In this document: piece by piece, positions 1 through 64,000 of the stretch
Position numbering within the stretch: the stretch's first letter is position 1
Layout of the letters: each line of letters opens with the position of its first letter
Assembly: GCA_009668945.1 (NCBI GenBank)
Contig: SBEH01000002.1
Location: 1-64,000 of the forward strand
DNA length: 64,000 nt
Source: Actinomycetota bacterium
GTDB taxonomy: Bacteria; Actinomycetota; Coriobacteriia; Anaerosomatales; Anaerosomataceae
Direction of reading: 5' to 3'
The notes under the pieces: generated by a model
The model's input: the letters and a program-made list of their open reading frames with translations, nothing else
What the model was told of the DNA's origin: nothing
Database searches by the model: none
Program-made: the position numbers and the translations under genes

Positions 1-2438
1 GTCTTGGGCGGGCGGGTCTCATCGAGCGCGGCGAGGCGCATCGGTTGGTAGGCGAGCATCTTGCCGAACTGCGGGTTCCCGGTCTTCTCGCGGTGGGTCA
101 CTTCACGAGCCTGACGTCGGCGCAAGAGGCGTTCGTCGTCGGTGCTTCGTCGCGTACGGACGTCATCGTGACAGCGACGTTCGTTGACGGTCTGCCCGCA
201 ACGGCAGCCGCAGCCGGCCTTGTGGGCAGACTCAGGCAGATCGCCGTCGAGGAGGTGAGCGGCGGCGGAGGCGGAGGGATTCCTCTGGAGCTGCAGAGAC
301 TGGATCGTGACTTCACGAGACAGGGTGTGTCCGGCGCGAGATCGGAGGGCAGAGTCGTCCTCTCGGAGGCCTGGGGCCAGCGAGCAGAGGCCGCTCGAAT
401 CGCGAGCGAAGTGCAGACCGCGGTCGCGTCCGGCATCGAGCCAGGCGAGGTAGCAGTCGTTGTGCGTGACGCGGGGAGTCGGCTCGAGGATCTTCGGAGT
501 GCGCTGGATGAGGTGGGCATCCCGGCCGAATTCGATGCGCGAGCCCCGTTCCATGCAACGGGCATCGGTCGGGTCGTGCTGAGCTTGCTGGAACTCGGTT
601 GTGGGAGCGGCTCATACGAGCGGCTGATCGACACCCTCCGGTCTCCGTTCAGTCCGGTGTCCGGTGACGTGCTCGACAGGCTCGACCGCGACATGCGGCG
701 ACGTGGCAGCCTCGAAACACCGGCCGCCGAGTCCTGGTTGCGCGATCACGATCAAGTCGGCGCGCACTTCGTGAGAGAGTGCCGTCAGGCCTGCGGCGCG
801 GTTGGGACCCCCGCTGGCGAGATGCGGTGGTACCGAGTCGTGTCGGGCATGCTCGGTCGTGCGTATCCGGCGGTCGCGGTGGCAGACCCGGCGTTCATGG
901 CCGATGCCGCAGCCGCCCGGATCCTTAGCGAGGGGCTGCGCGGTCTGGGCGCGATCACAGCAGGCAACGCGTGTCAGGTTCTCACCGCGGCGTTGCGCGA
1001 AGCCAGCGTGACACTCAGGTCGGAAGGGCGCCCGGAATGCGTCCAGGTCATGGGGGCGGAGCGCGTGAGGGGACTGCGCTACCGCTGCGTGATCCTGGCA
1101 GGTCTGAATGCGGGGGAGTTCCCGCGCCCAACCGTCGACGATGCGCTGTCTGCACCGGAGGTCCTACGGGTCTTCGAACGCGCTGGCATCGACCTGTCCC
1201 CCCGCGGCGACACCGACGCGGAGCGCCTCCTGTTCTACTCTGCGATCACTCGCGCCACCGAGCGGCTTGTCCTGAGCTGGCAGTCGCACGACTCCGAGGG
1301 ACGCCCGCGGAGGCCCTCGCCGTTCCTCGAGGAACTCCTGGACCTCTATCGGGATCCGGCTTCCAGGGAGCTTCATGATCGTGGTCTGCCGCACCGTCTC
1401 CTTCGGCTGGACGGGCACTCCCTGGATCCGGAGGCGCCTGCCACCGACCGGCGCGAGTTCAGGGCGCAGGCCGCCGCGCGTGACCCCGGGGCAGGCTCGC
1501 GTGTGTTGTCGGCGAGCCGCAGGGCACTGCAGCGGTACGCCGCGACTTCCGAGGCGGTCAGGCGAGCGATGCGTCAGCGCGAGTCGTTCTCTGCCAGTGA
1601 GATCGAGATGTATCTGCAGTGTCCGTACCGGTGGTACGTCGAGCGGCTCGTGCGCCCGGACGAGCTCGACCTGCGGTTCGACATGGCATCGGCGGGTCGC
1701 CTGGCGCACGAGATCATGCGGCGGTTCTACGATGCTCTGACGGACACCGGCGAGGAGCGAGTCACCCCCGCGAACCTCCAGACCGCCCTGGCGCTCCATG
1801 CCGAGATCGCCGAGGCGCTGGTAGCCAAGACGCGCACGACCGCCGCCATAGAGGAGGCACTGCTGCGCGCCGCTGCACGCAAGACCGGGCGGCTCGTCGA
1901 GGCCGATGCGGTGATGCTTCCCGACATGCGGCCCGCATACCGGGAATGGTCGTTCGGACTCGATGATGGCGACGCCCCGGAGTCCTTTGGCGAGTTCTCG
2001 CTGGTAGGGCGCATCGACAGGATAGACACGGGCAACGGTGATCTCGTGGTCACCGACTACAAGCTCGGTTCAGTGAACAGCGCGCGGGCGCAGGCCAAGT
2101 TCGTTGCGGCAGGACTGGTGCAGCTGCCGCTGTACGCCGCGGTGGCCAGTCGGAGGCACGGCCTGGGCGTCGCCGGAGGGCTATACCGCTCGATGAACGG
2201 CGGAAGACCGCGAGGCTTCGTGCGGGCCGGCCTGGGGCCGCCCGGCGCGTTCGTCAGCACGGATGTGCTGACAGGCGAGCAGATCGTGGAGACGGTCGAG
2301 TCAGCGGTCGCGCGAGCGGCGGAAGCGGTAGAGCGGATGCGCGACGGGCGGATCGAGGCAAGACCCCTGTCCGGCTCGTGCCTGCCTTACTGCGCGGCGC
2401 GTGCCTTCTGCAAGGAATGGAGGCCGGGACGTGGCTGA
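1..2438 (+). CDS. addB: AddB-like helicase-nuclease subunit, 5' end cut by window
   Basis: The reading frame is open from base 3, so the N-terminus lies outside the window and about 811 codons are visible. This is probably the AddB-like subunit of a double-strand-break resection complex acting with the downstream AddA. A UvrD-fold helicase motif with GAERVRGLRYRCVILAGLN lies near bases 1056-1110. The C-terminal PD-(D/E)XK nuclease domain runs from about base 1590, with CPYRW near 1618, the DYK catalytic motif near 2055 and QLPLY near 2120. It ends in a C-x3-C-x5-C cluster that, with the CPYRW cysteine, fits the [4Fe-4S] clamp of AddB nucleases. Its stop overlaps the start of addA by 8 bases, implying translational coupling. 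Whether the N-terminus carries a Walker A motif cannot be seen, so an AdnA/AdnB-type subunit remains possible. Confidence 0.85.
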   Translation, partial: LGRAGLIERGEAHRLVGEHLAELRVPGLLAVGHFTSLTSAQEAFVVGASSRTDVIVTATFVDGLPATAAAAGLVGRLRQIAVEEVSGGGGGGIPLELQRLDRDFTRQGVSGARSEGRVVLSEAWGQRAEAARIASEVQTAVASGIEPGEVAVVVRDAGSRLEDLRSALDEVGIPAEFDARAPFHATGIGRVVLSLLELGCGSGSYERLIDTLRSPFSPVSGDVLDRLDRDMRRRGSLETPAAESWLRDHDQVGAHFVRECRQACGAVGTPAGEMRWYRVVSGMLGRAYPAVAVADPAFMADAAAARILSEGLRGLGAITAGNACQVLTAALREASVTLRSEGRPECVQVMGAERVRGLRYRCVILAGLNAGEFPRPTVDDALSAPEVLRVFERAGIDLSPRGDTDAERLLFYSAITRATERLVLSWQSHDSEGRPRRPSPFLEELLDLYRDPASRELHDRGLPHRLLRLDGHSLDPEAPATDRREFRAQAAARDPGAGSRVLSASRRALQRYAATSEAVRRAMRQRESFSASEIEMYLQCPYRWYVERLVRPDELDLRFDMASAGRLAHEIMRRFYDALTDTGEERVTPANLQTALALHAEIAEALVAKTRTTAAIEEALLRAAARKTGRLVEADAVMLPDMRPAYREWSFGLDDGDAPESFGEFSLVGRIDRIDTGNGDLVVTDYKLGSVNSARAQAKFVAAGLVQLPLYAAVASRRHGLGVAGGLYRSMNGGRPRGFVRAGLGPPGAFVSTDVLTGEQIVETVESAVARAAEAVERMRDGRIEARPLSGSCLPYCAARAFCKEWRPGRG

Positions 2439-5400
2439 CCTAGACGCCCGTCAGACCGCCGCGGTCGCGACGGGTCCGACAGACCTGTTCGTAGCGGCCG
2501 GCGCGGGGTCCGGGAAGACGCGGATGCTGACCGCGCGCTTCGTGGCGGCGGTCTTGGGTTCGGAACCGTACGTCGGGTGCGATCCGCGCGACGTCCTGGC
2601 GGTTACGTTCACCGAAAGGGCCGCGGCCGAGCTCAGTGAGCGGATACGTGGAGAGCTCATCGCTGCCGGAGAAGCCTCTGCTGCCCGTTCGCTCACCGAT
2701 GCCTGGATCACGACGATCCACGGAATGTGTGCGCGCGTCGTGCGCCAGAACGCATTCGCTGCGGGCGTCGAACCGCACTTCCGCGTGCTGGACGACGTCG
2801 AGGCCTCGGCACTCGAAGCGCAGGCGGTGGAGGAGGCAACCGCGGAGATGCTCTCCTCGAACGCGGAGTCCTCGGCGCTCTTCGATGACTACGGATACGA
2901 CGTGATTGTCGACGCGGCACTGCGTATCAGGGCAGCCGTCCGGGCACTCGGCATCTCGTCGGACGACGTCGTGACCGTCGGCATCGAGGAGGCGCTCGGC
3001 GTACTCGCCACCTGCAAGGACAGCCTGAGACTGCTCGGCGAACAGCTCGCGGGATTGCCGCAGACCAAGACCGTGGAGACGAACGCCGAGATCGTTCGCT
3101 CGCTTGCGGACGTGCTGGGCGACTGCGATCCCGTCACGGAGGCGAACGCGTACGCGCTCTTGGAGCGCCTGAACCCGCGCGGGCTTAGGCGGGCATCTGC
3201 GGTGGATGGGCTCAACGAGCTCGTCGACGAGGTCACAATCAAGGTGGCCGAGGCACGGCGAGCCGCCGCGCAGCTACTAGTCGGCCGCTACGAACGGCTG
3301 CTCCTGGACTTCCTGGGCAGGATCGAGTCCCGCGATGCGGCGCTCAAGCGAGAAAGGGGTGCGCTGGACTTCTCGGATCTCGAACTGGAGACCGTCCGTC
3401 TTCTGGAGGATCACCCCGGAGTGCGCGAGCGGTACCGCAAGCGGTTCGCGATGCTCATGGTCGACGAGTATCAGGACACCAACGCATTGCAGTCCCGCAT
3501 CATCGGCGCGCTCAGCGCGCGCAATCTCTGCACGGTCGGGGACGAGAACCAGTCGATATATGGATTCCGCCATGCCGACGTGGAGGTGTTCCGGGCGCGG
3601 GCGATGGACGTGGCCGACCGGAGGGACCTGGACATCAATTACCGGACGTCGCCGGTCCTGCTGAATACGGTGAACGAGATGTTCCGGCACCAGTCGCTGA
3701 TCGGTCCGGAGCTGATGGTGCTCCAGCCGTCCCCGGCCCGCGCGGGCGATCCGGACGCCTGGGCGGGCGGATCGCGATTCGAGGCACGCTTCGTGGACTG
3801 GAGCCGTCTGCAGGGGGCCGACAGGCAGGACGTCGAGGCGGCGGTGATAGCCGATCGCGTGGCCGAACTCGTCGCAACGGGAGTCGGCCCCGGCCAGGTA
3901 GCCGTCCTCATGCGGGCGCTTTCGGGAGGCCGGGGCGCGAAGGTGGAGCGCGAACTCACCGCCCGAGGGATACCCGCCTACCTTTCGAGCGGCGGCACCT
4001 TCTTCGACGCCCCGGAGGTCCTGGAAGCCAGGGCCTTACTCGCCGTCATCGACAACGTGCGGGATGACGCAGCGATGACCGTGGTGCTGGCAGGGCGGCT
4101 GGGCGGGCTCTCGCCGGACGCGCTCGTCGTGGTGCGCGAACATGCCGACCGGCTCGCGGGAGAGGCGTCGAAGAGGCGGACCGAGTCGTGCCTGTTCGAC
4201 GCACTCTCGGACCCCGTTCTGAAGCTTGCACCGTGCGAGTCGGACGCGGCGAGGCGCATAGTGCACACGATCGAGACCGCACGGGCCAGGCGCGGCATCC
4301 GGTCGCTTCGCGACTGCGTACTGGAGCCGATGCTCGGCCTCGACGCGGATCTCGTCTGCTTCGCCGGCGGTCCGGGCGGCGCGAGGGCCTGGTCGAATGT
4401 ACTGAAGCTCGCGGACATGGCCGGCGAGTTCGAGGCGCTGTATGGCGGTGATGTCCGGGGCTTCCTTGCCTATCTGGACATGCGCGAGATTCACGGAGGG
4501 GGCGAGCAGGAGGCGACCCTTGATGGCGAGTACGATGCCGTGCGCATCATGAGCATCCACGCCGCCAAGGGTCTGGAGTTCCCTGCCGTTGTCGTCGGCG
4601 GCCTTGGTGTCAGCCACCATGCGCCCGGCATCGGCGTCGCCCGGGTCGAGGGATCGGCGTTGCTCGGCATGGTGCAGCCGATGCCCGACGGCAGTGAGCC
4701 TACCACCGCGTCCTCCCGCGTCGGCGAGGCGATCCGCGCAGCTGCGGAGGCCGAGTCGGCGCGCCTGCTCTATGTGGCGTGCACCAGGGCGGAGGAGTCG
4801 CTCACCATCGTCGCGTTCACGAATCCCGAGAAGGAGGCGGAGCCGACTCTGCCCGGACGGATCAGGGACGCGCTCGGAGCCGGCCCGGCCGGCTCGTTGA
4901 CCGCTGACGCGCCTGCGAGCGCAGGCGGAGCGGGTGTCGTGCGGCTCGTAGAGCCGGCGGCGCGGGGCGTGAAGCTCTCTACTACCGGCGAGAGCCTTGT
5001 GGAGTCCTTGGGCGACGGAGCGTCGAACGGTACTGGACCTGCGTCCGGGGTAGTCGTGCGCGGGCCGGGGGCGCCGGGCCGCGTGTCATACACGGGTCTT
5101 GCCACCTACGACCGGTGCCCCTACCGGTTCTTCCTGACGAGCGTCGCGAAGCTGCCGGCGCCGCCGGCGGCGCAGCAGGGCGAGGCCCTGTCGTTCGGAA
5201 GCGCGCTGCACGCGGTCCTGGAGTGCCTGACATCACCGCAGGACGACCTCTCCGCGGTCGTGAGCCGCATCGCCGCGCTAGCGGGATTGTCGGCCGCCTC
5301 GGCAGAGCGCCTGTCGGTCGCCGTGTCGACGTTCCAGCGGTCGGCGGTGGCGGCGGAGCTGCTCGGTTCACAGCGCGTGCTCCGGGAGGCGCAGATCATG

Positions 5401-5808
5401 GTGCCGATCGGCGATACGGTCCTGGTGGGCGCCATCGATGCCATCGGCTGGCGTGGCAGCAGCGCTCTCGTCGTCGACTACAAGACCGGGACATCAGCAC
5501 TTAGCGCCGAGGAGGCGCTCGACCGCTACCGCCTGCAGGGCGAGTGCTACGCGCTCGCGGCTGTCGGCGCCGGTGCCGAACAGGTGCGGGTCGTATTCGC
5601 CGAGCTCGAGCGGGGCCGGGAGACCGAGTACGAGTACTCGGCTGCGGACCGTGACGCGCTGCAGGCCAGCGTGCGTGACATCGTCGACTCGATGGCCCCT
5701 TCAGGGTATCCGGTACGCGAGACCTACGAGCAGGACCTCTGCGAGACGTGTCCGGGGCTGGGAAGCGTGTGTCCTATCACCCGGCCGACGGGCGGTGGCG
5801 CTGGGTGA
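2431..5808 (+). CDS. addA: AddA-like UvrD-family helicase-nuclease
   Basis: This is a 1125-residue ATP-dependent 3'-5' DNA helicase with a C-terminal nuclease, the motor subunit of recombinational break repair. Walker A AAGAGSGKT is near residues 22-30, the DEYQDT Walker B near 345, then GDENQSIYGFRH, the INYRTS motif, MSIHAAKGLEFP and YVACTRAEE in canonical UvrD order. The nuclease begins near residue 890 (CPYRF) and has VVDYKTG near 1014. A C-terminal CETCPGLGSVC cluster suggests an iron-sulfur clamp, which is typical of AddB rather than AddA. The GTG start at 2431 is chosen because GGAGG lies 7 bases upstream and it overlaps addB by 8 bases; a longer frame from 2401 has no ribosome binding site. 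The 3' end overlaps the convergent rlmN by 32 bases. Confidence 0.92.
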   Translation: MADLDARQTAAVATGPTDLFVAAGAGSGKTRMLTARFVAAVLGSEPYVGCDPRDVLAVTFTERAAAELSERIRGELIAAGEASAARSLTDAWITTIHGMCARVVRQNAFAAGVEPHFRVLDDVEASALEAQAVEEATAEMLSSNAESSALFDDYGYDVIVDAALRIRAAVRALGISSDDVVTVGIEEALGVLATCKDSLRLLGEQLAGLPQTKTVETNAEIVRSLADVLGDCDPVTEANAYALLERLNPRGLRRASAVDGLNELVDEVTIKVAEARRAAAQLLVGRYERLLLDFLGRIESRDAALKRERGALDFSDLELETVRLLEDHPGVRERYRKRFAMLMVDEYQDTNALQSRIIGALSARNLCTVGDENQSIYGFRHADVEVFRARAMDVADRRDLDINYRTSPVLLNTVNEMFRHQSLIGPELMVLQPSPARAGDPDAWAGGSRFEARFVDWSRLQGADRQDVEAAVIADRVAELVATGVGPGQVAVLMRALSGGRGAKVERELTARGIPAYLSSGGTFFDAPEVLEARALLAVIDNVRDDAAMTVVLAGRLGGLSPDALVVVREHADRLAGEASKRRTESCLFDALSDPVLKLAPCESDAARRIVHTIETARARRGIRSLRDCVLEPMLGLDADLVCFAGGPGGARAWSNVLKLADMAGEFEALYGGDVRGFLAYLDMREIHGGGEQEATLDGEYDAVRIMSIHAAKGLEFPAVVVGGLGVSHHAPGIGVARVEGSALLGMVQPMPDGSEPTTASSRVGEAIRAAAEAESARLLYVACTRAEESLTIVAFTNPEKEAEPTLPGRIRDALGAGPAGSLTADAPASAGGAGVVRLVEPAARGVKLSTTGESLVESLGDGASNGTGPASGVVVRGPGAPGRVSYTGLATYDRCPYRFFLTSVAKLPAPPAAQQGEALSFGSALHAVLECLTSPQDDLSAVVSRIAALAGLSAASAERLSVAVSTFQRSAVAAELLGSQRVLREAQIMVPIGDTVLVGAIDAIGWRGSSALVVDYKTGTSALSAEEALDRYRLQGECYALAAVGAGAEQVRVVFAELERGRETEYEYSAADRDALQASVRDIVDSMAPSGYPVRETYEQDLCETCPGLGSVCPITRPTGGGAG

Positions 5809-6823
5809 GCTGACCGCAGGCCGCCTCGATATCGGCGCCGCGCTCGGTGCGGACAGAGGTCTCGATCCCGGCAGCGGATAGCGCTTCGGCCACGGCGGCG
5901 ACGGATGCGTCTCCGGGTCGCTGTCCCGGTGCGCCGACAACGGGGTTCATGGGGATCACGTTGACGTGCGACATCCAACCGCGGGCGAAGTCGACCAGCG
6001 CGGCGACCTCTCCGGGCGTGTCGTTAACGCCGGCGATGAGCGCGAATTCGAGGGTCGGACGGCGACCGGTCCGCTGGGTGTAGTCGACAAGCGCCTGCTG
6101 GAGCTCATCGAGCGGCCAGCGCCTCACGCCGGGCATGATCCGGTCGCGCGTCGCCTGCACGGCCGAGTGCAGCGACACCGCAAGCGTGAACTGCTCGGGC
6201 TCGGTCGAGAGGCGCTGTATGCCCGGAATGACGCCGCACGTCGAGACGGTGAGGTGCCGCGCCCCGATCTCAGGTCCGGACTTGGAGTTCATGAGGCGCA
6301 GCGCGCCGAGCGTGGCGTCGTAGTTGTTGAACGGCTCGCCCTGCCCCATCGCCACCGCGTTTGATGCGCGCGTCCCGAATTCGCGGGCGACAAGGACGAC
6401 CTGCCAGACCATCTCTCCCGGCGTTAAGTTGCGGACGAACCCGCCCTTTCCGGTCGCGCAGAACGTGCAGCCCATTGCGCAGCCGGCCTGCGTGCTGAAA
6501 CACACCGTGAGCCGATCACCGACCGGGATGCCCACACTCTCTACCAGTACGCCGTCGGCCAGCTTCCACAGGTACTTCCGCGTCCCGTCTGACGAGTGCC
6601 GTACCTCGGCCGGCTCGGGCAATACCAGCGAGTACCGCTCGGCAAGCGCGCTGCGAAGGGCTGACGGGAGGTCGCTCATCGATTCGAATCCGTCCACAGC
6701 GCGCGCATACAGCCACGCGATCAGCTGCCGCTGGCGGAACGCGGGCTGTCCGAGGTCCCCGAGCGCGCGCGACAGTCCGTCGGCATCCAGCGACGCGATA
6801 TCGGGCAGCGCTCCGTCCGGCAT
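5777..6823 (-). CDS. rlmN: Dual-specificity RNA methyltransferase RlmN
   Basis: This 348-residue radical SAM enzyme methylates C2 of A2503 in 23S rRNA and A37 in certain tRNAs. The cluster-binding CxxxCxxC is C115, C119 and C122 (CAMGCTFC). The family's MGQGEPFNNYD motif and a second catalytic cysteine, C336 in EAACGQL, are present, so both cysteines needed for the methyl-adduct mechanism are intact. Length is typical. It starts 3 bases after the stop of the reverse rubrerythrin gene on the same strand, so the two are probably cotranscribed, perhaps with htrA upstream. Its 3' end overlaps addA convergently. Confidence 0.96.
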   Translation of the reverse strand: MPDGALPDIASLDADGLSRALGDLGQPAFRQRQLIAWLYARAVDGFESMSDLPSALRSALAERYSLVLPEPAEVRHSSDGTRKYLWKLADGVLVESVGIPVGDRLTVCFSTQAGCAMGCTFCATGKGGFVRNLTPGEMVWQVVLVAREFGTRASNAVAMGQGEPFNNYDATLGALRLMNSKSGPEIGARHLTVSTCGVIPGIQRLSTEPEQFTLAVSLHSAVQATRDRIMPGVRRWPLDELQQALVDYTQRTGRRPTLEFALIAGVNDTPGEVAALVDFARGWMSHVNVIPMNPVVGAPGQRPGDASVAAVAEALSAAGIETSVRTERGADIEAACGQLTQRHRPSAG

Positions 6824-6826
6824 GCG

Positions 6827-7321
6827 CTAGCCTCGCGCCTTCTTGAAGCCGTCACGATGCTGGCGCTCGAACCCGCCGACCGCCCGTAAGTACTGCGCTA
6901 TCTCCGGATAGCCCTCTTCCTCAGCCGTCTCGGCGAAGGAAGGGTACATCTCGGCGGTCTCGTATTCCTCGCCGTCATAGGCGGTGGCGAGGTTCTCGGC
7001 GGTCGTGCGGAATGCGCTCATGTAGGCGAGATGACCGAGTGCATGCGCGGTCTCTTCTGCGGCTGCGCGATCGAATGCGGCCTTGGCGGCATCGTCTCCC
7101 TCGAGCTCGGCGATGCGTGCAAACAGCGTGTAGCGGCGGTTCGCCTGCGATTCGCCCGCGAAGGCCGCATTCAAGTTCTCGAGAGTCCGGGTTCCGGTGA
7201 GATCGCCGGGCCCTGCGGAGGCGAGGAAGAAGGCCTGTGGAGCGCCGCAAACGGGACAGTGCTCCGGTGCGGGTCCGACATGCAGGTATCCGCACCCCTT
7301 GCAGCGATACATCTCGACCAT
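6827..7321 (-). CDS. Reverse rubrerythrin (rubredoxin domain first)
   Basis: This 164-residue non-haem iron protein probably detoxifies peroxide and oxygen in an anaerobe. The rubredoxin centre is at the N-terminus (C7, C10, C22, C25 in CKGCGY and CPVCG). The ferritin-like di-iron domain follows, with FAGESQANRRY, the EETAHALGH ligand set and a later ERQH. Classical rubrerythrins have the opposite domain order, so this matches the 'reverse' rubrerythrins first described in clostridia. The ATG at 7321 is preceded by GGAG 7 bases upstream; a longer frame to 7462 is low-complexity Arg/Ser/Trp sequence overlapping the htrA 3' end and is rejected. rlmN follows 3 bases downstream. Confidence 0.92.
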   Translation of the reverse strand: MVEMYRCKGCGYLHVGPAPEHCPVCGAPQAFFLASAGPGDLTGTRTLENLNAAFAGESQANRRYTLFARIAELEGDDAAKAAFDRAAAEETAHALGHLAYMSAFRTTAENLATAYDGEEYETAEMYPSFAETAEEEGYPEIAQYLRAVGGFERQHRDGFKKARG

Positions 7322-7358
7322 GACCGGCTCCAATCGCGTCGAGTTCCCGAACGTCGGA

Positions 7359-8678
7359 CTAGTTCGTGGAGAGGTCGGCCGGCTTGATGCCCACGACCAT
7401 GTCCAGTGTCTCCTTCTTGCCATCGCGCCATACGGTGAGCGTGACCTCGTCGCCGACCGCATGCCGACGCACCGAGAGGATAAGGTCGTCCATCGAGCGG
7501 ATGCGCTCGTCGTTGACGGCGACGATCACGTCGCCCGGCCGCACTCCCGCCTTCTCGGCCTCGGTGCCCTCGGTGATTTCGACCACGTACGCGCCCTCGT
7601 CGACCGGCAGTCCCTCTTCCTGTGCGAGGGTCGCGTTGACGGTCTGTCCGACGACACCCAGGAACGGCGTGTCCACGCGGCCCTTCTCGATGAGTTCGTC
7701 GGCGGCCTGAACGGCACGCCATACTGGGATCGCGATGCCGACACCGTCGGAAACGCCGGTGTCCGAGTAGATCGCCGAAGGGATGCCGAGGAGCTTGCCT
7801 TCCCGGTCCACGAGCGCGCCTCCCGAGTTGCCGGGGTTGATGGCCGCGTCGGTCTGGATCGAATCGACGTACGGGTACTCGCCGTTGTCACCGCCGAAGT
7901 CGGTGAGCGGCCGGTGCAGGGCCGATATGACACCGGAAGTGACCGAGTGCTCCAGGCCGAACGGAGAGCCGATCACGATGGCCAGCTGTCCGACGATGAG
8001 GCTGTCCGAATCCCCGAGCCCGATCACCGGGATCTCGGCGTCCACCAGGACGACTGCGATGTCGCTCTCCGCGTCGCCGCCCACCAGTGTGGCGTCGTAG
8101 CTCTCGCCGGTGGCGTCCGTGACGATGATGCTCGTGGCACCCTCCACGACGTGTTCGTTCGTGATGATGTACGTGCCTCCGTCGGGGGCCTTCTTGTAGG
8201 CGACGCCAGAGCCCTCACCGGCCACCGGGACGTCGGGGTGGTCCGAGGGCAGACCCGAAGACGACGCGGTCTCACCGCTGACCGCGATGTTGACGACGCT
8301 CGGGACGGCGACCGCCGCCGCTGCCGCCACGGACTCCTCGGTCTCAGAGCCGATGAGCTCGACACGCTGAGTGCCTGTGGCCCCTGCGGGCAGAGCCTTG
8401 TACGCGAGGTAGCCGCCGGCGAACCCCGCTCCGCTCCCGGCTAATAGTGCTGCGACAACGGCAAGCACCACGGGCGCTGCATGCGAATGCTTTCCCGACC
8501 AGGGTGTCTGGGCCGTTTGCGGTTGTACCGGAGCGGCGGTGTCCGCTGCCGGAGCCTCAGGTGCGTAGGGAGGCGCTGGCGCAGCGAAGTCTGCGATAGC
8601 TGCTTCGGGAATCGTGGCAGCCGCGTCGGCGGCGTCCTCGGACACGGGCGGTCTCGTCAGGTTCTCGTTCGCATCCAT
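7359..8678 (-). CDS. htrA: HtrA/DegP-type membrane-anchored serine protease with PDZ domain
   Basis: This 439-residue envelope quality-control protease degrades or holds misfolded extracytoplasmic proteins. It has a Pro/Ala-rich cytoplasmic N-terminus of about 65 residues, one membrane anchor near residues 68-92, a trypsin-like domain with triad H176 (TNEHVV), D206 (ESDIAV) and S285 (GNSGG), and a PDZ domain over roughly the last 95 residues. Size and architecture match actinobacterial HtrA. GGAGGAAGGAAG precedes the ATG. An 8-base-pair inverted repeat lies about 18 bases upstream of the start codon, next to the ribosome binding site, and may affect its expression. Confidence 0.95.
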   Translation of the reverse strand: MDANENLTRPPVSEDAADAAATIPEAAIADFAAPAPPYAPEAPAADTAAPVQPQTAQTPWSGKHSHAAPVVLAVVAALLAGSGAGFAGGYLAYKALPAGATGTQRVELIGSETEESVAAAAAVAVPSVVNIAVSGETASSSGLPSDHPDVPVAGEGSGVAYKKAPDGGTYIITNEHVVEGATSIIVTDATGESYDATLVGGDAESDIAVVLVDAEIPVIGLGDSDSLIVGQLAIVIGSPFGLEHSVTSGVISALHRPLTDFGGDNGEYPYVDSIQTDAAINPGNSGGALVDREGKLLGIPSAIYSDTGVSDGVGIAIPVWRAVQAADELIEKGRVDTPFLGVVGQTVNATLAQEEGLPVDEGAYVVEITEGTEAEKAGVRPGDVIVAVNDERIRSMDDLILSVRRHAVGDEVTLTVWRDGKKETLDMVVGIKPADLSTN

Positions 8679-8695
8679 GAATCATCTTCCTTCCT

Positions 8696-8714
8696 CCGCG
8701 GAGTCACTCCGCGG
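8696..8714 (-). promoter_or_regulatory. Inverted repeat in the htrA leader
   Basis: CCGCGGAG, a 3-base gap and CTCCGCGG form a perfect 8-base-pair palindrome ending about 18 bases before the htrA ATG. Its downstream arm abuts the Shine-Dalgarno GGAGGAAGG on the minus-strand transcript. As RNA it could form a hairpin that partly hides the ribosome binding site; as DNA it could be a repressor operator. The sequence cannot tell these apart. Confidence 0.45.
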
Positions 8715-8795
8715 CAGTCTGATTCTATGCGCGTTGCGTCCCGCGATGTACGAAACGGAGGAGAATCCACGAACTCTCCATATCGTGTGCCCACG

Positions 8796-8824
8796 TTGTC
8801 TGCTCCTGGTGCCTCGACTAGACT
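8796..8824 (+). promoter_or_regulatory. Predicted sigma70-type promoter for the membrane protein-ddl operon
   Basis: TTGTCT (8796-8801) and TAGACT (8819-8824) are separated by 17 bases, and the -10 ends 31 bases before the ATG at 8856. The intergenic region is shared with the divergent htrA gene. Confidence 0.5.
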
Positions 8825-8855
8825 GACCCGAGGAACACCCGAGGGGAGTCCGCAG

Positions 8856-9491
8856 ATGCCGGAAGCCGATGAGTTCACCGCTGACGCAGAGGTTGAGGCG
8901 GTCTGCGACGTCGATGCCGGGGCGGCGAAGCGAGAACTCGATTCCGCGCTTGCGGCCGCACTCGCGCCGACGGTCGAGAGCGTCGCACCCGAATCCCTTC
9001 AGGAGCAGACGGGGGGTTCCGCGCCGTCCGAGACCGATACTCCTGCAGAGATCGCCACTGATGAGCCGCCTGCCGCACAGGAGGCTGCCGACGCCGCAGC
9101 CTCCCCGACGCCAGGATCCGCTGACGCTGCGCTCGCCGAAGCCGTTAGCGGAGGAGTCACGTGGATACCCTTCGCCTGCTACCTCGGACTCTGGGTGGTC
9201 TTCGTCGGCCTGTCCGCGTACTTCCTGTACGGAGCAGATGCTTCCGAGCCGGCTCGATGGACGCCCGTGTACACTCCTCTGCTGTGGACGGGCGTCGGTC
9301 TGACCGCTCTAGGGCCGGTGCTCTCATCGGCGGTCTGGCTCGTTGCGCGTTCCAAGCGGCCGAAAGCCGAAAGACGCGGTCTCTTCGCTTCGGCGATGAC
9401 CCGCGGCGCGCTCGTGGCCTTCTTCGGCGTCGCGATCTGGATGGCGACGCTGTTCTTGCTCGAGGTCGTAGCGTCAGGGGTTACGCTGTGA
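8856..9491 (+). CDS. Predicted membrane protein, three transmembrane segments, unknown function
   Basis: This 211-residue protein has an acidic, Ala/Glu/Pro-rich cytoplasmic or disordered region of about 100 residues, followed by three hydrophobic segments at roughly residues 102-125, 137-160 and 176-200, with a basic loop (RSKRPKAERR) between the second and third. I recognise no enzymatic motif. The ATG at 8856 follows GAGGGGA; an in-frame extension upstream is unsupported. It overlaps ddl by 4 bases (GTGA), so it is translationally coupled to cell-wall precursor synthesis, although a role there is only inference from context. Confidence 0.75.
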   Translation: MPEADEFTADAEVEAVCDVDAGAAKRELDSALAAALAPTVESVAPESLQEQTGGSAPSETDTPAEIATDEPPAAQEAADAAASPTPGSADAALAEAVSGGVTWIPFACYLGLWVVFVGLSAYFLYGADASEPARWTPVYTPLLWTGVGLTALGPVLSSAVWLVARSKRPKAERRGLFASAMTRGALVAFFGVAIWMATLFLLEVVASGVTL

Positions 9492-10420
9492 GCGGGTCTC
9501 GCAGTCTGCGCATCGCGCTGCTCATGGGAGGCACGTCCGCCGAGCGTGATGTCTCGCTTCATACGGGCGAGCAGGTCGGTCGTGCCCTCGAGCAGCGAGG
9601 GCACTCGGTGGAGCGGATCGACACGCAGGACCTGGGGTTCATCGAACGACTGCAAACCGGAGCCTTCGATGTGGCGTTCGTGTGCCTGCACGGCAGGTTC
9701 GGCGAGGACGGCACGATCCAGGGTCTGCTGGAGATCCTGGACCTGCCATACGTCGGTTCCGGCGTGCTGGCCAGTGCGCTTGCGATGGACAAGGTGGCCT
9801 CCAAGCACATCTTCGCGGGCTCGGAGTTGCGCACCCCGGCATCGGTCTCGCTCGAGCAGATGCCTGCGGATGTCGGCGGGATCACAGATGCGCTTGGGAC
9901 GAAGCTCGTCGTGAAGCCGGCAAGCGAAGGATCCTCGGTCGGCATGTCGATCGTGCACGACGCCTCCGAACTGCTACCCGCTCTTGAGCTCGCATTCCGG
10001 CACGGCCGGATCGTTCTTGTCGAGGAGTACGTAGCCGGAGTCGAGGTCACGGTCGGAGTGCTCGGCAACGACGAGCTGACGGCGCTGCCGACGCTCGAGG
10101 TCGTGCCCGAGCACGAGTTCTACGACTACGAGTCGAAGTACGTTCCCGGCATGAGCAAGCACATCATCCCTGCGCGGGTGAGCGAGAACGCGAGGCAGGA
10201 GTGCCAGCGCACGGCACTTGAGGCGCATCGCGCGCTCGGCTGCAGGGGCATGTCACGCTCGGACATGATCGTCACAGACGACGGGACCGTCTACTTGCTC
10301 GAGGTCAACACCATTCCGGGCATGACGTCCACGAGTCTGCTGCCTGATTCCGCGCGGGCTGCTGGAATCGAGTTCCCGGAGCTGTGCGACAGCCTGGTGG
10401 CACTCGCACTCGAGCGTTAG
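9488..10420 (+). CDS. ddl: D-alanine--D-alanine ligase
   Basis: This 310-residue ATP-grasp enzyme makes the D-Ala-D-Ala dipeptide for peptidoglycan. It shows LMGGTSAERDVSLHTG at the N-terminus, HGRFGEDGTIQGLLE, the KPASEGSSVGMS loop, EEYVAGVEVTVGVLG and the C-terminal EVNTIPGMTSTSLLP Mg-ATP motif. Length fits the short DdlB-like form. The GTG at 9488 overlaps the upstream stop as GTGA, and the frame upstream of it is a shadow of the preceding gene. The 3' end overlaps the convergent histidine kinase gene by 4 bases. Confidence 0.96.
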   Translation: MSGSRSLRIALLMGGTSAERDVSLHTGEQVGRALEQRGHSVERIDTQDLGFIERLQTGAFDVAFVCLHGRFGEDGTIQGLLEILDLPYVGSGVLASALAMDKVASKHIFAGSELRTPASVSLEQMPADVGGITDALGTKLVVKPASEGSSVGMSIVHDASELLPALELAFRHGRIVLVEEYVAGVEVTVGVLGNDELTALPTLEVVPEHEFYDYESKYVPGMSKHIIPARVSENARQECQRTALEAHRALGCRGMSRSDMIVTDDGTVYLLEVNTIPGMTSTSLLPDSARAAGIEFPELCDSLVALALER

Positions 10421-12540
10421 TCGCTTTCCGTCTGCATCACCGGAAGGTCGAGCACGAAGCGTGTGCCTTCCGGCGAGTCGTCGGCGAACGCGCGACCACC
10501 GTGCGCTTCCGCCACCACGCGAACGATGTACAGTCCGAGCCCCATGCCGGGTGTGCCGGCCGAGTGCTCGCCGCGTGCCCCGCGCTCGAAGACCGCCTCG
10601 CGCTGATCCGCGGGGATCCCAGGCCCTTCATCCTCGACACTCACGACGGCGCGCCCGTCTTGCGAGATCAAGCCGAGCCTGATCTCGCCGTCAGGGGGTC
10701 CGTGTTTGACAGCATTGCCCACGAGATTGGTGACCGCCTGCTCGAGCCGCACGGAATCGCCGAGCACGAGGATGTCCGGCTCGAGCGACGTCACGATGGT
10801 CTGTTCCGCGCCCATCTGCAGCGACGAAGCGACGCTTTCGAGTAGAGCCGGCAGGTCCACGGGTCTCATCACCCGTGGCGCAAAGACGCGCTCCGCGCGG
10901 GTCGCGTGCAGAAGGTCGTCGAGCAGCCCCTCCATCCGCGTTGCAGCGCGTCGCGCGCTCTCTACGGCCGTGGTACGCCGCGTGTCATCGAGCGGCTTCT
11001 CGAGGATGTCCAGATACCCCCGCACCACTGTGAGCGGGCTTCGCAGATCGTGTGAGACCAGCGACAGGACCTCCTGGCGCAGCGCCTCGAGCCGACGCTC
11101 TTCGGTGATGTTGCGTGCGGAGATGACATAGTCGCTACCGACTTCGTCGATGAATGCGACGCTGATCTCGATCCAGCGGTCCGGTTGGCCCGGGGCCACG
11201 CACTTCGCGACGACCGGCGAATCGTGGGCCTGTCGCGCGACATCTAGGAGTTCGAGCGGCTCATCGTTCTCGCCGAAGAGCTGTATGCCGGCGAAGAGCC
11301 CATCCGGCTCCGCTCGCAACAAGTCCCCCAACTGGAGTCCGAAGAAGTGTGCTGCCGCCGGGTTAGCGATCTCCACCACGCCGCCGCGCACGAGGATCTT
11401 CACCTCCGGCGACTCCTCAACCACCGTGCGGAACGCGCGCTCTGCCGCCACGGCCTGGTCGCCCGCCTCTATCAGGTCCGATTGGTTGACGCGCAACTGC
11501 GTCATCAAGTCCTTGATCACAGCGCCCAGGCTCCGGAAGTCGTCTGGAAGACCGGGTTCTACGAGAAGCTGATCGTCGGTGCGCAGACCCTGCAGTGCGA
11601 GGTAGCCCTGGTCCTGAAGGTACGAAACGAAGCGGTACAGCGGTCGGACGATACTCCGGCCGAGAGCCGTCCCGAGCAGGTAGCCGACGCCGAGTACCAC
11701 GAGGCCGAGCGCGAGAGGAATGAGTACGACCGCCCACGCCCGGTCCTCGCCAAGCCAGGGGTCGGGTCTCGCCATCTCGAGCGTCAGCACCGACTGCCCG
11801 TCCACCCCGAGGAGGGCGGCGCGGGTGAGGAACAGGCCTCCGCTGACCTTGAGGAGTGCGGTCACGTAGCCCTTCGGTGTGTCGATGAGCACCCACCCGT
11901 CACCGGCGGTCGGCAGGGCATGTCCCGTGGTTATCGAAATGCCCTCGATCCCGCTGGCCTCGAACTGGTCGGCGGAGATGGGCCGGGCGATTCCCACGGT
12001 GCCGAGCGATGGGCCGGCAGGGCTCCCGACGACCGGCAGCACGGCGACCACAGCCGGTCCCGTCGGCAACGACATCGGCCCCCGGGCACCCGCCGGCTTG
12101 TGCGCGGCCAGGTCGAGAAGGGCCTCAACGTCGGCGGGATCGCCCGCGGTGCTGATGATCGTTCCGTCCGAGGTGCTCCACACGACCGCCGAGGCGTCTG
12201 CACGGTTCTTGAGCCACGGGTCGAACTCGGATTCGATGAATGCCTGGTCCGGAGTGCTGGTTGCGTCGTAGAACTCGTCCCACTCGGTGAACCCGATTGC
12301 GAGCGCGCTCAGTTCGCGCGCCTGCAAGTCGAGCTGGGTGCGAGCTTCGGCGAGTTGGCCCGTGGCGTGAACGGTGGCGAGCAACCTGGTCTGATAGCCG
12401 AGACTGACGCCGATTATGGTGGCGACGAGAACGTACACGACGGCGCCGGTGATCGTGATGCTGACCGTCAGTCGCGAGGACAGGCGGCCAGGCGAGATCC
12501 GGTTCAGCCACCCGCTCGTCTGCTTGTCCGCCCCAGTCAT
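10417..12540 (-). CDS. Membrane sensor histidine kinase with CHASE4-like and PAS domains
   Basis: This 707-residue kinase has a first membrane segment near residues 28-50 and an extracytoplasmic CHASE4-like domain (TEWDEFYDAT followed by FIESEFDPWL). A second membrane segment lies near 275-298, followed by a linker and coiled coil, a PAS domain, a HisKA dimerisation domain with phospho-acceptor His in SLVSHDLRSPLT and a HATPase_c domain with NLVGNAVKHG, EDEGPGIP and GMGLGLYIV. The ATG at 12540 is preferred over a start 10 codons upstream because GAGGGGGAA lies just before it. No response regulator is adjacent, so the partner is unknown and must be encoded elsewhere. Confidence 0.9.
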   Translation of the reverse strand: MTGADKQTSGWLNRISPGRLSSRLTVSITITGAVVYVLVATIIGVSLGYQTRLLATVHATGQLAEARTQLDLQARELSALAIGFTEWDEFYDATSTPDQAFIESEFDPWLKNRADASAVVWSTSDGTIISTAGDPADVEALLDLAAHKPAGARGPMSLPTGPAVVAVLPVVGSPAGPSLGTVGIARPISADQFEASGIEGISITTGHALPTAGDGWVLIDTPKGYVTALLKVSGGLFLTRAALLGVDGQSVLTLEMARPDPWLGEDRAWAVVLIPLALGLVVLGVGYLLGTALGRSIVRPLYRFVSYLQDQGYLALQGLRTDDQLLVEPGLPDDFRSLGAVIKDLMTQLRVNQSDLIEAGDQAVAAERAFRTVVEESPEVKILVRGGVVEIANPAAAHFFGLQLGDLLRAEPDGLFAGIQLFGENDEPLELLDVARQAHDSPVVAKCVAPGQPDRWIEISVAFIDEVGSDYVISARNITEERRLEALRQEVLSLVSHDLRSPLTVVRGYLDILEKPLDDTRRTTAVESARRAATRMEGLLDDLLHATRAERVFAPRVMRPVDLPALLESVASSLQMGAEQTIVTSLEPDILVLGDSVRLEQAVTNLVGNAVKHGPPDGEIRLGLISQDGRAVVSVEDEGPGIPADQREAVFERGARGEHSAGTPGMGLGLYIVRVVAEAHGGRAFADDSPEGTRFVLDLPVMQTESD

Positions 12541-12740
12541 GCTTCCCCCTCGAATCGGTGCCTCGTGCACAGTCTACGCCTCGACAGAACGGGAGCGAAC
12601 CAACACCGCCGTCCGCACCGTCATACATCCGTATGGTACCGGCACGGGCGTGGCCATCGGGGCGTTGTGCGTGCGCGTGTGAGAGCGTATGCTGTGCCAG
12701 CGCTTCGGCGCAGTTCAGGCAAGCACCGGGAAGGATGATC

Positions 12741-13283
12741 ATGGAAGACAGCACGGGAACCCCGAACTCTTCGAACCGCTCGGTCGTGATGGTCCTCGTT
12801 GTGATCGTCGCGCTGCTCGCCGCGGCGGTCGCGTACTTCGCGTTCGCGGGGACGAACAAGACGGACTCAGCGACGTCAGACAGCACGACCGGCGAGGTCA
12901 CCGGCACCACCGGCATGACGGGCACGACCGGCACGACGCCGTTCGACCCTGCCACTGCAACCAAGGTCCCCGAAGGCGAGACCCCCGAGCAGTACGTGAC
13001 CGTGTACTTCGACGCGGTCGTTGCGGGCGACTATCAGACCGCCTACGACCGCCTGCCCGCCGACAAGAAGGCGGCGCAGGACGAAGCCTCCTTCGCCGAG
13101 CAGCTCACCGGGTACGGCGTCACCTCGTTCAGGATCGACCAAGTTGTCGAGGAGGGCGAGGAGACCAAGGTCACCGCGACGGCGACCATGCCGGGCGGCG
13201 ACTTCCAGTACCTGTGGACGTTCGTGAAGGACGGCGACGGGTGGCTCGTGAAATCGCGCACCCTCCCCGGAATGGGTCAGTAG
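12741..13283 (+). CDS. Membrane-anchored extracytoplasmic protein with NTF2-like domain, unknown function
   Basis: This 180-residue protein has a short cytoplasmic tail, one signal anchor (about residues 15-37), a Thr/Gly/Ser-rich linker near 45-68 and a C-terminal domain of about 100 residues. That domain (YFDAVVAGDYQTAYDRLP through LWTFVKDGDGWLVKS) resembles DUF4878/NTF2-like lipoprotein domains. The ATG at 12741 is used because AAGG lies 6 bases upstream; an ATG 6 bases earlier touches that motif directly. It stands alone and is followed by a strong terminator-like hairpin. Confidence 0.75.
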   Translation: MEDSTGTPNSSNRSVVMVLVVIVALLAAAVAYFAFAGTNKTDSATSDSTTGEVTGTTGMTGTTGTTPFDPATATKVPEGETPEQYVTVYFDAVVAGDYQTAYDRLPADKKAAQDEASFAEQLTGYGVTSFRIDQVVEEGEETKVTATATMPGGDFQYLWTFVKDGDGWLVKSRTLPGMGQ

Positions 13284-13309
13284 TCTCCGCAGACAGGCAG
13301 TCATGGAAG

Positions 13310-13341
13310 GCGGCGCCTGGCGTAGGCGCCGCCTTCTCGCT
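13310..13341 (+). terminator. Predicted hairpin terminator
   Basis: GGCGGCGCC and GGCGCCGCC form a perfect 9-base-pair stem with a 7-base loop, followed by TTCTCGCTTGT. It lies 27 bases after the stop of the preceding gene and well before dinG. Confidence 0.7.
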
Positions 13342-13415
13342 TGTCTTGATGCCGCTACTCATGCGTGCGTAGGCGGGTAGGTTCCGAGTCATAGACGCGT
13401 GCTACGCTTCGGAGC

Positions 13416-16325
13416 ATGACCGCCGAATCGATCGCGCGCTTCCTCCAACCGGGCACCGATGCCGATGTAGCAGACCGTTACGCCACGCTCGCCGATCGGG
13501 CGAAGGACATGGTCTACGGCTTCGAAGAGGAGATCGCGGTCCTCGACGTCGAGACCACCGGCTTCGACCCCGGTCGCGATTCGATCATCGAAGTGGCTGC
13601 ACTGGTCGCACGCGGGCCGGAGGTACTCGGCCGATGGACAACACTCGTGCGTCCGCCGGGCCCGATCCCGCATGAGACTACGCAGCTCACAGGCATCGAT
13701 GATGCTCTGGTCGCCGATGCGCCACCGGTGGAGCGCGCGCTAGGCTTGCTCGCGGGGTTCGTCGGCAGCCGGTCGATCGTGGCACACAACTGTGCCTTCG
13801 ACCGCACGTTCCTCGAAGCCGCGGGCGGCGGTCAGGGTCGCATGCGCGGCCCATGGCTGGACTCGCTAGAAGTGACGCGCATCGCGATGCCGCGCCTGAA
13901 GTCCCACCGACTGGGCGACATGGCGCGAGCATTCGACCTCGCGGCGGGGCGAGGCCACCGCGCCCCGGAAGATGTCGAGACCCTCTTCGGAATCTGGCGC
14001 ATCGCGCTCACCGCACTCGGCGATCTGCCGCCTGCCGTCCTGCACGAGCTATCACGTCTGGCCGCAGCCACGCCGGAGTGGACGCTCGCCCCCCTGCTAT
14101 CGCACATCGCCGCGGGCCTGCAGGCGAAGCCGTTCGACCTGCGTCGGCTGAGGACGGACCGTCTGATGACGGAGAAGCACGAGACCCTGGGGGATGCGTG
14201 CGAGCGCTCGCTCGAGCTGCCCGACGTGGCCGAGGTCCTGTCGGAGTTCGGCGCCGACGGCACGGTGGGGCGGATGTACGAGCGATTCGAGCCTCGCGAG
14301 GAGCAGGCACGGATGGCCCAGGCCGTCCTCGAGGCGTTCGGCGGCTCGCGGTGCGCGGCCATCGAAGCGGGTACCGGAGTCGGCAAGTCGGTAGCGTACC
14401 TCTTGCCTGCTGCCCGGTTCGCCCTGCTCAACGGGGTTCCGGTAGGAGTGGCCACGAAGACCAACACACTGATGGACCAGCTCGTCTACCGTGAGCTTCC
14501 GCGCCTTGCCGGGGTGCTCGATTCCGAGCTGACGTATACAGCGCTCAAGGGGTACGAGCACTACGTTTGTCTGCGCAAGCTGCAGCGCATGTTCGATGTG
14601 CCGCAAGATCCCGAATCCGTCGCGGCGATCGCGATGCTGCTCACATGGACCGCGCAGACCTCGTGGGGAGACCGGGAGGCCGTCAACATCCACTGGCCGC
14701 AGCCCGCGTTGCAGCAGGTGCTTGCCTCGTTCGCGGACTGCACGAAGAAACGGTGCCGCTACTACCCGAACCAGTGCTTCCTGCACGGGGTGCGGCGCCG
14801 GGCCGCATCCGCTCACGTCGTCGTCACGAACCACGCGTTGCTGTTCCGCGACCTCATGAGCGAAGGCGGGATACTGCCGCCCATCCGGCACTGGATCGTG
14901 GACGAGGCGCATTCGGCCGAGTCCGAGGCGCGGGACCAGCTGTCACTCGGCATCGGATGGGGCGAGGTGCGCGGGCTTCTCGGCGGACTGCAGACGAAAG
15001 GCCGCGGCGGGTTCCTCGCGGCACTGCGTGCCAAGGTCGTGCTGGAGTGCGGGGACGGCGCGCAGGGCATCGCCGCGGTCATCGACGAGCTGCGCGAGAC
15101 CGTCGAACAGACGGCCGTGATCGCGGACTCGTTCTTCGACTTCGTGAAGGACCTCGGTCCAGACACGGCCGGCGCATATGACCGGACCGAACTGAGAATC
15201 ACGCCGGGGTTGCGGGAGAGCGGCGCCTGGGGTACCGCCGCAGGCGTCGGGCGCTCACTCGGCAAGCACATGGAACGCGCCCTGGAGCGCGGGCGCGCGC
15301 TCGTGACGGCGCTGGAGGCCGTCGATTCCCTTGCCGAACAGCGGGCGGACCTCGTCGGCCAGCTGTCAGGGCTTGCCGAACAGCTGGACGGGCTGCGAAC
15401 GGTGCTTGACGGTACTGACGACGCGTATGTCTACTCGGTGACCGTGGACAGGCGACGCGATAGAACGGCGGAGCGGCTCGATGCGTTCCTCCTGGATGTC
15501 GGAGAGTCGCTCGCGGAACAGCTCTACCCCCGCGTGTACTCCGTCGTCTACACCTCGGCGACCATAGCGGCGGGCAGCGACTTCTCGCACTTCGAGCGCT
15601 CGGTCGGCCTGGACCGGCTCGCCGAGGACGGCTACCGAACGCTGCGTCTCGAGAGCAGCTACGACTTCGAACGCCAGATGGCGGCGTTCGTGCCCACCGA
15701 CCTCCCGGCGCCGTGCCAGCCGGGCTCGCGCGGCTACTCCGCGTACATCGACGCGCTGGCCGACGCGCTCTACGACGTTCACGTCGCGATCGGCGGGTCG
15801 GTGCTCACGCTGTTCACGAACCGCCGTGACATGGACGAGATCTACGACCGGCTGGCGGTGCCGCTCGAACGCGCAGGCCTGCGGCTGGTGGTGCAGAGCC
15901 GAGGGGTCTCCCGGAAGCGGATAGCCGAGGAGTTCATAGCCGACGAGCGGATGTCGCTGCTGGCCACCAAGTCGTTCTGGGAGGGTTTCGACGCCAAGGG
16001 CGACACGCTGCGTTGTGTGGTGGTGCCGAGGCTTCCGTTCGGACCGGTCAACGACCCGATACTGGAGGAGCGGCGCGATCGGGACCGTCAGTGGTGGGAG
16101 CACTACTACCTGCCGGAGGCGGTGCTCGAGCTGAAACAGGCGGCGGGCCGCCTCATACGGTCCTCGACCGACGAGGGGTGCCTGGTGCTCGCCGACTCGC
16201 GTCTGCTCGGCCCGAAGCCCTACGCGCACCGCTTCATCGAGGCGCTGCCGGTGCGTGACGTCGAGCGGCTGCCGATGAGCGAGCTCGCGGAGATCATGCG
16301 ACAGAAGTACGGCCGAGAGCCCTGA
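13416..16325 (+). CDS. dinG: DinG-family helicase with N-terminal DnaQ-like exonuclease domain
   Basis: This 969-residue protein joins a DEDD 3'-5' exonuclease (DVETTG near residue 44, NCAFDRTFLE near 127, HRAPEDVE near 182) to an XPD/DinG-type superfamily 2 helicase. The helicase has Walker A EAGTGVGKS near 317, DEAH near 494, SFWEGFDAKGD near 850 and QAAGRLIRS near 907. Four cysteines, C385, C442, C447 and C454, fit the [4Fe-4S] domain of E. coli DinG and XPD. Gram-positive DinG proteins with an exonuclease domain often lack this cluster, so having both is notable. Likely role is unwinding or trimming of damaged DNA, R-loops or flaps. The ribosome binding site at the chosen ATG is close (GGAG one base upstream), so the start is less certain. 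Confidence 0.9.
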   Translation: MTAESIARFLQPGTDADVADRYATLADRAKDMVYGFEEEIAVLDVETTGFDPGRDSIIEVAALVARGPEVLGRWTTLVRPPGPIPHETTQLTGIDDALVADAPPVERALGLLAGFVGSRSIVAHNCAFDRTFLEAAGGGQGRMRGPWLDSLEVTRIAMPRLKSHRLGDMARAFDLAAGRGHRAPEDVETLFGIWRIALTALGDLPPAVLHELSRLAAATPEWTLAPLLSHIAAGLQAKPFDLRRLRTDRLMTEKHETLGDACERSLELPDVAEVLSEFGADGTVGRMYERFEPREEQARMAQAVLEAFGGSRCAAIEAGTGVGKSVAYLLPAARFALLNGVPVGVATKTNTLMDQLVYRELPRLAGVLDSELTYTALKGYEHYVCLRKLQRMFDVPQDPESVAAIAMLLTWTAQTSWGDREAVNIHWPQPALQQVLASFADCTKKRCRYYPNQCFLHGVRRRAASAHVVVTNHALLFRDLMSEGGILPPIRHWIVDEAHSAESEARDQLSLGIGWGEVRGLLGGLQTKGRGGFLAALRAKVVLECGDGAQGIAAVIDELRETVEQTAVIADSFFDFVKDLGPDTAGAYDRTELRITPGLRESGAWGTAAGVGRSLGKHMERALERGRALVTALEAVDSLAEQRADLVGQLSGLAEQLDGLRTVLDGTDDAYVYSVTVDRRRDRTAERLDAFLLDVGESLAEQLYPRVYSVVYTSATIAAGSDFSHFERSVGLDRLAEDGYRTLRLESSYDFERQMAAFVPTDLPAPCQPGSRGYSAYIDALADALYDVHVAIGGSVLTLFTNRRDMDEIYDRLAVPLERAGLRLVVQSRGVSRKRIAEEFIADERMSLLATKSFWEGFDAKGDTLRCVVVPRLPFGPVNDPILEERRDRDRQWWEHYYLPEAVLELKQAAGRLIRSSTDEGCLVLADSRLLGPKPYAHRFIEALPVRDVERLPMSELAEIMRQKYGREP

Positions 16326-16336
16326 CCGCCGAGAGC

Positions 16337-17278
16337 CTACTTGATCTGGCGCAGCAGGCTCGAGGCCAGATCCCGGACCGCCTCGCGGACCTCGGATGGC
16401 GAGTCCACTTCGGCGAGGCCCAGGTAGGCGACGACCCGTCGCGCGATCCAGCCGAGCGACTGGAACGGCACGTCGGCGACGCTGACTCCGTCGGGCGCGG
16501 TCTGGAGTGTGACGCCCGGCCAGTGCCGGGCGTCCGGCAACAGCGCGCCGTCGCGGAAGCGGATCCGGGCCGTCTGCAGCGTGCCTGCATCCGGCGTGAC
16601 TGCGGTCGCGACTTCCGCCGGTGGCTCGAAGAAGACCCCCGTGTGTTCGATCGCTCGCATTCGATCAAGCCGGAACACGCGCTCCTGTCCGGCGGTCTCG
16701 CACCAGGCGACGAGATACCAGATGCCCATCCTCTGTACTAGCGCCCAGGGATGCAGTATCCGCTCGGAGATGCGCCCCGTCGATCCGGTGTAGTACGCCA
16801 CACGCAGCATCTCGCGTTCCTCGATAGCCGACGCGAGCTTCGCGTACGTTTCCGCCGCTCCGCCCGGGGCTGCACCGGCACGGACGGTGTGCTCTAGATC
16901 CTCGGGGGAGACCGCCCCCGAAGAAACCGTTCTCAGCTTCTCCCGTAGCGGCGAGTCGGAGGCGTAGCCGGCCACCTCGAGCGCGGCGTTCAGCGCGCGA
17001 GCCTCCGCGCCGGTGAGCTTGAGCGGGCGTTCGAGACCCGGCGGGTCCATGTAGACGGAGACCACGTCTCCATCGATGTCGAGATCGACCATCTCGAACG
17101 GCGTGAAGGGCGGGATGCCGCACATCGTGAGCGTTGTCAGGTCCGCCGCGACCTCCTCGACGCTGCAACCCACAGCGTGTGCGAGTTCGGCGAGCGGAAT
17201 GCTGTCACCCTTGTGCAGGTGCGGCAGGAGCGCGAGAAGGCGTCGCGCTCGTGTCGCCGAGTCTAGGTGTCTAGCCAT
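16337..17278 (-). CDS. pafC: WYL-domain transcriptional regulator, PafC-like
   Basis: This 313-residue protein has an N-terminal winged-helix region (LLALLPHLHKGDSIPLAELA), a WYL domain near residues 145-235 (MGIWYLVAWCETAGQERVFRLDRM) and a C-terminal WCX extension. In mycobacteria PafB and PafC form a complex that activates the RecA/LexA-independent DNA-damage response. The gene overlaps the upstream pafB by 8 bases in the arrangement typical of actinobacterial pafBC, which supports the assignment over other WYL regulators. A proteasome neighbourhood, where pafBC sits in mycobacteria, is not present here. Confidence 0.85.
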   Translation of the reverse strand: MARHLDSATRARRLLALLPHLHKGDSIPLAELAHAVGCSVEEVAADLTTLTMCGIPPFTPFEMVDLDIDGDVVSVYMDPPGLERPLKLTGAEARALNAALEVAGYASDSPLREKLRTVSSGAVSPEDLEHTVRAGAAPGGAAETYAKLASAIEEREMLRVAYYTGSTGRISERILHPWALVQRMGIWYLVAWCETAGQERVFRLDRMRAIEHTGVFFEPPAEVATAVTPDAGTLQTARIRFRDGALLPDARHWPGVTLQTAPDGVSVADVPFQSLGWIARRVVAYLGLAEVDSPSEVREAVRDLASSLLRQIK

Positions 17279-18245
17279 GCGCTTCGATCACGCTTCGCAG
17301 TCCCGCCGAGAGAGCGGCCACCAGCCCCTCGGGCTCGACCGCGTGCAGGCCCGGGCCCTCATCGACGATCCAGGAGGCAAGTCGCGTGATGTTCGCGGCT
17401 GCCACCGTCCAGACGATTGATCCGTCCGAGAGGCGGTCGATCGAACCGCGACCCCGGGCCAGGCTTTCGGCGCGCCACGCGATGTCCGGCTCGAATCGGA
17501 TCCTCACGTCTACCGCTGTCGCTCCGAACTGGAATGGCAGACGCTCGTGTTCGCGAACGTCGAAGCCATCAGGGCGCTCGAAGTCAGGAGTCCTGGGCGA
17601 CCTCGGGTTGACATCGAGATCGGCTATCCGGCTAACCGCGTACGTTCTGATAGCGTCCGCTTCGCAGTCCCGGCCGGCTACGTACCAGACGCCCTCCCGG
17701 AAGAAGACTCCGTAGGGATCGACCGTGCGCCTCCGTTCGTTTCCGGCTGCGTTGGTGTAGTTGAAGGTGACCGTCTTGCGCATCTGGACGGCTTCTGCGA
17801 GCGCTCTCGCGTTCAGGCCCTGACCGGCAGAGGTATCGTCGTCGGCCTGCGTGGTCGCCATCGGGCCCTGGTGTACGTCGGAGACCAGCTTCCCGAGTGC
17901 CAACGCGAGGTCTGAGTGGAACGGAAAGGCCGGGTCGTCCGCCATTGCGGCCGCCACCGCTCGCATCGCCGACAGCTCGTCGGCAGAAAGATCGATAGGA
18001 CGGGCGTAGGTCGCGTCGGCATCGAGACAGTACGCCTCGGTGGAGCCGTCCGAGGTCACTTCGATAACGAGTCCCGCCGCTCGAAGGGCGTCCTTGTCGC
18101 GCTCGAACATGCGGATGAACGCGACGTCGCTCTGTCCATCTGCGTAGCCGAGACCAGCAGCCCGGCACTCCTCGGCGGTGACCGCTCGCGGACTGGACGC
18201 AAGGTAGAGTGCTAGGTTCACAAGACGTTCGGCGTCGCTGGACAC
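17271..18245 (-). CDS. pafB: WYL-domain transcriptional regulator, PafB-like
   Basis: This 324-residue partner of PafC begins with a helix-turn-helix region (SSDAERLVNLALYLASS, then MFERDKDALRAAGL). It has a central WYL domain with the segment from GVWYVAGRD to YAVSRIADLDV (residues about 185-210) and a C-terminal WCX domain. The GTG at 18245 is chosen because AAGGAG precedes it at about 7 bases; the longer frame reaching 18473 would run through the predicted 6C-like RNA. It is the first gene of a two-gene operon. The leader contains the terminator of that RNA, so pafBC transcription may partly depend on read-through or on a promoter between 18245 and 18320. Confidence 0.87.
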   Translation of the reverse strand: MSSDAERLVNLALYLASSPRAVTAEECRAAGLGYADGQSDVAFIRMFERDKDALRAAGLVIEVTSDGSTEAYCLDADATYARPIDLSADELSAMRAVAAAMADDPAFPFHSDLALALGKLVSDVHQGPMATTQADDDTSAGQGLNARALAEAVQMRKTVTFNYTNAAGNERRRTVDPYGVFFREGVWYVAGRDCEADAIRTYAVSRIADLDVNPRSPRTPDFERPDGFDVREHERLPFQFGATAVDVRIRFEPDIAWRAESLARGRGSIDRLSDGSIVWTVAAANITRLASWIVDEGPGLHAVEPEGLVAALSAGLRSVIEAHG

Positions 18246-18319
18246 TCGGGTCTCCTTGCATGCTCTCCTGACACGGCAGATTCTAGCGCGAGTGCTCGCG
18301 CGAGACACAGTCGGGGGAA

Positions 18320-18414
18320 CGGAAAAACCAGGCGCGCTGGGGGTGCGCACCTGGTTCTGTAGGGCAGCGATTCCCGCCCCTGAGGGGGAGGAGAGGGCGG
18401 GTCGCACGTCCCGC
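18320..18414 (-). ncRNA. 6C-like small RNA (two C-rich-loop hairpins)
   Basis: Read on the minus strand, two successive hairpins display C-rich loops, the defining layout of the actinobacterial 6C RNA family. Hairpin 1 (18373-18401) has a perfect 7-base-pair stem CCCGCCC/GGGCGGG and a 15-base loop containing TCTCCTCCCCC. Hairpin 2 (18326-18356) has AACCAGG/CCTGGTT, a C-A mismatch and GCGC/GCGC, with the loop ACCCCCA, and runs into TTTTT, so it doubles as the terminator. A TACAAT box at 18419-18424 would start transcription near 18412-18414, giving about 95 nucleotides, close to the mycobacterial 6C RNA B11. The C-rich loops could pair with Shine-Dalgarno sequences. The family assignment is by structure and needs a covariance-model search. 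Confidence 0.75.
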
Positions 18415-18418
18415 AGAG

Positions 18419-18424
18419 ATTGTA
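18419..18424 (-). promoter_or_regulatory. -10 box for the 6C-like RNA
   Basis: TACAAT on the minus strand lies 5-7 bases upstream of the first G of the predicted RNA. No good -35 is present at 16-18 bases; TTGCGG occurs only 31 bases upstream. Confidence 0.45.
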
Positions 18425-18548
18425 GCAACGCTCGTGCCAGAGGGCTATGCGTTTCCCGCAAGTTCCTATGCATGCGCGCGGCGGATTAGCGTAGCGGTTG
18501 CCGTGATCTGTCAGGGGCGATACAACAATGGGGACGAGAGGGGGACCG

Positions 18549-19559
18549 ATGAGCGACTCGGAAGTGCAGATTGCATCGCCGGGCGCAGCGCCGGACGTGA
18601 GTGAAGAGCCGCCTTCCGCTGGAGGTCCGAAGCGAGGTATCGGCAAGCCGCTGCGCATCCTCGGATGGCTCCTGGCGTTCGGTGCGCTGGCCGCCCTTGT
18701 CGCATGGGGTGTCTACACGCTGAGAGGTCTGAACGTAACGCGCACCGCCGAGGCCGCCATCGCCGAGGCGTCGGGCATACTGGACGAGGCCGAGGACGAG
18801 CTTCTCGTTGTAGACGAGGCGGTCCAGGTCGAGATCTCCGCCGAGGTGGCGTCGCAGACAGCGGAGGCCGCCGTTCTCGCCGAAGACGTGCGTGCCAGGA
18901 CGCTCGAGGCATCGGGGATCATCGCGGACGCGCGCGCCGACCTCCCGGAAGAGATGCTCCCGCTGGCAGACGCGCTCAAGGAGAGCGCGGACGCACGCGC
19001 CGAGATGATGCAAGTCGCTCCGGTGATCCTCAAAGCGAGTCAACAGGCTGCAGTTGCTATAGGAAGCGCTGATGCCGCCGTGGCCGAGATCAAGGCGGCC
19101 GAGGACCTGAGCGGTCAAGCTGTCGCGGAGTTCAACAAGCACACGTCAGCGGGGGTGAAGGCCTCAGACGACCTGTCGGTGCAGGCCGAAGGCCGGCTCA
19201 AGACCGCACAGTCCCTGCTGGCCACCGCTACCGCCTCCTTCCCTGGCGCTGACTTCAGCGCGTTCGGGGCGTACGTCGACGCCAAGATCGGGCTCATCGG
19301 GATGGCCAAGGAGATCGACGCGCTGTGGCTTTCGGGGAACGTGTCGGGCTCGAACTCGAAGCTCACGGCGTACAACCAGCGCGATGCCGAGGTGGTGGCG
19401 ATGGCACAGGCGCTTCCGGCTTCGATTCGCGATCCGATCGCGGACGCGTACAATGCGGCGACCGCCGACGCGTCGACGCGGTACTTCGAGGCGCGGGAAC
19501 GGGCGCGGACGGCAGGAGAGAAGGCGGCAGAGCTCAGGCAGACGAGTACCTCGGAGTAG
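18549..19559 (+). CDS. Membrane-anchored Ala-rich helical protein, unknown function
   Basis: This 336-residue protein has a Pro-containing cytoplasmic tail of about 40 residues, one signal anchor near residues 44-65 and a long extracytoplasmic region dominated by Ala, Glu and Asp with heptad-like spacing, predicted to be mostly alpha-helical or coiled coil. I recognise no catalytic motif. The ATG at 18549 follows GAGGGGG; an ATG 7 codons upstream lies before this site. The next gene begins 8 bases after the stop, so the two probably form an operon and their membrane products may interact. Confidence 0.7.
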   Translation: MSDSEVQIASPGAAPDVSEEPPSAGGPKRGIGKPLRILGWLLAFGALAALVAWGVYTLRGLNVTRTAEAAIAEASGILDEAEDELLVVDEAVQVEISAEVASQTAEAAVLAEDVRARTLEASGIIADARADLPEEMLPLADALKESADARAEMMQVAPVILKASQQAAVAIGSADAAVAEIKAAEDLSGQAVAEFNKHTSAGVKASDDLSVQAEGRLKTAQSLLATATASFPGADFSAFGAYVDAKIGLIGMAKEIDALWLSGNVSGSNSKLTAYNQRDAEVVAMAQALPASIRDPIADAYNAATADASTRYFEARERARTAGEKAAELRQTSTSE

Positions 19560-19567
19560 GGGGAACC

Positions 19568-20320
19568 ATGTCGGACGCATTCTGGTCCAGCGGGTGGTGG
19601 CCGCTGGCCACCGGTCTCGTCGGGTTCGTGTACGTGGGACTGCTGCTTGCGCAGTGGTTCCGGCGACGCAAGCCGCACCAGCTCGCCTGGGCGACCGGAT
19701 TCCTCTTCTACGCGATCGCAGCGGTCATGGAGGCGTACTCGGAGTTCGTCGGCGACTGGAACCAGACCGTCTACCGCTTCTACATCGTGATGGCGGCCTC
19801 GATGGTCGGTTTCCTGGGACTCGGCACGCTCTACCTCATCACGCGGAAGCGGACGCTCGGCCACATCTACCTCGGCTTTGTCCTCGTCTGTCTCGGGGTC
19901 TTCCTCTACGGCGTCTTCACGACCGAACTCATCACTGAGAACCTCGTGGCCGGGATCACCGTAGGCGGGACAGCGCTCGGTCCCGGCGGGCAGTTCCCGC
20001 GAGTTATGTCACTCCCGCTCAACATCACGGGCACGCTGCTGCTCATCGGCGGTTCGGCGTGGTCGATCATCAAGTTCTGGCCGAAGAAGGAGTATCGCTA
20101 CCGCGTGTGGGCGAACGTGCTCATCATCGTCGGCACTCTCATCATCGCGGGCGCGGGATCCATGGCACGCGCCGGGAAGACCGTCGGCCTGTATCCAGCC
20201 GAGATGGTGGCAAGCGCCGTGCTGCTTGCAGGATTCCTGCTCGCCGGAACGCTGGAGAAGGGTGCGGCGGCCGTGAAGCAGCGCCTTGCCGCCGAACGTG
20301 CCGAGCCGCCTGCAGAATAG
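19568..20320 (+). CDS. Polytopic membrane protein, about seven transmembrane segments, unknown function
   Basis: This 250-residue protein has hydrophobic segments at roughly residues 11-29, 40-58, 72-92, 98-118, 145-165, 178-198 and 214-232, with short loops and a basic C-terminal tail. The WATGFLFYAIAAVMEAY and conserved aromatic content suggest a sensor or channel-like bundle, but I do not recognise the family. AGGGGGA precedes the ATG at 19568. It is probably cotranscribed with the preceding anchored helical protein. Confidence 0.7.
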   Translation: MSDAFWSSGWWPLATGLVGFVYVGLLLAQWFRRRKPHQLAWATGFLFYAIAAVMEAYSEFVGDWNQTVYRFYIVMAASMVGFLGLGTLYLITRKRTLGHIYLGFVLVCLGVFLYGVFTTELITENLVAGITVGGTALGPGGQFPRVMSLPLNITGTLLLIGGSAWSIIKFWPKKEYRYRVWANVLIIVGTLIIAGAGSMARAGKTVGLYPAEMVASAVLLAGFLLAGTLEKGAAAVKQRLAAERAEPPAE

Positions 20321-20322
20321 GG

Positions 20323-20508
20323 CTACCCGTTCCGGCCGGAGCTCAGGCGGGCCAGCGCGCGTGAGAGCGTCTCGGGTACCGTGCCTAGCGAGAGAGCCAG
20401 TTCGGCCTTCGTCATCCCCAGCGCAACGAGCAGTCCTTCTGGTGTCGCCTCACCTGCCGCGAGCGAGCGTTGGAAGAGGTATCGCGCGAGCCTAGCGGGT
20501 ACGTTCCG
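20323..20508 (-). pseudogene. Remnant of a Crp/Fnr-family regulator (DNA-binding domain only)
   Basis: About 61 codons encode a recognisable C-terminal winged helix of a Crp/Fnr regulator: NVPARLARYLFQ, then MTKAELALSLGTVPETLSRA, the recognition-helix signature. The cyclic-nucleotide-like sensor domain expected upstream is missing; the frame instead runs into DNA shared with the divergent YgbA-like gene's leader. There is no credible start codon with a ribosome binding site close to the domain, although a frame from 20610 is technically open. It ends 3 bases from the stop of the convergent membrane protein gene. I read it as a decayed or truncated regulator gene. Confidence 0.6.
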
Positions 20509-20551
20509 CAGTATGGGAGCCGTATGGAGTGTCGGACGGAGGCGTGCGCGG

Positions 20552-20983
20552 GTGACTGAGCGGTTCGCGGAGCGGATGAAGGACGCCAAGGTCCGCGCGG
20601 ACACGCGCATCGTGGCAGGGTTGGGCGCGATCTACTGCGCCGGCACTCATGCAGACCGCGAACGAGTTCCACTGGGGAGTAACGCGGCCGCGCTCGGTGT
20701 GTACGGACGGCGAGTCCCGAAGCTCTGCGCCGAGTGCGCCGAGCACATCCGGTATGCGGAGAAGCGCCGTGCGTACTGTCCGAGAGACCCGAAGCCGTTC
20801 TGCGCGCACTGTGACACGCACTGTTACAAGGCCGACGAGTCTGAGTGGCAGCGGCAGATGATGCGCTACGCCGGCCCGCGCTCGATCTGGCATGGCTACG
20901 CGATCCCCGGCATCAGGCATGCGCTCGAAGCTCGCAAGTGGCGTCGGGAAGGCCGCACGCGCAGGGACCACACAGACCGATGA
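20552..20983 (+). CDS. YgbA-like nitrous-oxide-stimulated-promoter family protein
   Basis: This 143-residue Cys/His-rich protein matches the YgbA_NO family, named for NO-inducible expression in enterobacteria; the biochemical role is poorly known. Signature features are YCAGTH near residue 28, LCAECAEHIRYAEKR, CPRDPKPFCAHCDTHCYK and MMRYAGPRSIW followed by a C-terminal His. The cysteine spacing suggests metal or Fe-S binding. The GTG at 20552 is preferred because GGAGG lies about 9 bases upstream. It is the first of three short genes (ferredoxin and small haem protein follow), and a Crp/Fnr remnant lies divergently upstream, consistent with a nitrosative or redox stress locus. Confidence 0.8.
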   Translation: MTERFAERMKDAKVRADTRIVAGLGAIYCAGTHADRERVPLGSNAAALGVYGRRVPKLCAECAEHIRYAEKRRAYCPRDPKPFCAHCDTHCYKADESEWQRQMMRYAGPRSIWHGYAIPGIRHALEARKWRREGRTRRDHTDR

Positions 20984-21025
20984 CCACGCCGCTGGGCAGC
21001 GGCGCCCAGGAGAGAGGAACCAACA

Positions 21026-21412
21026 GTGTCCACCACCGTGAACCGCCAGATCGTGCGCATCGACGAGGCGCTCTGCACCGGGTGCGGGCTGTGCGTGAGT
21101 CCGTGTGCCGAGGGCGCCATCCAGATAGTTGACGGCAAGGCCGAAGTCGTACGCGAGGAGCTCTGTGACGGAGCGGGCTTCTGCCTCGGCGTGTGCCCGA
21201 CCGGCGCGCTCACCATCGAGGTGCGCGAGGCCGCGCCGTTCGACCATGCGGCTGCGGAGCCGATCATCGCCGAGAAGCAGCAGACGTACATCGCGCAGTC
21301 GTGCTTTCGGTGCGGAACCGATGAGGACCGCGCACCGCTCCTTCCGGTCCGGCAGCAGGGCCGGAGCGAATGGGTGTGCACCCGCTGTCTGCCCGCGCTC
21401 ATCCACGGGTAG
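21026..21412 (+). CDS. Two-[4Fe-4S] ferredoxin with C-terminal Cys motif
   Basis: This 128-residue electron carrier has the first cluster motif CTGCGLCVSPC near residues 17-27. The second, atypical motif is CDGAGFCLGVCPTGAL, where a Gly-Ala insertion replaces the usual CxxCxxC. The C-terminal third has CFRCG and CTRC pairs that could hold a zinc or a further cluster. It starts with GTG after GAGAGGAA. Position immediately after the YgbA-like gene suggests a shared electron-transfer or metal-homeostasis job, which is inferred from context only. Confidence 0.85.
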   Translation: MSTTVNRQIVRIDEALCTGCGLCVSPCAEGAIQIVDGKAEVVREELCDGAGFCLGVCPTGALTIEVREAAPFDHAAAEPIIAEKQQTYIAQSCFRCGTDEDRAPLLPVRQQGRSEWVCTRCLPALIHG

Positions 21413-21448
21413 TCCGTCCCGGACAGGAGGCGTGAGAGGAACTCCAAC

Positions 21449-21811
21449 GTGGCGCTGGAAGAGCAAGCCGATCTGCGTCCGTCGCGTTCGCGGCTCATCT
21501 TGAGGCGAGTGCTCGTCGGAGTCGCGGTGACGGCGATCGTCCTCGTCGCACTCGGTGCGACCCTGTACTTCTTCGGCGGCATGTGGGTGCGGACTCCGGA
21601 GGTGTTCTTGGCGTATGAGGAGCTGGTGGAGTCCGGGTCTGCGCCACCAGTGGAAGGCCGGTTCGTCGTCCCGATCCCCGGATGCGTCTGTCACAGTGAC
21701 GATCCGGTCCTGCAGGCGCAGCACAGCGCCCGCCGGATCCGGGAGTGCTCGAAGTGCCACGAGAGGGTGGGGCCTCAAGGTCGGGGCATCCGGCGCGCGG
21801 CGAGCCAGTGA
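21449..21811 (+). CDS. Small membrane-anchored c-type haem-like protein
   Basis: This 120-residue protein has one signal anchor near residues 23-46 and a short extracytoplasmic domain ending in CVCHSDDP, a spaced His and CSKCH. CSKCH is a true CxxCH haem c attachment motif; the upstream CVCH is one residue short and may provide a ligand or be degenerate. The overall layout (CxxCH-like, then HS, then CxxCH) resembles fragments of multihaem cytochromes. The GTG start follows GAGAGG. It is the last gene of the YgbA-like/ferredoxin group, consistent with an electron-transfer role at the membrane. Confidence 0.65.
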   Translation: MALEEQADLRPSRSRLILRRVLVGVAVTAIVLVALGATLYFFGGMWVRTPEVFLAYEELVESGSAPPVEGRFVVPIPGCVCHSDDPVLQAQHSARRIRECSKCHERVGPQGRGIRRAASQ

Positions 21812-21894
21812 CCGCTCCGGACGCATGAGGCGTGCCGCTTCGCGGTATGATTGCGACGAACCCCGTTCCCTCGCATCCACGTTCGGGAGGACCG

Positions 21895-23826
21895 ATGCCG
21901 CAGGTCATGGAGTACGTGAACCAGCTTGCTTCCGACGTGGGGCCGCGTCCCGCCGCCACTGACGCCGAGGCGACCGCGGCCGACTACATCCAGGACGTGT
22001 TCGAAGCGCGTGGTCTGGAGGTGGAACGCCAGGAGTTCGACTGCGTCCGCACCACCAGCTGGGCCTACGTGACCTGCCATCTGCTCACATTCGCGGGCGT
22101 GGCACTCTCCTTCTGGCTGCCCATAGCCGGTCTCGTGCCCGCGGTCCTTGCGGCCGCGGCTCTCTGGCTCGAACTCGACACCAGGCCAGGCATCTCCCGG
22201 TTCCTGCCGAAGGGTCCGAGCCAGAACATCATCGCGCGTCACGTGCCGCGTCAGCGGCGCGGGGAACGCTTGAAGCGCGTCGTGATCGTCGCTCACTACG
22301 ATTCGGCCAGGCCTTCCCTCGCATTCAGCCCGAAGGCGGTCCGAAGGTTCGGTCTGCTGACCGCCCTGACGAAGTGGACGACTCTGGCGACCCCGCTCGT
22401 GATCCTGGTGGCCGCCATGCCGTTCGCCTCCGACTGGAAGCCGTGGACCGGCTACGCGGCCCTCGCCTCCGCGGCCTGGCTCGTCGTGCCGCTTCTCGCC
22501 GCGATCCACCGCGAGCTGTTCATGCGCGCCACCGACGGCGCGAACTGTAACGCTTCCGGCGTGGCGGCGATGTTCGGCGTGATGGAAGCCACGGTGCCCG
22601 AGCCCGACGACGTGGTCTTCCGCGACCATCCGCGCAGGCGAAGCGCCGAGGTGGCCTATGACGCCGACATCGCACCGGAGGACGCGTTGTTGGAGTACCG
22701 CCCGGTCGGCGGCGAGGGTGAGCCTCCCGCCGAGCAGGCGCCGCTTGATGGCTTCGGAGACATCGATTGGGAGACCGGTCGCCTCGAGCGGGTCGAGCAA
22801 CCGGAACATCCAGCCGCGGAACCGGCACCCCTGCTGGCGACCGCCTCTGAGACGCCGGCCGAGCAAGCCGTGGAACCAGAACGGCCAGCCGCCGTCTCCT
22901 CCGGCGACTGGGCGGAAGATGCCGGCGTCGGCCCACTGTGGGAAGACGCGTCCGAGACCGCCGAGCCATCCGCGCCAACGCCGTCGTCGTGGCGCGAGCT
23001 GAGGCGCGCGGCTCCGCAGCCCGCTCCAGTACCCGTGCGCTGGGAGGCGCCCGCGATGCCAGAGGGAGGCTACGAGGAGGACGTCGCCGAAGGGCAGGAA
23101 CGGCTGGAACTCGAGTCCGGGGCGGAGCCGGTGCAGCCCGGTGCCGAACAGCGGACGTCTGAGGAGAAGCAGCAGTCGCACGGGCTCAGTGCGTGGCTCG
23201 GCATCGGGCGGGGATTCGATGTCCGCAAGGCTGGCAAGCAGATCGGGAGCTGGGACAACATCGACGAGGACGACGAGTTCGGGTTCAAGGCCGGAACTGC
23301 CGGAGAGATTCCGCCGGAGGACGAATCGACCGACGTCGCGGCCCGCATCCGGCGCCGGGTGACTGAGAGCATCGATCGGGCCCTCGCCGAGAAGGAGATC
23401 TGGTTCGTCGCCACTGGCGCGGATGAGGTTGGCGGACAGGGGATGCGCGCCCTGCTCGGTGCATACGATGAGGACCTGAAGGATGCACTGATCATAAACA
23501 TTGAGAATGTGGGGACGGGTAGCATCGCGTTCGTCACCGACGAGGGCATGTTGCGTACCTATCGCGCCGACAGACGTCTGGTGACCCAGGCCAAGAGGAC
23601 TGCTCGCGAGAACGAGCTTGCCGTGAAGGGCCGCTCGCTCAGGAACTTCAGGACGAGCGCGACGCCCGCCCTCGCACGGCGGTTCAAAGCCATAACGGTT
23701 ATGGGGTTCGACATCAACGGACGGGTGCCGAACTGGCGATGGCACACGGACACCGTCGAGAACATCGCGGAGAAGACCATCGACCAGGCCGTGGGATTCG
23801 TCACGGCGCTCTTGCGGGACCTGTGA
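21895..23826 (+). CDS. Integral membrane M28-like peptidase with altered metal ligands
   Basis: This 643-residue protein is of the M28 aminopeptidase type. The N-terminal M28 helix region is followed by two hydrophobic hairpins near residues 55-92 and 160-205, a low-complexity acidic/Pro/Ala insert of about 250 residues (240-490) and the C-terminal half of the catalytic domain. The first ligand is H134 (AHYDS). The bridging Asp expected in GANDNASG is Cys here (C218, GANCNASG); the catalytic Glu-Glu pair is D510-E511, the next Asp is E537 and the final His is H617 (WHTDT). The site may bind a different metal or be inactive. The ATG at 21895 follows GGGAGG. Confidence 0.8.
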   Translation: MPQVMEYVNQLASDVGPRPAATDAEATAADYIQDVFEARGLEVERQEFDCVRTTSWAYVTCHLLTFAGVALSFWLPIAGLVPAVLAAAALWLELDTRPGISRFLPKGPSQNIIARHVPRQRRGERLKRVVIVAHYDSARPSLAFSPKAVRRFGLLTALTKWTTLATPLVILVAAMPFASDWKPWTGYAALASAAWLVVPLLAAIHRELFMRATDGANCNASGVAAMFGVMEATVPEPDDVVFRDHPRRRSAEVAYDADIAPEDALLEYRPVGGEGEPPAEQAPLDGFGDIDWETGRLERVEQPEHPAAEPAPLLATASETPAEQAVEPERPAAVSSGDWAEDAGVGPLWEDASETAEPSAPTPSSWRELRRAAPQPAPVPVRWEAPAMPEGGYEEDVAEGQERLELESGAEPVQPGAEQRTSEEKQQSHGLSAWLGIGRGFDVRKAGKQIGSWDNIDEDDEFGFKAGTAGEIPPEDESTDVAARIRRRVTESIDRALAEKEIWFVATGADEVGGQGMRALLGAYDEDLKDALIINIENVGTGSIAFVTDEGMLRTYRADRRLVTQAKRTARENELAVKGRSLRNFRTSATPALARRFKAITVMGFDINGRVPNWRWHTDTVENIAEKTIDQAVGFVTALLRDL

Positions 23827-23884
23827 CGCATCGGCTTCGGCACGGCGCGCACGTCCGCGACAGGGCGGTCTCAGGAGGCATCGC

Positions 23885-25126
23885 GTGAACCAGAGTCGGC
23901 TGGCGAAGACGCTTGCGCGCACGGCGGTCGTGTCGTGGCGCGAGCAGCCGACGCAGTACGACATCGAGGCGCTGCGCGCGAACGTCGAGAGAGTCGGACT
24001 GGTGATCAAGGTCCGCTGGGCGATCGTGGCAGTCCTTGCGGGCTTCTCGGTCGTTGCTGCGTCGATCTACGCGATGTCCGTCGACCTAGACGTCTTCGTC
24101 CGCAACATGACAGTCCCCGCGATCGCGCTGGTCTTCGTGCTTCTGTACAACGGGATCTATCAGGCCACTTATCGGAAAGTGGCGAACATCGCCATCCTGA
24201 ATCCGGCGCAGCTGCTCTTCGATATCGTCGTGGTGACCGTGCTGGTCTACTACAGCGGCGGCGTGTACTCCTGGTTCTCTGCCATGTATATGCTGTTCAT
24301 CCTGGAGTCGGCATTCATCCTGCCGAGGAAGTCCGAGGTCTGGCTTCTCGCGATTGCCGCCGGGCTCGCCTACGCGGTCGTCCTGTTCGGCGAGTACCTG
24401 GGTTGGATCCCGCACGTCAGCCTGCCGTTCGTGGCGAACGAACTCTACGCGAACCTGACGTACGTTCTGGTGAGGTACCTGTGGAACGGCACGCTCTTCG
24501 CCGGCGCCGCGCTCATCGGCATGCTCATGATGAAGTCGATCCGCGAGCGCGAGCGCGAACTGCGCGAGAGTTCCTTCGTCGACGAGACCACCGGACTGTT
24601 CAACCGGCCGTACTTCCATCGCATCGTCTCGACCGAGCTTGAGCGCGCGCGACGGGCAGATCGGGAGCTGGCACTCGTGCTCGCGGACGTGGACGGCTTG
24701 GGAGGAGTGAACCGGGCTTTCGGGGTCGAGGTGGGCGACGTTCTCCTGGCTGCTATCGGAGAAAGGCTGATCGAGGTCGCCGATGCGGACAAGGGTGACT
24801 GGACGCGCAGCGCAGACGTCGCCTGCAGGGTCGGGGGCGAGGAGTTCGCGCTGCTCGTGCCAGAGGTCGAGCCGGCAGACGGCAGCCGGACGCCGGTCAG
24901 GGAGCGTGCGCTTGCTGCGGCCGAGGAGTTCCGTCGCGCCGTCGAGGCGGCACGCGCCAGCGGTGTCGGCGTGACCGTGAGCGTCGGCGTGGCGGTCGGC
25001 CCGCATGACGGCGAGTCGCCCGACGCCTTGCTCGACGCCGCAGATTGCATGCTGTCGGTTGCCGCTCGGGCGGGGGGCAACACCGTGCGCGCGTCGTGGC
25101 TGTGCGGCGGTTCCGGCGATGACTAG
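23885..25126 (+). CDS. Membrane diguanylate cyclase (GGEEF)
   Basis: This 413-residue protein has a cytoplasmic N-terminus, about six membrane segments between residues 38 and 220, a short coiled linker rich in Arg/Glu and a C-terminal GGDEF domain that makes cyclic di-GMP. The active site is GGEEF near residue 317. An RxxD inhibitory site (RSAD) lies exactly five residues before it, so product inhibition is expected. The GTG start follows GGAGG by 7 bases. It overlaps the next membrane protein gene by 8 bases (ATGACTAG), implying coupled translation. The membrane module resembles MASE-like sensors but I cannot name the type. Confidence 0.9.
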   Translation: MNQSRLAKTLARTAVVSWREQPTQYDIEALRANVERVGLVIKVRWAIVAVLAGFSVVAASIYAMSVDLDVFVRNMTVPAIALVFVLLYNGIYQATYRKVANIAILNPAQLLFDIVVVTVLVYYSGGVYSWFSAMYMLFILESAFILPRKSEVWLLAIAAGLAYAVVLFGEYLGWIPHVSLPFVANELYANLTYVLVRYLWNGTLFAGAALIGMLMMKSIRERERELRESSFVDETTGLFNRPYFHRIVSTELERARRADRELALVLADVDGLGGVNRAFGVEVGDVLLAAIGERLIEVADADKGDWTRSADVACRVGGEEFALLVPEVEPADGSRTPVRERALAAAEEFRRAVEAARASGVGVTVSVGVAVGPHDGESPDALLDAADCMLSVAARAGGNTVRASWLCGGSGDD

Positions 25127-25805
25127 CGGTGCGGCAAGCCCGCTCCGACGCGCGGAGTCCGCGGTCGCAGGAGCCGTCATCGCCATCGCTGTCCTTGGCT
25201 TGGCACTCCTCCCGCTGATCTCCTCACCGGTCGTGGCAGGGCTGGTAGGGGCAGTTGGATCGGCGGAGCTCACGGGACTTGGCAGCGAGACAACACTTGA
25301 GGCGGCCGAGGCTGTCCGCGTCTTCGTTCTTCATGCCGACGCGCCCGAGTTGCCCGCGAAGATCGCCGGACGTCCGGCGTTCGACAATGCGGCCGTGTCG
25401 CACCTGATCGACGTCCGGCGCGTGCTGGTCCCGGCGCTATGGCTCGCGACGCTGCTCGGCGTTTCAGCGGCCGTGTGGTGCTGGTGGAGGCTGCGCACAC
25501 CCGGTGGCCGGCCGGTGGCGGGCAATGGCCTGCGAGTGGCGGGTCGGACGCTGCTGTTGGGTGCCGGGCTAGCCGTCCTCGTCGGCGTCGTGGACTTCGA
25601 CGCCTTCTTCACGTGGTTCCACGGGCTGTTCTTCGAGCCTGGGACTTGGACATTCCCGTACGACTCGCTGCTGATCCAGGTCTTCCCGCTTCCCTTCTGG
25701 ATGACAGCCTCCGCGATGTGGGGCGGACTGGTGCTTATGTCGGCCGTTGCTCTCATCGTGAACGGTCGCCGATTGTGCTTCACAAGGGGTACACACGGTG
25801 TATAG
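25119..25805 (+). CDS. DUF1461-family integral membrane protein
   Basis: This 228-residue protein has about five membrane segments and the family signature near the C-terminus: FFTWFHGLFFEPGTWTF followed by DSLLIQVFPLPFW. This family (TIGR01906) has no known function. The ATG overlaps the 3' end of the diguanylate cyclase gene, suggesting a joint role or at least coupled expression. The frame extends upstream within the cyclase gene, but that extension is a shadow. Confidence 0.85.
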   Translation: MTSGAASPLRRAESAVAGAVIAIAVLGLALLPLISSPVVAGLVGAVGSAELTGLGSETTLEAAEAVRVFVLHADAPELPAKIAGRPAFDNAAVSHLIDVRRVLVPALWLATLLGVSAAVWCWWRLRTPGGRPVAGNGLRVAGRTLLLGAGLAVLVGVVDFDAFFTWFHGLFFEPGTWTFPYDSLLIQVFPLPFWMTASAMWGGLVLMSAVALIVNGRRLCFTRGTHGV

Positions 25806-25886
25806 TTGCCCTGGAGCACGACGCTCCGGGAGGGATCCGGCTCCCCGTGGGGGATGCGAATCGACGGACTCGAGGAGGATGGGCGC

Positions 25887-26033
25887 ATGGCAGCCAAGGA
25901 AGGTTACTGCGTCAAGTGCAAGTCCAAGCGTGAGATCAAGGACGCCAAGGACATCGTGATGAAGAACGGTCGTCCGGCCACGCAGGGCCTGTGCCCCGTC
26001 TGCGGGACGAAGATCTTCAAGATCGGCAAGTAG
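25887..26033 (+). CDS. Small zinc-ribbon-like DUF5679 protein
   Basis: This 48-residue basic protein has CVKCK near the N-terminus and CPVCG near the C-terminus, a four-cysteine zinc ribbon with many lysines. It matches the DUF5679 family found in actinobacteria and related phyla; the size and charge suggest nucleic acid or ribosome association, but no function is established. GAGGAGG lies 8 bases before the ATG at 25887, which decides the start over two upstream ATGs. A strong terminator follows. Confidence 0.82.
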   Translation: MAAKEGYCVKCKSKREIKDAKDIVMKNGRPATQGLCPVCGTKIFKIGK

Positions 26034-26057
26034 CCGGTCTTCGCACGGCATGCGTAC

Positions 26058-26090
26058 AACGGGCGCCCACACGGGCGCCCGTTCGCGTTT
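26058..26090 (+). terminator. Strong hairpin terminator
   Basis: AACGGGCGCCC and GGGCGCCCGTT make a perfect 11-base-pair stem with an ACAC loop, followed by CGCGTTT. It lies 24 bases after the DUF5679 stop and isolates it from the potassium-uptake genes. Confidence 0.8.
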
Positions 26091-26133
26091 CGAGCGCTCG
26101 AGAGTGCCGTTCGTTTCGGTCGGGTGCGGATTG

Positions 26134-26162
26134 TTGACGGCGCATTGAGCCAGGAGTAGCCT
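26134..26162 (+). promoter_or_regulatory. Predicted promoter of the trkA-trkA-trkH operon
   Basis: TTGACG (26134-26139) is followed by a 17-base spacer and TAGCCT (26157-26162), 64 bases before the first trkA ATG. The -35 is close to consensus, the -10 weak. Confidence 0.45.
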
Positions 26163-26226
26163 CGTGCATTGTTGTTTCGGCTAGGCCGGGGGGAGCCCGA
26201 CCTTCGGACAAGGGCGGTTTCTAGCG

Positions 26227-26868
26227 ATGAACATCGTCGTCGTCGGGTGTGGGAGAGTCGGCTCTCAGCTCGCCACCATGCTCTCCGTCGAGGGTCACAA
26301 CGTGGTCGTGATCGACCGCGACGAGAACGCCTTCCGCCGCCTCGGCGGGACGTTCAACGGAGTGACTATCTGCGGCCTCGGCTTCGACGAGGAGGTTCTC
26401 GAGGAGGCCGGAATCCGTGAGGCGGATGCGTTCGCCGCCACTACGGACCTCGACAACACGAACCTCATGGCCGCCGAGGTCGCGCGCAAGATATTCGGCG
26501 TCAGGCATGTCGTCGCCCGACTCTACAATCCCGTGCGCGAGCGGACGTACCAGCAGCTCGACCTTGACTACGTCTGCGGCACCACGCTTGTGGCCGAGTC
26601 GCTGATGGAGAAGATCAAGTCCGGCCACGGCCACCACCTCAACAGCATCGATGACATCGAGGTCGTCGAGTTCAAGGCTGGCGCTGCGGTTGAAGGAAAG
26701 CGCGTGGACGAAGTCGAGATGGCTCGCCGCTTCCGCATCTTCACGGTGATTCGCGGAAGCGTGGCCTACGTTCCCGAGCCCGAGATGGTGCTGCACCGGG
26801 GCGACATCCTCTTCGGCGCGATAAAGGACGAGGCGTTTCGCAAAGTCGAGCGCTTCATGGAGGAGTGA
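26227..26868 (+). CDS. trkA: TrkA family potassium uptake regulatory protein
   Basis: This 213-residue peripheral gating subunit of a Trk/Ktr potassium transporter has an N-terminal RCK_N Rossmann domain with GCGRVGSQLA and the acidic IDRDENAF nucleotide-binding strand, and a C-terminal RCK_C domain. Actinobacteria commonly carry two such genes (CeoB/CeoC type). The next trkA starts 3 bases after its stop, and trkH follows, so the set forms one operon. Confidence 0.93.
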   Translation: MNIVVVGCGRVGSQLATMLSVEGHNVVVIDRDENAFRRLGGTFNGVTICGLGFDEEVLEEAGIREADAFAATTDLDNTNLMAAEVARKIFGVRHVVARLYNPVRERTYQQLDLDYVCGTTLVAESLMEKIKSGHGHHLNSIDDIEVVEFKAGAAVEGKRVDEVEMARRFRIFTVIRGSVAYVPEPEMVLHRGDILFGAIKDEAFRKVERFMEE

Positions 26869-26871
26869 GCG

Positions 26872-27537
26872 ATGTACGTCGTGATCAACGGCGGCGGCAA
26901 GGTCGCGTCGTACCTCGGCCGGCAGCTCATAGAGAACGGGCATGCGGTCGCGGTCATAGAGAAGCGTGAGGAGATCGCCGAGAAGCTCATCACGGAGCTT
27001 CCGGGTGAGCCGCTCATCATCCACGGCGACGGCTGCGACTCCATCTATCAGGAGGACGCGGGAGTCGCTCGCGCGGACGTGTTCGTGGCGGCTACCGGCG
27101 ATGACGATGACAATCTCGTTTCGTGCCAATTGGCAAAGGTCGCGTTCGGGGTCCCGCGCGCGGTAGCCCGCGTGAACAACCCGAAGAACGAGCACATCTT
27201 CAATGCGCTCGGCATCGAGGCCATCTCATCGACGACGATCATCTCGCGTCTGATCGAGGAGGAGGCGACCGTCGGCGACATCCGCACACTCATGGCGCTG
27301 CGCAAGGGCCACATGGCGATCGTGGAGATCGAACTGCCGGTCGACCGTTGCGTCGTGTGCGGCAAGAAGGTGGCCGACCTGAACCTGCCGGTGGACTGCC
27401 TGATCGTCGCTCTGATCCGCGACGAGGACGCGATCCCGGTCCACGGTGACACCGAGATGCAGCCGGGAGATGTGGTCATCGCATTCACGAACGTGGCGCA
27501 CGAGCGTGCGCTCAAGAAGGCGCTGACGGGAGCCTAG
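26872..27537 (+). CDS. trkA: Second TrkA family potassium uptake regulatory protein
   Basis: This 221-residue RCK protein is paralogous to its neighbour. It has the nucleotide fold INGGGKVASYLGRQL, VIEKREE and HGDGCD, then an RCK_C domain that contains an additional CVVCG pair near residue 162, which the first TrkA lacks. This pair might bind a metal or be redox sensitive; that is inference. The two subunits probably assemble as the gating ring of TrkH. Confidence 0.92.
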   Translation: MYVVINGGGKVASYLGRQLIENGHAVAVIEKREEIAEKLITELPGEPLIIHGDGCDSIYQEDAGVARADVFVAATGDDDDNLVSCQLAKVAFGVPRAVARVNNPKNEHIFNALGIEAISSTTIISRLIEEEATVGDIRTLMALRKGHMAIVEIELPVDRCVVCGKKVADLNLPVDCLIVALIRDEDAIPVHGDTEMQPGDVVIAFTNVAHERALKKALTGA

Positions 27538-27542
27538 GGCAC

Positions 27543-27692
27543 ATGAAGACCGACCGCTCCACCGAACGTGGACTTGCCAGCCGCGAGAACTGGCCGGGCT
27601 ATCTCGGTGGCATGCTCACCGAAGCCGCGTTCATCCTGGGGCTGACGCTGCTCGCCTTCATCATGGCCGTCATCGCGAAGGCGGTCTTCTAG
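27543..27692 (+). CDS. Small single-pass membrane protein between trkA and trkH
   Basis: A 49-codon frame fills the gap between trkA and trkH: its ATG is 5 bases after the trkA stop and its TAG is immediately followed by the trkH ATG. The product has a polar, charged N-terminus of about 18 residues (MKTDRSTERGLASRENW) and one clear membrane helix (FILGLTLLAFIMAVIAKAVF). The snug fit and composition argue that it is a real gene, although the ribosome binding site is weak (GGGAGCCTAGGGC). By analogy with small subunits such as KdpF it could be a transporter accessory peptide; this is inference. Confidence 0.65.
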   Translation: MKTDRSTERGLASRENWPGYLGGMLTEAAFILGLTLLAFIMAVIAKAVF

Positions 27693-29195
27693 ATGCTGCT
27701 TCGTCCACGTCTCGACGACCACCGGGTGATCGGCAAGTACACCGGCAAGATCATCATCGGCGTCGGTCTGCTCATGGTCATCCCGCTAGTGACGTCCATC
27801 ATCTTCGGCGAGTGGGACACCGTCCTGGACTTCGTCATCAGCATCGCTTTGTGCATGATCTTCGGCTTCGGTACACAGATCCTTTGCCGCACCGATCGGG
27901 ACCTGAACTGGAGCCACGGCCTGGTTGTCGCATCGGGATCGTGGGTTGTAGCCACGATTCTGGGCGCGATGCCTCACTGGCTCTCGGGACACGAAGGCTC
28001 GTACCTCGACGCGATGTTCGACGTGATGAGCGGGTACACGACGACCGGGCTGTACCTGCTGCAGGACCTCGATCACATTGCCCATGGGCTCAACATGTGG
28101 CGCCACCTGCTCACATACGCCGGCGGTCAGGGCATCGTGGTGATCGCGCTGACGTTCCTCTTCAAGGGGACGGCCGGCGCGTACAAGTTGTACGTCGGCG
28201 AGGGCAAGGACGAGCGGCTCCTGCCGAACGTGGTGCACACCGCCCGAGCCATCTGGCTCGTATCACTCACCTGGCTCGTGATCGGTACTGCGCTGCTCGC
28301 CATCACTGGCATGGCGCTCGGGCAGGAACCGGTACGGGCTCTGCTGCACGGTCTTTGGGTCTTCATGGGAGCATGGTCCACCGGTGGTTTCGCGCCGCAG
28401 TCGTATAACACCCTCTGGTACCACTCCCTCAGCTACGAGGTCGTGAGCATCGTTATCTTCATCGCCGGGTCGTTCAACTTCGCGCTGCACTGGGCCGTGT
28501 GGACCGGCAAGCGCAAGGAAATCCTGAAGAACGTCGAGACAGTGTCCTTCGCGATCACGTTGAGCCTCACGGTTCTCATCGCGACCTTCGCGCTCGCGAA
28601 GGCAGGCGTGTACCCCGACGCGATGTCGCTCTTCCGCAAGGCGTTCTACCAGCTTGCGTCCGGACACACCACCACCGGCTTCTCCACGATCTATGCGCGT
28701 GCCTTCGTCACGCAGTGGGGCCCGATCGGCTTGGTGGCTACTACCATCGCCATGGCCATCGGCGCTTCGGCGTGTTCGACCGGCGGTGGCATCAAGGGCA
28801 TCCGGATGGGCGTGATGTTCAAGGCCTTCATCCAGGACATCCGCAAGGCCGTATCCCCGGAGCGGGCGATCGTGAGCGCGAAGTTCCACCACGTCCGCGA
28901 CGTGTTCCTCGACGACGGGTTGGTCAGAACCACGATGACCATCACGATCGCGTACCTCTCGCTCTACGGGCTCACCGCCATAGTGGGAACGCTGTGCGGG
29001 TACGACTTCCTCCAGTCCGCGTTCGAAGGCGTGTCGGCCGCCTCGAACACCGGCCTCTCGTGTGGTGTCACTTCGCCGACGATGCCTGACGTGATGAAGG
29101 CTCTCTACATCGCCGCTATGTGGCTCGGACGCCTGGAGTTCATGTCCGTGTTCGCGCTGGGCGGGTACTTCGTGACGATGGTGAGGGGGCGCTGA
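27693..29195 (+). CDS. trkH: TrkH family potassium channel subunit
   Basis: This 500-residue integral membrane protein is the pore of a Trk potassium uptake system. Four P-loop motifs can be seen in order: SGYTTTGL near residue 112, GAWSTGGFAP near 229, SGHTTTGFST near 327 and ASNTGLSCG near 450, the fourfold filter typical of the SKT superfamily. About ten or more membrane segments surround them. The ATG directly abuts the stop of the 49-residue membrane peptide gene. The last gene of the operon overlaps its stop (TGATG). Confidence 0.95.
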   Translation: MLLRPRLDDHRVIGKYTGKIIIGVGLLMVIPLVTSIIFGEWDTVLDFVISIALCMIFGFGTQILCRTDRDLNWSHGLVVASGSWVVATILGAMPHWLSGHEGSYLDAMFDVMSGYTTTGLYLLQDLDHIAHGLNMWRHLLTYAGGQGIVVIALTFLFKGTAGAYKLYVGEGKDERLLPNVVHTARAIWLVSLTWLVIGTALLAITGMALGQEPVRALLHGLWVFMGAWSTGGFAPQSYNTLWYHSLSYEVVSIVIFIAGSFNFALHWAVWTGKRKEILKNVETVSFAITLSLTVLIATFALAKAGVYPDAMSLFRKAFYQLASGHTTTGFSTIYARAFVTQWGPIGLVATTIAMAIGASACSTGGGIKGIRMGVMFKAFIQDIRKAVSPERAIVSAKFHHVRDVFLDDGLVRTTMTITIAYLSLYGLTAIVGTLCGYDFLQSAFEGVSAASNTGLSCGVTSPTMPDVMKALYIAAMWLGRLEFMSVFALGGYFVTMVRGR

Positions 29196-29776
29196 TGAGC
29201 CGACTGTCGCGCTCGATTGCCGTCGCCGCACTCCTCGCCGTGCTCGCCCTCGGCGCAGGCTGCCGCGCCGCCGGCACTCCCGAGCCGAGCCCGAACGAGC
29301 ACTCCAGCACCGAGCTGATTGAGTCGCCGAAGGAGTTCGACGGCTCCGAGATCGCCTTTGCCGGCGAAGTCATCGGCGAAGCGATGAAGCGCGGCGACAT
29401 GGCCTGGCTGCACATCAACGACGATGCCTACTACGTGAAGAACGTGGAGGAGGGCGCGCAGCTCGGCGGCTACAACACCGGCATGGCGGTGTGGCTGCCG
29501 GCGGATCTGGCCGACAGAGTGACGTACTTCGGCGACTACAAGCATGAGGGCGACATCGTCGAGGTCGAGGGCGTCTACAACGCCGCATGCGGCGAGCACG
29601 GCGGTGACACGGACATCCATGCAACGAGCCTGAGCGTTGTCGAGACAGGGCATGTCGTCGTGGACAAGACTCATCCCGCCAAGACCGCCTGGGCTATCGG
29701 GCTGGCGCTGCTTGCAGTCGGGCTGTGCGTCGCAGATCGCTTCTGGCTGCGAGGGGTCCGGGGCCACCGCGCCTGA
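29195..29776 (+). CDS. Putative lipoprotein with OB-like domain and C-terminal membrane segment
   Basis: This 193-residue protein has a signal sequence with lipobox LGAGC (C23), a central domain of about 110 residues with beta-strand-like alternation (GSEIAFAGEVIGEA, AWLHINDDAYYVK, HEGDIVEVEGVYN) resembling an OB fold, and a hydrophobic segment near residues 168-185. Having both a lipid anchor and a membrane segment would tether both ends. It overlaps trkH as TGATG, so it is translated with the potassium system. I do not recognise a named family. Confidence 0.7.
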   Translation: MSRLSRSIAVAALLAVLALGAGCRAAGTPEPSPNEHSSTELIESPKEFDGSEIAFAGEVIGEAMKRGDMAWLHINDDAYYVKNVEEGAQLGGYNTGMAVWLPADLADRVTYFGDYKHEGDIVEVEGVYNAACGEHGGDTDIHATSLSVVETGHVVVDKTHPAKTAWAIGLALLAVGLCVADRFWLRGVRGHRA

Positions 29777-29779
29777 GAT

Positions 29780-29808
29780 TTGCCGCTCTGGCGGGGCTGC
29801 CATACACT
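29780..29808 (+). promoter_or_regulatory. Predicted tRNA-Gly promoter
   Basis: TTGCCG (29780-29785), a 17-base spacer and TACACT (29803-29808) lie 12 bases upstream of the tRNA 5' end. The same -10 hexamer recurs before rpsF. Confidence 0.6.
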
Positions 29809-29820
29809 AGGCGAACGCGC

Positions 29821-29895
29821 GCGGGTGTAGCTCAGTGGTAGAGCTTTGGCTTCCCAAGCCAAGAGCCGCGGGTTCGAGTCCCGTCACCCGCTCCA
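29821..29895 (+). tRNA. tRNA-Gly (anticodon CCC)
   Basis: The cloverleaf is complete: acceptor GCGGGTG/CACCCGC, D arm with AGCTCAGTGGTAGAGCT, anticodon stem TTGGC/GCCAA around loop TTCCCAA, T arm with GGTTCGAGTCC, discriminator T and an encoded CCA (29893-29895). Anticodon CCC reads GGG, and glycine identity is supported by the GCGGG acceptor start. A palindromic terminator follows. Confidence 0.95.
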
Positions 29896-29905
29896 GAGTG
29901 AGTAC

Positions 29906-29930
29906 GCGAGGGGCCCGTTGGGCCCCTCGC
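29906..29930 (+). terminator. Hairpin terminator after tRNA-Gly
   Basis: GCGAGGGGCCC and GGGCCCCTCGC form a perfect 11-base-pair stem with a GTT loop, starting 10 bases after the tRNA CCA end. No U tract follows, so it may act as a processing or pausing structure as well. Confidence 0.65.
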
Positions 29931-30067
29931 TGCACGTAGCGCCTTTCGTCTGACTATGTCGCCGCTCGTCGCATGCGGCCGCCGACAGTGCGGCGTCGGT
30001 GTATCGTATCGAACACAGGTTCGATTCCTCGACCCCTCCGAGGACTGCCGTCCAACAGGAGGGGTCT

Positions 30068-30955
30068 ATGATGTGCATACGAATCGCGCCGTGGATTGCG
30101 GGCGCGTGTCTAATCCCAGGATTGCTCGGGGCTCCGGTTCCTGCCGCCGCCCTCGAATTGCGCATGCCGGTCGAGGGCGGGGCGATCATCCTGCCGTTCG
30201 GGGCTTCGTCTCCGGGCGGCACGCACCGGGGCGTTGACGTTTCTGCGGTGGGCGGCGACACGGTGACGGCGCCGGTTGGCGGTACCGTGACCTTCGCAGG
30301 CAGCGTGCCCGCCGACGGTGGGGGCACGTGCATCGCAGTGACGATCGAGACTGCCGAAGGCAGGCGTGTGAGCCTTGTCCCGCTCGAGGGCGCTACGGTA
30401 GTCGTCGGCGAGTACATTGAGGCGGGGAGCGCTATCGGCGTCGTCCGCGAGGCAGGCGATGACTCCTCGGGCGAACCTCACGTGCATGTCAGTCTGCGGC
30501 AGGGCGACCTGTATCTGGATCCCGGTCCCCTGCTCGCCGCCGGCTGCGACGGGGGCGGCACGTCAGCTCCCGTTCCCGAGGTCGAGTCGGCGGCGCCGGA
30601 GTTGCCGATCGGTGGGGCCGGCGCGAGAGCGGCCGCAGGCTACACGTGTGCCGCGACGCCGCTGGCCGCCACCAGTCCGGGAACCAGACCGGCCGCCGCG
30701 AGCGAACCCGGTGCTCCCGCGTCAGCGGCCGGGATCGAGGTCGCCCGCGCGGCTCACAGGCCAGTCGAAGGCGCAAGCGTGCCCGTTCAGTCGGCGCTCG
30801 ACCCCACGGCGCGCTACGCGGTGGTGCGTCCCAGGGTCCGTGCGTCGGCGCTCTCGCCGAGGGCCGTCTCAAGCGGTTTGGCGCTAGCCGTGATGTGCTT
30901 GTCCCTCGCCGGTATCGCCGTGACGCGTCGCGCGGTGTCGGTCGTGTCCGAATGA
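30068..30955 (+). CDS. Secreted M23 (LytM-type) peptidase-domain protein
   Basis: This 295-residue protein has an N-terminal signal sequence (about residues 1-27) and an M23 metallopeptidase domain with the zinc motifs HxxxD (THRGVD) and HxH (PHVHVS), so it can plausibly cleave peptidoglycan cross-links. A long Ala/Pro/Gly/Glu-rich region follows, and a hydrophobic segment with a basic tail at the C-terminus suggests membrane anchoring. GGAGGGG precedes tandem ATG codons at 30068 and 30071; the second has the better spacing and may be the true start. Confidence 0.85.
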   Translation: MMCIRIAPWIAGACLIPGLLGAPVPAAALELRMPVEGGAIILPFGASSPGGTHRGVDVSAVGGDTVTAPVGGTVTFAGSVPADGGGTCIAVTIETAEGRRVSLVPLEGATVVVGEYIEAGSAIGVVREAGDDSSGEPHVHVSLRQGDLYLDPGPLLAAGCDGGGTSAPVPEVESAAPELPIGGAGARAAAGYTCAATPLAATSPGTRPAAASEPGAPASAAGIEVARAAHRPVEGASVPVQSALDPTARYAVVRPRVRASALSPRAVSSGLALAVMCLSLAGIAVTRRAVSVVSE

Positions 30956-30996
30956 AGGAATGTTCGCAGCGTGTCAGAGGGTTGGGGTAGACGTCG

Positions 30997-31025
30997 TTGT
31001 AGGGCTGTCGGGTCTCTGATACACT
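30997..31025 (+). promoter_or_regulatory. Predicted promoter of the rpsF-ssb-rpsR-rplI operon
   Basis: TTGTAG (30997-31002), a 17-base spacer and TACACT (31020-31025) lie 77 bases upstream of the rpsF start codon, leaving a leader of about 70 nucleotides. Confidence 0.55.
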
Positions 31026-31101
31026 GCGGAAGCTTCATTTCCTGCTCCGGGCGACGCCTTCACAAGTCCCGGGGCCGCATCAGCCCAAGGGAGGTGAACT
31101 G

Positions 31102-31395
31102 TTGAAGGCTTACGAACTTATGCTCATCCTGCGCCCCAACCTCGAGGACGAGGCACGTGATGCTGCTCTCGAGAAGACGAGGGGGCTCATCACCGCCGAG
31201 GGCGGTACGGTCGACACCGAAGACTCATGGGGCAAGCGCCGTCTTGCGCACGAGATCGATCACACGGAGGAGGGCGACTACCACGTCGTTCTCTTCCACG
31301 CGTCCGCCGCTACCGTCGCCGAGCTCGACCGCGTCCTGCACATCACCGATCAGGTGCTCCGCTTCATGATCGTCCGAAGGGACGACATAGCGTAG
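31102..31395 (+). CDS. rpsF: 30S ribosomal protein S6
   Basis: This 97-residue protein is of normal length with YELMLILRPNL at the N-terminus and LRFMIVRRDD at the C-terminus. It binds S18 on the 30S platform. It starts with TTG, compensated by a near-perfect Shine-Dalgarno GGGAGGTGA 6 bases upstream. It is first in the conserved rpsF-ssb-rpsR-rplI cluster. Confidence 0.97.
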   Translation: MKAYELMLILRPNLEDEARDAALEKTRGLITAEGGTVDTEDSWGKRRLAHEIDHTEEGDYHVVLFHASAATVAELDRVLHITDQVLRFMIVRRDDIA

Positions 31396-31448
31396 TGGCT
31401 CCCTGGTCGGCGTCGTAACGACCGGTAACAACGAGTGAGGTGGCACAC

Positions 31449-31865
31449 ATGAGCATCAACAGAGTAGTGATCTCCGGCAATCTGACCCGCGATCCCGAGC
31501 TCAAGGCGACGGCTGGCGGGACGAGCGTGCTGAAGATGGGCGTCGCGGTGAACGACCGTCGCAAGAACCAGCAGACGGGCGATTGGGAAGACGTTCCGAA
31601 CTTCGTGGACGTCACCATCTTCGGCGCTCGCGCCGAAGCGCTCTCGCGGTTCCTGTCCAAGGGCTCGAAGGTCGCCATCGAAGGCAAGCTGCGCTGGAGC
31701 CAGTGGGAGTCGCAGGCGGGCGAGAAGCGCTCGAAGCTGGAGGTCGTCGCGGACGAGATCGAATTCCTCTCGTCGCGGGACGGCGGCTCGAACGGTCAGG
31801 CCGCGCACTTCGACGCGCCGCCGTCGGATGCCGCTGAGGACCTCGGCGAGGAGATCCCGTTCTGA
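31449..31865 (+). CDS. ssb: Single-stranded DNA-binding protein
   Basis: This 138-residue protein has an OB fold (NRVVISGNLTRDPEL, NFVDVTIFGARAE, GKLRWSQWE) and the acidic C-terminal tip EEIPF that recruits repair and replication partners. The tail is short compared with mycobacterial Ssb. The ATG at 31449 is chosen because GAGGTGG lies just upstream and overlaps the alternative GTG at 31440. Confidence 0.97.
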   Translation: MSINRVVISGNLTRDPELKATAGGTSVLKMGVAVNDRRKNQQTGDWEDVPNFVDVTIFGARAEALSRFLSKGSKVAIEGKLRWSQWESQAGEKRSKLEVVADEIEFLSSRDGGSNGQAAHFDAPPSDAAEDLGEEIPF

Positions 31866-31949
31866 TTCGAGAATCTGCCTGGCGGCGGCGCCCTCCCGCC
31901 GCAGGTCCGATAGACCGCCCCGGAGAAGGGGCTGGAAGGAGGTACGTAC

Positions 31950-32213
31950 ATGACTGATTACTCGAGAAAGCCGAAGCGCCGCTACTGCGCGTTCTGCAAG
32001 GACAAGGTCGAGTACATCGACTACAAGGACGTGAACATGCTCCGCAAGTACACGACGGACCGCGGCAAGATCAAGCCCCGGCGCGTGTCGGGCAACTGCG
32101 CGCAACACCAGCATCAGCTGGCCATCGCCGTCAAGCGTGCTCGCGAGATGGCGCTGATCCCCTACGCTGTTCCTGTGGTCAGCGGCAAGGTCGACGGCAA
32201 GGGTCGCAGGTAG
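31950..32213 (+). CDS. rpsR: 30S ribosomal protein S18, zinc-binding form
   Basis: This 87-residue protein carries [10 protein letters not shown] and later CAQH, the zinc-binding (C+) variant of S18, followed by the conserved KPRRVSGN and [20 protein letters not shown] motifs. The zinc-free paralogue, if any, is not in this window. GGAAGGAGG precedes the ATG. Confidence 0.97.
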
Positions 32214-32214
32214 C

Positions 32215-33207
32215 ATGCCCGACAGCGCCCTCAACGGCCGCAGAGTGGTCACCCTCGCGATCGTCGCGATCGTCGGCGCTCTGGCCACCGTGCTCTTCCA
32301 CCCGGTGATCGGCTTGCCGGTGGCGGGCACCGCACTCGCGGCGCTCGTGTACGGGGGAAGGCCCTGGGCCTCTACTGCCGCGAGCGTGGTGGGCGGCGTG
32401 CTCACGGGCCTGTTCGCAAGCGCGACGCTGTATGTGGTTGTGTTTCCGCTGGTCGGGGTGCCGACGACGGCTCGCACGCCGTACGTGTACACGGCTCTCG
32501 TGATCTGCTCGCTGGTACTTGTGGGACCTCTCACGGCTGTGATGATGCGCAAGCGACGTGTGCTTGTGACTGCGGCAATCGTAGCGGGGGTCCTGACGGT
32601 GTTGCAGGTAGGCACCCTGGCGGTACTGGCCGACGGGACGGATATGGGACTGGTCGGGTACGTCAAGGCCGCTGCGTCAGGGGTGGTTGTCGAGGCCGGT
32701 CTCGGCGACGATTTCGCTCACGCCATGCTCTCGATGTGGCCGGGTGTTGTCATCGCCATGAACGGCATCACGTCGATGCTGGTTGTCGGGGGCGTGGGTG
32801 TTGCCGGTGCGCGAGCGGGTATCGAGATCAAGCGCATACCGCCGCTCTCGTCACTGGACCTGGACGCGCGCGTCGTCATCCTGCCGATCGTCGCCGTGGC
32901 TCTGCTCGCGGCCGGGAAGTTGCCGACGGATGCTGCGTCTTCACTCGATATCGTGGGCAAGAACCTGCTAGTGGTAGCGCGATGGGTGTTCTTCCTGCAA
33001 GGCGTAGCGGTCTTCGCCGGGCTCTATGAGCGGGCGAAGTTCCCGAGACCTGTACGGGCCATGGGGTTCGTGCTTCTCGGCGTGACCGAAGTGTTCGCCC
33101 CGGCGGTCAGCCTTACGGGGCTAGCGGACATCTGGCTCAACCTGCGCCGGCTGCCGCGTGACAGTTCCAAGACGTCGCCTCCTCCGGAAGCGGCAGGCTC
33201 GGACTGA
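32215..33207 (+). CDS. DUF2232 (YybS-like) membrane protein
   Basis: This 330-residue protein has about eight membrane segments throughout. Location between rpsR and rplI, size and topology match the YybS/DUF2232 family, which sits in this ribosomal cluster in many Gram-positive bacteria and has no established function. The start is 1 base after the rpsR stop, so translation is probably coupled. Confidence 0.8.
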   Translation: MPDSALNGRRVVTLAIVAIVGALATVLFHPVIGLPVAGTALAALVYGGRPWASTAASVVGGVLTGLFASATLYVVVFPLVGVPTTARTPYVYTALVICSLVLVGPLTAVMMRKRRVLVTAAIVAGVLTVLQVGTLAVLADGTDMGLVGYVKAAASGVVVEAGLGDDFAHAMLSMWPGVVIAMNGITSMLVVGGVGVAGARAGIEIKRIPPLSSLDLDARVVILPIVAVALLAAGKLPTDAASSLDIVGKNLLVVARWVFFLQGVAVFAGLYERAKFPRPVRAMGFVLLGVTEVFAPAVSLTGLADIWLNLRRLPRDSSKTSPPPEAAGSD

Positions 33208-33267
33208 AGAAGATGCGCTGCCGCCTCGCTCACTCGCGAAGCGGACGTTGAACGAGTAGGAGAAACG

Positions 33268-33897
33268 ATGAAAGTCATTCTGTTGACTGATGTGAAGGGC
33301 AGAGGGAAGGAAGGCGACGTCATCGAAGTCGCCCGCGGCTTTGCCGCCAACTACCTACTGCCTCGCAAGATGGCCGTTATGGCCACGTCTGGGAACCTCA
33401 AGCAGCTTGAGGCGCGCATGCACAACATCCACAAGCGCGAGGAGACCAAGCGCAACGAGGCTGAAGGCCAGGCGGCGCAGATCGCCGGCAAGACGCTGGT
33501 GATCGAGGTCAAGGCAGGCGACGCGGGCAAGCTCTTCGGTTCCGTGACGGCCGGCATGGTGGCTGACGCGCTGAGCGAGCAACTCGGCGTTGACGTCGAT
33601 CGCAAGAAGCTCGACCTGCACGGGCACATCAAGTCCGTGGGAGAGCACACCATCGACGTGCGGATCTACCAGGACGTGACGGCCGAACTCCTGCTCAGCG
33701 TAGTGCCCGCGGGCGGCGCGCCCGTTGTGCCGACGGTGGCCGAGATCGTGGCCGAGGCCGACGCAGAGGCGGCGGCACAGGCCACCGAGGAGAGCGCTAT
33801 CGAAGAGACGGCCGATACGACCGGGCTCGCAGTGGACGAGGCTGCCGCCGAGGATGCCGAAGGCGTAGCGGCTGATGCGACGGAGGACGAGGAATAG
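33268..33897 (+). CDS. rplI: 50S ribosomal protein L9 with acidic C-terminal extension
   Basis: The first 150 residues are a normal L9: MKVILLTDVKGRGKEGDV, the GFAANYLLPRKMA motif, a long connecting helix and a C-terminal RNA-binding domain. A further 55-60 residues rich in Ala, Glu, Asp and Thr bring it to 209 residues, against the usual 148-150. The extension lacks predicted structure and is strongly acidic, so it is unlikely to bind rRNA. GTAGGAGAAACG precedes the ATG. A hairpin follows the stop. Confidence 0.95.
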   Translation: MKVILLTDVKGRGKEGDVIEVARGFAANYLLPRKMAVMATSGNLKQLEARMHNIHKREETKRNEAEGQAAQIAGKTLVIEVKAGDAGKLFGSVTAGMVADALSEQLGVDVDRKKLDLHGHIKSVGEHTIDVRIYQDVTAELLLSVVPAGGAPVVPTVAEIVAEADAEAAAQATEESAIEETADTTGLAVDEAAAEDAEGVAADATEDEE

Positions 33898-33914
33898 GCA
33901 CCGGGTGATACAGA

Positions 33915-33935
33915 AGGCGCCGCGACGCGGCGCCT
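33915..33935 (+). terminator. Hairpin between rplI and dnaB
   Basis: AGGCGCCGC and GCGGCGCCT form a perfect 9-base-pair stem with a GAC loop, 17 bases after the rplI stop and 24 bases before the dnaB ATG. With only CGTCT following it may terminate weakly and set the ratio of dnaB to ribosomal protein expression. Confidence 0.6.
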
Positions 33936-33959
33936 CGTCTACCCGATTGGAGTCCCGGT

Positions 33960-35318
33960 ATGGCTGACGACGGTATCCAGGCACTTCGCGAGCGCATCCC
34001 GCCGCACAACATCGAGGCCGAGCAGTCGCTGCTGGGCTCGATGTTCCTGTCGGCCGATGCGGTCGAGAACTGCATCGCCATCGTTGACGCCGATGACTTC
34101 TACCGTCCGCCGCATCGCAAGATCTTCGCAGCGGTGAAGGACCTGCACCTGCGTGGCGACGCGGTCGACCAGATCACCGTTGCGGCGCGGTTGGAGTCTG
34201 CCGGTGAACTCGATGCCGCCGGAGGCAAGCCGTACCTGTTGGACGTTACCGGCGCGGTTCCCACCTCGGCGAACGCGGAGTACTACGCGCACATCGTGAA
34301 GCGCACCTCGATGCTTCGGAGGCTGATCGACGCTGCTACGGGCATCCAGGCGTTCAGCTACGAGAACCCGGATGACATCGACGAGGTGGTCGAACGTGCC
34401 GAGAAGGCGATCTTCGACGTCACCAACCAGCGGGTGTCTTCGAACTTCCGCGTGCTCAAGGAGCTCGCGAAGGAAGGCTTCGATGAGCTGGAGAAGCTCT
34501 ACGACCGGAAGAGCCACGTCACGGGGGTGCCCACGGGCTATCCTGACCTGGACAAGATCCTCGCGGGAATGCACAGGGGCGACCTGCTGATCCTCGCGGC
34601 GCGTCCGTCGGTCGGCAAGACCGCTCTTGCGCTCAATATCGCGGTCAACGCCGCAAAGGCAGGTACAACCACGGCGGTCTTCAGCCTCGAGATGTCCTCG
34701 TCCCAGCTGGTCCAGCGCATCCTGTGTGCCGAAGCGCGCGTGGACTCCCAGAAGCTGCGCACGGGCTATCTGGCGGACGAGGACTGGCCGCTGCTGATGC
34801 AGGCGATGGGCCGGCTTCCGCTGGACCAGTTCTATGTCGATGACACACCGTCGATTTCCATCCTCGAGGTTCGCGCGAAGGCACGCAGGCTCTTCAGAGG
34901 CGTTGAGAACGGGCTGATCATCGTGGACTACCTGCAGCTCATGCAGCCTCAGGGGCGCCGTTCGGAGAATCGTCAGGTGGAGATCGCGGAGATCTCGCGC
35001 GGACTGAAGATCCTGGCGAAGGAACTCGACTGTCCCGTGCTCGCGCTCTCCCAGCTGTCGCGTGCCGTCGAACAGCGGACGTCGAAGCGGCCCGTACTCT
35101 CCGACCTCAGGGAGTCTGGCGCCATCGAGCAAGACGCCGATGTGGTGATGTTCATCGACCGGAACACCGATCCAGGCGCCCAGGAAGAGACGGGCAGGCC
35201 GGGCAAGGGCGAGGCCGAAGTCATAGTAGCCAAGCACCGGAACGGCCCCACAGGCAGCTGCTGGCTGTCCTACCTGGACCGGTTCACGCGGTTCGTGCCA
35301 CTGGCGCGGAACCCCTAG
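33960..35318 (+). CDS. dnaB: Replicative DNA helicase DnaB
   Basis: This 452-residue hexameric helicase unwinds DNA at the replication fork. It has the N-terminal DnaB domain (PPHNIEAEQSLLGSMFLS), a linker helix and a RecA-like C-terminal domain with Walker A ARPSVGKTALALN near residue 216, Walker B with IIVDYLQLM near 320, and SQLSRAVEQR with the arginine-finger region. Length is normal and no intein interrupts it, although DnaB is a common intein host. It follows rplI by 62 bases. Confidence 0.97.
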   Translation: MADDGIQALRERIPPHNIEAEQSLLGSMFLSADAVENCIAIVDADDFYRPPHRKIFAAVKDLHLRGDAVDQITVAARLESAGELDAAGGKPYLLDVTGAVPTSANAEYYAHIVKRTSMLRRLIDAATGIQAFSYENPDDIDEVVERAEKAIFDVTNQRVSSNFRVLKELAKEGFDELEKLYDRKSHVTGVPTGYPDLDKILAGMHRGDLLILAARPSVGKTALALNIAVNAAKAGTTTAVFSLEMSSSQLVQRILCAEARVDSQKLRTGYLADEDWPLLMQAMGRLPLDQFYVDDTPSISILEVRAKARRLFRGVENGLIIVDYLQLMQPQGRRSENRQVEIAEISRGLKILAKELDCPVLALSQLSRAVEQRTSKRPVLSDLRESGAIEQDADVVMFIDRNTDPGAQEETGRPGKGEAEVIVAKHRNGPTGSCWLSYLDRFTRFVPLARNP

Positions 35319-35348
35319 CGGGCTCGGTCCCGCCGGGAACGGGAACCC

Positions 35349-36740
35349 ATGAGCGAGCAGCGCTACGACGTCGTCATCATCGGAGCCGGACCGGCCGGTA
35401 TCTTCGCGGCCATCGAGCTCGTACGGGCGCGTCCGGATCTCCGGATCCTGCTGCTCGAACGAGGCAAACCGATAGACAAGCGCTCGTGCCCCGCCCGTCA
35501 GACGAGCTGTGTAGGCTGTGCCACGTGTGCGATCATGACTGGCTGGGGCGGTGCCGGTGCATTCTCCGACGGGAAGCTGACGCTGTCGACCGAGGTCGGC
35601 GGCTGGCTCGGCGAGCATACCGGCGATGAGGCCCTTGCGAGGCTCATCGATGACAGCGATCGAATCTGGCTCGAGTTCGGCGCTACAACGGTGGTGCACG
35701 AGCCCAACGCCGAGACCGCCGAGCGGCTCATGCGCCAGGCGACACTCGCGGAGATGCGGCTCGTGCCGATGCGGATCCGGCATATCGGCAGCGACCGGTC
35801 GCCCGCGGTGCTTCAGGCGATGCACGAGTACCTCACGTCTGCGGGGGTTGAGGTGCGCACCGGGACGACCGCAGCGGGCATTCTCGCCGAGGAAGGCAGC
35901 GTTCGCGGTGTCGAACTCGCGGACGGCGGGGTCATCAAGACCGGCGTCGTAATCGCGGCGCCGGGCCGCGACGGGGCCGACTGGCTGGCGGCGCAGGCCC
36001 GAGAACTCGGCATCGGCCTCGTCAACAACGCCGTCGACATCGGAGTGAGGGTCGAGGTGCCCGCACCGGTGATGGAGCCGCTGACCGACCATCTCTACGA
36101 GGCCAAGCTGATCCAGATGTCGCACCGGTTCGGCGATTCGGTGCGCACGTTCTGCATGAATCCCTACGGTGAGGTCACGACGGAAAGCTACGGCGACATC
36201 GTGACGGTAAACGGCCACTCATACGCCGAGAAGCGGACCCTCAACACGAACTTCGCAGTGCTCGTTAGCCAGCAGTTCACGCACCCGTTCCACGAGCCGA
36301 TCAAGTACGGTACCTCGATAGCCGGTCTCGCGAACCTGCTCGGTGAGGGGATTCTCGTCCAGCGGCTGGGCGATCTTAGGGCGGGCCGACGATCGACCGC
36401 CAAACGCCTGGCGGAATCGGTTGTCACGCCAACGATGCCCTCGGCGACGCCAGGCGACCTGTCGTTCGTACTGCCCTACCGCCACCTTGTGGATATCCTG
36501 GACTTCCTGGACGCGATGGATACCATGGCGCCGGGTGTGGCCGCCGACGGTACGCTTCTGTACGGTATCGAAGTCAAGTTCTACTCGTCACGACTGGAAC
36601 TTGGCCGCGATCTTCAGACGAAGGTCGCGGGGCTGTACGCAATCGGCGACGGCGCGGGTGTGACGCGCGGACTCGTGCAGTCGAGCGCGAGCGGTCTCGT
36701 GGCCGCCCGGTCCGCGTTGGACAAGATCACCGGCGACTAG
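35349..36740 (+). CDS. FAD-dependent oxidoreductase (COG2509-like)
   Basis: This 463-residue flavoprotein has the N-terminal dinucleotide fold [15 protein letters not shown], a Cys-containing segment ([14 protein letters not shown]) near residues 47-60, the [14 protein letters not shown] motif and a C-terminal FAD signature [20 protein letters not shown]. It resembles the COG2509 family of uncharacterised FAD dehydrogenases. The CxxC pairs near the N-terminus could be redox active. It begins 30 bases after dnaB and ends with a 4-base convergent overlap with the chemoreceptor gene. Substrate unknown. Confidence 0.85.
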
Positions 36741-38713
36741 CGGGTCTTGAAGCGCGTGAAGCCGCGGGCGAGTGCCTCGGCCTCACCCTTCACGGACTCC
36801 GCGGAACTGGCGAGCTGCTTGGTCGCTGCCGCGGACTCCCTGGTGCTGCTGCTCACCTGGTGCATCGCCTCCACCAGCTGACCTGACGCTCGCGTCTGCT
36901 GGACGGTGGCCTCCGCGATCTCCCGTGCGGCCATCGCGGTGTCGGTCATCTGCTGGACGATCATCTCGAAAGTCCGGCGTGACTCATCGCTGAACTGAAC
37001 CGTTGTGGTCGAGAGGTCGGACTGCTGGGCGGCCTGCTTCTGGAGCTTGGCGGCCGCATCCTGAATCGCGGACACCATCTCGACGATGCGAGCAGCGGAA
37101 ACCGCGACGCTGTCCGCAAGCGTCCGGATCTCGGAGGACACCACCGCGAAGCCCTTCCCTGCCGCGCCCGCCCTGGCGGCCTCGATCGCCGCGTTCAGCG
37201 CGAGGATCTTCGTCTGCTCGGCGATGCCTGTGATGATGGACGTCATGTCGGTGATGCTGTCGGACACCTCGTACATCGCCGCCGCTGCGTCCGCCATGCC
37301 CTCTGCGCCGGTTGCGAGCTCATCCATCGCGGTGTGTGCCTTGTCGACGGTCGCTGCTCCGGTCTGTGCCGATTCCAGGGCGTCCTCGGCCACCTGCAGC
37401 ACACGCGTCGCTCCGTCTGAGACCGCCTGGAAGCTGCGGGTGAGTTGCTCGAGTGTCGCGGTGGTCTCGGCAACCGAAGATGCCTGGTATGTCGCCTGCT
37501 CGGCGGACGCCCGCGAGGCCGCCGATATCTCTGCCGCGACCGCCCGCAGCTGGTTCACGGTGGTGTCCACCTGACCGATGATGGCCTTGAGACCGGACGT
37601 CATCGTGTTGAACGAGCGGCTGAGCGCCCTGATGTCGCGGTACCCGGTCTCCGGGACCTGCACGGTGAGGTCGCCGGTGGCAACGCGACTCGCGGCGTCG
37701 CCGACCGATGCCAGCGGGGCCGTCAGTGACTTGCTGATGTTGAACGCTCCCGCGATCGACACGAGGAGCGCGCCGAGTATCAGGGCACCGAACGTGATGA
37801 TGAACGAGCGAGTGGTATTCGCGTACGGAGCGTCGTCCACGCCCACGAACAGCATTCCGAGAACGTTTCCACCCGCGTCCTTCAGTGGGGCGTACGAGGT
37901 CAGGTACTTGCGGTTGACCACGAAGGCCTCACCGTTGAAAGGGGTGCCGCTCTGTAGTGTTGTGCCTCGCACCTGATCGGATACGACCGTGCCGATCGCG
38001 CGATCCCCGTTGTCGTTCTTGACGGTCGTCGACACCCGCACTCCGTTCTGGAAGACGGTGGATACGCCGCCAACCTTCGCCACGACCGAGTCCACGAGTT
38101 CGTTCTGGAGCTTCAGGATGCGGATACCCACGAGAACGCCGCCATCGATCGGCGCGGCGGAGACGATCGCGAGAGCGCCTTCGGCCTCGCCAGGGACGAT
38201 CGTGCCCTTCGGGGTCTCCTTAGGTGTCAGGCGAAGGCGATTCGCAAGTCCGATCGACTCGAGCTCGGCAACGGGCAAGATCGCGAATTCCGTGACCGGC
38301 GCCGTCACTCCGGTCCAGCCACGGAGCTGCTCCCATGACGTCTCGTAGACCGGGGTCCCTAGGGTTGTCGCGCGCACCTCGCCGGTTGTCGCCACGACCG
38401 CGAAGTAGGTGATGCCGGCGAGCTGGGCCCGACGGGCGAGATCGTTGGTCAGGGCTAGGCGCGTCGGCTCGTCCGCATCCGACAGGCTCACGTCGGCCGC
38501 GGTGTCGGCGACGGCGGCGGAGGTGTTGCGTGTCGCGTCATCGAGCAGGCTCGACGCCACCGACATGTTGGTCGCCAGCGCCGATTGCGCCTGTTCCTTC
38601 ATGAGGTCGTCGAAGCGGAGTACCCCGAATGCGGCCGCTGCAGCGAGTGCAAGTGCGGTGATCGCGACGAAGCCGATGATAAGACGTGCTCTCAAGGACA
38701 TGACGGTGCCCAC
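36737..38713 (-). CDS. Methyl-accepting chemotaxis protein with extracytoplasmic Cache-like sensor
   Basis: This 658-residue receptor has a first membrane helix near residues 8-32, a periplasmic-side sensory region of about 270 residues with Cache-like features, a second membrane helix near 310-333 and a HAMP domain. The long cytoplasmic signalling domain carries the hairpin-tip motif [20 protein letters not shown] with [13 protein letters not shown] following. The GTG at 38713 is preferred because GGAAGG lies 6 bases upstream; an ATG four codons later is possible. It implies that the organism has a chemotaxis array; no che genes are in the window. Confidence 0.92.
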
Positions 38714-38822
38714 GGGCTTCCTTCCGATATGTGTTCTATGCGAGTAGTACGGTACCGCTTGTCCGAATACTGTGACGGTGGTACGCCGAGTTGCAGTGAG
38801 CCGCAGTGCGAACGCGATGCCG

Positions 38823-39506
38823 TCAGGCGTCGATCGGAACCAGGTCGTCGTAGTCGTCCAGAGTCTGCGGCCCGTCGAGGATGAGTCCCTCGCCGGAGAA
38901 CATCTCGACAGGCTCGCCTTCGATGTAGAACTCGACCGCATCTACCGTAGGGAACTGCGCGAGGGTGTACACGACCTGCGCGAGGCGCGATGTCACGGAG
39001 AAGGTCCCGCCGCCCGACTCGAACTCCTTGGAGAGATCGATCTTCGCGATGCCGTTCGCGACCGTCAAGCCGAGCAGCCTCGTTCCGGCCGGGATGTTCG
39101 TGCTGATTGCTGGCCATGTCGTTTGCTCTTGCGGTGTCGGTCCGGTCAACAGCGCGTTGATCGCTGCGGTCGCGACCGCCTCTGTATACGGAAGAGTACG
39201 CTCGACAGCGAGCGCGTTCTCGCCGGCCTCCACCCAGTAGAGCTTGACGGTGACGGTCGAGGGGGTGGTGGAACCAGACCCGCTGCCGTCAGGCGCCGCC
39301 GCGGTGTCTTCGGCGTTGTCGGCTGCCTCGCCATCCCCGGTACCACTCCCCGGGTCTTCGGCGTCAGCTTCGCCGGTGTCCTCGGCCGCTCTCTTGCCGG
39401 CCGTGGCGTCCGCATCCTTCCGGCACCCGCCGAGGAGCGGAAGCGCTACAAGCAGCGCGATGAGAGCGACTACGGTGAGACCACGGAGAACCACTGTGCG
39501 CTTCAT
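38823..39506 (-). CDS. GerMN-domain lipoprotein
   Basis: This 227-residue protein has a lipoprotein signal with lipobox LLGGC (C28), an acidic Asp/Glu/Gly/Thr-rich spacer of about 55 residues and a C-terminal GerMN domain ([20 protein letters not shown] through FYIEGEP). The domain occurs in sporulation protein GerM and in actinobacterial LpqB-like lipoproteins. The ATG at 39506 follows GGAGGG; an ATG four codons earlier overlaps that ribosome binding site. No sporulation genes are in sight, so an envelope role is more likely. Confidence 0.85.
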
Positions 39507-39662
39507 GGTGCCCTCCAATGCAGGTTGTCTCGCCTAGAGTATCTCTCCAGCCCGGCTGCGTGCGAAGCATCGCACGACAGGCCCACTCCCGGGCAGCGCT
39601 ATCCGGGCGGACGCCGTACTCGGCTAGACTGTGGCAAGAGACACGAACTGCGGGAGTCAGCC

Positions 39663-39998
39663 ATGATCACGCCAGCGGGGGCCGAGTGTGCGCTGTACTA
39701 CGAGGACTTCGCGCGTGGCGCGAGAATGCAGCAGTGCCGAGCCGCGAAGCATCCGAGGAGCGCCGAATGGCGTCAGGAAGACTGCGGATCGTGTCCGGTG
39801 CCTCGAATCCTCACGGCCAACGGAAGCCCGGCGCTCGAGCTGAGACTGATCATCCGGCCGGGGGTGTTGGGCATCGGACGGCACGTTGAGATCGACGCCT
39901 GGTGCTCGGCGCACGGACCGATAGCGGGCGACCCGTGCATCGGCTGCAAGGCCTGCAACGCCGAAGCCGACGAGCTGCTGAAACGCGCGCTCGAATAG
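39663..39998 (+). CDS. Cys-rich small protein, unknown function
   Basis: This 111-residue protein has an N-terminal segment ALYYEDFARGARMQQCRA, a CGSCPVP pair near residues 40-43 and a C-terminal CIGCKAC motif; nine cysteines in all suggest metal or Fe-S binding. Similar short proteins with YYEDF and spaced cysteines occur in Chloroflexi and Actinobacteria, but no function is assigned to my knowledge. GGGAG precedes the ATG. It stands alone between the GerMN lipoprotein (divergent) and purA. Confidence 0.65.
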   Translation: MITPAGAECALYYEDFARGARMQQCRAAKHPRSAEWRQEDCGSCPVPRILTANGSPALELRLIIRPGVLGIGRHVEIDAWCSAHGPIAGDPCIGCKACNAEADELLKRALE

Positions 39999-40041
39999 CC
40001 GCTCCTCTGCACCCGACTAGCGCAGGCAGGCCGTTGTCGGG

Positions 40042-40161
40042 CATACTTACCCCCGCGTCCAACTGAGGGGACGCGCGAGCGCGCCGCCTGGCTCGGCGGC
40101 CTGCCCGGTCCGGGAGCGGCTACGGTGTCCGCGGGACCGCAGCATTCGAGGAGCTCATCAC
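40042..40161 (+). promoter_or_regulatory. Structured purA leader with possible -10
   Basis: CATACT at 40042-40047 could be a -10 box. It is followed by a 6-base-pair hairpin GCGTCC/GGACGC (40055-40074) and a second GCCGCC/GGCGGC (40083-40100) before the purA ribosome binding site GAGGAG. No riboswitch class is recognised. Confidence 0.3.
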
Positions 40162-41451
40162 ATGGCCGGCATCGTCCTCGTCGGCGCCCAGTGGGGCGAC
40201 GAAGGTAAGGGCAAGATCACCGACCTGATCGCAGACGATTTCGACTACGTCGTGCGCTTCCAGGGCGGCAACAACGCAGGGCACACCGTCATCCACGCCG
40301 GACGCACGCTCAAGCTGCACCTCATCCCGAGCGGGATCATGTACCCGCACATCACCCCGGTGATCGGCAACGGATGCGTCATCGATCCGAAGGTGCTTCT
40401 CGATGAGATGGATCGCCTCGAGGCCGACGGACTCTCCACGCACCGTCTGCTTATCAGCTGCAACGCCCATCTCATCATGCCGTACCACCGCGACCTTGAC
40501 GGCGCCTCGGAACGCAGGCTTGGTTCGCAGGAAATCGGCACCACACGCCGCGGCATCGGCCCGGCGTACATGGACAAGGCCTCGCGCATGGGTCTGCGCG
40601 TACAGGACCTCGCCGACGAGCACATCTTCCGCAAGAAGCTCGAGGCAGCACTCCACGAGAAGAACGACATCCTCTCGAAGGTCTACGAACTGCCCACATA
40701 CACGGTCGACCAGATTGCCGAGGAGTATCTTTCGTACGCCGAGCGGGTCAAGCCGCATATCGCCGAGACGAGCGTCGTCATCAACAAGGCCCTCGACGCC
40801 GGTCAGTGGGTGCTCTTCGAGGGCGCGCAAGGAGCACTGCTCGATCTCGACCACGGCACGTACCCCTTCGTGACGTCATCGAGCCCGACTGCTGGCGGCG
40901 CCTGCACGGGCGTGGGGGTCGGCCCCAAGCGGATCGACCGCGTGCTCGGCATCGCGAAGGCGTACATCACGCGAGTGGGGAGCGGCCCATTCCCGACGGA
41001 GCTTTTCGATGAGACCGGCCGGCACTTGATCGAGGTAGGGCACGAGTACGGAACCACGACCGGACGCGAGCGGCGTGCCGGCTGGTTCGATGGACTCATC
41101 GCCCGGTTCGCCGTACAGATCAACGGCCTCACCGATTTGGTAATCACCAAGCTCGACGTGCTCTCGGATCTCGAGCGCATCAAGGTCTGCGTCGCCTATG
41201 AGTACGAGGGCAAGCGGTACAACGATCTGCCGGCGCACCAGACGGCGTTTCATCACGCGAAGCCCGTCTACGAGGAGTTGCCGGGCTGGAAGACCGATAT
41301 CACTCATTGCCGCAAGTTCGGGGAGCTGCCGAAGACCGCCCAGGACTACATCGCCTTCCTCGAAGATCTCGCCGAAGTGCCGGTTGCGATGATAGCGGTC
41401 GGTCCGAGCCGAGAGCAGACGATCATGCGGCGGTGGGAAGGGCGCGTCTGA
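40162..41451 (+). CDS. purA: Adenylosuccinate synthetase
   Basis: This 429-residue enzyme converts IMP, aspartate and GTP to adenylosuccinate in AMP synthesis. GAQWGDEGKGKITDLIAD at the N-terminus contains the catalytic Asp and the P-loop; GGNNAGHT, QEIGTTRRGIGPAY, FEGAQGALLDLDHGTYPFVT and the C-terminal VGPSREQTI follow in canonical order. Length is normal. The next gene overlaps its stop by one base (TGATG). Confidence 0.98.
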   Translation: MAGIVLVGAQWGDEGKGKITDLIADDFDYVVRFQGGNNAGHTVIHAGRTLKLHLIPSGIMYPHITPVIGNGCVIDPKVLLDEMDRLEADGLSTHRLLISCNAHLIMPYHRDLDGASERRLGSQEIGTTRRGIGPAYMDKASRMGLRVQDLADEHIFRKKLEAALHEKNDILSKVYELPTYTVDQIAEEYLSYAERVKPHIAETSVVINKALDAGQWVLFEGAQGALLDLDHGTYPFVTSSSPTAGGACTGVGVGPKRIDRVLGIAKAYITRVGSGPFPTELFDETGRHLIEVGHEYGTTTGRERRAGWFDGLIARFAVQINGLTDLVITKLDVLSDLERIKVCVAYEYEGKRYNDLPAHQTAFHHAKPVYEELPGWKTDITHCRKFGELPKTAQDYIAFLEDLAEVPVAMIAVGPSREQTIMRRWEGRV

Positions 41452-42683
41452 TGTGGCGCCGCGCACTGGCGATTGCGGTGCTGACCGGAGCACTCGCTCT
41501 GGCGGTTCCGGCCGCGGCGCATGCCAGCGCAGGAGATCTGTACGCCGCAGGCACCGCGTACAAGGCCTCCACGTACGCCAACCACCGCAGCGTCTTCGGC
41601 GGACGCGAGCAGTGGGTTTGCGACATCAACGCGAACGAGGGAGACAGTGGACGGCCGATCTACGCGCCCGAACCGGGCACCGTGACCATCTTCTCGACGG
41701 GCTGGGGCGACGGGTACGGGAACTCGATCGTCTGGACTTCCGCCGACGGTCGCGAGCAGATACACGTAGCCCATCTGAGCGCGTTCGGCGCGACGGGTCA
41801 GGTCGCAGGCGGCGCTCTCATCGGGAAGGCCGGAAGCACGGGCAATTCGACCGGCGACCACATGCACGTGTCCCGCGCCTACGACGGGCAGCCCGCGCCG
41901 CTGGTCCTGTCGGGACAGCAGATCGTGCCCGGATACTCGGGGAATGGCAACCAGTACTGCTCAGCAGGGCAGGTGCCTCTGGCGTTGAGTATCTCGGGCG
42001 TACTGGACGGCCAGGTGTACTACTGCCCGGTGACCGTCTCGTACTCGTGCGCGGGCGCGGATCCCGGATCCGTCGCGTGCACGATCGACGGCAACCCAGC
42101 AGGCTCGGGGGCGTTGGTCTCCGCGGAAGGCACCCACAGGGTCGAGCTGCGCGCCACTATCGGCGGAGTAGCGGTTGCCCGTGCCCTATCGTTCGCCATC
42201 GCGTCACCGCCCGCGCCCGGGTTGGAGCCGGTCTTCCGGTTCTACAACGCCGGCCGCGGCACCCACTTCTTCACTCCGTCGCATGACGAGAGGGACCGCG
42301 TGATCACCGGTCTGGCTCAGGCATACGCGTACGAGGGCGTGTGCTATTGGATCGACCCCGCGGACAACCCGCAGCCCCTCTACCGCTTCTACAACCGCAA
42401 GAGCGGCAGTCACTTCTACACGGCGAGCGATCAGGAGGCCGCGGCCACACTCGCGAGCTGGCCCGAAGTGTTTTCGCTCGACGGGCGGACCTTCCCGGTC
42501 TCGCCTGTACAGGTGCCTGGTAGCGTCACCGTGTACAGGTTCCTCAACCTCGAGAACAGCAGTCACTTCTTCACGGCATCGGAGCAGGAGCGCGACGCCG
42601 TCATCACGCAATGGCCGGGCATCTACCGCTTCGAGGGTCCAGCATTCTGGCTGGTCCAGCAGCAGCCGGTTCATCGACCGTGA
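41451..42683 (+). CDS. Secreted M23-like protein with three DUF5648 repeats
   Basis: This 410-residue protein has a signal peptide (about residues 1-25) and an M23-like domain at about 35-165. The first zinc motif is degenerate: QWVCD occupies the position of HxxxD, while the central HVAHLS and the GDHMHVS HxH are kept. A beta-rich spacer near 175-255 precedes three DUF5648 repeats of about 45-50 residues starting near residues 262, 308 and 362 (FRFYNAGRGTHFFT, YRFYNRKSGSHFYT, YRFLNLENSSHFFT). It could bind or remodel the cell wall, but peptidase activity is doubtful. It overlaps purA by one base although the products seem unrelated. Confidence 0.85.
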   Translation: MWRRALAIAVLTGALALAVPAAAHASAGDLYAAGTAYKASTYANHRSVFGGREQWVCDINANEGDSGRPIYAPEPGTVTIFSTGWGDGYGNSIVWTSADGREQIHVAHLSAFGATGQVAGGALIGKAGSTGNSTGDHMHVSRAYDGQPAPLVLSGQQIVPGYSGNGNQYCSAGQVPLALSISGVLDGQVYYCPVTVSYSCAGADPGSVACTIDGNPAGSGALVSAEGTHRVELRATIGGVAVARALSFAIASPPAPGLEPVFRFYNAGRGTHFFTPSHDERDRVITGLAQAYAYEGVCYWIDPADNPQPLYRFYNRKSGSHFYTASDQEAAATLASWPEVFSLDGRTFPVSPVQVPGSVTVYRFLNLENSSHFFTASEQERDAVITQWPGIYRFEGPAFWLVQQQPVHRP

Positions 42684-42903
42684 GAGCACGTCGTTCATCT
42701 GCGCGCGCCTACCGTCCGTCCAGTCCTTCACTCCGCCTACCGGAGACACTCGCTGTGCGGCTCATGCCACGACGCTCGTCGTCCGATACGTAAGGTGCGC
42801 TACAAACAAGTGAGAACGGCGACGGCGGTTCGGGTGCGGGAAGTCGCGACCCAGATCCTTGGTCGTCCCCCCGCTGCGGGGGAAGGCGTGCGGGATGAGG
42901 TGA

Positions 42904-43449
42904 ATGCGAGGCAGAAGCACGCAAGTGGTAGCGATGCTGCTCGTCGGTGCGCTGACGGTGCTGTCTCCCGGCGGGGCCGTGACCGCCTCGCTGTCCTCCG
43001 GTGCCTCGGTCGGCGTCACGTCGGCGATCGAGACCATGGCAGCAGCCGCTCCGGAGTTCACCGGCGTCGGTCCCGCCGCCTCGGCGCCGCCCGCGCAGGG
43101 CACCGTCACCGTCACGGTCACGGTGGTAGGTGCGACGCCTCCGCCTCCGCCTCCGCCGACTGTGATTCCGATCTACCGGTTCTACAGTCCGAAGTCGGGT
43201 ACGCACTTCTACGCGCCGAATGCCGATGAACGCGATACCGTGATCGCACGTTGGCCGGAGGTGTGGCACTACGAGGGCATCGCGTACACGGTCAATCCCG
43301 CCAGGAACACTCAGCCTCTGTACCGGTTCTACAACATGGCCAACGGGAGCCACTTCTACACCGCCTCGGCTGAGGAGGCCAATCACGTCATCGCGACGTG
43401 GCCGGACATCTGCCAGCTCGAGGGCGTGTGCTTCTGGCTCGGTCAATGA
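42904..43449 (+). CDS. Secreted protein with two DUF5648 repeats
   Basis: This 181-residue protein has a signal peptide (about residues 1-29), a Ser/Ala/Val-rich linker, a poly-Pro hinge of seven residues near 79-85, and two DUF5648 repeats (YRFYSPKSGTHFYA and YRFYNMANGSHFYT). GATGAGGTGA precedes the ATG. The repeats closely resemble those of the preceding M23-like protein, so the two probably arose by duplication and act on the same extracellular ligand. The 220 bases upstream show no other gene, only a C/G-rich hairpin near 42870. Confidence 0.8.
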   Translation: MRGRSTQVVAMLLVGALTVLSPGGAVTASLSSGASVGVTSAIETMAAAAPEFTGVGPAASAPPAQGTVTVTVTVVGATPPPPPPPTVIPIYRFYSPKSGTHFYAPNADERDTVIARWPEVWHYEGIAYTVNPARNTQPLYRFYNMANGSHFYTASAEEANHVIATWPDICQLEGVCFWLGQ

Positions 43450-43513
43450 CGCGCGCCTGACCAGCCGGAGCGAGTCGACCACCGGCAGCGCCGCCCTTGT
43501 CGTGGGCTTCGGC

Positions 43514-43519
43514 TACAAT
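43514..43519 (+). promoter_or_regulatory. Possible -10 box for purD
   Basis: TACAAT lies 41 bases upstream of the purD ATG. No convincing -35 is seen at 16-18 bases, as with the TACAAT box of the 6C-like RNA. Confidence 0.35.
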
Positions 43520-43559
43520 CGTCCCACTGCGGGTTCGGCTGATCTCGAAGGGCTCTCTC

Positions 43560-44840
43560 ATGCGAATCCTCGTCCTTGGCGGCGGCGGCCGCGAGCACGC
43601 TATCGTCACGTCACTCCTCGCTTCCGCGCACGCGCCGGAGGTGATCTGCTCCCCCGGGAACGGCGGCACCGCCGAGACAGCGGCGAACGTCTCTATTCCG
43701 GATGCGGATCCTGCGTACGTCGTCGAGTGGGTCCAGAACCACGGCGCTGACTTCGTTGTGATCGGGCCCGAGGCGCCGCTTGTCGTGGGCACCGCGGACT
43801 TGCTCAGCGCGTACGGGGTGCCGGTGTTCGGACCGAAGGCGGCGGGCGCGGAGATCGAGGGTTCGAAGACCTTCGCCAAGGACCTCATGGACCGGCACGG
43901 GATCCCGACCGGCCGCTACTTCGTCGCCGAAAGCGAGATGGAGGCCCGTGCTTACCTGGCCGATCACGGGGCGCCTGTTGTAGTGAAAGCCGACGGGCTT
44001 GCGGCCGGCAAGGGCGTGACCGTCGCGATGACCGTCGACGAGGCCGTGTCCGCCGCGCACGAGTGCTTCGATGGGAAGTTCGGTGCCGCGGGCGAGCTGG
44101 TGCTCATCGAGGAGTACCTCGAGGGTCCGGAATGCTCGCTGCTGGCCTTCACCGACGGCGAGACCGTGCTGCCGATGCTCACGGCGCAGGACCACAAGCG
44201 AGCCCTCGACAACGACGAGGGCCCCAATACCGGCGGCATGGGCGTGTACGCACCCGTTCCGACCGTCGACGACGAGACGCTCACGAAGATGGTCTCGATA
44301 CTCGAGCAGACGGTTGCCGCGCTGAAGGCCGAAGGGGTCATCTACCGCGGCGTGCTCTACGGCGGCTTCATACTCACCGCCGAGGGACCGAAGGTCCTCG
44401 AGTACAACGCGCGCTTCGGCGATCCTGAGACCCAGGTGCTGCTGCCGTTGCTCGAAACGGACCTTGTCGACGTGATGCTTGCCACAGTCGAGGGCCGTCT
44501 CTCAGAGATCGAGCTCCGGTGGCGCGAGGGATATGCGGTCTCCGTCGTGCTTGCGTCCGAGGGGTACCCGGGTGACTACGAGACGGGCAAAGTCATCACC
44601 GGCATCGGCAAGGCCGAGGCCGTCGAGGGCGTGACCGTGTATCACGCCGGGACCAAGCGCGAGGACAACGGGACCGTGGTGACCTCCGGCGGCAGGGTGC
44701 TGAATGTCACCGCCGTGGCGCCGACCTTCGCAGATGCTCGCGACCGTGCGTACCGTGCTGTCGACATGATCTCGTTCGAGGGCATGCACTATCGCACCGA
44801 TATCGGTCTGCGGGCGCTCAGGGCGCTCGGGGAGGCGTAG
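43560..44840 (+). CDS. purD: Phosphoribosylamine--glycine ligase (GAR synthetase)
   Basis: This 426-residue ATP-grasp enzyme is step two of purine synthesis. It shows MRILVLGGGGREHAI, a central GPEAPLVVG, the KADGLAAGKGVTVA ATP-binding loop, EEYLEGPECSLLAF, DNDEGPNTGGMG and EYNARFGDPETQ, all in canonical positions. The ATG at 43560 is supported by GAAGGG upstream and by the family N-terminus. The stop TAG abuts the ATG of the next gene. Confidence 0.98.
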   Translation: MRILVLGGGGREHAIVTSLLASAHAPEVICSPGNGGTAETAANVSIPDADPAYVVEWVQNHGADFVVIGPEAPLVVGTADLLSAYGVPVFGPKAAGAEIEGSKTFAKDLMDRHGIPTGRYFVAESEMEARAYLADHGAPVVVKADGLAAGKGVTVAMTVDEAVSAAHECFDGKFGAAGELVLIEEYLEGPECSLLAFTDGETVLPMLTAQDHKRALDNDEGPNTGGMGVYAPVPTVDDETLTKMVSILEQTVAALKAEGVIYRGVLYGGFILTAEGPKVLEYNARFGDPETQVLLPLLETDLVDVMLATVEGRLSEIELRWREGYAVSVVLASEGYPGDYETGKVITGIGKAEAVEGVTVYHAGTKREDNGTVVTSGGRVLNVTAVAPTFADARDRAYRAVDMISFEGMHYRTDIGLRALRALGEA

Positions 44841-46160
44841 ATGCTGGCCGAACGGCTGCTGTCCTCGGCGGTCGCGATCACGCAGAGCAGGTACTTCACC
44901 GATGAGCCCCGGGGAGTGTCGTCGCTGCCAGGGCCCGAGGACGGCAAGCGCTACCTGCTCTATGCTCACGTGCCGTTCTGCGAGCGCCTGTGCCCGTACT
45001 GCAGCTTCAACCGGTTCCCGTTCGCCGAGGATCCTGCGCGGGCGTACTTCAAGAGCCTGCGCGAGCAGATGCGCATGGTCGCCGCCCTCGGCTACAGCTT
45101 CGGCTCGCTGTACATCGGCGGTGGCACGCCGACGGTCCTTGTCGGCGAGCTGTGCGAGACAATCGACCTCGCGCGCGAGCTCTTCGGCGAACTCGAGGTG
45201 TCAACCGAGACGAACCCCAACCACCTGGTGCCCGAGATCCTCGAGCCGCTCCGCGAGCGGGTGCAGCGCATGAGCGTCGGCGTGCAGAGCTTCGACGACG
45301 GCCTGCTCAAGCAGATGGACCGCTACGACAAGTACGGCTCCGGCGCCGCGATCCTCGAACGCCTCCAGTCACTCGAGGGCTTCTTCCACTCGCTCAATGT
45401 CGACATGATCTTCAACTTCCCGAGCCAGACCGAGGAGACACTGCTTCGCGATGTCGCAAGCGTGAAGGCGAGCCGGTGCAACCAGACGACCTTCTACCCG
45501 CTGATGGCGTCCCGCTCGGTGGCCAAGCAGCTGAAGCGAACCGTCGGGATGGTCGACTACGACCGTGAGGCGCGCTACTACCGGATCCTGTCGGAGAGCC
45601 TTGCGGACACCTTCGAACTCTCCACCGCCTGGACGTTCTCCCGGATCGGCGGGGGGATGATCGACGAGTACATCGTCGACTACGAGGAGTACGTGGGCAT
45701 CGGCAGCGGTGCGTTCAGCTACCTACGCGGCGACATCTACCTCACCACCTTCTCGCTCCGCGACTACAGCGCCACAATCGCGCAGGGCCGGATGCCTGTA
45801 GCGGTGGGAAGCGCGCACAACCGCCTCTCGGACCGTATGCGCTACCGCTTCCTGATGTCGCTGTTCGGCCTGAGACTAGACAAGCGAGCGTTTGCCCGCG
45901 ATTTTGGCGTAAGCGTCGAACGTGGTCTGTGGAAGGAGATGCTGTTCTTCCGCGCGTTCGGCGGGTTCGCGACCGACAACGCCGAGGAGCTGACGCTTAC
46001 GCCGAGGGGCCGCTACCTCGCGGTGGTGATGCAGCGTACGATGTTCGCGGACCTGAACAACTTGCGGGACACCGCCCGCAATGCGCTTGCGCCCGAGGAG
46101 CGAACGCTTCTGTTCGGCGACGGCGCCGGGTGCAAGACAGGCTGTGCCGGGAGCCAGTAG
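44841..46160 (+). CDS. HemW-like radical SAM protein (coproporphyrinogen oxidase family)
   Basis: This 439-residue radical SAM enzyme has the CxxxCxxC of this family in [17 protein letters not shown] near residues 44-60, then [14 protein letters not shown] and [15 protein letters not shown], and a HemN_C-like C-terminal region. It resembles HemW/HemN but is longer at the C-terminus and ends CKTGCAGSQ. HemW is a haem chaperone and HemN a coproporphyrinogen oxidase; the sequence does not settle which this is. It sits between purD and purE with no gap, an unusual partner for purine genes. Confidence 0.82.
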
Positions 46161-46170
46161 AGGAGCGACG

Positions 46171-46635
46171 ATGGCCGAGAAGACCCCGCTCGTAGGCATA
46201 ATCATGGGATCGAAGAGCGATCTTGGCGTGATGGAGGAGTGCGCCGAGCAACTCGAGGAGCTTGGAGTCCCGTACGAGGTCGTGATCGCCTCGGCTCACC
46301 GGCAGCCCGCGAAGGTGCACGATTGGGCAGCAGGCGCGGCCGGCCGTGGCATGCGGGTGATCGTCGCCGCAGCGGGCAAGGCCGCTCACCTAGGGGGAGT
46401 CGTGGCGGCGTGCACACCGCTTCCGGTCATCACAGTGCCGATGAAGACGAGCGACTTGGGCGGGCTCGACTCACTCCTCTCGATGGTGCAGATGCCTGCC
46501 GGAGTGCCGGTGGCGTGCGTTGCGATCAACGGTGCGAAGAACGCCGCAATCCTGGCGACGCAGATTCTCGGCACGGGCATGCCGGAGTATCTCGAGCGCA
46601 TCGCGGAGTTCAAGCGGAGGCTGGCGGAAGGGTAA
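46171..46635 (+). CDS. purE: 5-(carboxyamino)imidazole ribonucleotide mutase
   Basis: This 154-residue PurE class I enzyme has [12 protein letters not shown] at the N-terminus, [13 protein letters not shown] containing the catalytic His, [33 protein letters not shown] and a C-terminal helix. AGGAG precedes the ATG at 46171. It follows the HemW-like gene by 10 bases. The partner purK is not seen here. Confidence 0.97.
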
Positions 46636-46646
46636 GTGCTGCCGCG

Positions 46647-47144
46647 CTACCGGTCGTCGGCGCCACCGCCAGAGTCGAACGGCCCTACCACCTTGGACGT
46701 GATCCAGCCCGCGTAGTAGGGCCCAGGCTGGGGTGTCACCACTTCGCCGTCCACGCGGCATTCGTCCATCGCGCGCGCGAAGAAGGCGACATAGCCGTCG
46801 AGCGACTCGTATCCAGGACCTGGCGCGATGATCATCTTCGCCGCCTCGAACGCCTCGAGCCCCGGTACGCTCACGTGGAAGAAGCGGGCTTCTCCCCGGA
46901 ACTCGCGGTACGTCACACGGTCTCCCGGCACGAGCACGCCTTCGGCCACGTCCTCGAACGGGATGTAGTACACGGGAGGGTGACCGGTCTCGAGCACGCG
47001 GAAGGCACGTGTCGTGTCGGCGATCAGCCGGCCTCCTAAGACGACCTCGATGTGGCTGTTCGTGAATTCCACAGCAGGCGGCCGCGGGTAGTCCCACACG
47101 GACTCCTGGCCGGGGCCTGGCTTGACCGGTTCGATACCTGACAA
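46647..47144 (-). CDS. DUF427 family protein
   Basis: This 165-residue protein carries the family pattern TNSHIEVVLGGRLIADTTRA, then YYIPFEDVAEGVL, with a C-terminal region containing FARAMDECRVDGE. DUF427 proteins are small beta-barrel-like proteins of unknown role. The start is TTG at 47144, preceded by GAGGAG at about 7-8 bases; no ATG is available near the domain. Its 3' end lies 12 bases from the convergent purE stop. Confidence 0.82.
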   Translation of the reverse strand: MSGIEPVKPGPGQESVWDYPRPPAVEFTNSHIEVVLGGRLIADTTRAFRVLETGHPPVYYIPFEDVAEGVLVPGDRVTYREFRGEARFFHVSVPGLEAFEAAKMIIAPGPGYESLDGYVAFFARAMDECRVDGEVVTPQPGPYYAGWITSKVVGPFDSGGGADDR

Positions 47145-47318
47145 GACCTACTCCTCGAGGACTCGATGCGGGGTTTCTACCCATCCTGCCGCCGCGATGC
47201 CGCGTCTGCCCGCAGTCCGTTGACCGGAGTCTGCTCGAGGCCCGTGCCCTCCTCGTGCGCGCAGTACCTGCATGGACGATAATCGGAGGCGCCATCGCTA
47301 CTCTATGGAGGACAGGAC

Positions 47319-48557
47319 ATGCCGCACAGCCCGTACGAAGACGTCCGCGTGTCGGGGCACCTGATCGACTCCGGCATCATGTCCGAGATCATGGACGACA
47401 TCGTCGCGCTCGACGGCGAGTTCGAGACGCTCTCCTTCGAGGTGGGCAAGACGAATCAGGATGCGTCCACGGCGCTGCTTCGCATCCGCGGGCGAGATGA
47501 AGCCCATATCGACCAGATACTCGGCGTCATCGGACAGCTGGGCGCCGAGCCGCTGGACGTCGAGGACGTCCGAACGGAGCCGGCGACGTGCGACGGCGTG
47601 TTTCCCGAAGGCTTCTATGCGACGACCAATCTCGAGACGGCGATACGCGCCGGAGGCAGATGGATCGCGGTGTCGGGGCCGGAGATGGATCTCGGCATCG
47701 TCGTTCGCGGGGAAGACGCCCACACGGTCGCGATGGCCGATGTGCGCGCGGGCGAGCGCGTCGTTGTCGGACACGCTGGAGTGCGCGTGAGACCGATCGA
47801 GCGGCCGCGCGACAAACAGGAGTTCGAGTTCATGAACTCGGAGGTCTCCTCGGAGAAGCCCAAGGCGGTGGTGATCCGTGACGTCGCGCGCATGCTCGAG
47901 CGCGTCAGGACGCGCGGTCAGAGCATCATCCTCGTCGTCGGACCGGCGGTGGTCCACACCGGAGCCGCCGAGCACCTCGCGCGGCTGGTCGGCATGGGAT
48001 ACGTGTCCGTGCTCTTCGGCGGCAACGCGGTAGCCGTGCACGACATAGAATCGGCGCTGTACGGGACATCGCTCGGCGTCTCGATGTCGGCGGGCATGCC
48101 CGCGGTGGGCGGGCACGAGCACCACCTGCGGGCGATCAACACGATCCGCGGCTGTGGGGGTATCCGCCAGGCGGTTGAGCGAGGCGTCCTGACCGAGGGT
48201 CTGATGCACACACTCGTGACCACCGGCACCCCGTACGTGCTGGCGGGCTCGATCCGCGATGACGGGCCGCTGCCGGATGTCATCACCGACGTGCTCGAAG
48301 CGCAGCGCGCCATGCGCGCATACTGCCAGGGAGCCGGTGCCTGCATCATGCTGTCGACGATGCTCCACTCGATCGCGACGGGGAACATGCTTCCGGCACG
48401 TGTCACGACGATCTGCGTCGACATCAATCCCGCGGTGGTGACCAAACTCGCGGACCGCGGCAGCTTCCAGACCATCGGCATCGTGACCGACGTGGGCCTG
48501 TTCCTCAAGATGCTCGCCGACGAACTCGACCGCGGCCGTAACGGAACCGGCGTGTAG
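47319..48557 (+). CDS. TIGR00300 family protein, ornithine cyclodeaminase-like (LOR/SDH domain)
   Basis: This 412-residue protein has an N-terminal LOR/SDH-type regulatory region of about 115 residues (SGHLIDSGIMSEIMDDIV) and a C-terminal catalytic region with VVGPAVVHTGAAEHLARL, FGGNAVAVHDIESALYGTS, GGHEHHLRAINTIR and VDINPAVVTKL. Archaeal TIGR00300 members and the C-terminal domains of cyanobacterial ArgZ/AgrE act on arginine or ornithine. Assignment to ornithine-to-proline conversion is by family and unproven here. It lies 34 bases upstream of msrA. Confidence 0.8.
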   Translation: MPHSPYEDVRVSGHLIDSGIMSEIMDDIVALDGEFETLSFEVGKTNQDASTALLRIRGRDEAHIDQILGVIGQLGAEPLDVEDVRTEPATCDGVFPEGFYATTNLETAIRAGGRWIAVSGPEMDLGIVVRGEDAHTVAMADVRAGERVVVGHAGVRVRPIERPRDKQEFEFMNSEVSSEKPKAVVIRDVARMLERVRTRGQSIILVVGPAVVHTGAAEHLARLVGMGYVSVLFGGNAVAVHDIESALYGTSLGVSMSAGMPAVGGHEHHLRAINTIRGCGGIRQAVERGVLTEGLMHTLVTTGTPYVLAGSIRDDGPLPDVITDVLEAQRAMRAYCQGAGACIMLSTMLHSIATGNMLPARVTTICVDINPAVVTKLADRGSFQTIGIVTDVGLFLKMLADELDRGRNGTGV

Positions 48558-48591
48558 CTTGCTTGTCAGGCCGCTGACGGAAGGAGCGACA

Positions 48592-49041
48592 GTGGCGACC
48601 GCAACATTCGCACTCGGTTGATTCTGGGACCCGGACGCCCGGTTCGGGCAGATTCCTGGCGTGCTTGACACCCGCGTGGGCTATGCCGGCGGCACGACGC
48701 CAGACCCCACCTATCGCAACATGGGCGACCACACCGAGACCGTGCAGGTCGACTACGACCCCGGGGCCGTGTCCTACGAGCAGCTGCTTGCCGAGTTCTG
48801 GTCCGCGCACGCTCCGCTTCGGCCGTCCGCATCGCACCAGTACGCGTCGGTCGTCTTCTACTCGACCGAGGCCGAGCGTGCGGTCGCAGAGGAATCGAAG
48901 CGCCATGCCGAGGCCTCCGCAGGCACCAGGTTGTACACGGACATCGTCCCTCTTGGGCGCTTCTACCTCGCCGAGGAGTACCACCAGCACTACTATGCGA
49001 AGAAGGGCATGTCCGGTGCGGCCTGCGGCGTCGGAGCGTGA
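48592..49041 (+). CDS. msrA: Peptide methionine sulfoxide reductase MsrA, predicted selenoprotein
   Basis: This 149-residue protein reduces the S form of methionine sulfoxide in proteins. The frame from GTG 48592 (AAGGAG 6 bases upstream) runs through one in-frame TGA at 48619-48621, codon 10. That codon replaces the catalytic Cys of the universal GCFW motif, giving G-Sec-FW; the rest of MsrA (IPGVLDTRVGYAGGTTPDPTY, HTETVQVDYDP, YHQHYYAKKG) continues in the same frame to 49041. A hairpin starting 15 bases after the TGA fits a SECIS element. The following Glu is Asp (DPD). C145 near the C-terminus is the only cysteine and a possible resolving residue. Reading from GTG 48661 instead would drop the active site. 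The stop overlaps msrB by 4 bases. Confidence 0.88.
48637..48649 (+). promoter_or_regulatory. Predicted bacterial SECIS hairpin in msrA
   Basis: GCCCG and CGGGC pair perfectly around a GTT loop at 48642-48644, 20 bases after the UGA. Bacterial SECIS elements need a short stem with G/U in the apical loop about 16-37 bases downstream of UGA, so spacing and loop both fit. A weaker lower stem between GGGA (48626-48629) and TTCC (48653-48656) is possible. Confidence 0.7.
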
Positions 49042-49463
49042 AGGGGCGACCCTGGTTGAAGCGCTACGAGGTGGAACACGACGAGGCGGGCTGGAAGGCT
49101 CTGCTGTCTCCCGGGGAGTACCGCGTTCTCCGGGAGGCGGGTACCGAGGCGCCGTTCGCCGGCGAGTACACGGACACCGACGACATGGGCGCGTACCGCT
49201 GCAGGGCATGCGGCAATCCGCTGTTCCGCTCGGAGGCGAAGTTCCACTCCGGATGCGGCTGGCCGAGCTTCTTCGAACCCGTGTCGCCTGAGGCGGTCGA
49301 GGAATTCCCGGATAGCAGCCACGGTATGGACCGGATCGAGATACGCTGTGGCAGGTGCGGGTCGCACCTGGGGCATGTATTCACCGACGGGCCGAATCCG
49401 ACGGGGCTTCGGTATTGCATCAACTCCATCGCGATGGATTTCGACCGCGTACAGGAGCCCTGA
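49038..49463 (+). CDS. msrB: Peptide methionine sulfoxide reductase MsrB
   Basis: This 141-residue enzyme reduces the R form of methionine sulfoxide. It has the structural zinc cysteines CRACG and CGRCG, GCGWPSFF, GSHLGHVF and the catalytic Cys in RYCINS. Unlike its neighbour it uses ordinary cysteine. The GTG start overlaps the msrA stop as GTGA, so the pair is translationally coupled, a common msrA-msrB arrangement. Confidence 0.96.
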   Translation: MKGRPWLKRYEVEHDEAGWKALLSPGEYRVLREAGTEAPFAGEYTDTDDMGAYRCRACGNPLFRSEAKFHSGCGWPSFFEPVSPEAVEEFPDSSHGMDRIEIRCGRCGSHLGHVFTDGPNPTGLRYCINSIAMDFDRVQEP

Positions 49464-49502
49464 GGGGTTCCTGGTCGCTAGCAGGGACTGCGGGGGGTCG
49501 CC

Positions 49503-49796
49503 GTGACATACAGCGAAAGTGAGATTATCAACCTGTTCCTGGTGCTCGTTCTCTCGCCGATGCTGGCCGTCGGACTTCGTGAACTGCGGTTTCCGGGCAA
49601 GGTCTGGTCGGAGATCGGCTTCAGTGCCATCGCACTCGGTCTTGTGGTGACCGTGCTTGAAGGCTTCGTGTTCCCCGACGCACTCAACCTGGTCGAGCAC
49701 GCGTGCTACGCGGCGGGCGGCATATGCGGCGCTGTTGGTGCGTACTTGCTCGCCAAAGATGCGAGACGTGCTTACAGAGGAGCGGAGCGACCGTGA
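49503..49796 (+). CDS. Small membrane protein preceding histidine kinase
   Basis: This 97-residue protein has three probable membrane segments (about residues 7-23, 36-55 and 64-84) and a basic tail. It starts at GTG 49503 after a run GGGGGTCGCC. Its stop overlaps the start of the histidine kinase gene by 4 bases (GTGA), so it probably works with that kinase, for example as a membrane partner; this is inferred from coupling only. Confidence 0.7.
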   Translation: MTYSESEIINLFLVLVLSPMLAVGLRELRFPGKVWSEIGFSAIALGLVVTVLEGFVFPDALNLVEHACYAAGGICGAVGAYLLAKDARRAYRGAERP

Positions 49797-51214
49797 GTCC
49801 GATCGCGGTCTTCGACATCCTCGCCTTCCTGGGCTTCGGTGCCGCGCTGTTCTTCGGCTTCAGGGTTCCAGCACATGCTCCGGGTATCGGTCGGCTGGCG
49901 AAGTACACCTACATCGGCGCGGTCGCGATATTCCTCTTGAACGGTGCTTCCAACGTGCTGGAGTACACCGGCGTCACCACGCAGTTCGACGCCTACGGCG
50001 ACTACGCGAAGGTCCTGTTCGTCCCGCTCGTGCTCTGGTCGACTTTCAGCCGGGTGAACGCCGAGCGGCTGTTGGCGGCGCAACGGGCCGAAGCTGCCGA
50101 GCGCGAGGAAAGTGAACTGCTGACAAGCATCCTCGAGACCTCACCGGCCGGAGTCATCGTGGCCGACGTGAACGGATCGGTGAGCTTCGCCAACCAGTTC
50201 GGGAGCCAGATCCTCGCAGAGGCGCTGCCGGGACAGCTAGATCTCGCGGGGATTGTTCGCGGCACACCGACTGCGCATCGGCGGGTGCCGGTCGGGATGC
50301 AGGACTCCCTGCGCTATCTGGCGGTCCGCTGCAAGTCGCTTCACCCCGCAGAAGGCTCGGCCTCCCGGGCGGTGCTCGTACTCTCCGACGTAACGGACCG
50401 GGTCATCCGCGAGCACGAGATCGAGGAGTACCGGCACGGGCTCGAGCGGGAGATCGACCACCGAACGAGCGAACTCATGGAAGCGAACCGTCAGCTCCAA
50501 GACGCTAGCGACGCGCGACAGGACTTCCTTGCGAGAATGAGCCACGAACTCAAGACTCCCCTCAACTCGATCATCGGTTTCAGCGAGATCATGCTCAAAG
50601 GGCTATCGGGCCCGCTGACGGAAGATCAGAGAGCGCAGCTCGGAATGGTGCACAGCTCCGGCACACATCTCCTCGAGCTGGTTAATGACGTGCTCGAGAT
50701 CTCCCGGATCGAGGCCGGGTACAGCCCGGTATCGATCGCCCGAGTGAACGTATGCGCCAGGATGGGAGACCTCGTTGCGTCGATGGCGGTCCTGGCGAGA
50801 GAGAAGGACATCGATCTTGCGTGCCGGTGCGAAGGGGCGACTAACGCCGCTACGGATCCGGACAAGCTCGACCAGATTGTTCGCAACCTGGTGTCCAACG
50901 CGATCAAGTTCACGGATCCGGGTGGTCGGGTGGATGTGACCGTGGAGCAAGAGCAGGACTCCGCCGTGGTTACAGTCGCGGATACCGGGATAGGCATAGC
51001 CGAAGAGGACCAGGAACGTATCTACAGCGCGTTCCAGCAGGTAGAGCCGGGCAATCGTGCGCGTCGGGAGGGGACCGGGTTGGGCTTGACCATCTGTCGC
51101 GAGCTGTGCGATTCCCTAGGCTGCACGCTGTCGCTCGAGAGTCGCCCTGGAGAGGGCTCGGCGTTCACCGTCCGCATTCCGAGGCAGTTCCCGGGCGATC
51201 TGGTGATTCTCTGA
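49793..51214 (+). CDS. Sensor histidine kinase with N-terminal membrane segments and PAS domain
   Basis: This 473-residue kinase has three hydrophobic segments within residues 1-85, a PAS-like domain (SILETSPAGVIVADVNGSV) near 110-215, a coiled linker, a HisKA domain with FLARMSHELKTPLNS (His near residue 250) and a HATPase_c domain with NLVSNAIKFTD, ADTGIGI and GTGLGLTICREL. No response regulator gene is adjacent. The GTG at 49793 is set by overlap with the small membrane gene; the longer frame is a shadow. Confidence 0.9.
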   Translation: MSPIAVFDILAFLGFGAALFFGFRVPAHAPGIGRLAKYTYIGAVAIFLLNGASNVLEYTGVTTQFDAYGDYAKVLFVPLVLWSTFSRVNAERLLAAQRAEAAEREESELLTSILETSPAGVIVADVNGSVSFANQFGSQILAEALPGQLDLAGIVRGTPTAHRRVPVGMQDSLRYLAVRCKSLHPAEGSASRAVLVLSDVTDRVIREHEIEEYRHGLEREIDHRTSELMEANRQLQDASDARQDFLARMSHELKTPLNSIIGFSEIMLKGLSGPLTEDQRAQLGMVHSSGTHLLELVNDVLEISRIEAGYSPVSIARVNVCARMGDLVASMAVLAREKDIDLACRCEGATNAATDPDKLDQIVRNLVSNAIKFTDPGGRVDVTVEQEQDSAVVTVADTGIGIAEEDQERIYSAFQQVEPGNRARREGTGLGLTICRELCDSLGCTLSLESRPGEGSAFTVRIPRQFPGDLVIL

Positions 51215-51281
51215 GCCGCAGGCGGCAGCCGTTCGGCGCCTCCCGCTCAGGCAGGCGCGCGGTTGTGCCGATGAGCGCGGT

Positions 51282-51959
51282 ATGGCACGCGGGCCACAGA
51301 GGCGGGAGATCGTGCGGCACTCACTGGGTGTCGTAGCCTGCCTTGTCCTCGGGTGGCTCGGTGTCGCTCAGGAGGTTCGCATCCCGATCGTATCGGACGC
51401 GACCTATGGCTTCCACGCGCTCGGTCACCTGATGACATGGTTCCTGCCCGACGCGTACAGCGCGATGATGGGCTCCCTGTTCCAGATACTCCTGCCGATC
51501 GGACTGGCCGGCTACTTCGTCTTCTTCCAGCGCGATTTGTTGGGCGTATCGCTCATGCTCGGATGGGCGGGAGTCTCAGCGTCGGAGACATCCAGGTACA
51601 TAGCAGACGCCGTCGCACAGAGGATCGTCATCGCGCCCGGGCATACTCTACACGACTGGGGTTTCGCGCTGGATTCGCTCGGCAGGACTACGGGAGCCGA
51701 TGAGGTGTCGTGGATCGTCCAGGTCGCCGCGCTCTGCTGCATCCTCGTCGGTGTCGGCATCGCGGCCTGGGGTGCGATTCGAGGTGGGCTGGAACAGGAG
51801 ACGGCGAAGCACATCGACGCGTTCCTGGAACGGAGGCCGCTGCCGATGACCCCCGAGTTCGAGGAGTGGGCGCGCGGCGAATTCGATGGCACCGCGCCGC
51901 CGCCGCCGTCTCGGCTGGAGCTCGATCAGGAGCTAGGTCCCCACCTCCGCAGCGATTAG
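51282..51959 (+). CDS. Membrane protein, unknown function
   Basis: This 225-residue protein has about four membrane segments (roughly residues 14-30, 58-80, 85-105 and 145-165) and a hydrophilic, Pro-rich C-terminal tail. FHALGHLMTW places two histidines near the second segment, and HTLHDWGF adds two more, which hints at metal or haem binding but does not match a family I know. No clear ribosome binding site precedes the ATG, so the start is uncertain. It follows the histidine kinase gene by 67 bases. Confidence 0.6.
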   Translation: MARGPQRREIVRHSLGVVACLVLGWLGVAQEVRIPIVSDATYGFHALGHLMTWFLPDAYSAMMGSLFQILLPIGLAGYFVFFQRDLLGVSLMLGWAGVSASETSRYIADAVAQRIVIAPGHTLHDWGFALDSLGRTTGADEVSWIVQVAALCCILVGVGIAAWGAIRGGLEQETAKHIDAFLERRPLPMTPEFEEWARGEFDGTAPPPPSRLELDQELGPHLRSD

Positions 51960-52015
51960 CGCCATCTGCGCACGCACGCTACGATGAGGTGACGCCGAGC
52001 GCGAAGGATGCCTGC

Positions 52016-53095
52016 TTGAGCACGCCAGATCCGCTCACGGGTTTCGGATTCACTGATGGACGCGCAGCCGCAGCGGCAGAACTCGATCCGAGCCTGGCCG
52101 CCGGACGCGTTCTCCGGTCGGACCGCGGCTTCGTCTTCGTGCTCACCACCAATGGCATCGTCGTGGTGAAGCCGGCGACACGCCTGGTGAAGTCGGCACG
52201 CGACGGCGGCATGCCCGTGGTGGGCGACTGGGTCCTGCTCGGCGGGGACGCTACCGAGCGTCTCGTGGAACACGTTCTTCCCCGGACTACATGCATCGTC
52301 CGGCGCGATCCTGGTAGGGCGGCTCGCTTGCAGGTGCTTGCGGCCAACGTCGACACGGTGCTGATCACGCACCCTCTTTCCGAGGAGCCGAACCTGGCGC
52401 GCATCGAGCGTGAGCTGGCACTCGTGTGGGACAGCGGGGCGTGCCCGGTCGTGGTGTTGACCAAGGCCGACCTTGCGGAAGACGTGAGCCGCGCAATCGA
52501 GTACGTGACCGAAGCCGCGCCTGGCGTCGCCGTTCTGGCGACGAGCGCGCTTGCGGGGACCGGTCTCGATGCGATCGGCGGGTACCTCGCGCCAGGCAGC
52601 ACCGTGGCGCTCATCGGACCATCGGGTTCGGGCAAGTCGACGCTCGTGAACGCGCTTGCGGGCGAGGACATCCGGGAAACGCGCGAGGTGCGGGTGTCCG
52701 ATCACCGGGGGCGCCACACCACCGTCTCGAGGGAGCTGATCCAGCTTCCGGGAGGCGGATTGGTGATCGACACACCCGGTCTTCGCGCCGTAGGGATGTG
52801 GGACTCGGCCGACGGCATCGACTACGCCTTCTCGGACATCGCCGAGATTGCCGCAGGATGCCGGTTCAGGGATTGCCGGCACGACGGCGAGCCGGGCTGC
52901 GCGGTAGAGGCGGCGGTCTCGGACGGCGCGCTCGCTTCGCGGCGGCTGGAGAACTACCGGGAGCTTCGGGCGGAAGCGAGGCACGTCGGCGAGCAGGCCG
53001 ATCTTCGTGCCAGGCTGGAGCGCAAGCGCGAGGACAAGAAGCTCTCGCGGGCGATCAAGCGCTACTTCGACGAGGGCCGCGGTTCCCGTACCTAG
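52016..53095 (+). CDS. rsgA: Small ribosomal subunit biogenesis GTPase RsgA
   Basis: This 359-residue circularly permuted GTPase checks 30S maturation. The G motifs occur in permuted order: LTKADL (G4), then GPSGSGKSTLVNAL (G1), RHTTVSREL (G2 region) and DTPGLRAVGM (G3), followed by a zinc-binding segment CRFRDCRHDGEPGC and a basic C-terminus. An OB fold precedes them. TTG at 52016 is the start, with GAAGGA 7 bases upstream; the upstream frame is a shadow of the preceding gene. Confidence 0.95.
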   Translation: MSTPDPLTGFGFTDGRAAAAAELDPSLAAGRVLRSDRGFVFVLTTNGIVVVKPATRLVKSARDGGMPVVGDWVLLGGDATERLVEHVLPRTTCIVRRDPGRAARLQVLAANVDTVLITHPLSEEPNLARIERELALVWDSGACPVVVLTKADLAEDVSRAIEYVTEAAPGVAVLATSALAGTGLDAIGGYLAPGSTVALIGPSGSGKSTLVNALAGEDIRETREVRVSDHRGRHTTVSRELIQLPGGGLVIDTPGLRAVGMWDSADGIDYAFSDIAEIAAGCRFRDCRHDGEPGCAVEAAVSDGALASRRLENYRELRAEARHVGEQADLRARLERKREDKKLSRAIKRYFDEGRGSRT

Positions 53096-53186
53096 CTCAA
53101 TGCGGAGACGGCACGGACGCGATGCGAGCGCTGTAGTACACTATCGTGACAGAGTGACGTCACTCGCTACCGACACGGAGGTCTCG

Positions 53187-54059
53187 ATGCTTTCGATCGC
53201 ACTGCCGAAAGGCAGCCTGGAGGAGCAAACGCTCCTCCTCTTCTCCGAGGCCGATCTGGCAGTCCGCAAGTCGAGCCGCGCGTACAACCCCACCATCGAC
53301 GACCCGCGCATCTCGAGCGTGAAGATCCTGCGCCCGCAGGAGATCCCGCTGTACGTGGCCGACGGCTACTTCGACCTCGGCATATCCGGCCACGACTGGG
53401 TGTCGGAGTCGGGTGCCGACGTGATCGAGGTCGCCGAGTTGCCATACGCGAAGACCGGGACCGGTGTCGTGAAGATGGTGCTTGCGGTCTGCGACGACTC
53501 GCCGGTGCGCAGCGCCGTGGACATCCAGCCCGGGAGCCGCATCACGACGGAGTTTCCGAACACGACCCGCGCGTTCTTCGGGGACCTCGGCATCCCGGTC
53601 GAGGTGTCGTACAGCTACGGTGCCACCGAGGCGAAAGTGCCCGAGCTGATGGACGCTCTGGTGGACCTCACCGAGACCGGCTCCACACTCCGCCAGAACG
53701 GGCTTCGAATCGTAGACGTGATCCTCGAATCGACTACGCGACTGCTCGCCAACCGCGCCGCGTGGGAGGATCCGGTCAAGCGCCCGGCTATCGAGGAGAT
53801 CCGCACGCTCTTGCTGGGCGTGATCGAAGCACGCGGACGCGTGTTGCTCTCCATGAACGTGCCCGGTCCGAAACTGGACTCGGTGATCTCGGTGCTTCCG
53901 GCCATGAAGCGTCCGACAGTGAACCAGCTCTACGGTTCGGACGACTACGAGATCATGACAGTGGCCGACAAGGCCACGGTGAACATCCTCATCCCGCAGC
54001 TCAAGTCGGCAGGCGCCGAGGACATCCTCGAGATACCTATCGCCAAGATCGTGCGATAG
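53187..54059 (+). CDS. hisG: ATP phosphoribosyltransferase, long form
   Basis: This 290-residue enzyme catalyses the first step of histidine synthesis. It begins MLSIALPKGSLEEQT and shows GISGHDWVSE, RITTEFPNTTRAFF, TGSTLRQNGL and a C-terminal PII-like regulatory domain (GPKLDSVISVLPAMKRPTVN), so it is the HisZ-independent long form that is usually feedback inhibited by histidine. The ATG at 53187 follows GGAGG by 6 bases. No other his genes adjoin. A TACACT box at 53137-53142 may be its -10. Confidence 0.96.
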   Translation: MLSIALPKGSLEEQTLLLFSEADLAVRKSSRAYNPTIDDPRISSVKILRPQEIPLYVADGYFDLGISGHDWVSESGADVIEVAELPYAKTGTGVVKMVLAVCDDSPVRSAVDIQPGSRITTEFPNTTRAFFGDLGIPVEVSYSYGATEAKVPELMDALVDLTETGSTLRQNGLRIVDVILESTTRLLANRAAWEDPVKRPAIEEIRTLLLGVIEARGRVLLSMNVPGPKLDSVISVLPAMKRPTVNQLYGSDDYEIMTVADKATVNILIPQLKSAGAEDILEIPIAKIVR

Positions 54060-54090
54060 GCGTGCCCCCGCACGCGCTCCGGGAAGCGAT

Positions 54091-55278
54091 CTAGCCGCAG
54101 CCGCCGGGAACGGCGCAGGGGGAGCCGGGCGCCGCGTGCGCGGAGGGCGCCGCCGGGATCGTGCGCTGCTCGCCGGGGTGCAGGATGCATGTGACGTCTT
54201 CGGCCATGTAGTCGCCGGTACGCTGCCAGGCTTTCGCCCTACAACCGCGGCAGATGCGCGAGTACTCGCATGCTTCAGGCGCGCACTGTCCCTCGGATTC
54301 CTGCAAGTCGATCTGGTAGAGGGCCTGCGTGGCCTCGGGAAACGACATGTCGCGGATGTTGCCCACGACCCAGTCCTGGGCGAACTGACAGGGCATGATG
54401 CCGCCCTCGGAGTTGATGTTCATATGACCCTTGCCCACCGGGCACGCGCTCATGATCTTCAGGCGCTCCAGGCCTTTGCTCACGTCCACGCCGCGTGCGA
54501 TGAACTGCTCTGCGATGTACGGGATGACCGAGGGGATGGCACCGATGTCGTACTCGAGCGTCACATCCGGGTCGAGCATGTCGCTGACGACGAAGTCCGC
54601 AAGCTCGCGCCACTGCCCCACCGACACGCGCGAGTCGTCCTCGCCCTCGCTTCTGCCGCTCGTGATGAGGTCGCAGATGTAGACGAGGCCGCAGTCCAGT
54701 TCCTTCGCCATGCCGATGATGTCGAAGATGTAGGGCCAGGTGCCGTTGGAGAGCGCGGTCTTGAGCACCACGCCGACGCCTTCGGCACGGAGCGCCTTGA
54801 TCGCGGTCACCACGCGCGCATGCGTGCCGGGCACGCCCACCATCGCGTCGTGGAACTCGGCCGGGCCGTACATCGAGGTGGCGATCCAGCGCACGCCGTA
54901 GGAGGCGAGACGCTTTGCGGCCTCAGCGTCGATCATCGTGCAGTTGGTCGAGATCGTTGGGCGCACGCCCTGGGCGTTGACCTCGGCGAGGATCTCCCAG
55001 AAGTTCGGGCGCATCATCGGTTCGCCGCCCGAGAGGAACACGACCGGCACGCCGGCATCTCCCATGCGGCGAACGAGGTCGATCGTCTCGTCATCGGAGA
55101 GCTGGTCGGGCTTCGCGTGGCCGTCGGCCGCCATGTAGCAGTGGTCGCAGAGCAGGTTGCAGCGGTTCGTGATGTTCCAGATGACGTCGCTCGGACGACC
55201 GAGCTGCGCGCTCCTGAGCGCCTTGTTCTCGACCTCGGCCAGCGGGCCGTCGAAGAACAGTGATCGGACGTGGGCCAC
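54091..55278 (-). CDS. Radical SAM/SPASM protein of AhbC/AhbD/NirJ type
   Basis: This 395-residue protein has the radical SAM motif CNLLCDHCY near residues 38-46, LSGGEPMMRP, and a SPASM-like C-terminal set of cysteines (CPVGKGHMN, MPCQFA, then CEYSRICRGCRAKAW and GDYMAEDVTC). The CRGCRA...TGDYxAED signature is shared with AhbC, AhbD and NirJ, which modify porphyrin side chains in alternative haem and haem d1 synthesis; the substrate here is not certain. The C-terminal tail ends Cys-Gly (PCAVPGGCG). It starts at GTG 55278 after GAGGAGG. A HemG-like flavodoxin lies nearby. Confidence 0.83.
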   Translation of the reverse strand: MAHVRSLFFDGPLAEVENKALRSAQLGRPSDVIWNITNRCNLLCDHCYMAADGHAKPDQLSDDETIDLVRRMGDAGVPVVFLSGGEPMMRPNFWEILAEVNAQGVRPTISTNCTMIDAEAAKRLASYGVRWIATSMYGPAEFHDAMVGVPGTHARVVTAIKALRAEGVGVVLKTALSNGTWPYIFDIIGMAKELDCGLVYICDLITSGRSEGEDDSRVSVGQWRELADFVVSDMLDPDVTLEYDIGAIPSVIPYIAEQFIARGVDVSKGLERLKIMSACPVGKGHMNINSEGGIMPCQFAQDWVVGNIRDMSFPEATQALYQIDLQESEGQCAPEACEYSRICRGCRAKAWQRTGDYMAEDVTCILHPGEQRTIPAAPSAHAAPGSPCAVPGGCG

Positions 55279-55454
55279 GTGCGGTGCCTCCTCGCGGGGC
55301 TATCGGTGCGGCCCTGCGGCGGCAGGGCGGGCGGTCGGCGAACCTCAACAGGGTAGCACGTGCAACGCCCGTGCCGAACGGCTGAGAGGTGCGCGCGACC
55401 TCCCGCGCGAGGAGACCGCGTCTGCATTCGACGCGCGGATGGTGGCCGGAGAGG

Positions 55455-55482
55455 TTGCCGTCGGCATGGCGCTCGCTATACT
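55455..55482 (+). promoter_or_regulatory. Predicted promoter of a short intergenic transcript
   Basis: TTGCCG (55455-55460), a 16-base spacer and TATACT (55477-55482) form one of the best sigma70-like promoters in the window; the -35 hexamer equals that of tRNA-Gly. The gap 55279-55454 before it holds no gene I can support. Confidence 0.55.
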
Positions 55483-55549
55483 CGAGTTCACGGGCGCATG
55501 CCCGAGGGCGCACTCCGGCGCACCGCCGATCCGAGGAGGTGATCCAGCG

Positions 55550-55591
55550 TTGAGTAGTACGAGCATCGCTGCGGAGGTGTCCACCTCGTAG
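55550..55591 (+). CDS. 13-codon reading frame with an exceptionally long Shine-Dalgarno
   Basis: AGGAGGTGATCCAGC just before this TTG-initiated frame matches the complement of the 16S rRNA 3' end over about 15 bases, far beyond a normal ribosome binding site. The frame encodes MSSTSIAAEVSTS and stops at TAG. It lies between a strong promoter and a 13-base-pair terminator, so it probably belongs to a transcript of about 210 nucleotides. It could be a leader peptide, a regulatory RNA that sequesters ribosomes, or chance. The divergent radical SAM gene makes a modified peptide conceivable, but there is no motif evidence. Confidence 0.35.
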   Translation: MSSTSIAAEVSTS

Positions 55592-55667
55592 GACGGCGCG
55601 AATGCGGGCCTTTGCGGCCGCAGCGCTCCTGCAAACCGGGACGAAGTCGCTGTCTGACGCAGCGATG

Positions 55668-55701
55668 GGAGAGGGCCGACGGGAGACTGTCGGCCCTCTC
55701 C
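55668..55701 (+). terminator. Perfect 13-base-pair hairpin terminator
   Basis: GGAGAGGGCCGAC and GTCGGCCCTCTCC pair fully around an 8-base loop. It closes the short transcription unit starting near 55489 and also lies 27 bases beyond the stop of the convergent flavodoxin gene, so it may serve both. Confidence 0.75.
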
Positions 55702-55727
55702 GCATGCGTTCGGTGCCCCGTGTGCTG

Positions 55728-56243
55728 CTACGCCAGTACCTCCGGCAGCGCTGCCGCCCACGCACTGATGGCCGCCCAGTCGCGATCGTCGGTCAAGGGA
55801 ATGCCGTAGAGCGGGGTGGCCTTGATCTTGGGGATGAGCTTGTCCAAGCCGCGCAGGTGGTCGGGGTCGTACTTGCCGACGAACATCGTCTTGGCCCGTA
55901 GCTCGAGCCAGGGGAACTTTTCCAGGACGACATCGAGCTGCTTGGCGGCTTCGGCCATGTCGTCGGTGGCTGACACAGGCCCGAGCGCGAACAGCGCGAC
56001 CGGCATCGCAGCCAGCGCAGCCCGATTCCTCTCGAGGAACTCACTCGCATCCTTGCGCATCTTGCCGACATACAGCGGTGTGCCGAGTACGACGGCACTG
56101 TAGCCACCGAGGTCTTTCACATCCGCGGCAGGCTCGAGTTCCGCGAAGACCCCTGCTTCGCCGAGTGCGGTGGCGATCGCCTCGGCAACCTCCTTGGTCG
56201 AGCCGTACTTCGTGGCGTACGCGACGAGAACGCGGTCGGGCAT
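55728..56243 (-). CDS. Flavodoxin-domain protein (HemG-like)
   Basis: This 171-residue protein has the FMN-binding loop VAYATKYGSTKEVAEAIA at the N-terminus, VVLGTPLYVGKM in the middle and a C-terminal WAAISAWAAALPEVL helix. Length and pattern match flavodoxin domain proteins annotated as menaquinone-dependent protoporphyrinogen oxidase HemG-like. GAGGAG precedes the ATG at 56243. Given the AhbC/AhbD-type neighbour, a redox role in tetrapyrrole metabolism is possible but unproven. Confidence 0.87.
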   Translation of the reverse strand: MPDRVLVAYATKYGSTKEVAEAIATALGEAGVFAELEPAADVKDLGGYSAVVLGTPLYVGKMRKDASEFLERNRAALAAMPVALFALGPVSATDDMAEAAKQLDVVLEKFPWLELRAKTMFVGKYDPDHLRGLDKLIPKIKATPLYGIPLTDDRDWAAISAWAAALPEVLA

Positions 56244-56360
56244 GGAGAATCACTCCTCGGATCGGACGGGCCCCACTGACGTCAGGTGGCGGTCTCGTGC
56301 ATGCGGTCTCCAGCCGTGCTACCCTATGCCGCTGCCAGAACCCCGGAGATTAGAGTACCC

Positions 56361-58169
<1,809 letters not shown>

Positions 58170-58173
58170 CGCG

Positions 58174-58707
58174 ATGATCATCCGGCCCACCACTGCCGAC
58201 GAGGCGGATGCGCTTGCAGCGGTGCACCGTGCTGCATTCGGCAGTGATCTCGAGGCCGACCTCGCGCGCGATCTGATCCGCGACTCGGCGTACGTGCCCG
58301 CACTCTCATTCGCCGCCGAGGAAGACGGCGTGCTCCTTGGCCACGTGCTCTTCACGCGCGCGTGGCTCAACCGCGACGACGGCTTGCCCGGCTTCCCGCT
58401 TCTGAATCTGGCGCCACTTGCCGTACTTCCCGAGCGCCAGCGCGAGGGTATCGGCTCCACGCTCGTGGAGGCTGCGATCGCGCTCGCTCGCGAGAGCGGC
58501 GAGGTGGGCATGCTCGTCTTCGGCGACCCCAAGCTCTACGGACGGTTCGGTTTCGTGCCGGCCGCGACATGCGGTATCCGCACGCCGCACCCCGCCGAGC
58601 CCGAGTGGGGCTGGCAGGTTCTCGAACTCGCTCTTGGCGTCCTCGGCACGCCGGGCGTGCTCGAGGTGGCCGCGCCGCTCGACCATCCGGAGCTCTGGCG
58701 AGCCTGA
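58174..58707 (+). CDS. GNAT family N-acetyltransferase
   Basis: This 177-residue protein resembles YhbS-type acetyltransferases: MIIRPTTADEADALAAVHRAAF at the N-terminus, LAPLAVLPERQREGIGSTLVEAAI with the acetyl-CoA loop near residues 80-103, and GDPKLYGRFGFVPA. Substrate unknown. It begins 4 bases after the typA stop, so it is probably cotranscribed. It ends 9 bases from the convergent membrane protein gene. Confidence 0.9.
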   Translation: MIIRPTTADEADALAAVHRAAFGSDLEADLARDLIRDSAYVPALSFAAEEDGVLLGHVLFTRAWLNRDDGLPGFPLLNLAPLAVLPERQREGIGSTLVEAAIALARESGEVGMLVFGDPKLYGRFGFVPAATCGIRTPHPAEPEWGWQVLELALGVLGTPGVLEVAAPLDHPELWRA

Positions 58708-58716
58708 CCCTTGCGG

Positions 58717-60900
58717 CTAGAACGCTCTTAGGAGTCGCATCACGTCCGGGTAGTCGTCGGTGAGCACCGGCCCCTCGGCGGGTTGCTCCCAGGCAAGCGC
58801 GTCGAAGGCCGCAATCGTCTCGGCGTCTCCGACAACGAGCCACGTCGACGGCAACGCCGAAAGCTCGTCGGCCTCGTCCTTCGGCGGAGTGTACGAGCGT
58901 GTGCGTGTCTCCAGGCCGAGGGAGCGAGCGGTGGATGCGACCGCGCCCACCAACTCGAAGTGCCGGTTCGTCAGCTGGAACGCGATGATCCCTCCTGGCA
59001 TGAGCCGGTCTCGGTAGACGCCCAGCGCCTCCCGGGTGAGCAGATGCACCGGCACGGCGTCGGATGAGAATGCGTCGAGCACGAGCAGGTCGAACTTGCG
59101 GGTCTCGGCGGCAAGCGACAATCGTCCGTCTCCGGTCACGATCTCAGGTCGGACCGGCGCGTCTGAGAGGTACGTGAAGTAGCGCTCGTCATTCGCGAGG
59201 GCGATCACCCCCCGGTCGATCTCGTAGTAGGTGAGTGAGTCACTCTCGCGCTCGTACGCCGCGATCGTTCCGATGCCGAGGCCGACGACCGCGATGTCCC
59301 CACCGTCGGGTTCGCGCTCGGCCAGATCCGCGAACACGTCGCCGAGCGGACCCGAGCGCACGAAGTACGCGGTGGGCTCGCTCCTCCGCGCGTCGCGGTA
59401 CTGCAGGCCGTGCAGCGTCGTGCCGTGGATCTCCGAGAACGCCTCGCCGCTGGCGGCCTCACGCACCTGCGTGATCCCGAAGAAGGTGCGCACACGTTCG
59501 ACGTACTTCGGCGCGAAGAGCGACATGGCGAGCACCATCGCGAGCGTGGTCGCAGCCGCAAGCCGTTTCGGCGTTGCGCCGAATGCGACGGCCTGCGAGC
59601 CGATGATGAGTAGCACCGCGACGAAGGTCGCCGACTGCGCTGAGCGCGTTGCGATCGATGCCACGAGTGCCGCGCCCACCAACGCGAATGGCACGAGCCG
59701 GGCAACGGCTCCCCGGAGTGCGGGTGTGCGTGCCGCGCCCGTGTCGGCAGCCGGACGGGGCATCATCGCCAGCGCCAGCAGTCCGCCCGCGAGCATGATC
59801 GGGTACTCGTAGACGTCGCTGAACAGCAACGGCGCGAGAAGCGCGACGAACCCGGTGGCGAGCAGACCGCCGGCGGATACGAGTACGTAGAAGCGGGTGA
59901 GGTGCGCCTCGTCCGGGCGGTCGAGCGCGAGACGCCCGTGCAGGGCCACGGCGAGCACGCCGAAGCAGGCGAGTAGCAGAGGCAACAAGACGACGACGGG
60001 CCAGTCGAGCCGCGCTACGAACGGCACCCACATCAGCGCCGCAGCCGCGGGCACGAGCCGCTCGATCACCGGCAAGGCGCGCCTGCCGCGCTCTGAGAAC
60101 GCCACCACGAAGCTGCCGAGGTACACACCGAGCGGGCCGATCCACAGCAGCGGGGATGCCATGTGGTCCGTCGACAGATGCATCGCCACGGCCGGCAGCA
60201 TGCCCGCAACCATGCTCGCCGCGAACAGCCAGATCGCCTGACGGCGTCGCGAGGGTCCGGGCGCGCAGGCGGCGGTGCGTGTCGGGATCGGTGTCCGTTC
60301 ACGAGCTCCGAGGACGGCGATCAACCCTGCAGCGAGCACCAGGAGGGCGACCGACGCTGAGGTGCGCTGGGCAGACAGGGGCAGGCGCGGTTCGATCAGG
60401 AACGGGTACGCCAGCAGTCCCAGGAGACTCGCGGCGTTCGACACGGCATACAGCCACCAGGGGTCTTCACCCTCGGCGGCAAGACGCGCCGAGAGCAACG
60501 GCGTCGTGGTCGAGAGCAGGAAGACCGGCAGCCCGACGATCGCCGCGAGCACAAGCAGCACGTTCAGGACCGGCGGCATGGACTCGGAGTGCAAGGCGGC
60601 AAGATCGTGCGGGGCGACGAAAGCTGCGGCGAGGGTCGCCACGATCAGGAGTGCGTGCGCCGAGAGCGCGGCGCCTGGACGCAGCCGTGTCACGAGCACA
60701 TGCCCGTAGACGTACCCGAGGAACACGACAGCGGTGAAGAAGCAGAGTGCGGTCGTCCATACTGCCGGACTCCCGCCGAATACGGGCAGCACCGCGCGGC
60801 CGGCGTACAGTTCGAGCGAGAAGAGCAAGAACGCCGCGAGAGTGATGCACGCGAGCACCAGCGCCCGCTGTCGGCCTCGCTCTGGTCCTCGCCTCTCCAC
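58717..60900 (-). CDS. Membrane-fused spermidine-synthase-like protein
   Basis: This 727-residue protein has a long N-terminal membrane region (about 12 segments, to residue 470) fused to a Rossmann-fold domain resembling spermidine synthase: VVGLGIGTIAAYERE (SAM-type loop), YEIDRGVIALAND, VTGDGRLSLAAE and LDAFSSDAVPVHLLT. Fused MFS/spermidine synthase proteins of this type are common in bacteria but biochemically unproven, and the active-site residues for putrescine are not obvious. It starts at GTG 60900; no strong ribosome binding site is seen. The CDGSH gene is divergent. Confidence 0.85.
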   Translation of the reverse strand: MERRGPERGRQRALVLACITLAAFLLFSLELYAGRAVLPVFGGSPAVWTTALCFFTAVVFLGYVYGHVLVTRLRPGAALSAHALLIVATLAAAFVAPHDLAALHSESMPPVLNVLLVLAAIVGLPVFLLSTTTPLLSARLAAEGEDPWWLYAVSNAASLLGLLAYPFLIEPRLPLSAQRTSASVALLVLAAGLIAVLGARERTPIPTRTAACAPGPSRRRQAIWLFAASMVAGMLPAVAMHLSTDHMASPLLWIGPLGVYLGSFVVAFSERGRRALPVIERLVPAAAALMWVPFVARLDWPVVVLLPLLLACFGVLAVALHGRLALDRPDEAHLTRFYVLVSAGGLLATGFVALLAPLLFSDVYEYPIMLAGGLLALAMMPRPAADTGAARTPALRGAVARLVPFALVGAALVASIATRSAQSATFVAVLLIIGSQAVAFGATPKRLAAATTLAMVLAMSLFAPKYVERVRTFFGITQVREAASGEAFSEIHGTTLHGLQYRDARRSEPTAYFVRSGPLGDVFADLAEREPDGGDIAVVGLGIGTIAAYERESDSLTYYEIDRGVIALANDERYFTYLSDAPVRPEIVTGDGRLSLAAETRKFDLLVLDAFSSDAVPVHLLTREALGVYRDRLMPGGIIAFQLTNRHFELVGAVASTARSLGLETRTRSYTPPKDEADELSALPSTWLVVGDAETIAAFDALAWEQPAEGPVLTDDYPDVMRLLRAF

Positions 60901-61004
60901 CGCGTCTCCGCCCAGGCCGCCCGAATCGTCTTCGCACAGTATGCGGCATGTGGGTGCTACGCTTGTCCGGAGGCGTTCGAACCCCGTGTGGCCGGGAGAT
61001 GACG

Positions 61005-61685
61005 ATGACGGCGATGCGCGTCACGATCATGGAGGACGGCCCGTACCTCGTCGAAGGCTGGGTGCCGCTTGCGCGCGCGGAGATCGTCGTGGACGACAAC
61101 GGTGATGCGGTCGCCTGGCGGGAGACCGGACGTGTCGACGCCGGTGAGAGCTACGCACTCTGCCGGTGCGGCCGCTCGGGGTCGAAGCCCTTCTGCGACT
61201 ACACGCATGTGGCGATCGGGTTCGACGGTACGGAGACAGCCGGTCACGGGTCGTTCGCCGAGACCGCAGCCGACATCAGCGGACCGAAGCTCGGGCTGAT
61301 GGAGGCACCGAAGCTCTGTGCCAGGGCGCGATTCTGCTTGCGCGGCGGCGGGCTGTGGCACCTCGTTGAGCGATGCGCAGACCCTGCGGTTCGCGCGCTA
61401 GCGATCGAGGAGGCACAGCTCTGTCCGGCCGGGCGCTACGTCGCGTATGCCGAGGACGGCACGGCGCTCGAACCTGAGTTCGAGCCGTCGATCGTGCTGA
61501 CCGAGGACCCGCAGAAGGGCGTGAGCGGGCCGGTATGGGTCCGCGGCGGTGTCGAGATCGTGGACGCCGAAGGCGCGCCGTACGAGATCCGGAACCGCGT
61601 GACGCTCTGCCGTTGCGGGGAGTCTAAGAACAAGCCCTTCTGCGACGGGGCGCACATCGCCGCCAAGTTCCGGGAGGACGGCTAG
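61005..61685 (+). CDS. Twin-CDGSH iron-sulfur protein with central Cys domain
   Basis: This 226-residue protein has two CDGSH-type [2Fe-2S] motifs: CRCGRSGSKPFCDYTH near residues 50-65, in which Gly is replaced by Tyr, and CRCGESKNKPFCDGAH near 202-217. Between them a region with CARARFC, ERC and LCPAGR resembles divergent [4Fe-4S] domains. Such proteins bind iron-sulfur clusters with a releasable Fe and are linked to redox and iron homeostasis. The ATG at 61005 has GGGAG 6 bases upstream; ATG codons at 60999 and 61014 are alternatives. The 3' end faces arsM. Confidence 0.87.
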   Translation: MTAMRVTIMEDGPYLVEGWVPLARAEIVVDDNGDAVAWRETGRVDAGESYALCRCGRSGSKPFCDYTHVAIGFDGTETAGHGSFAETAADISGPKLGLMEAPKLCARARFCLRGGGLWHLVERCADPAVRALAIEEAQLCPAGRYVAYAEDGTALEPEFEPSIVLTEDPQKGVSGPVWVRGGVEIVDAEGAPYEIRNRVTLCRCGESKNKPFCDGAHIAAKFREDG

Positions 61686-61694
61686 GCGTATCCC

Positions 61695-62534
61695 TTACCC
61701 TGGCTTGACTGCGTGCACCGTCACGCTGTGGAACAGCTTGGCGATGCGGCGCACCTCGTCATCGTCAAAGCCTTCCGGAAGGTCGAAGCGGAACGCCTCC
61801 GCGAGTGCGTCGGCCTCCTCGTCGTCCATCGCGTACGCGACGTCGCTCACGACCTCGACCTGACGGTACCCTGCGTCGCGCACGGCGCCGAGGTAGTCGT
61901 TGAGTGTCGACGCACCGCCGAGGCAGGCCACATACGCTGCTACCGACTTCCGGGCGAGCTCTGGCAGAGCTTCGGTGGTGACGATGTCGGAGACGGAGAT
62001 GCGCCCGCCGGGCCTGGTCACCCGGAACGCCTCGGCGAACGCGCGGCGCTTGTCCGGTACGAGGTTGATCACGCAGTTCGATATCACGATGTCGGCGGTG
62101 TCGTCCTCGAGCGGCATCGACTCGACCTCGGAGAGCCGGAACTCCACGTTGTCGTAGCCGCCGCGCTCGGCGTTGCGCCGCGCCAGCGCGATCATCTCGG
62201 GCGTCATGTCGATGCCGATCACGCGACCGGTCGGCCCCACCTTGCGCGCCGCGAGGAAGCAATCGATGCCGCCGCCGCTGCCGAGATCGACGACGGTCTC
62301 GCCGTGAGCGAGTGACTCCATTGCGAGCGGGTTTCCGCAGCCGAGGCCCAGGTTGGCGTCGTCGGGAAGCGCTGATAGATCTGCGACGTCGTAGGCGCCT
62401 TCGGGAACGGCGGTGCCGGCGCTGACCGAGCTGCTGCAGCAGGACGATCCTGAGCCGCAGCATGACGTGCGCTTCACGGCATGTTCCGCATACCTGTCAC
62501 GCACGGCTTCCCTGATGCTGTCGTCGTTGTGCAT
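61695..62534 (-). CDS. arsM: Arsenite S-adenosylmethionine methyltransferase
   Basis: This 279-residue enzyme methylates As(III), detoxifying it. It has the SAM fold [18 protein letters not shown] and [15 protein letters not shown], with cysteines positioned as in ArsM: C66 in GLGCGNPLA, one in SNCVINL and one in [10 protein letters not shown]. An additional N-terminal CC...CC stretch (C25, C26, C32, C33) may collect arsenic. The ATG at 62534 follows GGAGG; the open frame beyond it is Arg-rich shadow sequence overlapping the AbrB-like gene. It is downstream of that regulator and probably cotranscribed. Confidence 0.95.
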
Positions 62535-62584
62535 GGTGCCTCCTTGCGCGATGAACCCGTCCCGACCGGGGCGGGCGTGGACTG

Positions 62585-62845
62585 CTACTCGGTGCCGCCG
62601 AGGGCGGTGGGAATCACGGATCGGACTGCGCCGGAGACGGCGTCGGCCTTTAGGAGGGTGATGCAGCAGATCGAGCCGTCGCTGCCGCGGTAGCTCACCA
62701 GCGCCATGCGCTCGCCCGGTCCGATGCCTGCGCGCATGCGCAGGTCCTTCGGCAAGACGAGCTGGCCGCGCTCGTCCACGCTCACCACTGCCTCGAGAGC
62801 GCAGCACTCCTGTGTGGCGCATGCCCCGGGTTTCGGCGTCGACAT
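62585..62845 (-). CDS. AbrB/SpoVT-type DNA-binding protein
   Basis: This 86-residue protein has a short Cys-containing N-terminus (CATQECC) and a swapped-hairpin AbrB domain (VSVDERGQLVLPKDLRMRAG), with a further CC in the C-terminal part (SICCITL). The four extra cysteines suggest that it may sense arsenic or another metal. Similar AbrB-like proteins accompany arsM and hgcAB genes. It starts at ATG 62845 and is the first gene of a two-gene operon with arsM. Confidence 0.85.
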   Translation of the reverse strand: MSTPKPGACATQECCALEAVVSVDERGQLVLPKDLRMRAGIGPGERMALVSYRGSDGSICCITLLKADAVSGAVRSVIPTALGGTE

Positions 62846-62877
62846 GGGATTCCCCAATCAGCACGTTCAGTAGAATC

Positions 62878-62906
62878 AGAATAGTACGAATCCTACGCTG
62901 CCGCAA
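62878..62906 (-). promoter_or_regulatory. Predicted promoter of the AbrB-arsM operon
   Basis: On the minus strand, TTGCGG (62906-62901), a 17-base spacer and TATTCT (62883-62878) lie 33 bases upstream of the AbrB-like ATG. Repeated GATTC/TATTC/GATTC around the -10 could be a regulator site. Confidence 0.5.
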
Positions 62907-62987
62907 GACGTCGAAAGGGCGTACCGCACCTACCGCTGCATCCGGAGCGCTATCATCGGTTCGTGGCCCCTAGACTCGAGGTACCGA

Positions 62988-63626
62988 ATGAATCTCGACA
63001 CCGGCTTTCGTCCGTCAGTGCACGGCTTCGGATTCGCGAACACCTGGCGCGACACGCTGCTCGGCGTGGTGCAGTCCCGAGGTCGCTGCGGCGGGATGGT
63101 CTTCGCTGCACTGGACGCGTTCGCCGCGGACACGTCGCTGCCGCCGGGATCGTCGGCCCGGGACCTGCCCTCGTACGACTCGACGCTCGCGCGTGCCATC
63201 GCGCGCAGGCAGTGGGAGAGCGTGGGCGTGAGGCGTGGCAAGAACCTCGCGCGGTTCGTCCGGTACACGTATCTGCCGAGCGCCGGTCCGCTCGGGATCG
63301 GCACCGCGACCCGACGGGAGCTGCTCCGGCTCTTCGACGGCCTGCGGGCCGGATGGCCGGTACCTCTAGGGATGGTGAGCGCACTCGGCCTTCCTCACAT
63401 CGCGACCAACCACCAGGTGCTCGCGTACGCCGCCGACTTCGGCGAGAAGCGCGTCACCGTGCGCGTCTACGACCCGAACCACCCGCGGCGCGATGACGTG
63501 ACGCTGGATGTGCCGTTGGATGCCGGGGAACCGGTGGTCGAGCACTGGGGGAACCGCGTGAGAGTCTGGCGCGGCTTCTTCATCGAGAGCTACGTGCCGA
63601 AGTCACCCGCGGGCGGTAGAGCGTGA
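62988..63626 (+). CDS. Papain-like fold protein, possible cysteine protease, unknown substrate
   Basis: This 212-residue soluble protein has GRCGGMVFAALDAF near residues 32-45, a Cys at the start of a helix as in papain-like enzymes, TNHQVLAYA near 140 as candidate catalytic His, and YDPNHP near 160 as candidate Asp/Asn. The order Cys-His-Asp fits a papain-like triad, but I recognise no named family and there is no signal peptide. GAGGTA precedes the ATG. It overlaps the next gene by 4 bases (GTGA). Confidence 0.65.
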   Translation: MNLDTGFRPSVHGFGFANTWRDTLLGVVQSRGRCGGMVFAALDAFAADTSLPPGSSARDLPSYDSTLARAIARRQWESVGVRRGKNLARFVRYTYLPSAGPLGIGTATRRELLRLFDGLRAGWPVPLGMVSALGLPHIATNHQVLAYAADFGEKRVTVRVYDPNHPRRDDVTLDVPLDAGEPVVEHWGNRVRVWRGFFIESYVPKSPAGGRA

Positions 63627-63991
63627 CCGCCGCGCCCGGGGCGGAGCGGCCGACCCGTGGCCTGAGAAACGCGCTGCGGGCGGGAGGGGTCATCTGGCTG
63701 GTTCTCGCGATGGGGATCGCGTCGGGCATCGTGCCCGTCGGCGTCGGGAACGTCCTCGCCAGATTCGTCATCGGCCTGCTGCTCGCCTGCGACGGCGGAG
63801 CCTTCCTGCTCGCCGGGCGCTGGTACGTGCCCGATCGCCGCGGGCCGGCGATGTTCGCCTCCGGCCTCGTTGCGCTCAATCTCGTGCTCACGCTGACCGG
63901 CGATCTAGGCATCGCAGGCATTGTCGGGATCGGGCTTCTCGGCGCGTTGCTGGCACTACTGCTGTACGACATCGCGACCGCACGCGATTGA
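63623..63991 (+). CDS. Small polytopic membrane protein
   Basis: This 122-residue protein has about four hydrophobic segments (roughly residues 20-38, 45-63, 76-92 and 96-115) and a short basic N-terminus. No family is recognised. It begins at GTG 63623, overlapping the papain-like protein gene by 4 bases, so it is translationally coupled. It ends 9 bases before the window edge. Confidence 0.7.
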   Translation: MTAAPGAERPTRGLRNALRAGGVIWLVLAMGIASGIVPVGVGNVLARFVIGLLLACDGGAFLLAGRWYVPDRRGPAMFASGLVALNLVLTLTGDLGIAGIVGIGLLGALLALLLYDIATARD

Positions 63992-64000
63992 GTACTGCAC

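Follow-up and report, generated by a model that had tools for sequence, protein, structure and literature searches.

A small RNA with two C-rich hairpin loops and a predicted sigma-54 promoter in Anaerosomatales

A small RNA encoded upstream of pafB in bacteria of the order Anaerosomatales (Coriobacteriia) is quite probably a sigma-54-dependent, trans-acting regulator and one of two ancient paralogs of the order. Comparison between genomes delineates a structured RNA with its own terminator, two conserved loci and a predicted -24/-12 promoter at a fixed distance. We started from the window, i.e. the whole 64,000-nt stretch of DNA that was analysed (contig SBEH01000002.1 of assembly GCA_009668945.1, from an Anaerosomataceae bacterium), in which the following features were assigned:

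18322..18413, minus strand: small RNA of about 92 nt with predicted ends, assigned from fold, covariation and homologs
18362..18412, minus strand: hairpin 1, with an outer stem GGG/CCC followed by GCGA/UCGC and CCCGCCC/GGGCGGG
18381..18394, minus strand: C-rich loop 1, UCUCCUCCCCCUCA, the complement of UGAGGGGGAGGAGA
18323..18356, minus strand: hairpin 2 with U5, the terminator hairpin, with the C-rich loop ACCCCCA at 18338-18344
18424..18439, minus strand: predicted sigma-54 promoter TGGCACGAGCGTTGCT with -24/-12 elements, a perfect match and the sole one in the window
17271..18245, minus strand: pafB, with Pfam WYL and WCX domains, the first gene downstream of the RNA
16337..17278, minus strand: pafC, with Pfam HTH_PafC, WYL and WCX domains
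18528..19559, plus strand: divergent gene of unknown function without a Pfam match, a conserved neighbour of the pafB-side copy

The first-pass annotation had described two GC-rich hairpins with C-rich loops and a U5 tail on the minus strand, and this was confirmed by sequence, fold and covariation. Between 18412 and 18323 the minus strand forms two strong hairpins with the loops UCUCCUCCCCCUCA and ACCCCCA. Hairpin 1 (18412-18362) reads GGG...GCGACCCGCCC-UCUCCUCCCCCUCA-GGGGCGGGAAUCGC..CCC, and hairpin 2 (18356-18323) reads AACCAGGUGCGC-ACCCCCA-GCGCGCCUGGUU followed by UUUUU. The predicted fold had a minimum free energy of -51.9 kcal/mol with a z-score of -5.3, and equal stability was reached in none of 200 shuffles; the z-score of the trimmed transcript was -5.5. 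A simple terminator scan gave no match at the RNA locus. An Rfam scan of the entire window at the gathering threshold matched tRNA alone, and at E<=10 the locus returned a viral packaging model and a fragment of a Pseudomonas small RNA, both of which were dismissed as chance. Coding of a peptide was judged unlikely because single-base differences in loop length occur between copies.

When 40 relatives were searched at the DNA level, about 20 showed clear homologs, some of them two. An alignment of 23 sequences gave a consensus fold of 24 pairs, and compensatory double changes were already present in 12 of these pairs in the first, model-free alignment. A covariance model was then built from the RNA alone, leaving out the promoter. 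It found matches in 67 of the 69 Anaerosomatales genomes, mostly exactly two in each, and detected no copy in the other two; none of the 229 other genomes of the class matched. Among 93 distinct copies 97.5% of the alignment cells were paired and 22 of 24 pairs showed double-sided changes, including all 11 pairs of hairpin 2, while none of 500 shuffles reached the observed level and slid controls were paired to merely 38-56%. Because the 93-copy alignment was fitted to the model, the slid controls and the model-free alignment carry most weight. Thus pairing, double changes, shuffles and slid controls together exclude a chance origin of the fold. The longest C-run of loop 1 comprised six residues in 60 and seven in 18 of 96 copies, and that of the hairpin 2 loop six residues in 64 of 96. 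The modal run is therefore six in both loops, with five in each loop of the window copy. All homologs stem from genome assemblies, many of which are metagenome bins. In one genome (G038, L122:3001-3199) additional C-loop hairpins come after the copy beside pafBC and form either a tandem or an extended RNA. A scan of 84,980 genomes with a combined pattern of promoter and RNA returned mostly contigs of Coriobacteriia or Actinobacteria, several of them from Anaerosomatales (OPB41), which is accordingly taken as the order carrying the RNA. Further matches in Ensifer, Pirellula, acidobacterial, acidimicrobial, Bacteroidales and two other contigs looked like chance or coding sequence and were set aside.

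Directly upstream of the RNA CTGGCACGAGCGTTGCT constitutes a perfect -24/-12 element. The perfect form TGGCACG-N4-TTGCW occurs only twice in the genome, each time in front of one copy of the RNA. Across the family TGGCA-N6-TTGC was exact in 82 of 93 copies and had one mismatch in a further 8, at 10-13 nt before the RNA, where 0.001 sites were expected; the background was 3 sites in 901,856 positions. For the 70 copies outside the training set of the model the corresponding numbers were 60 exact and 7 with one mismatch. Three covariance-model matches had no sigma-54 site (L014, L123 and the partial second match in L122). In a column alignment of 90 copies the GGCA and TTGC columns reached 2.0 bits, a value fixed by construction for these eight columns because the alignment was anchored on GGCA-N6-TTGC; the columns from -26 to -10 were conserved and the upstream flanks stayed at or below about 0.2 bits. 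The real test of the promoter is thus given by the unanchored counts of exact and one-off sites. The element agrees with the consensus TGGCAC-N5-TTGCW including the invariant spacing of GG and GC, and the predicted start of the RNA lies 12 nt after the C of the -12 element, at the base of the outer stem. On this comparative evidence the conserved promoter of the RNA is a predicted sigma-54 -24/-12 site at a fixed distance. A repeated dyad clearly above shuffles, as a candidate binding site for an activator, was not found in the 82 upstream regions.

The first-pass annotation had instead proposed the sequence TACAAT as the promoter. TACAAT occupies 18422-18417, and its distance to the end of the U-tract is about 95 bases as had been noted, but it is not conserved in relatives and merely overlaps the conserved sigma-54 element. 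That TACAAT serves as the -10 box of an ordinary sigma-70 promoter is extremely improbable, as the columns of this box are nearly unconserved (0.02-0.5 bits) next to an invariant TTGC, and a sigma-70 scan gave no consensus match at the locus.

The sigma factor itself was sought with PF04552. RpoN was present in 66 of the 69 Anaerosomatales genomes, the three exceptions being draft genomes, and nearly every genome had one rpoN. The protein comprises all three sigma-54 domains and the RpoN box ARRTVAKYRE. The rpoN operon of the window's genome continues with a PAS histidine kinase and then an NtrC-type regulator with the GAFTGA motif, the only strong activator match of that genome with 239 bits vs 21-31 bits for three weak ones. 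RpoN and a GAFTGA activator, which a sigma-54 promoter requires, are therefore encoded in the same genome as the RNA. Sigma-54 was described in 2011 as lacking in Actinobacteria (PMC3162934). Strong RpoN matches were also seen in 23 genomes of another Coriobacteriia family (f19; e.g. G112, G120 and G142), some of them with two RpoN copies; the RNA is absent there.

Further predicted sites were examined in eight genomes with the pattern TGGCAY-N5-TTGCW, which gave four to seven sites per genome; when the pattern was reversed, zero to five remained. Because the counts of the reversed pattern come near, single sites prove little; recurrence at orthologous positions does count. A predicted site about 100 bp before clpC recurred in 7 of 8 genomes (G000:C20:59179 in L226; L209, L219, L220, L228, L231, L238). 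Another was located directly after the operon of rpoN, kinase and activator, before a small membrane protein, in 8 of 8 (G000:C11:189259 in L203; L198, L201, L212, L213, L215, L232, L242), and in the window's genome this site also precedes ccdA. A small secreted protein that carries a TPVCAMPEC-like motif and a stretch rich in His is likewise preceded by predicted sites (L211, L214, L216, L224), as is a site-2 protease in one genome. The predicted regulon with clpC and small membrane proteins suggests a response to proteotoxic, i.e. protein-quality, or envelope stress.

The two copies of the RNA occupy distinct loci. Copy 1 directly precedes pafB and shares its strand. The gap is roughly 75-125 bp in the window, and the distance to pafC stays at +1.03 to +1.19 kb in about 50 loci; synteny on this side rests on the position of pafC and the sequence of the window. 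The gene at 18528..19559 and the RNA diverge in many relatives as well. A conserved plus-strand sequence of the type GGTTGCC...TACAAC was observed at 18440-18528 of the window and in the aligned copies, and is probably the sigma-70 promoter of this gene. Copy 2 faces pstB in convergent orientation, as a rule at 14-170 bp from the end of the gene (about 38 loci), and the second copy of the window's own genome likewise adjoins pstB in this orientation.

The constant position and common strand of copy 1 and pafB would also fit a sigma-54-driven, cis-acting leader or attenuator of pafBC without any free RNA. Yet the paralog, with the same promoter and fold, is directed into the 3' end of pstB and has no conserved gene downstream on the same strand. 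At copy 1 a full terminator closes the RNA ahead of pafB, and the promoter-like sequence CGCTAGAAT lies in between. A free-standing RNA explains both loci and a pafBC leader only one; thus we consider the leader improbable. The initial proposal of an independent small RNA beside pafB, with a 6C-like layout and a C-rich sequence in each of its two loops, was borne out.

A protein-binding RNA was also weighed; it would act either as a decoy for Rho or as the nucleic-acid ligand that has been proposed for PafBC, a DNA-damage regulator of the WYL type. Rho favours C-rich RNA, but Rho sites are long and unstructured, unlike the C-runs in the tight hairpin loops seen here. Copy 1 always adjoins pafBC, and the WYL and WCX domains of PafBC have RNA-binding-like folds, with RNA suggested as the ligand (PMC6789036). 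On the other hand, copy 2 had no WYL gene nearby in the stretches examined, and overexpression of 6C RNA failed to induce DNA-repair genes (PMC6789036). We regard this reading as highly improbable.

The RNA had initially been described as 6C-like. Here the layout stood, with two C-loop hairpins, a modal six C residues per loop (five per run in the window copy) and the second hairpin as terminator, while the Rfam score did not: a search with the 6C model (RF01066) gave no match for the window copy even at E<=10 and none for 8 loci of the family at E<=1. None of the 69 Anaerosomatales genomes reached the gathering cut-off of 47 bits, the best match having 39 bits and an E-value of 9e-4 (G065:C88). 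The RNA might still be a diverged Anaerosomatales ortholog of 6C which gained sigma-54 promoters and kept the mode of action. Of the weak 6C matches below threshold in Anaerosomatales genomes, about half coincide with the RNA, and the threshold is strict, with a control from C. glutamicum likewise below it. Against this ortholog reading, which we consider rather unlikely, the loci differ, being pafBC and pstB for this RNA as opposed to a linkage with Ms1 RNA for 6C of mycobacteria (PMC9569102), and simple C-loop hairpins can arise repeatedly. The Anaerosomatales RNA shares with 6C (B11 in mycobacteria) the occurrence in Actinomycetota, the short length and C-rich loops able to reach G-tracts of ribosome-binding sites (PMC10470900). 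It differs by its two loci and two fixed paralogs, the sub-threshold 6C score, an extra outer GRGC/GCYC stem and the near-invariant predicted sigma-54 promoter. We therefore favor an RNA that works like 6C without filing it as a 6C member; a distant kinship may exist. Sigma-54 control, as predicted here, is new for a 6C-like C-loop RNA.

Both loops of the window RNA are complementary to G-tracts and GGAGG. We computed pairing on 400 kb plus the window, comprising 345 predicted genes. Loop 1 paired with -17 kcal/mol or better in 7.5% of the start regions vs 1.3% of internal segments; this enrichment arises nearly by default for any RNA containing CUCC, via Shine-Dalgarno sequences, and names no specific target. 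Genes resembling amtB, ilvC and hppA are candidates with G-tracts in their leaders. Repression by B11 (6C) in M. abscessus works through either of its two C-rich loops, which pairs with the G-tract of a ribosome-binding site (PMC10470900). Base-pairing of the Anaerosomatales RNA with G-rich ribosome-binding sites is plausible. The likeliest function is that of an antisense RNA which is induced by stress and acts in trans on predicted targets of this kind. Sigma-54 RNA polymerase would wait at the promoter of the RNA until, under some stress, the partner histidine kinase phosphorylates the rpoN-linked NtrC-type response regulator and transcription fires. Through its two C-rich loops the RNA would base-pair with G-rich Shine-Dalgarno sequences in numerous mRNAs and stop their translation, an action that experiments have demonstrated for the actinobacterial 6C/B11 RNA.

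Exposed C-rich stretches mask Shine-Dalgarno sequences in RoxS/RsaE, IsrR, LhrC and sX13. The Anaerosomatales RNA likewise exposes C-rich stretches, whereas structure, phylum and control differ from those RNAs. Qrr and CrcZ are sigma-54-dependent small RNAs of Gram-negatives. Like these and GlmY/GlmZ, the Anaerosomatales RNA gene is placed directly under a -24/-12 promoter with an activator; its sequence and fold are unrelated to those of the proteobacterial RNAs, and we know of none among GlmY/GlmZ, Qrr and CrcZ that has two C-rich loops. In GlmY the sigma-54 promoter overlaps a sigma-70 promoter (PMC3162934).

The pattern scan had also matched three contigs of Bdellovibrionia. In the 60 genomes around one matched contig (L151) a sigma-54 site was followed by TCCCCCC within 10-40 nt in 24, while the reversed pattern occurred in none of the 60. 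Most of these loci (L250-L273) combine the C-run with a terminator hairpin that has a C-rich loop and U8-9. Rfam gave no match in the three loci searched, and a literature search found no description of a sigma-54 C-rich RNA in Bdellovibrionia. Both RNAs have the TGGCA-N6-TTGC promoter in common and are short and C-rich with a C-loop terminator. Yet the Bdellovibrionia RNA belongs to another phylum and comprises about 55 nt with one hairpin and a 5' single-stranded C-run. The chances appear evenly balanced that sigma-54 control of C-rich RNAs masking ribosome-binding sites recurs across phyla, in the two fixed paralogs of Anaerosomatales and, separately, in the one-hairpin RNAs of Bdellovibrionia, and would provide an activator-gated, broad brake on translation.

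The parallel case in Bdellovibrionia suggests more than a chance association of sigma-54 with C-rich RNAs. A whole order of Actinomycetota possesses rpoN, in a phylum once described as lacking sigma-54, and the two copies of a 6C-like RNA are among the most conserved predicted sigma-54 targets in Anaerosomatales. The puzzling C-loop RNAs of Actinomycetota would thereby be tied to a defined, ATP-gated transcription switch, with a role that is testable in cultured strains.
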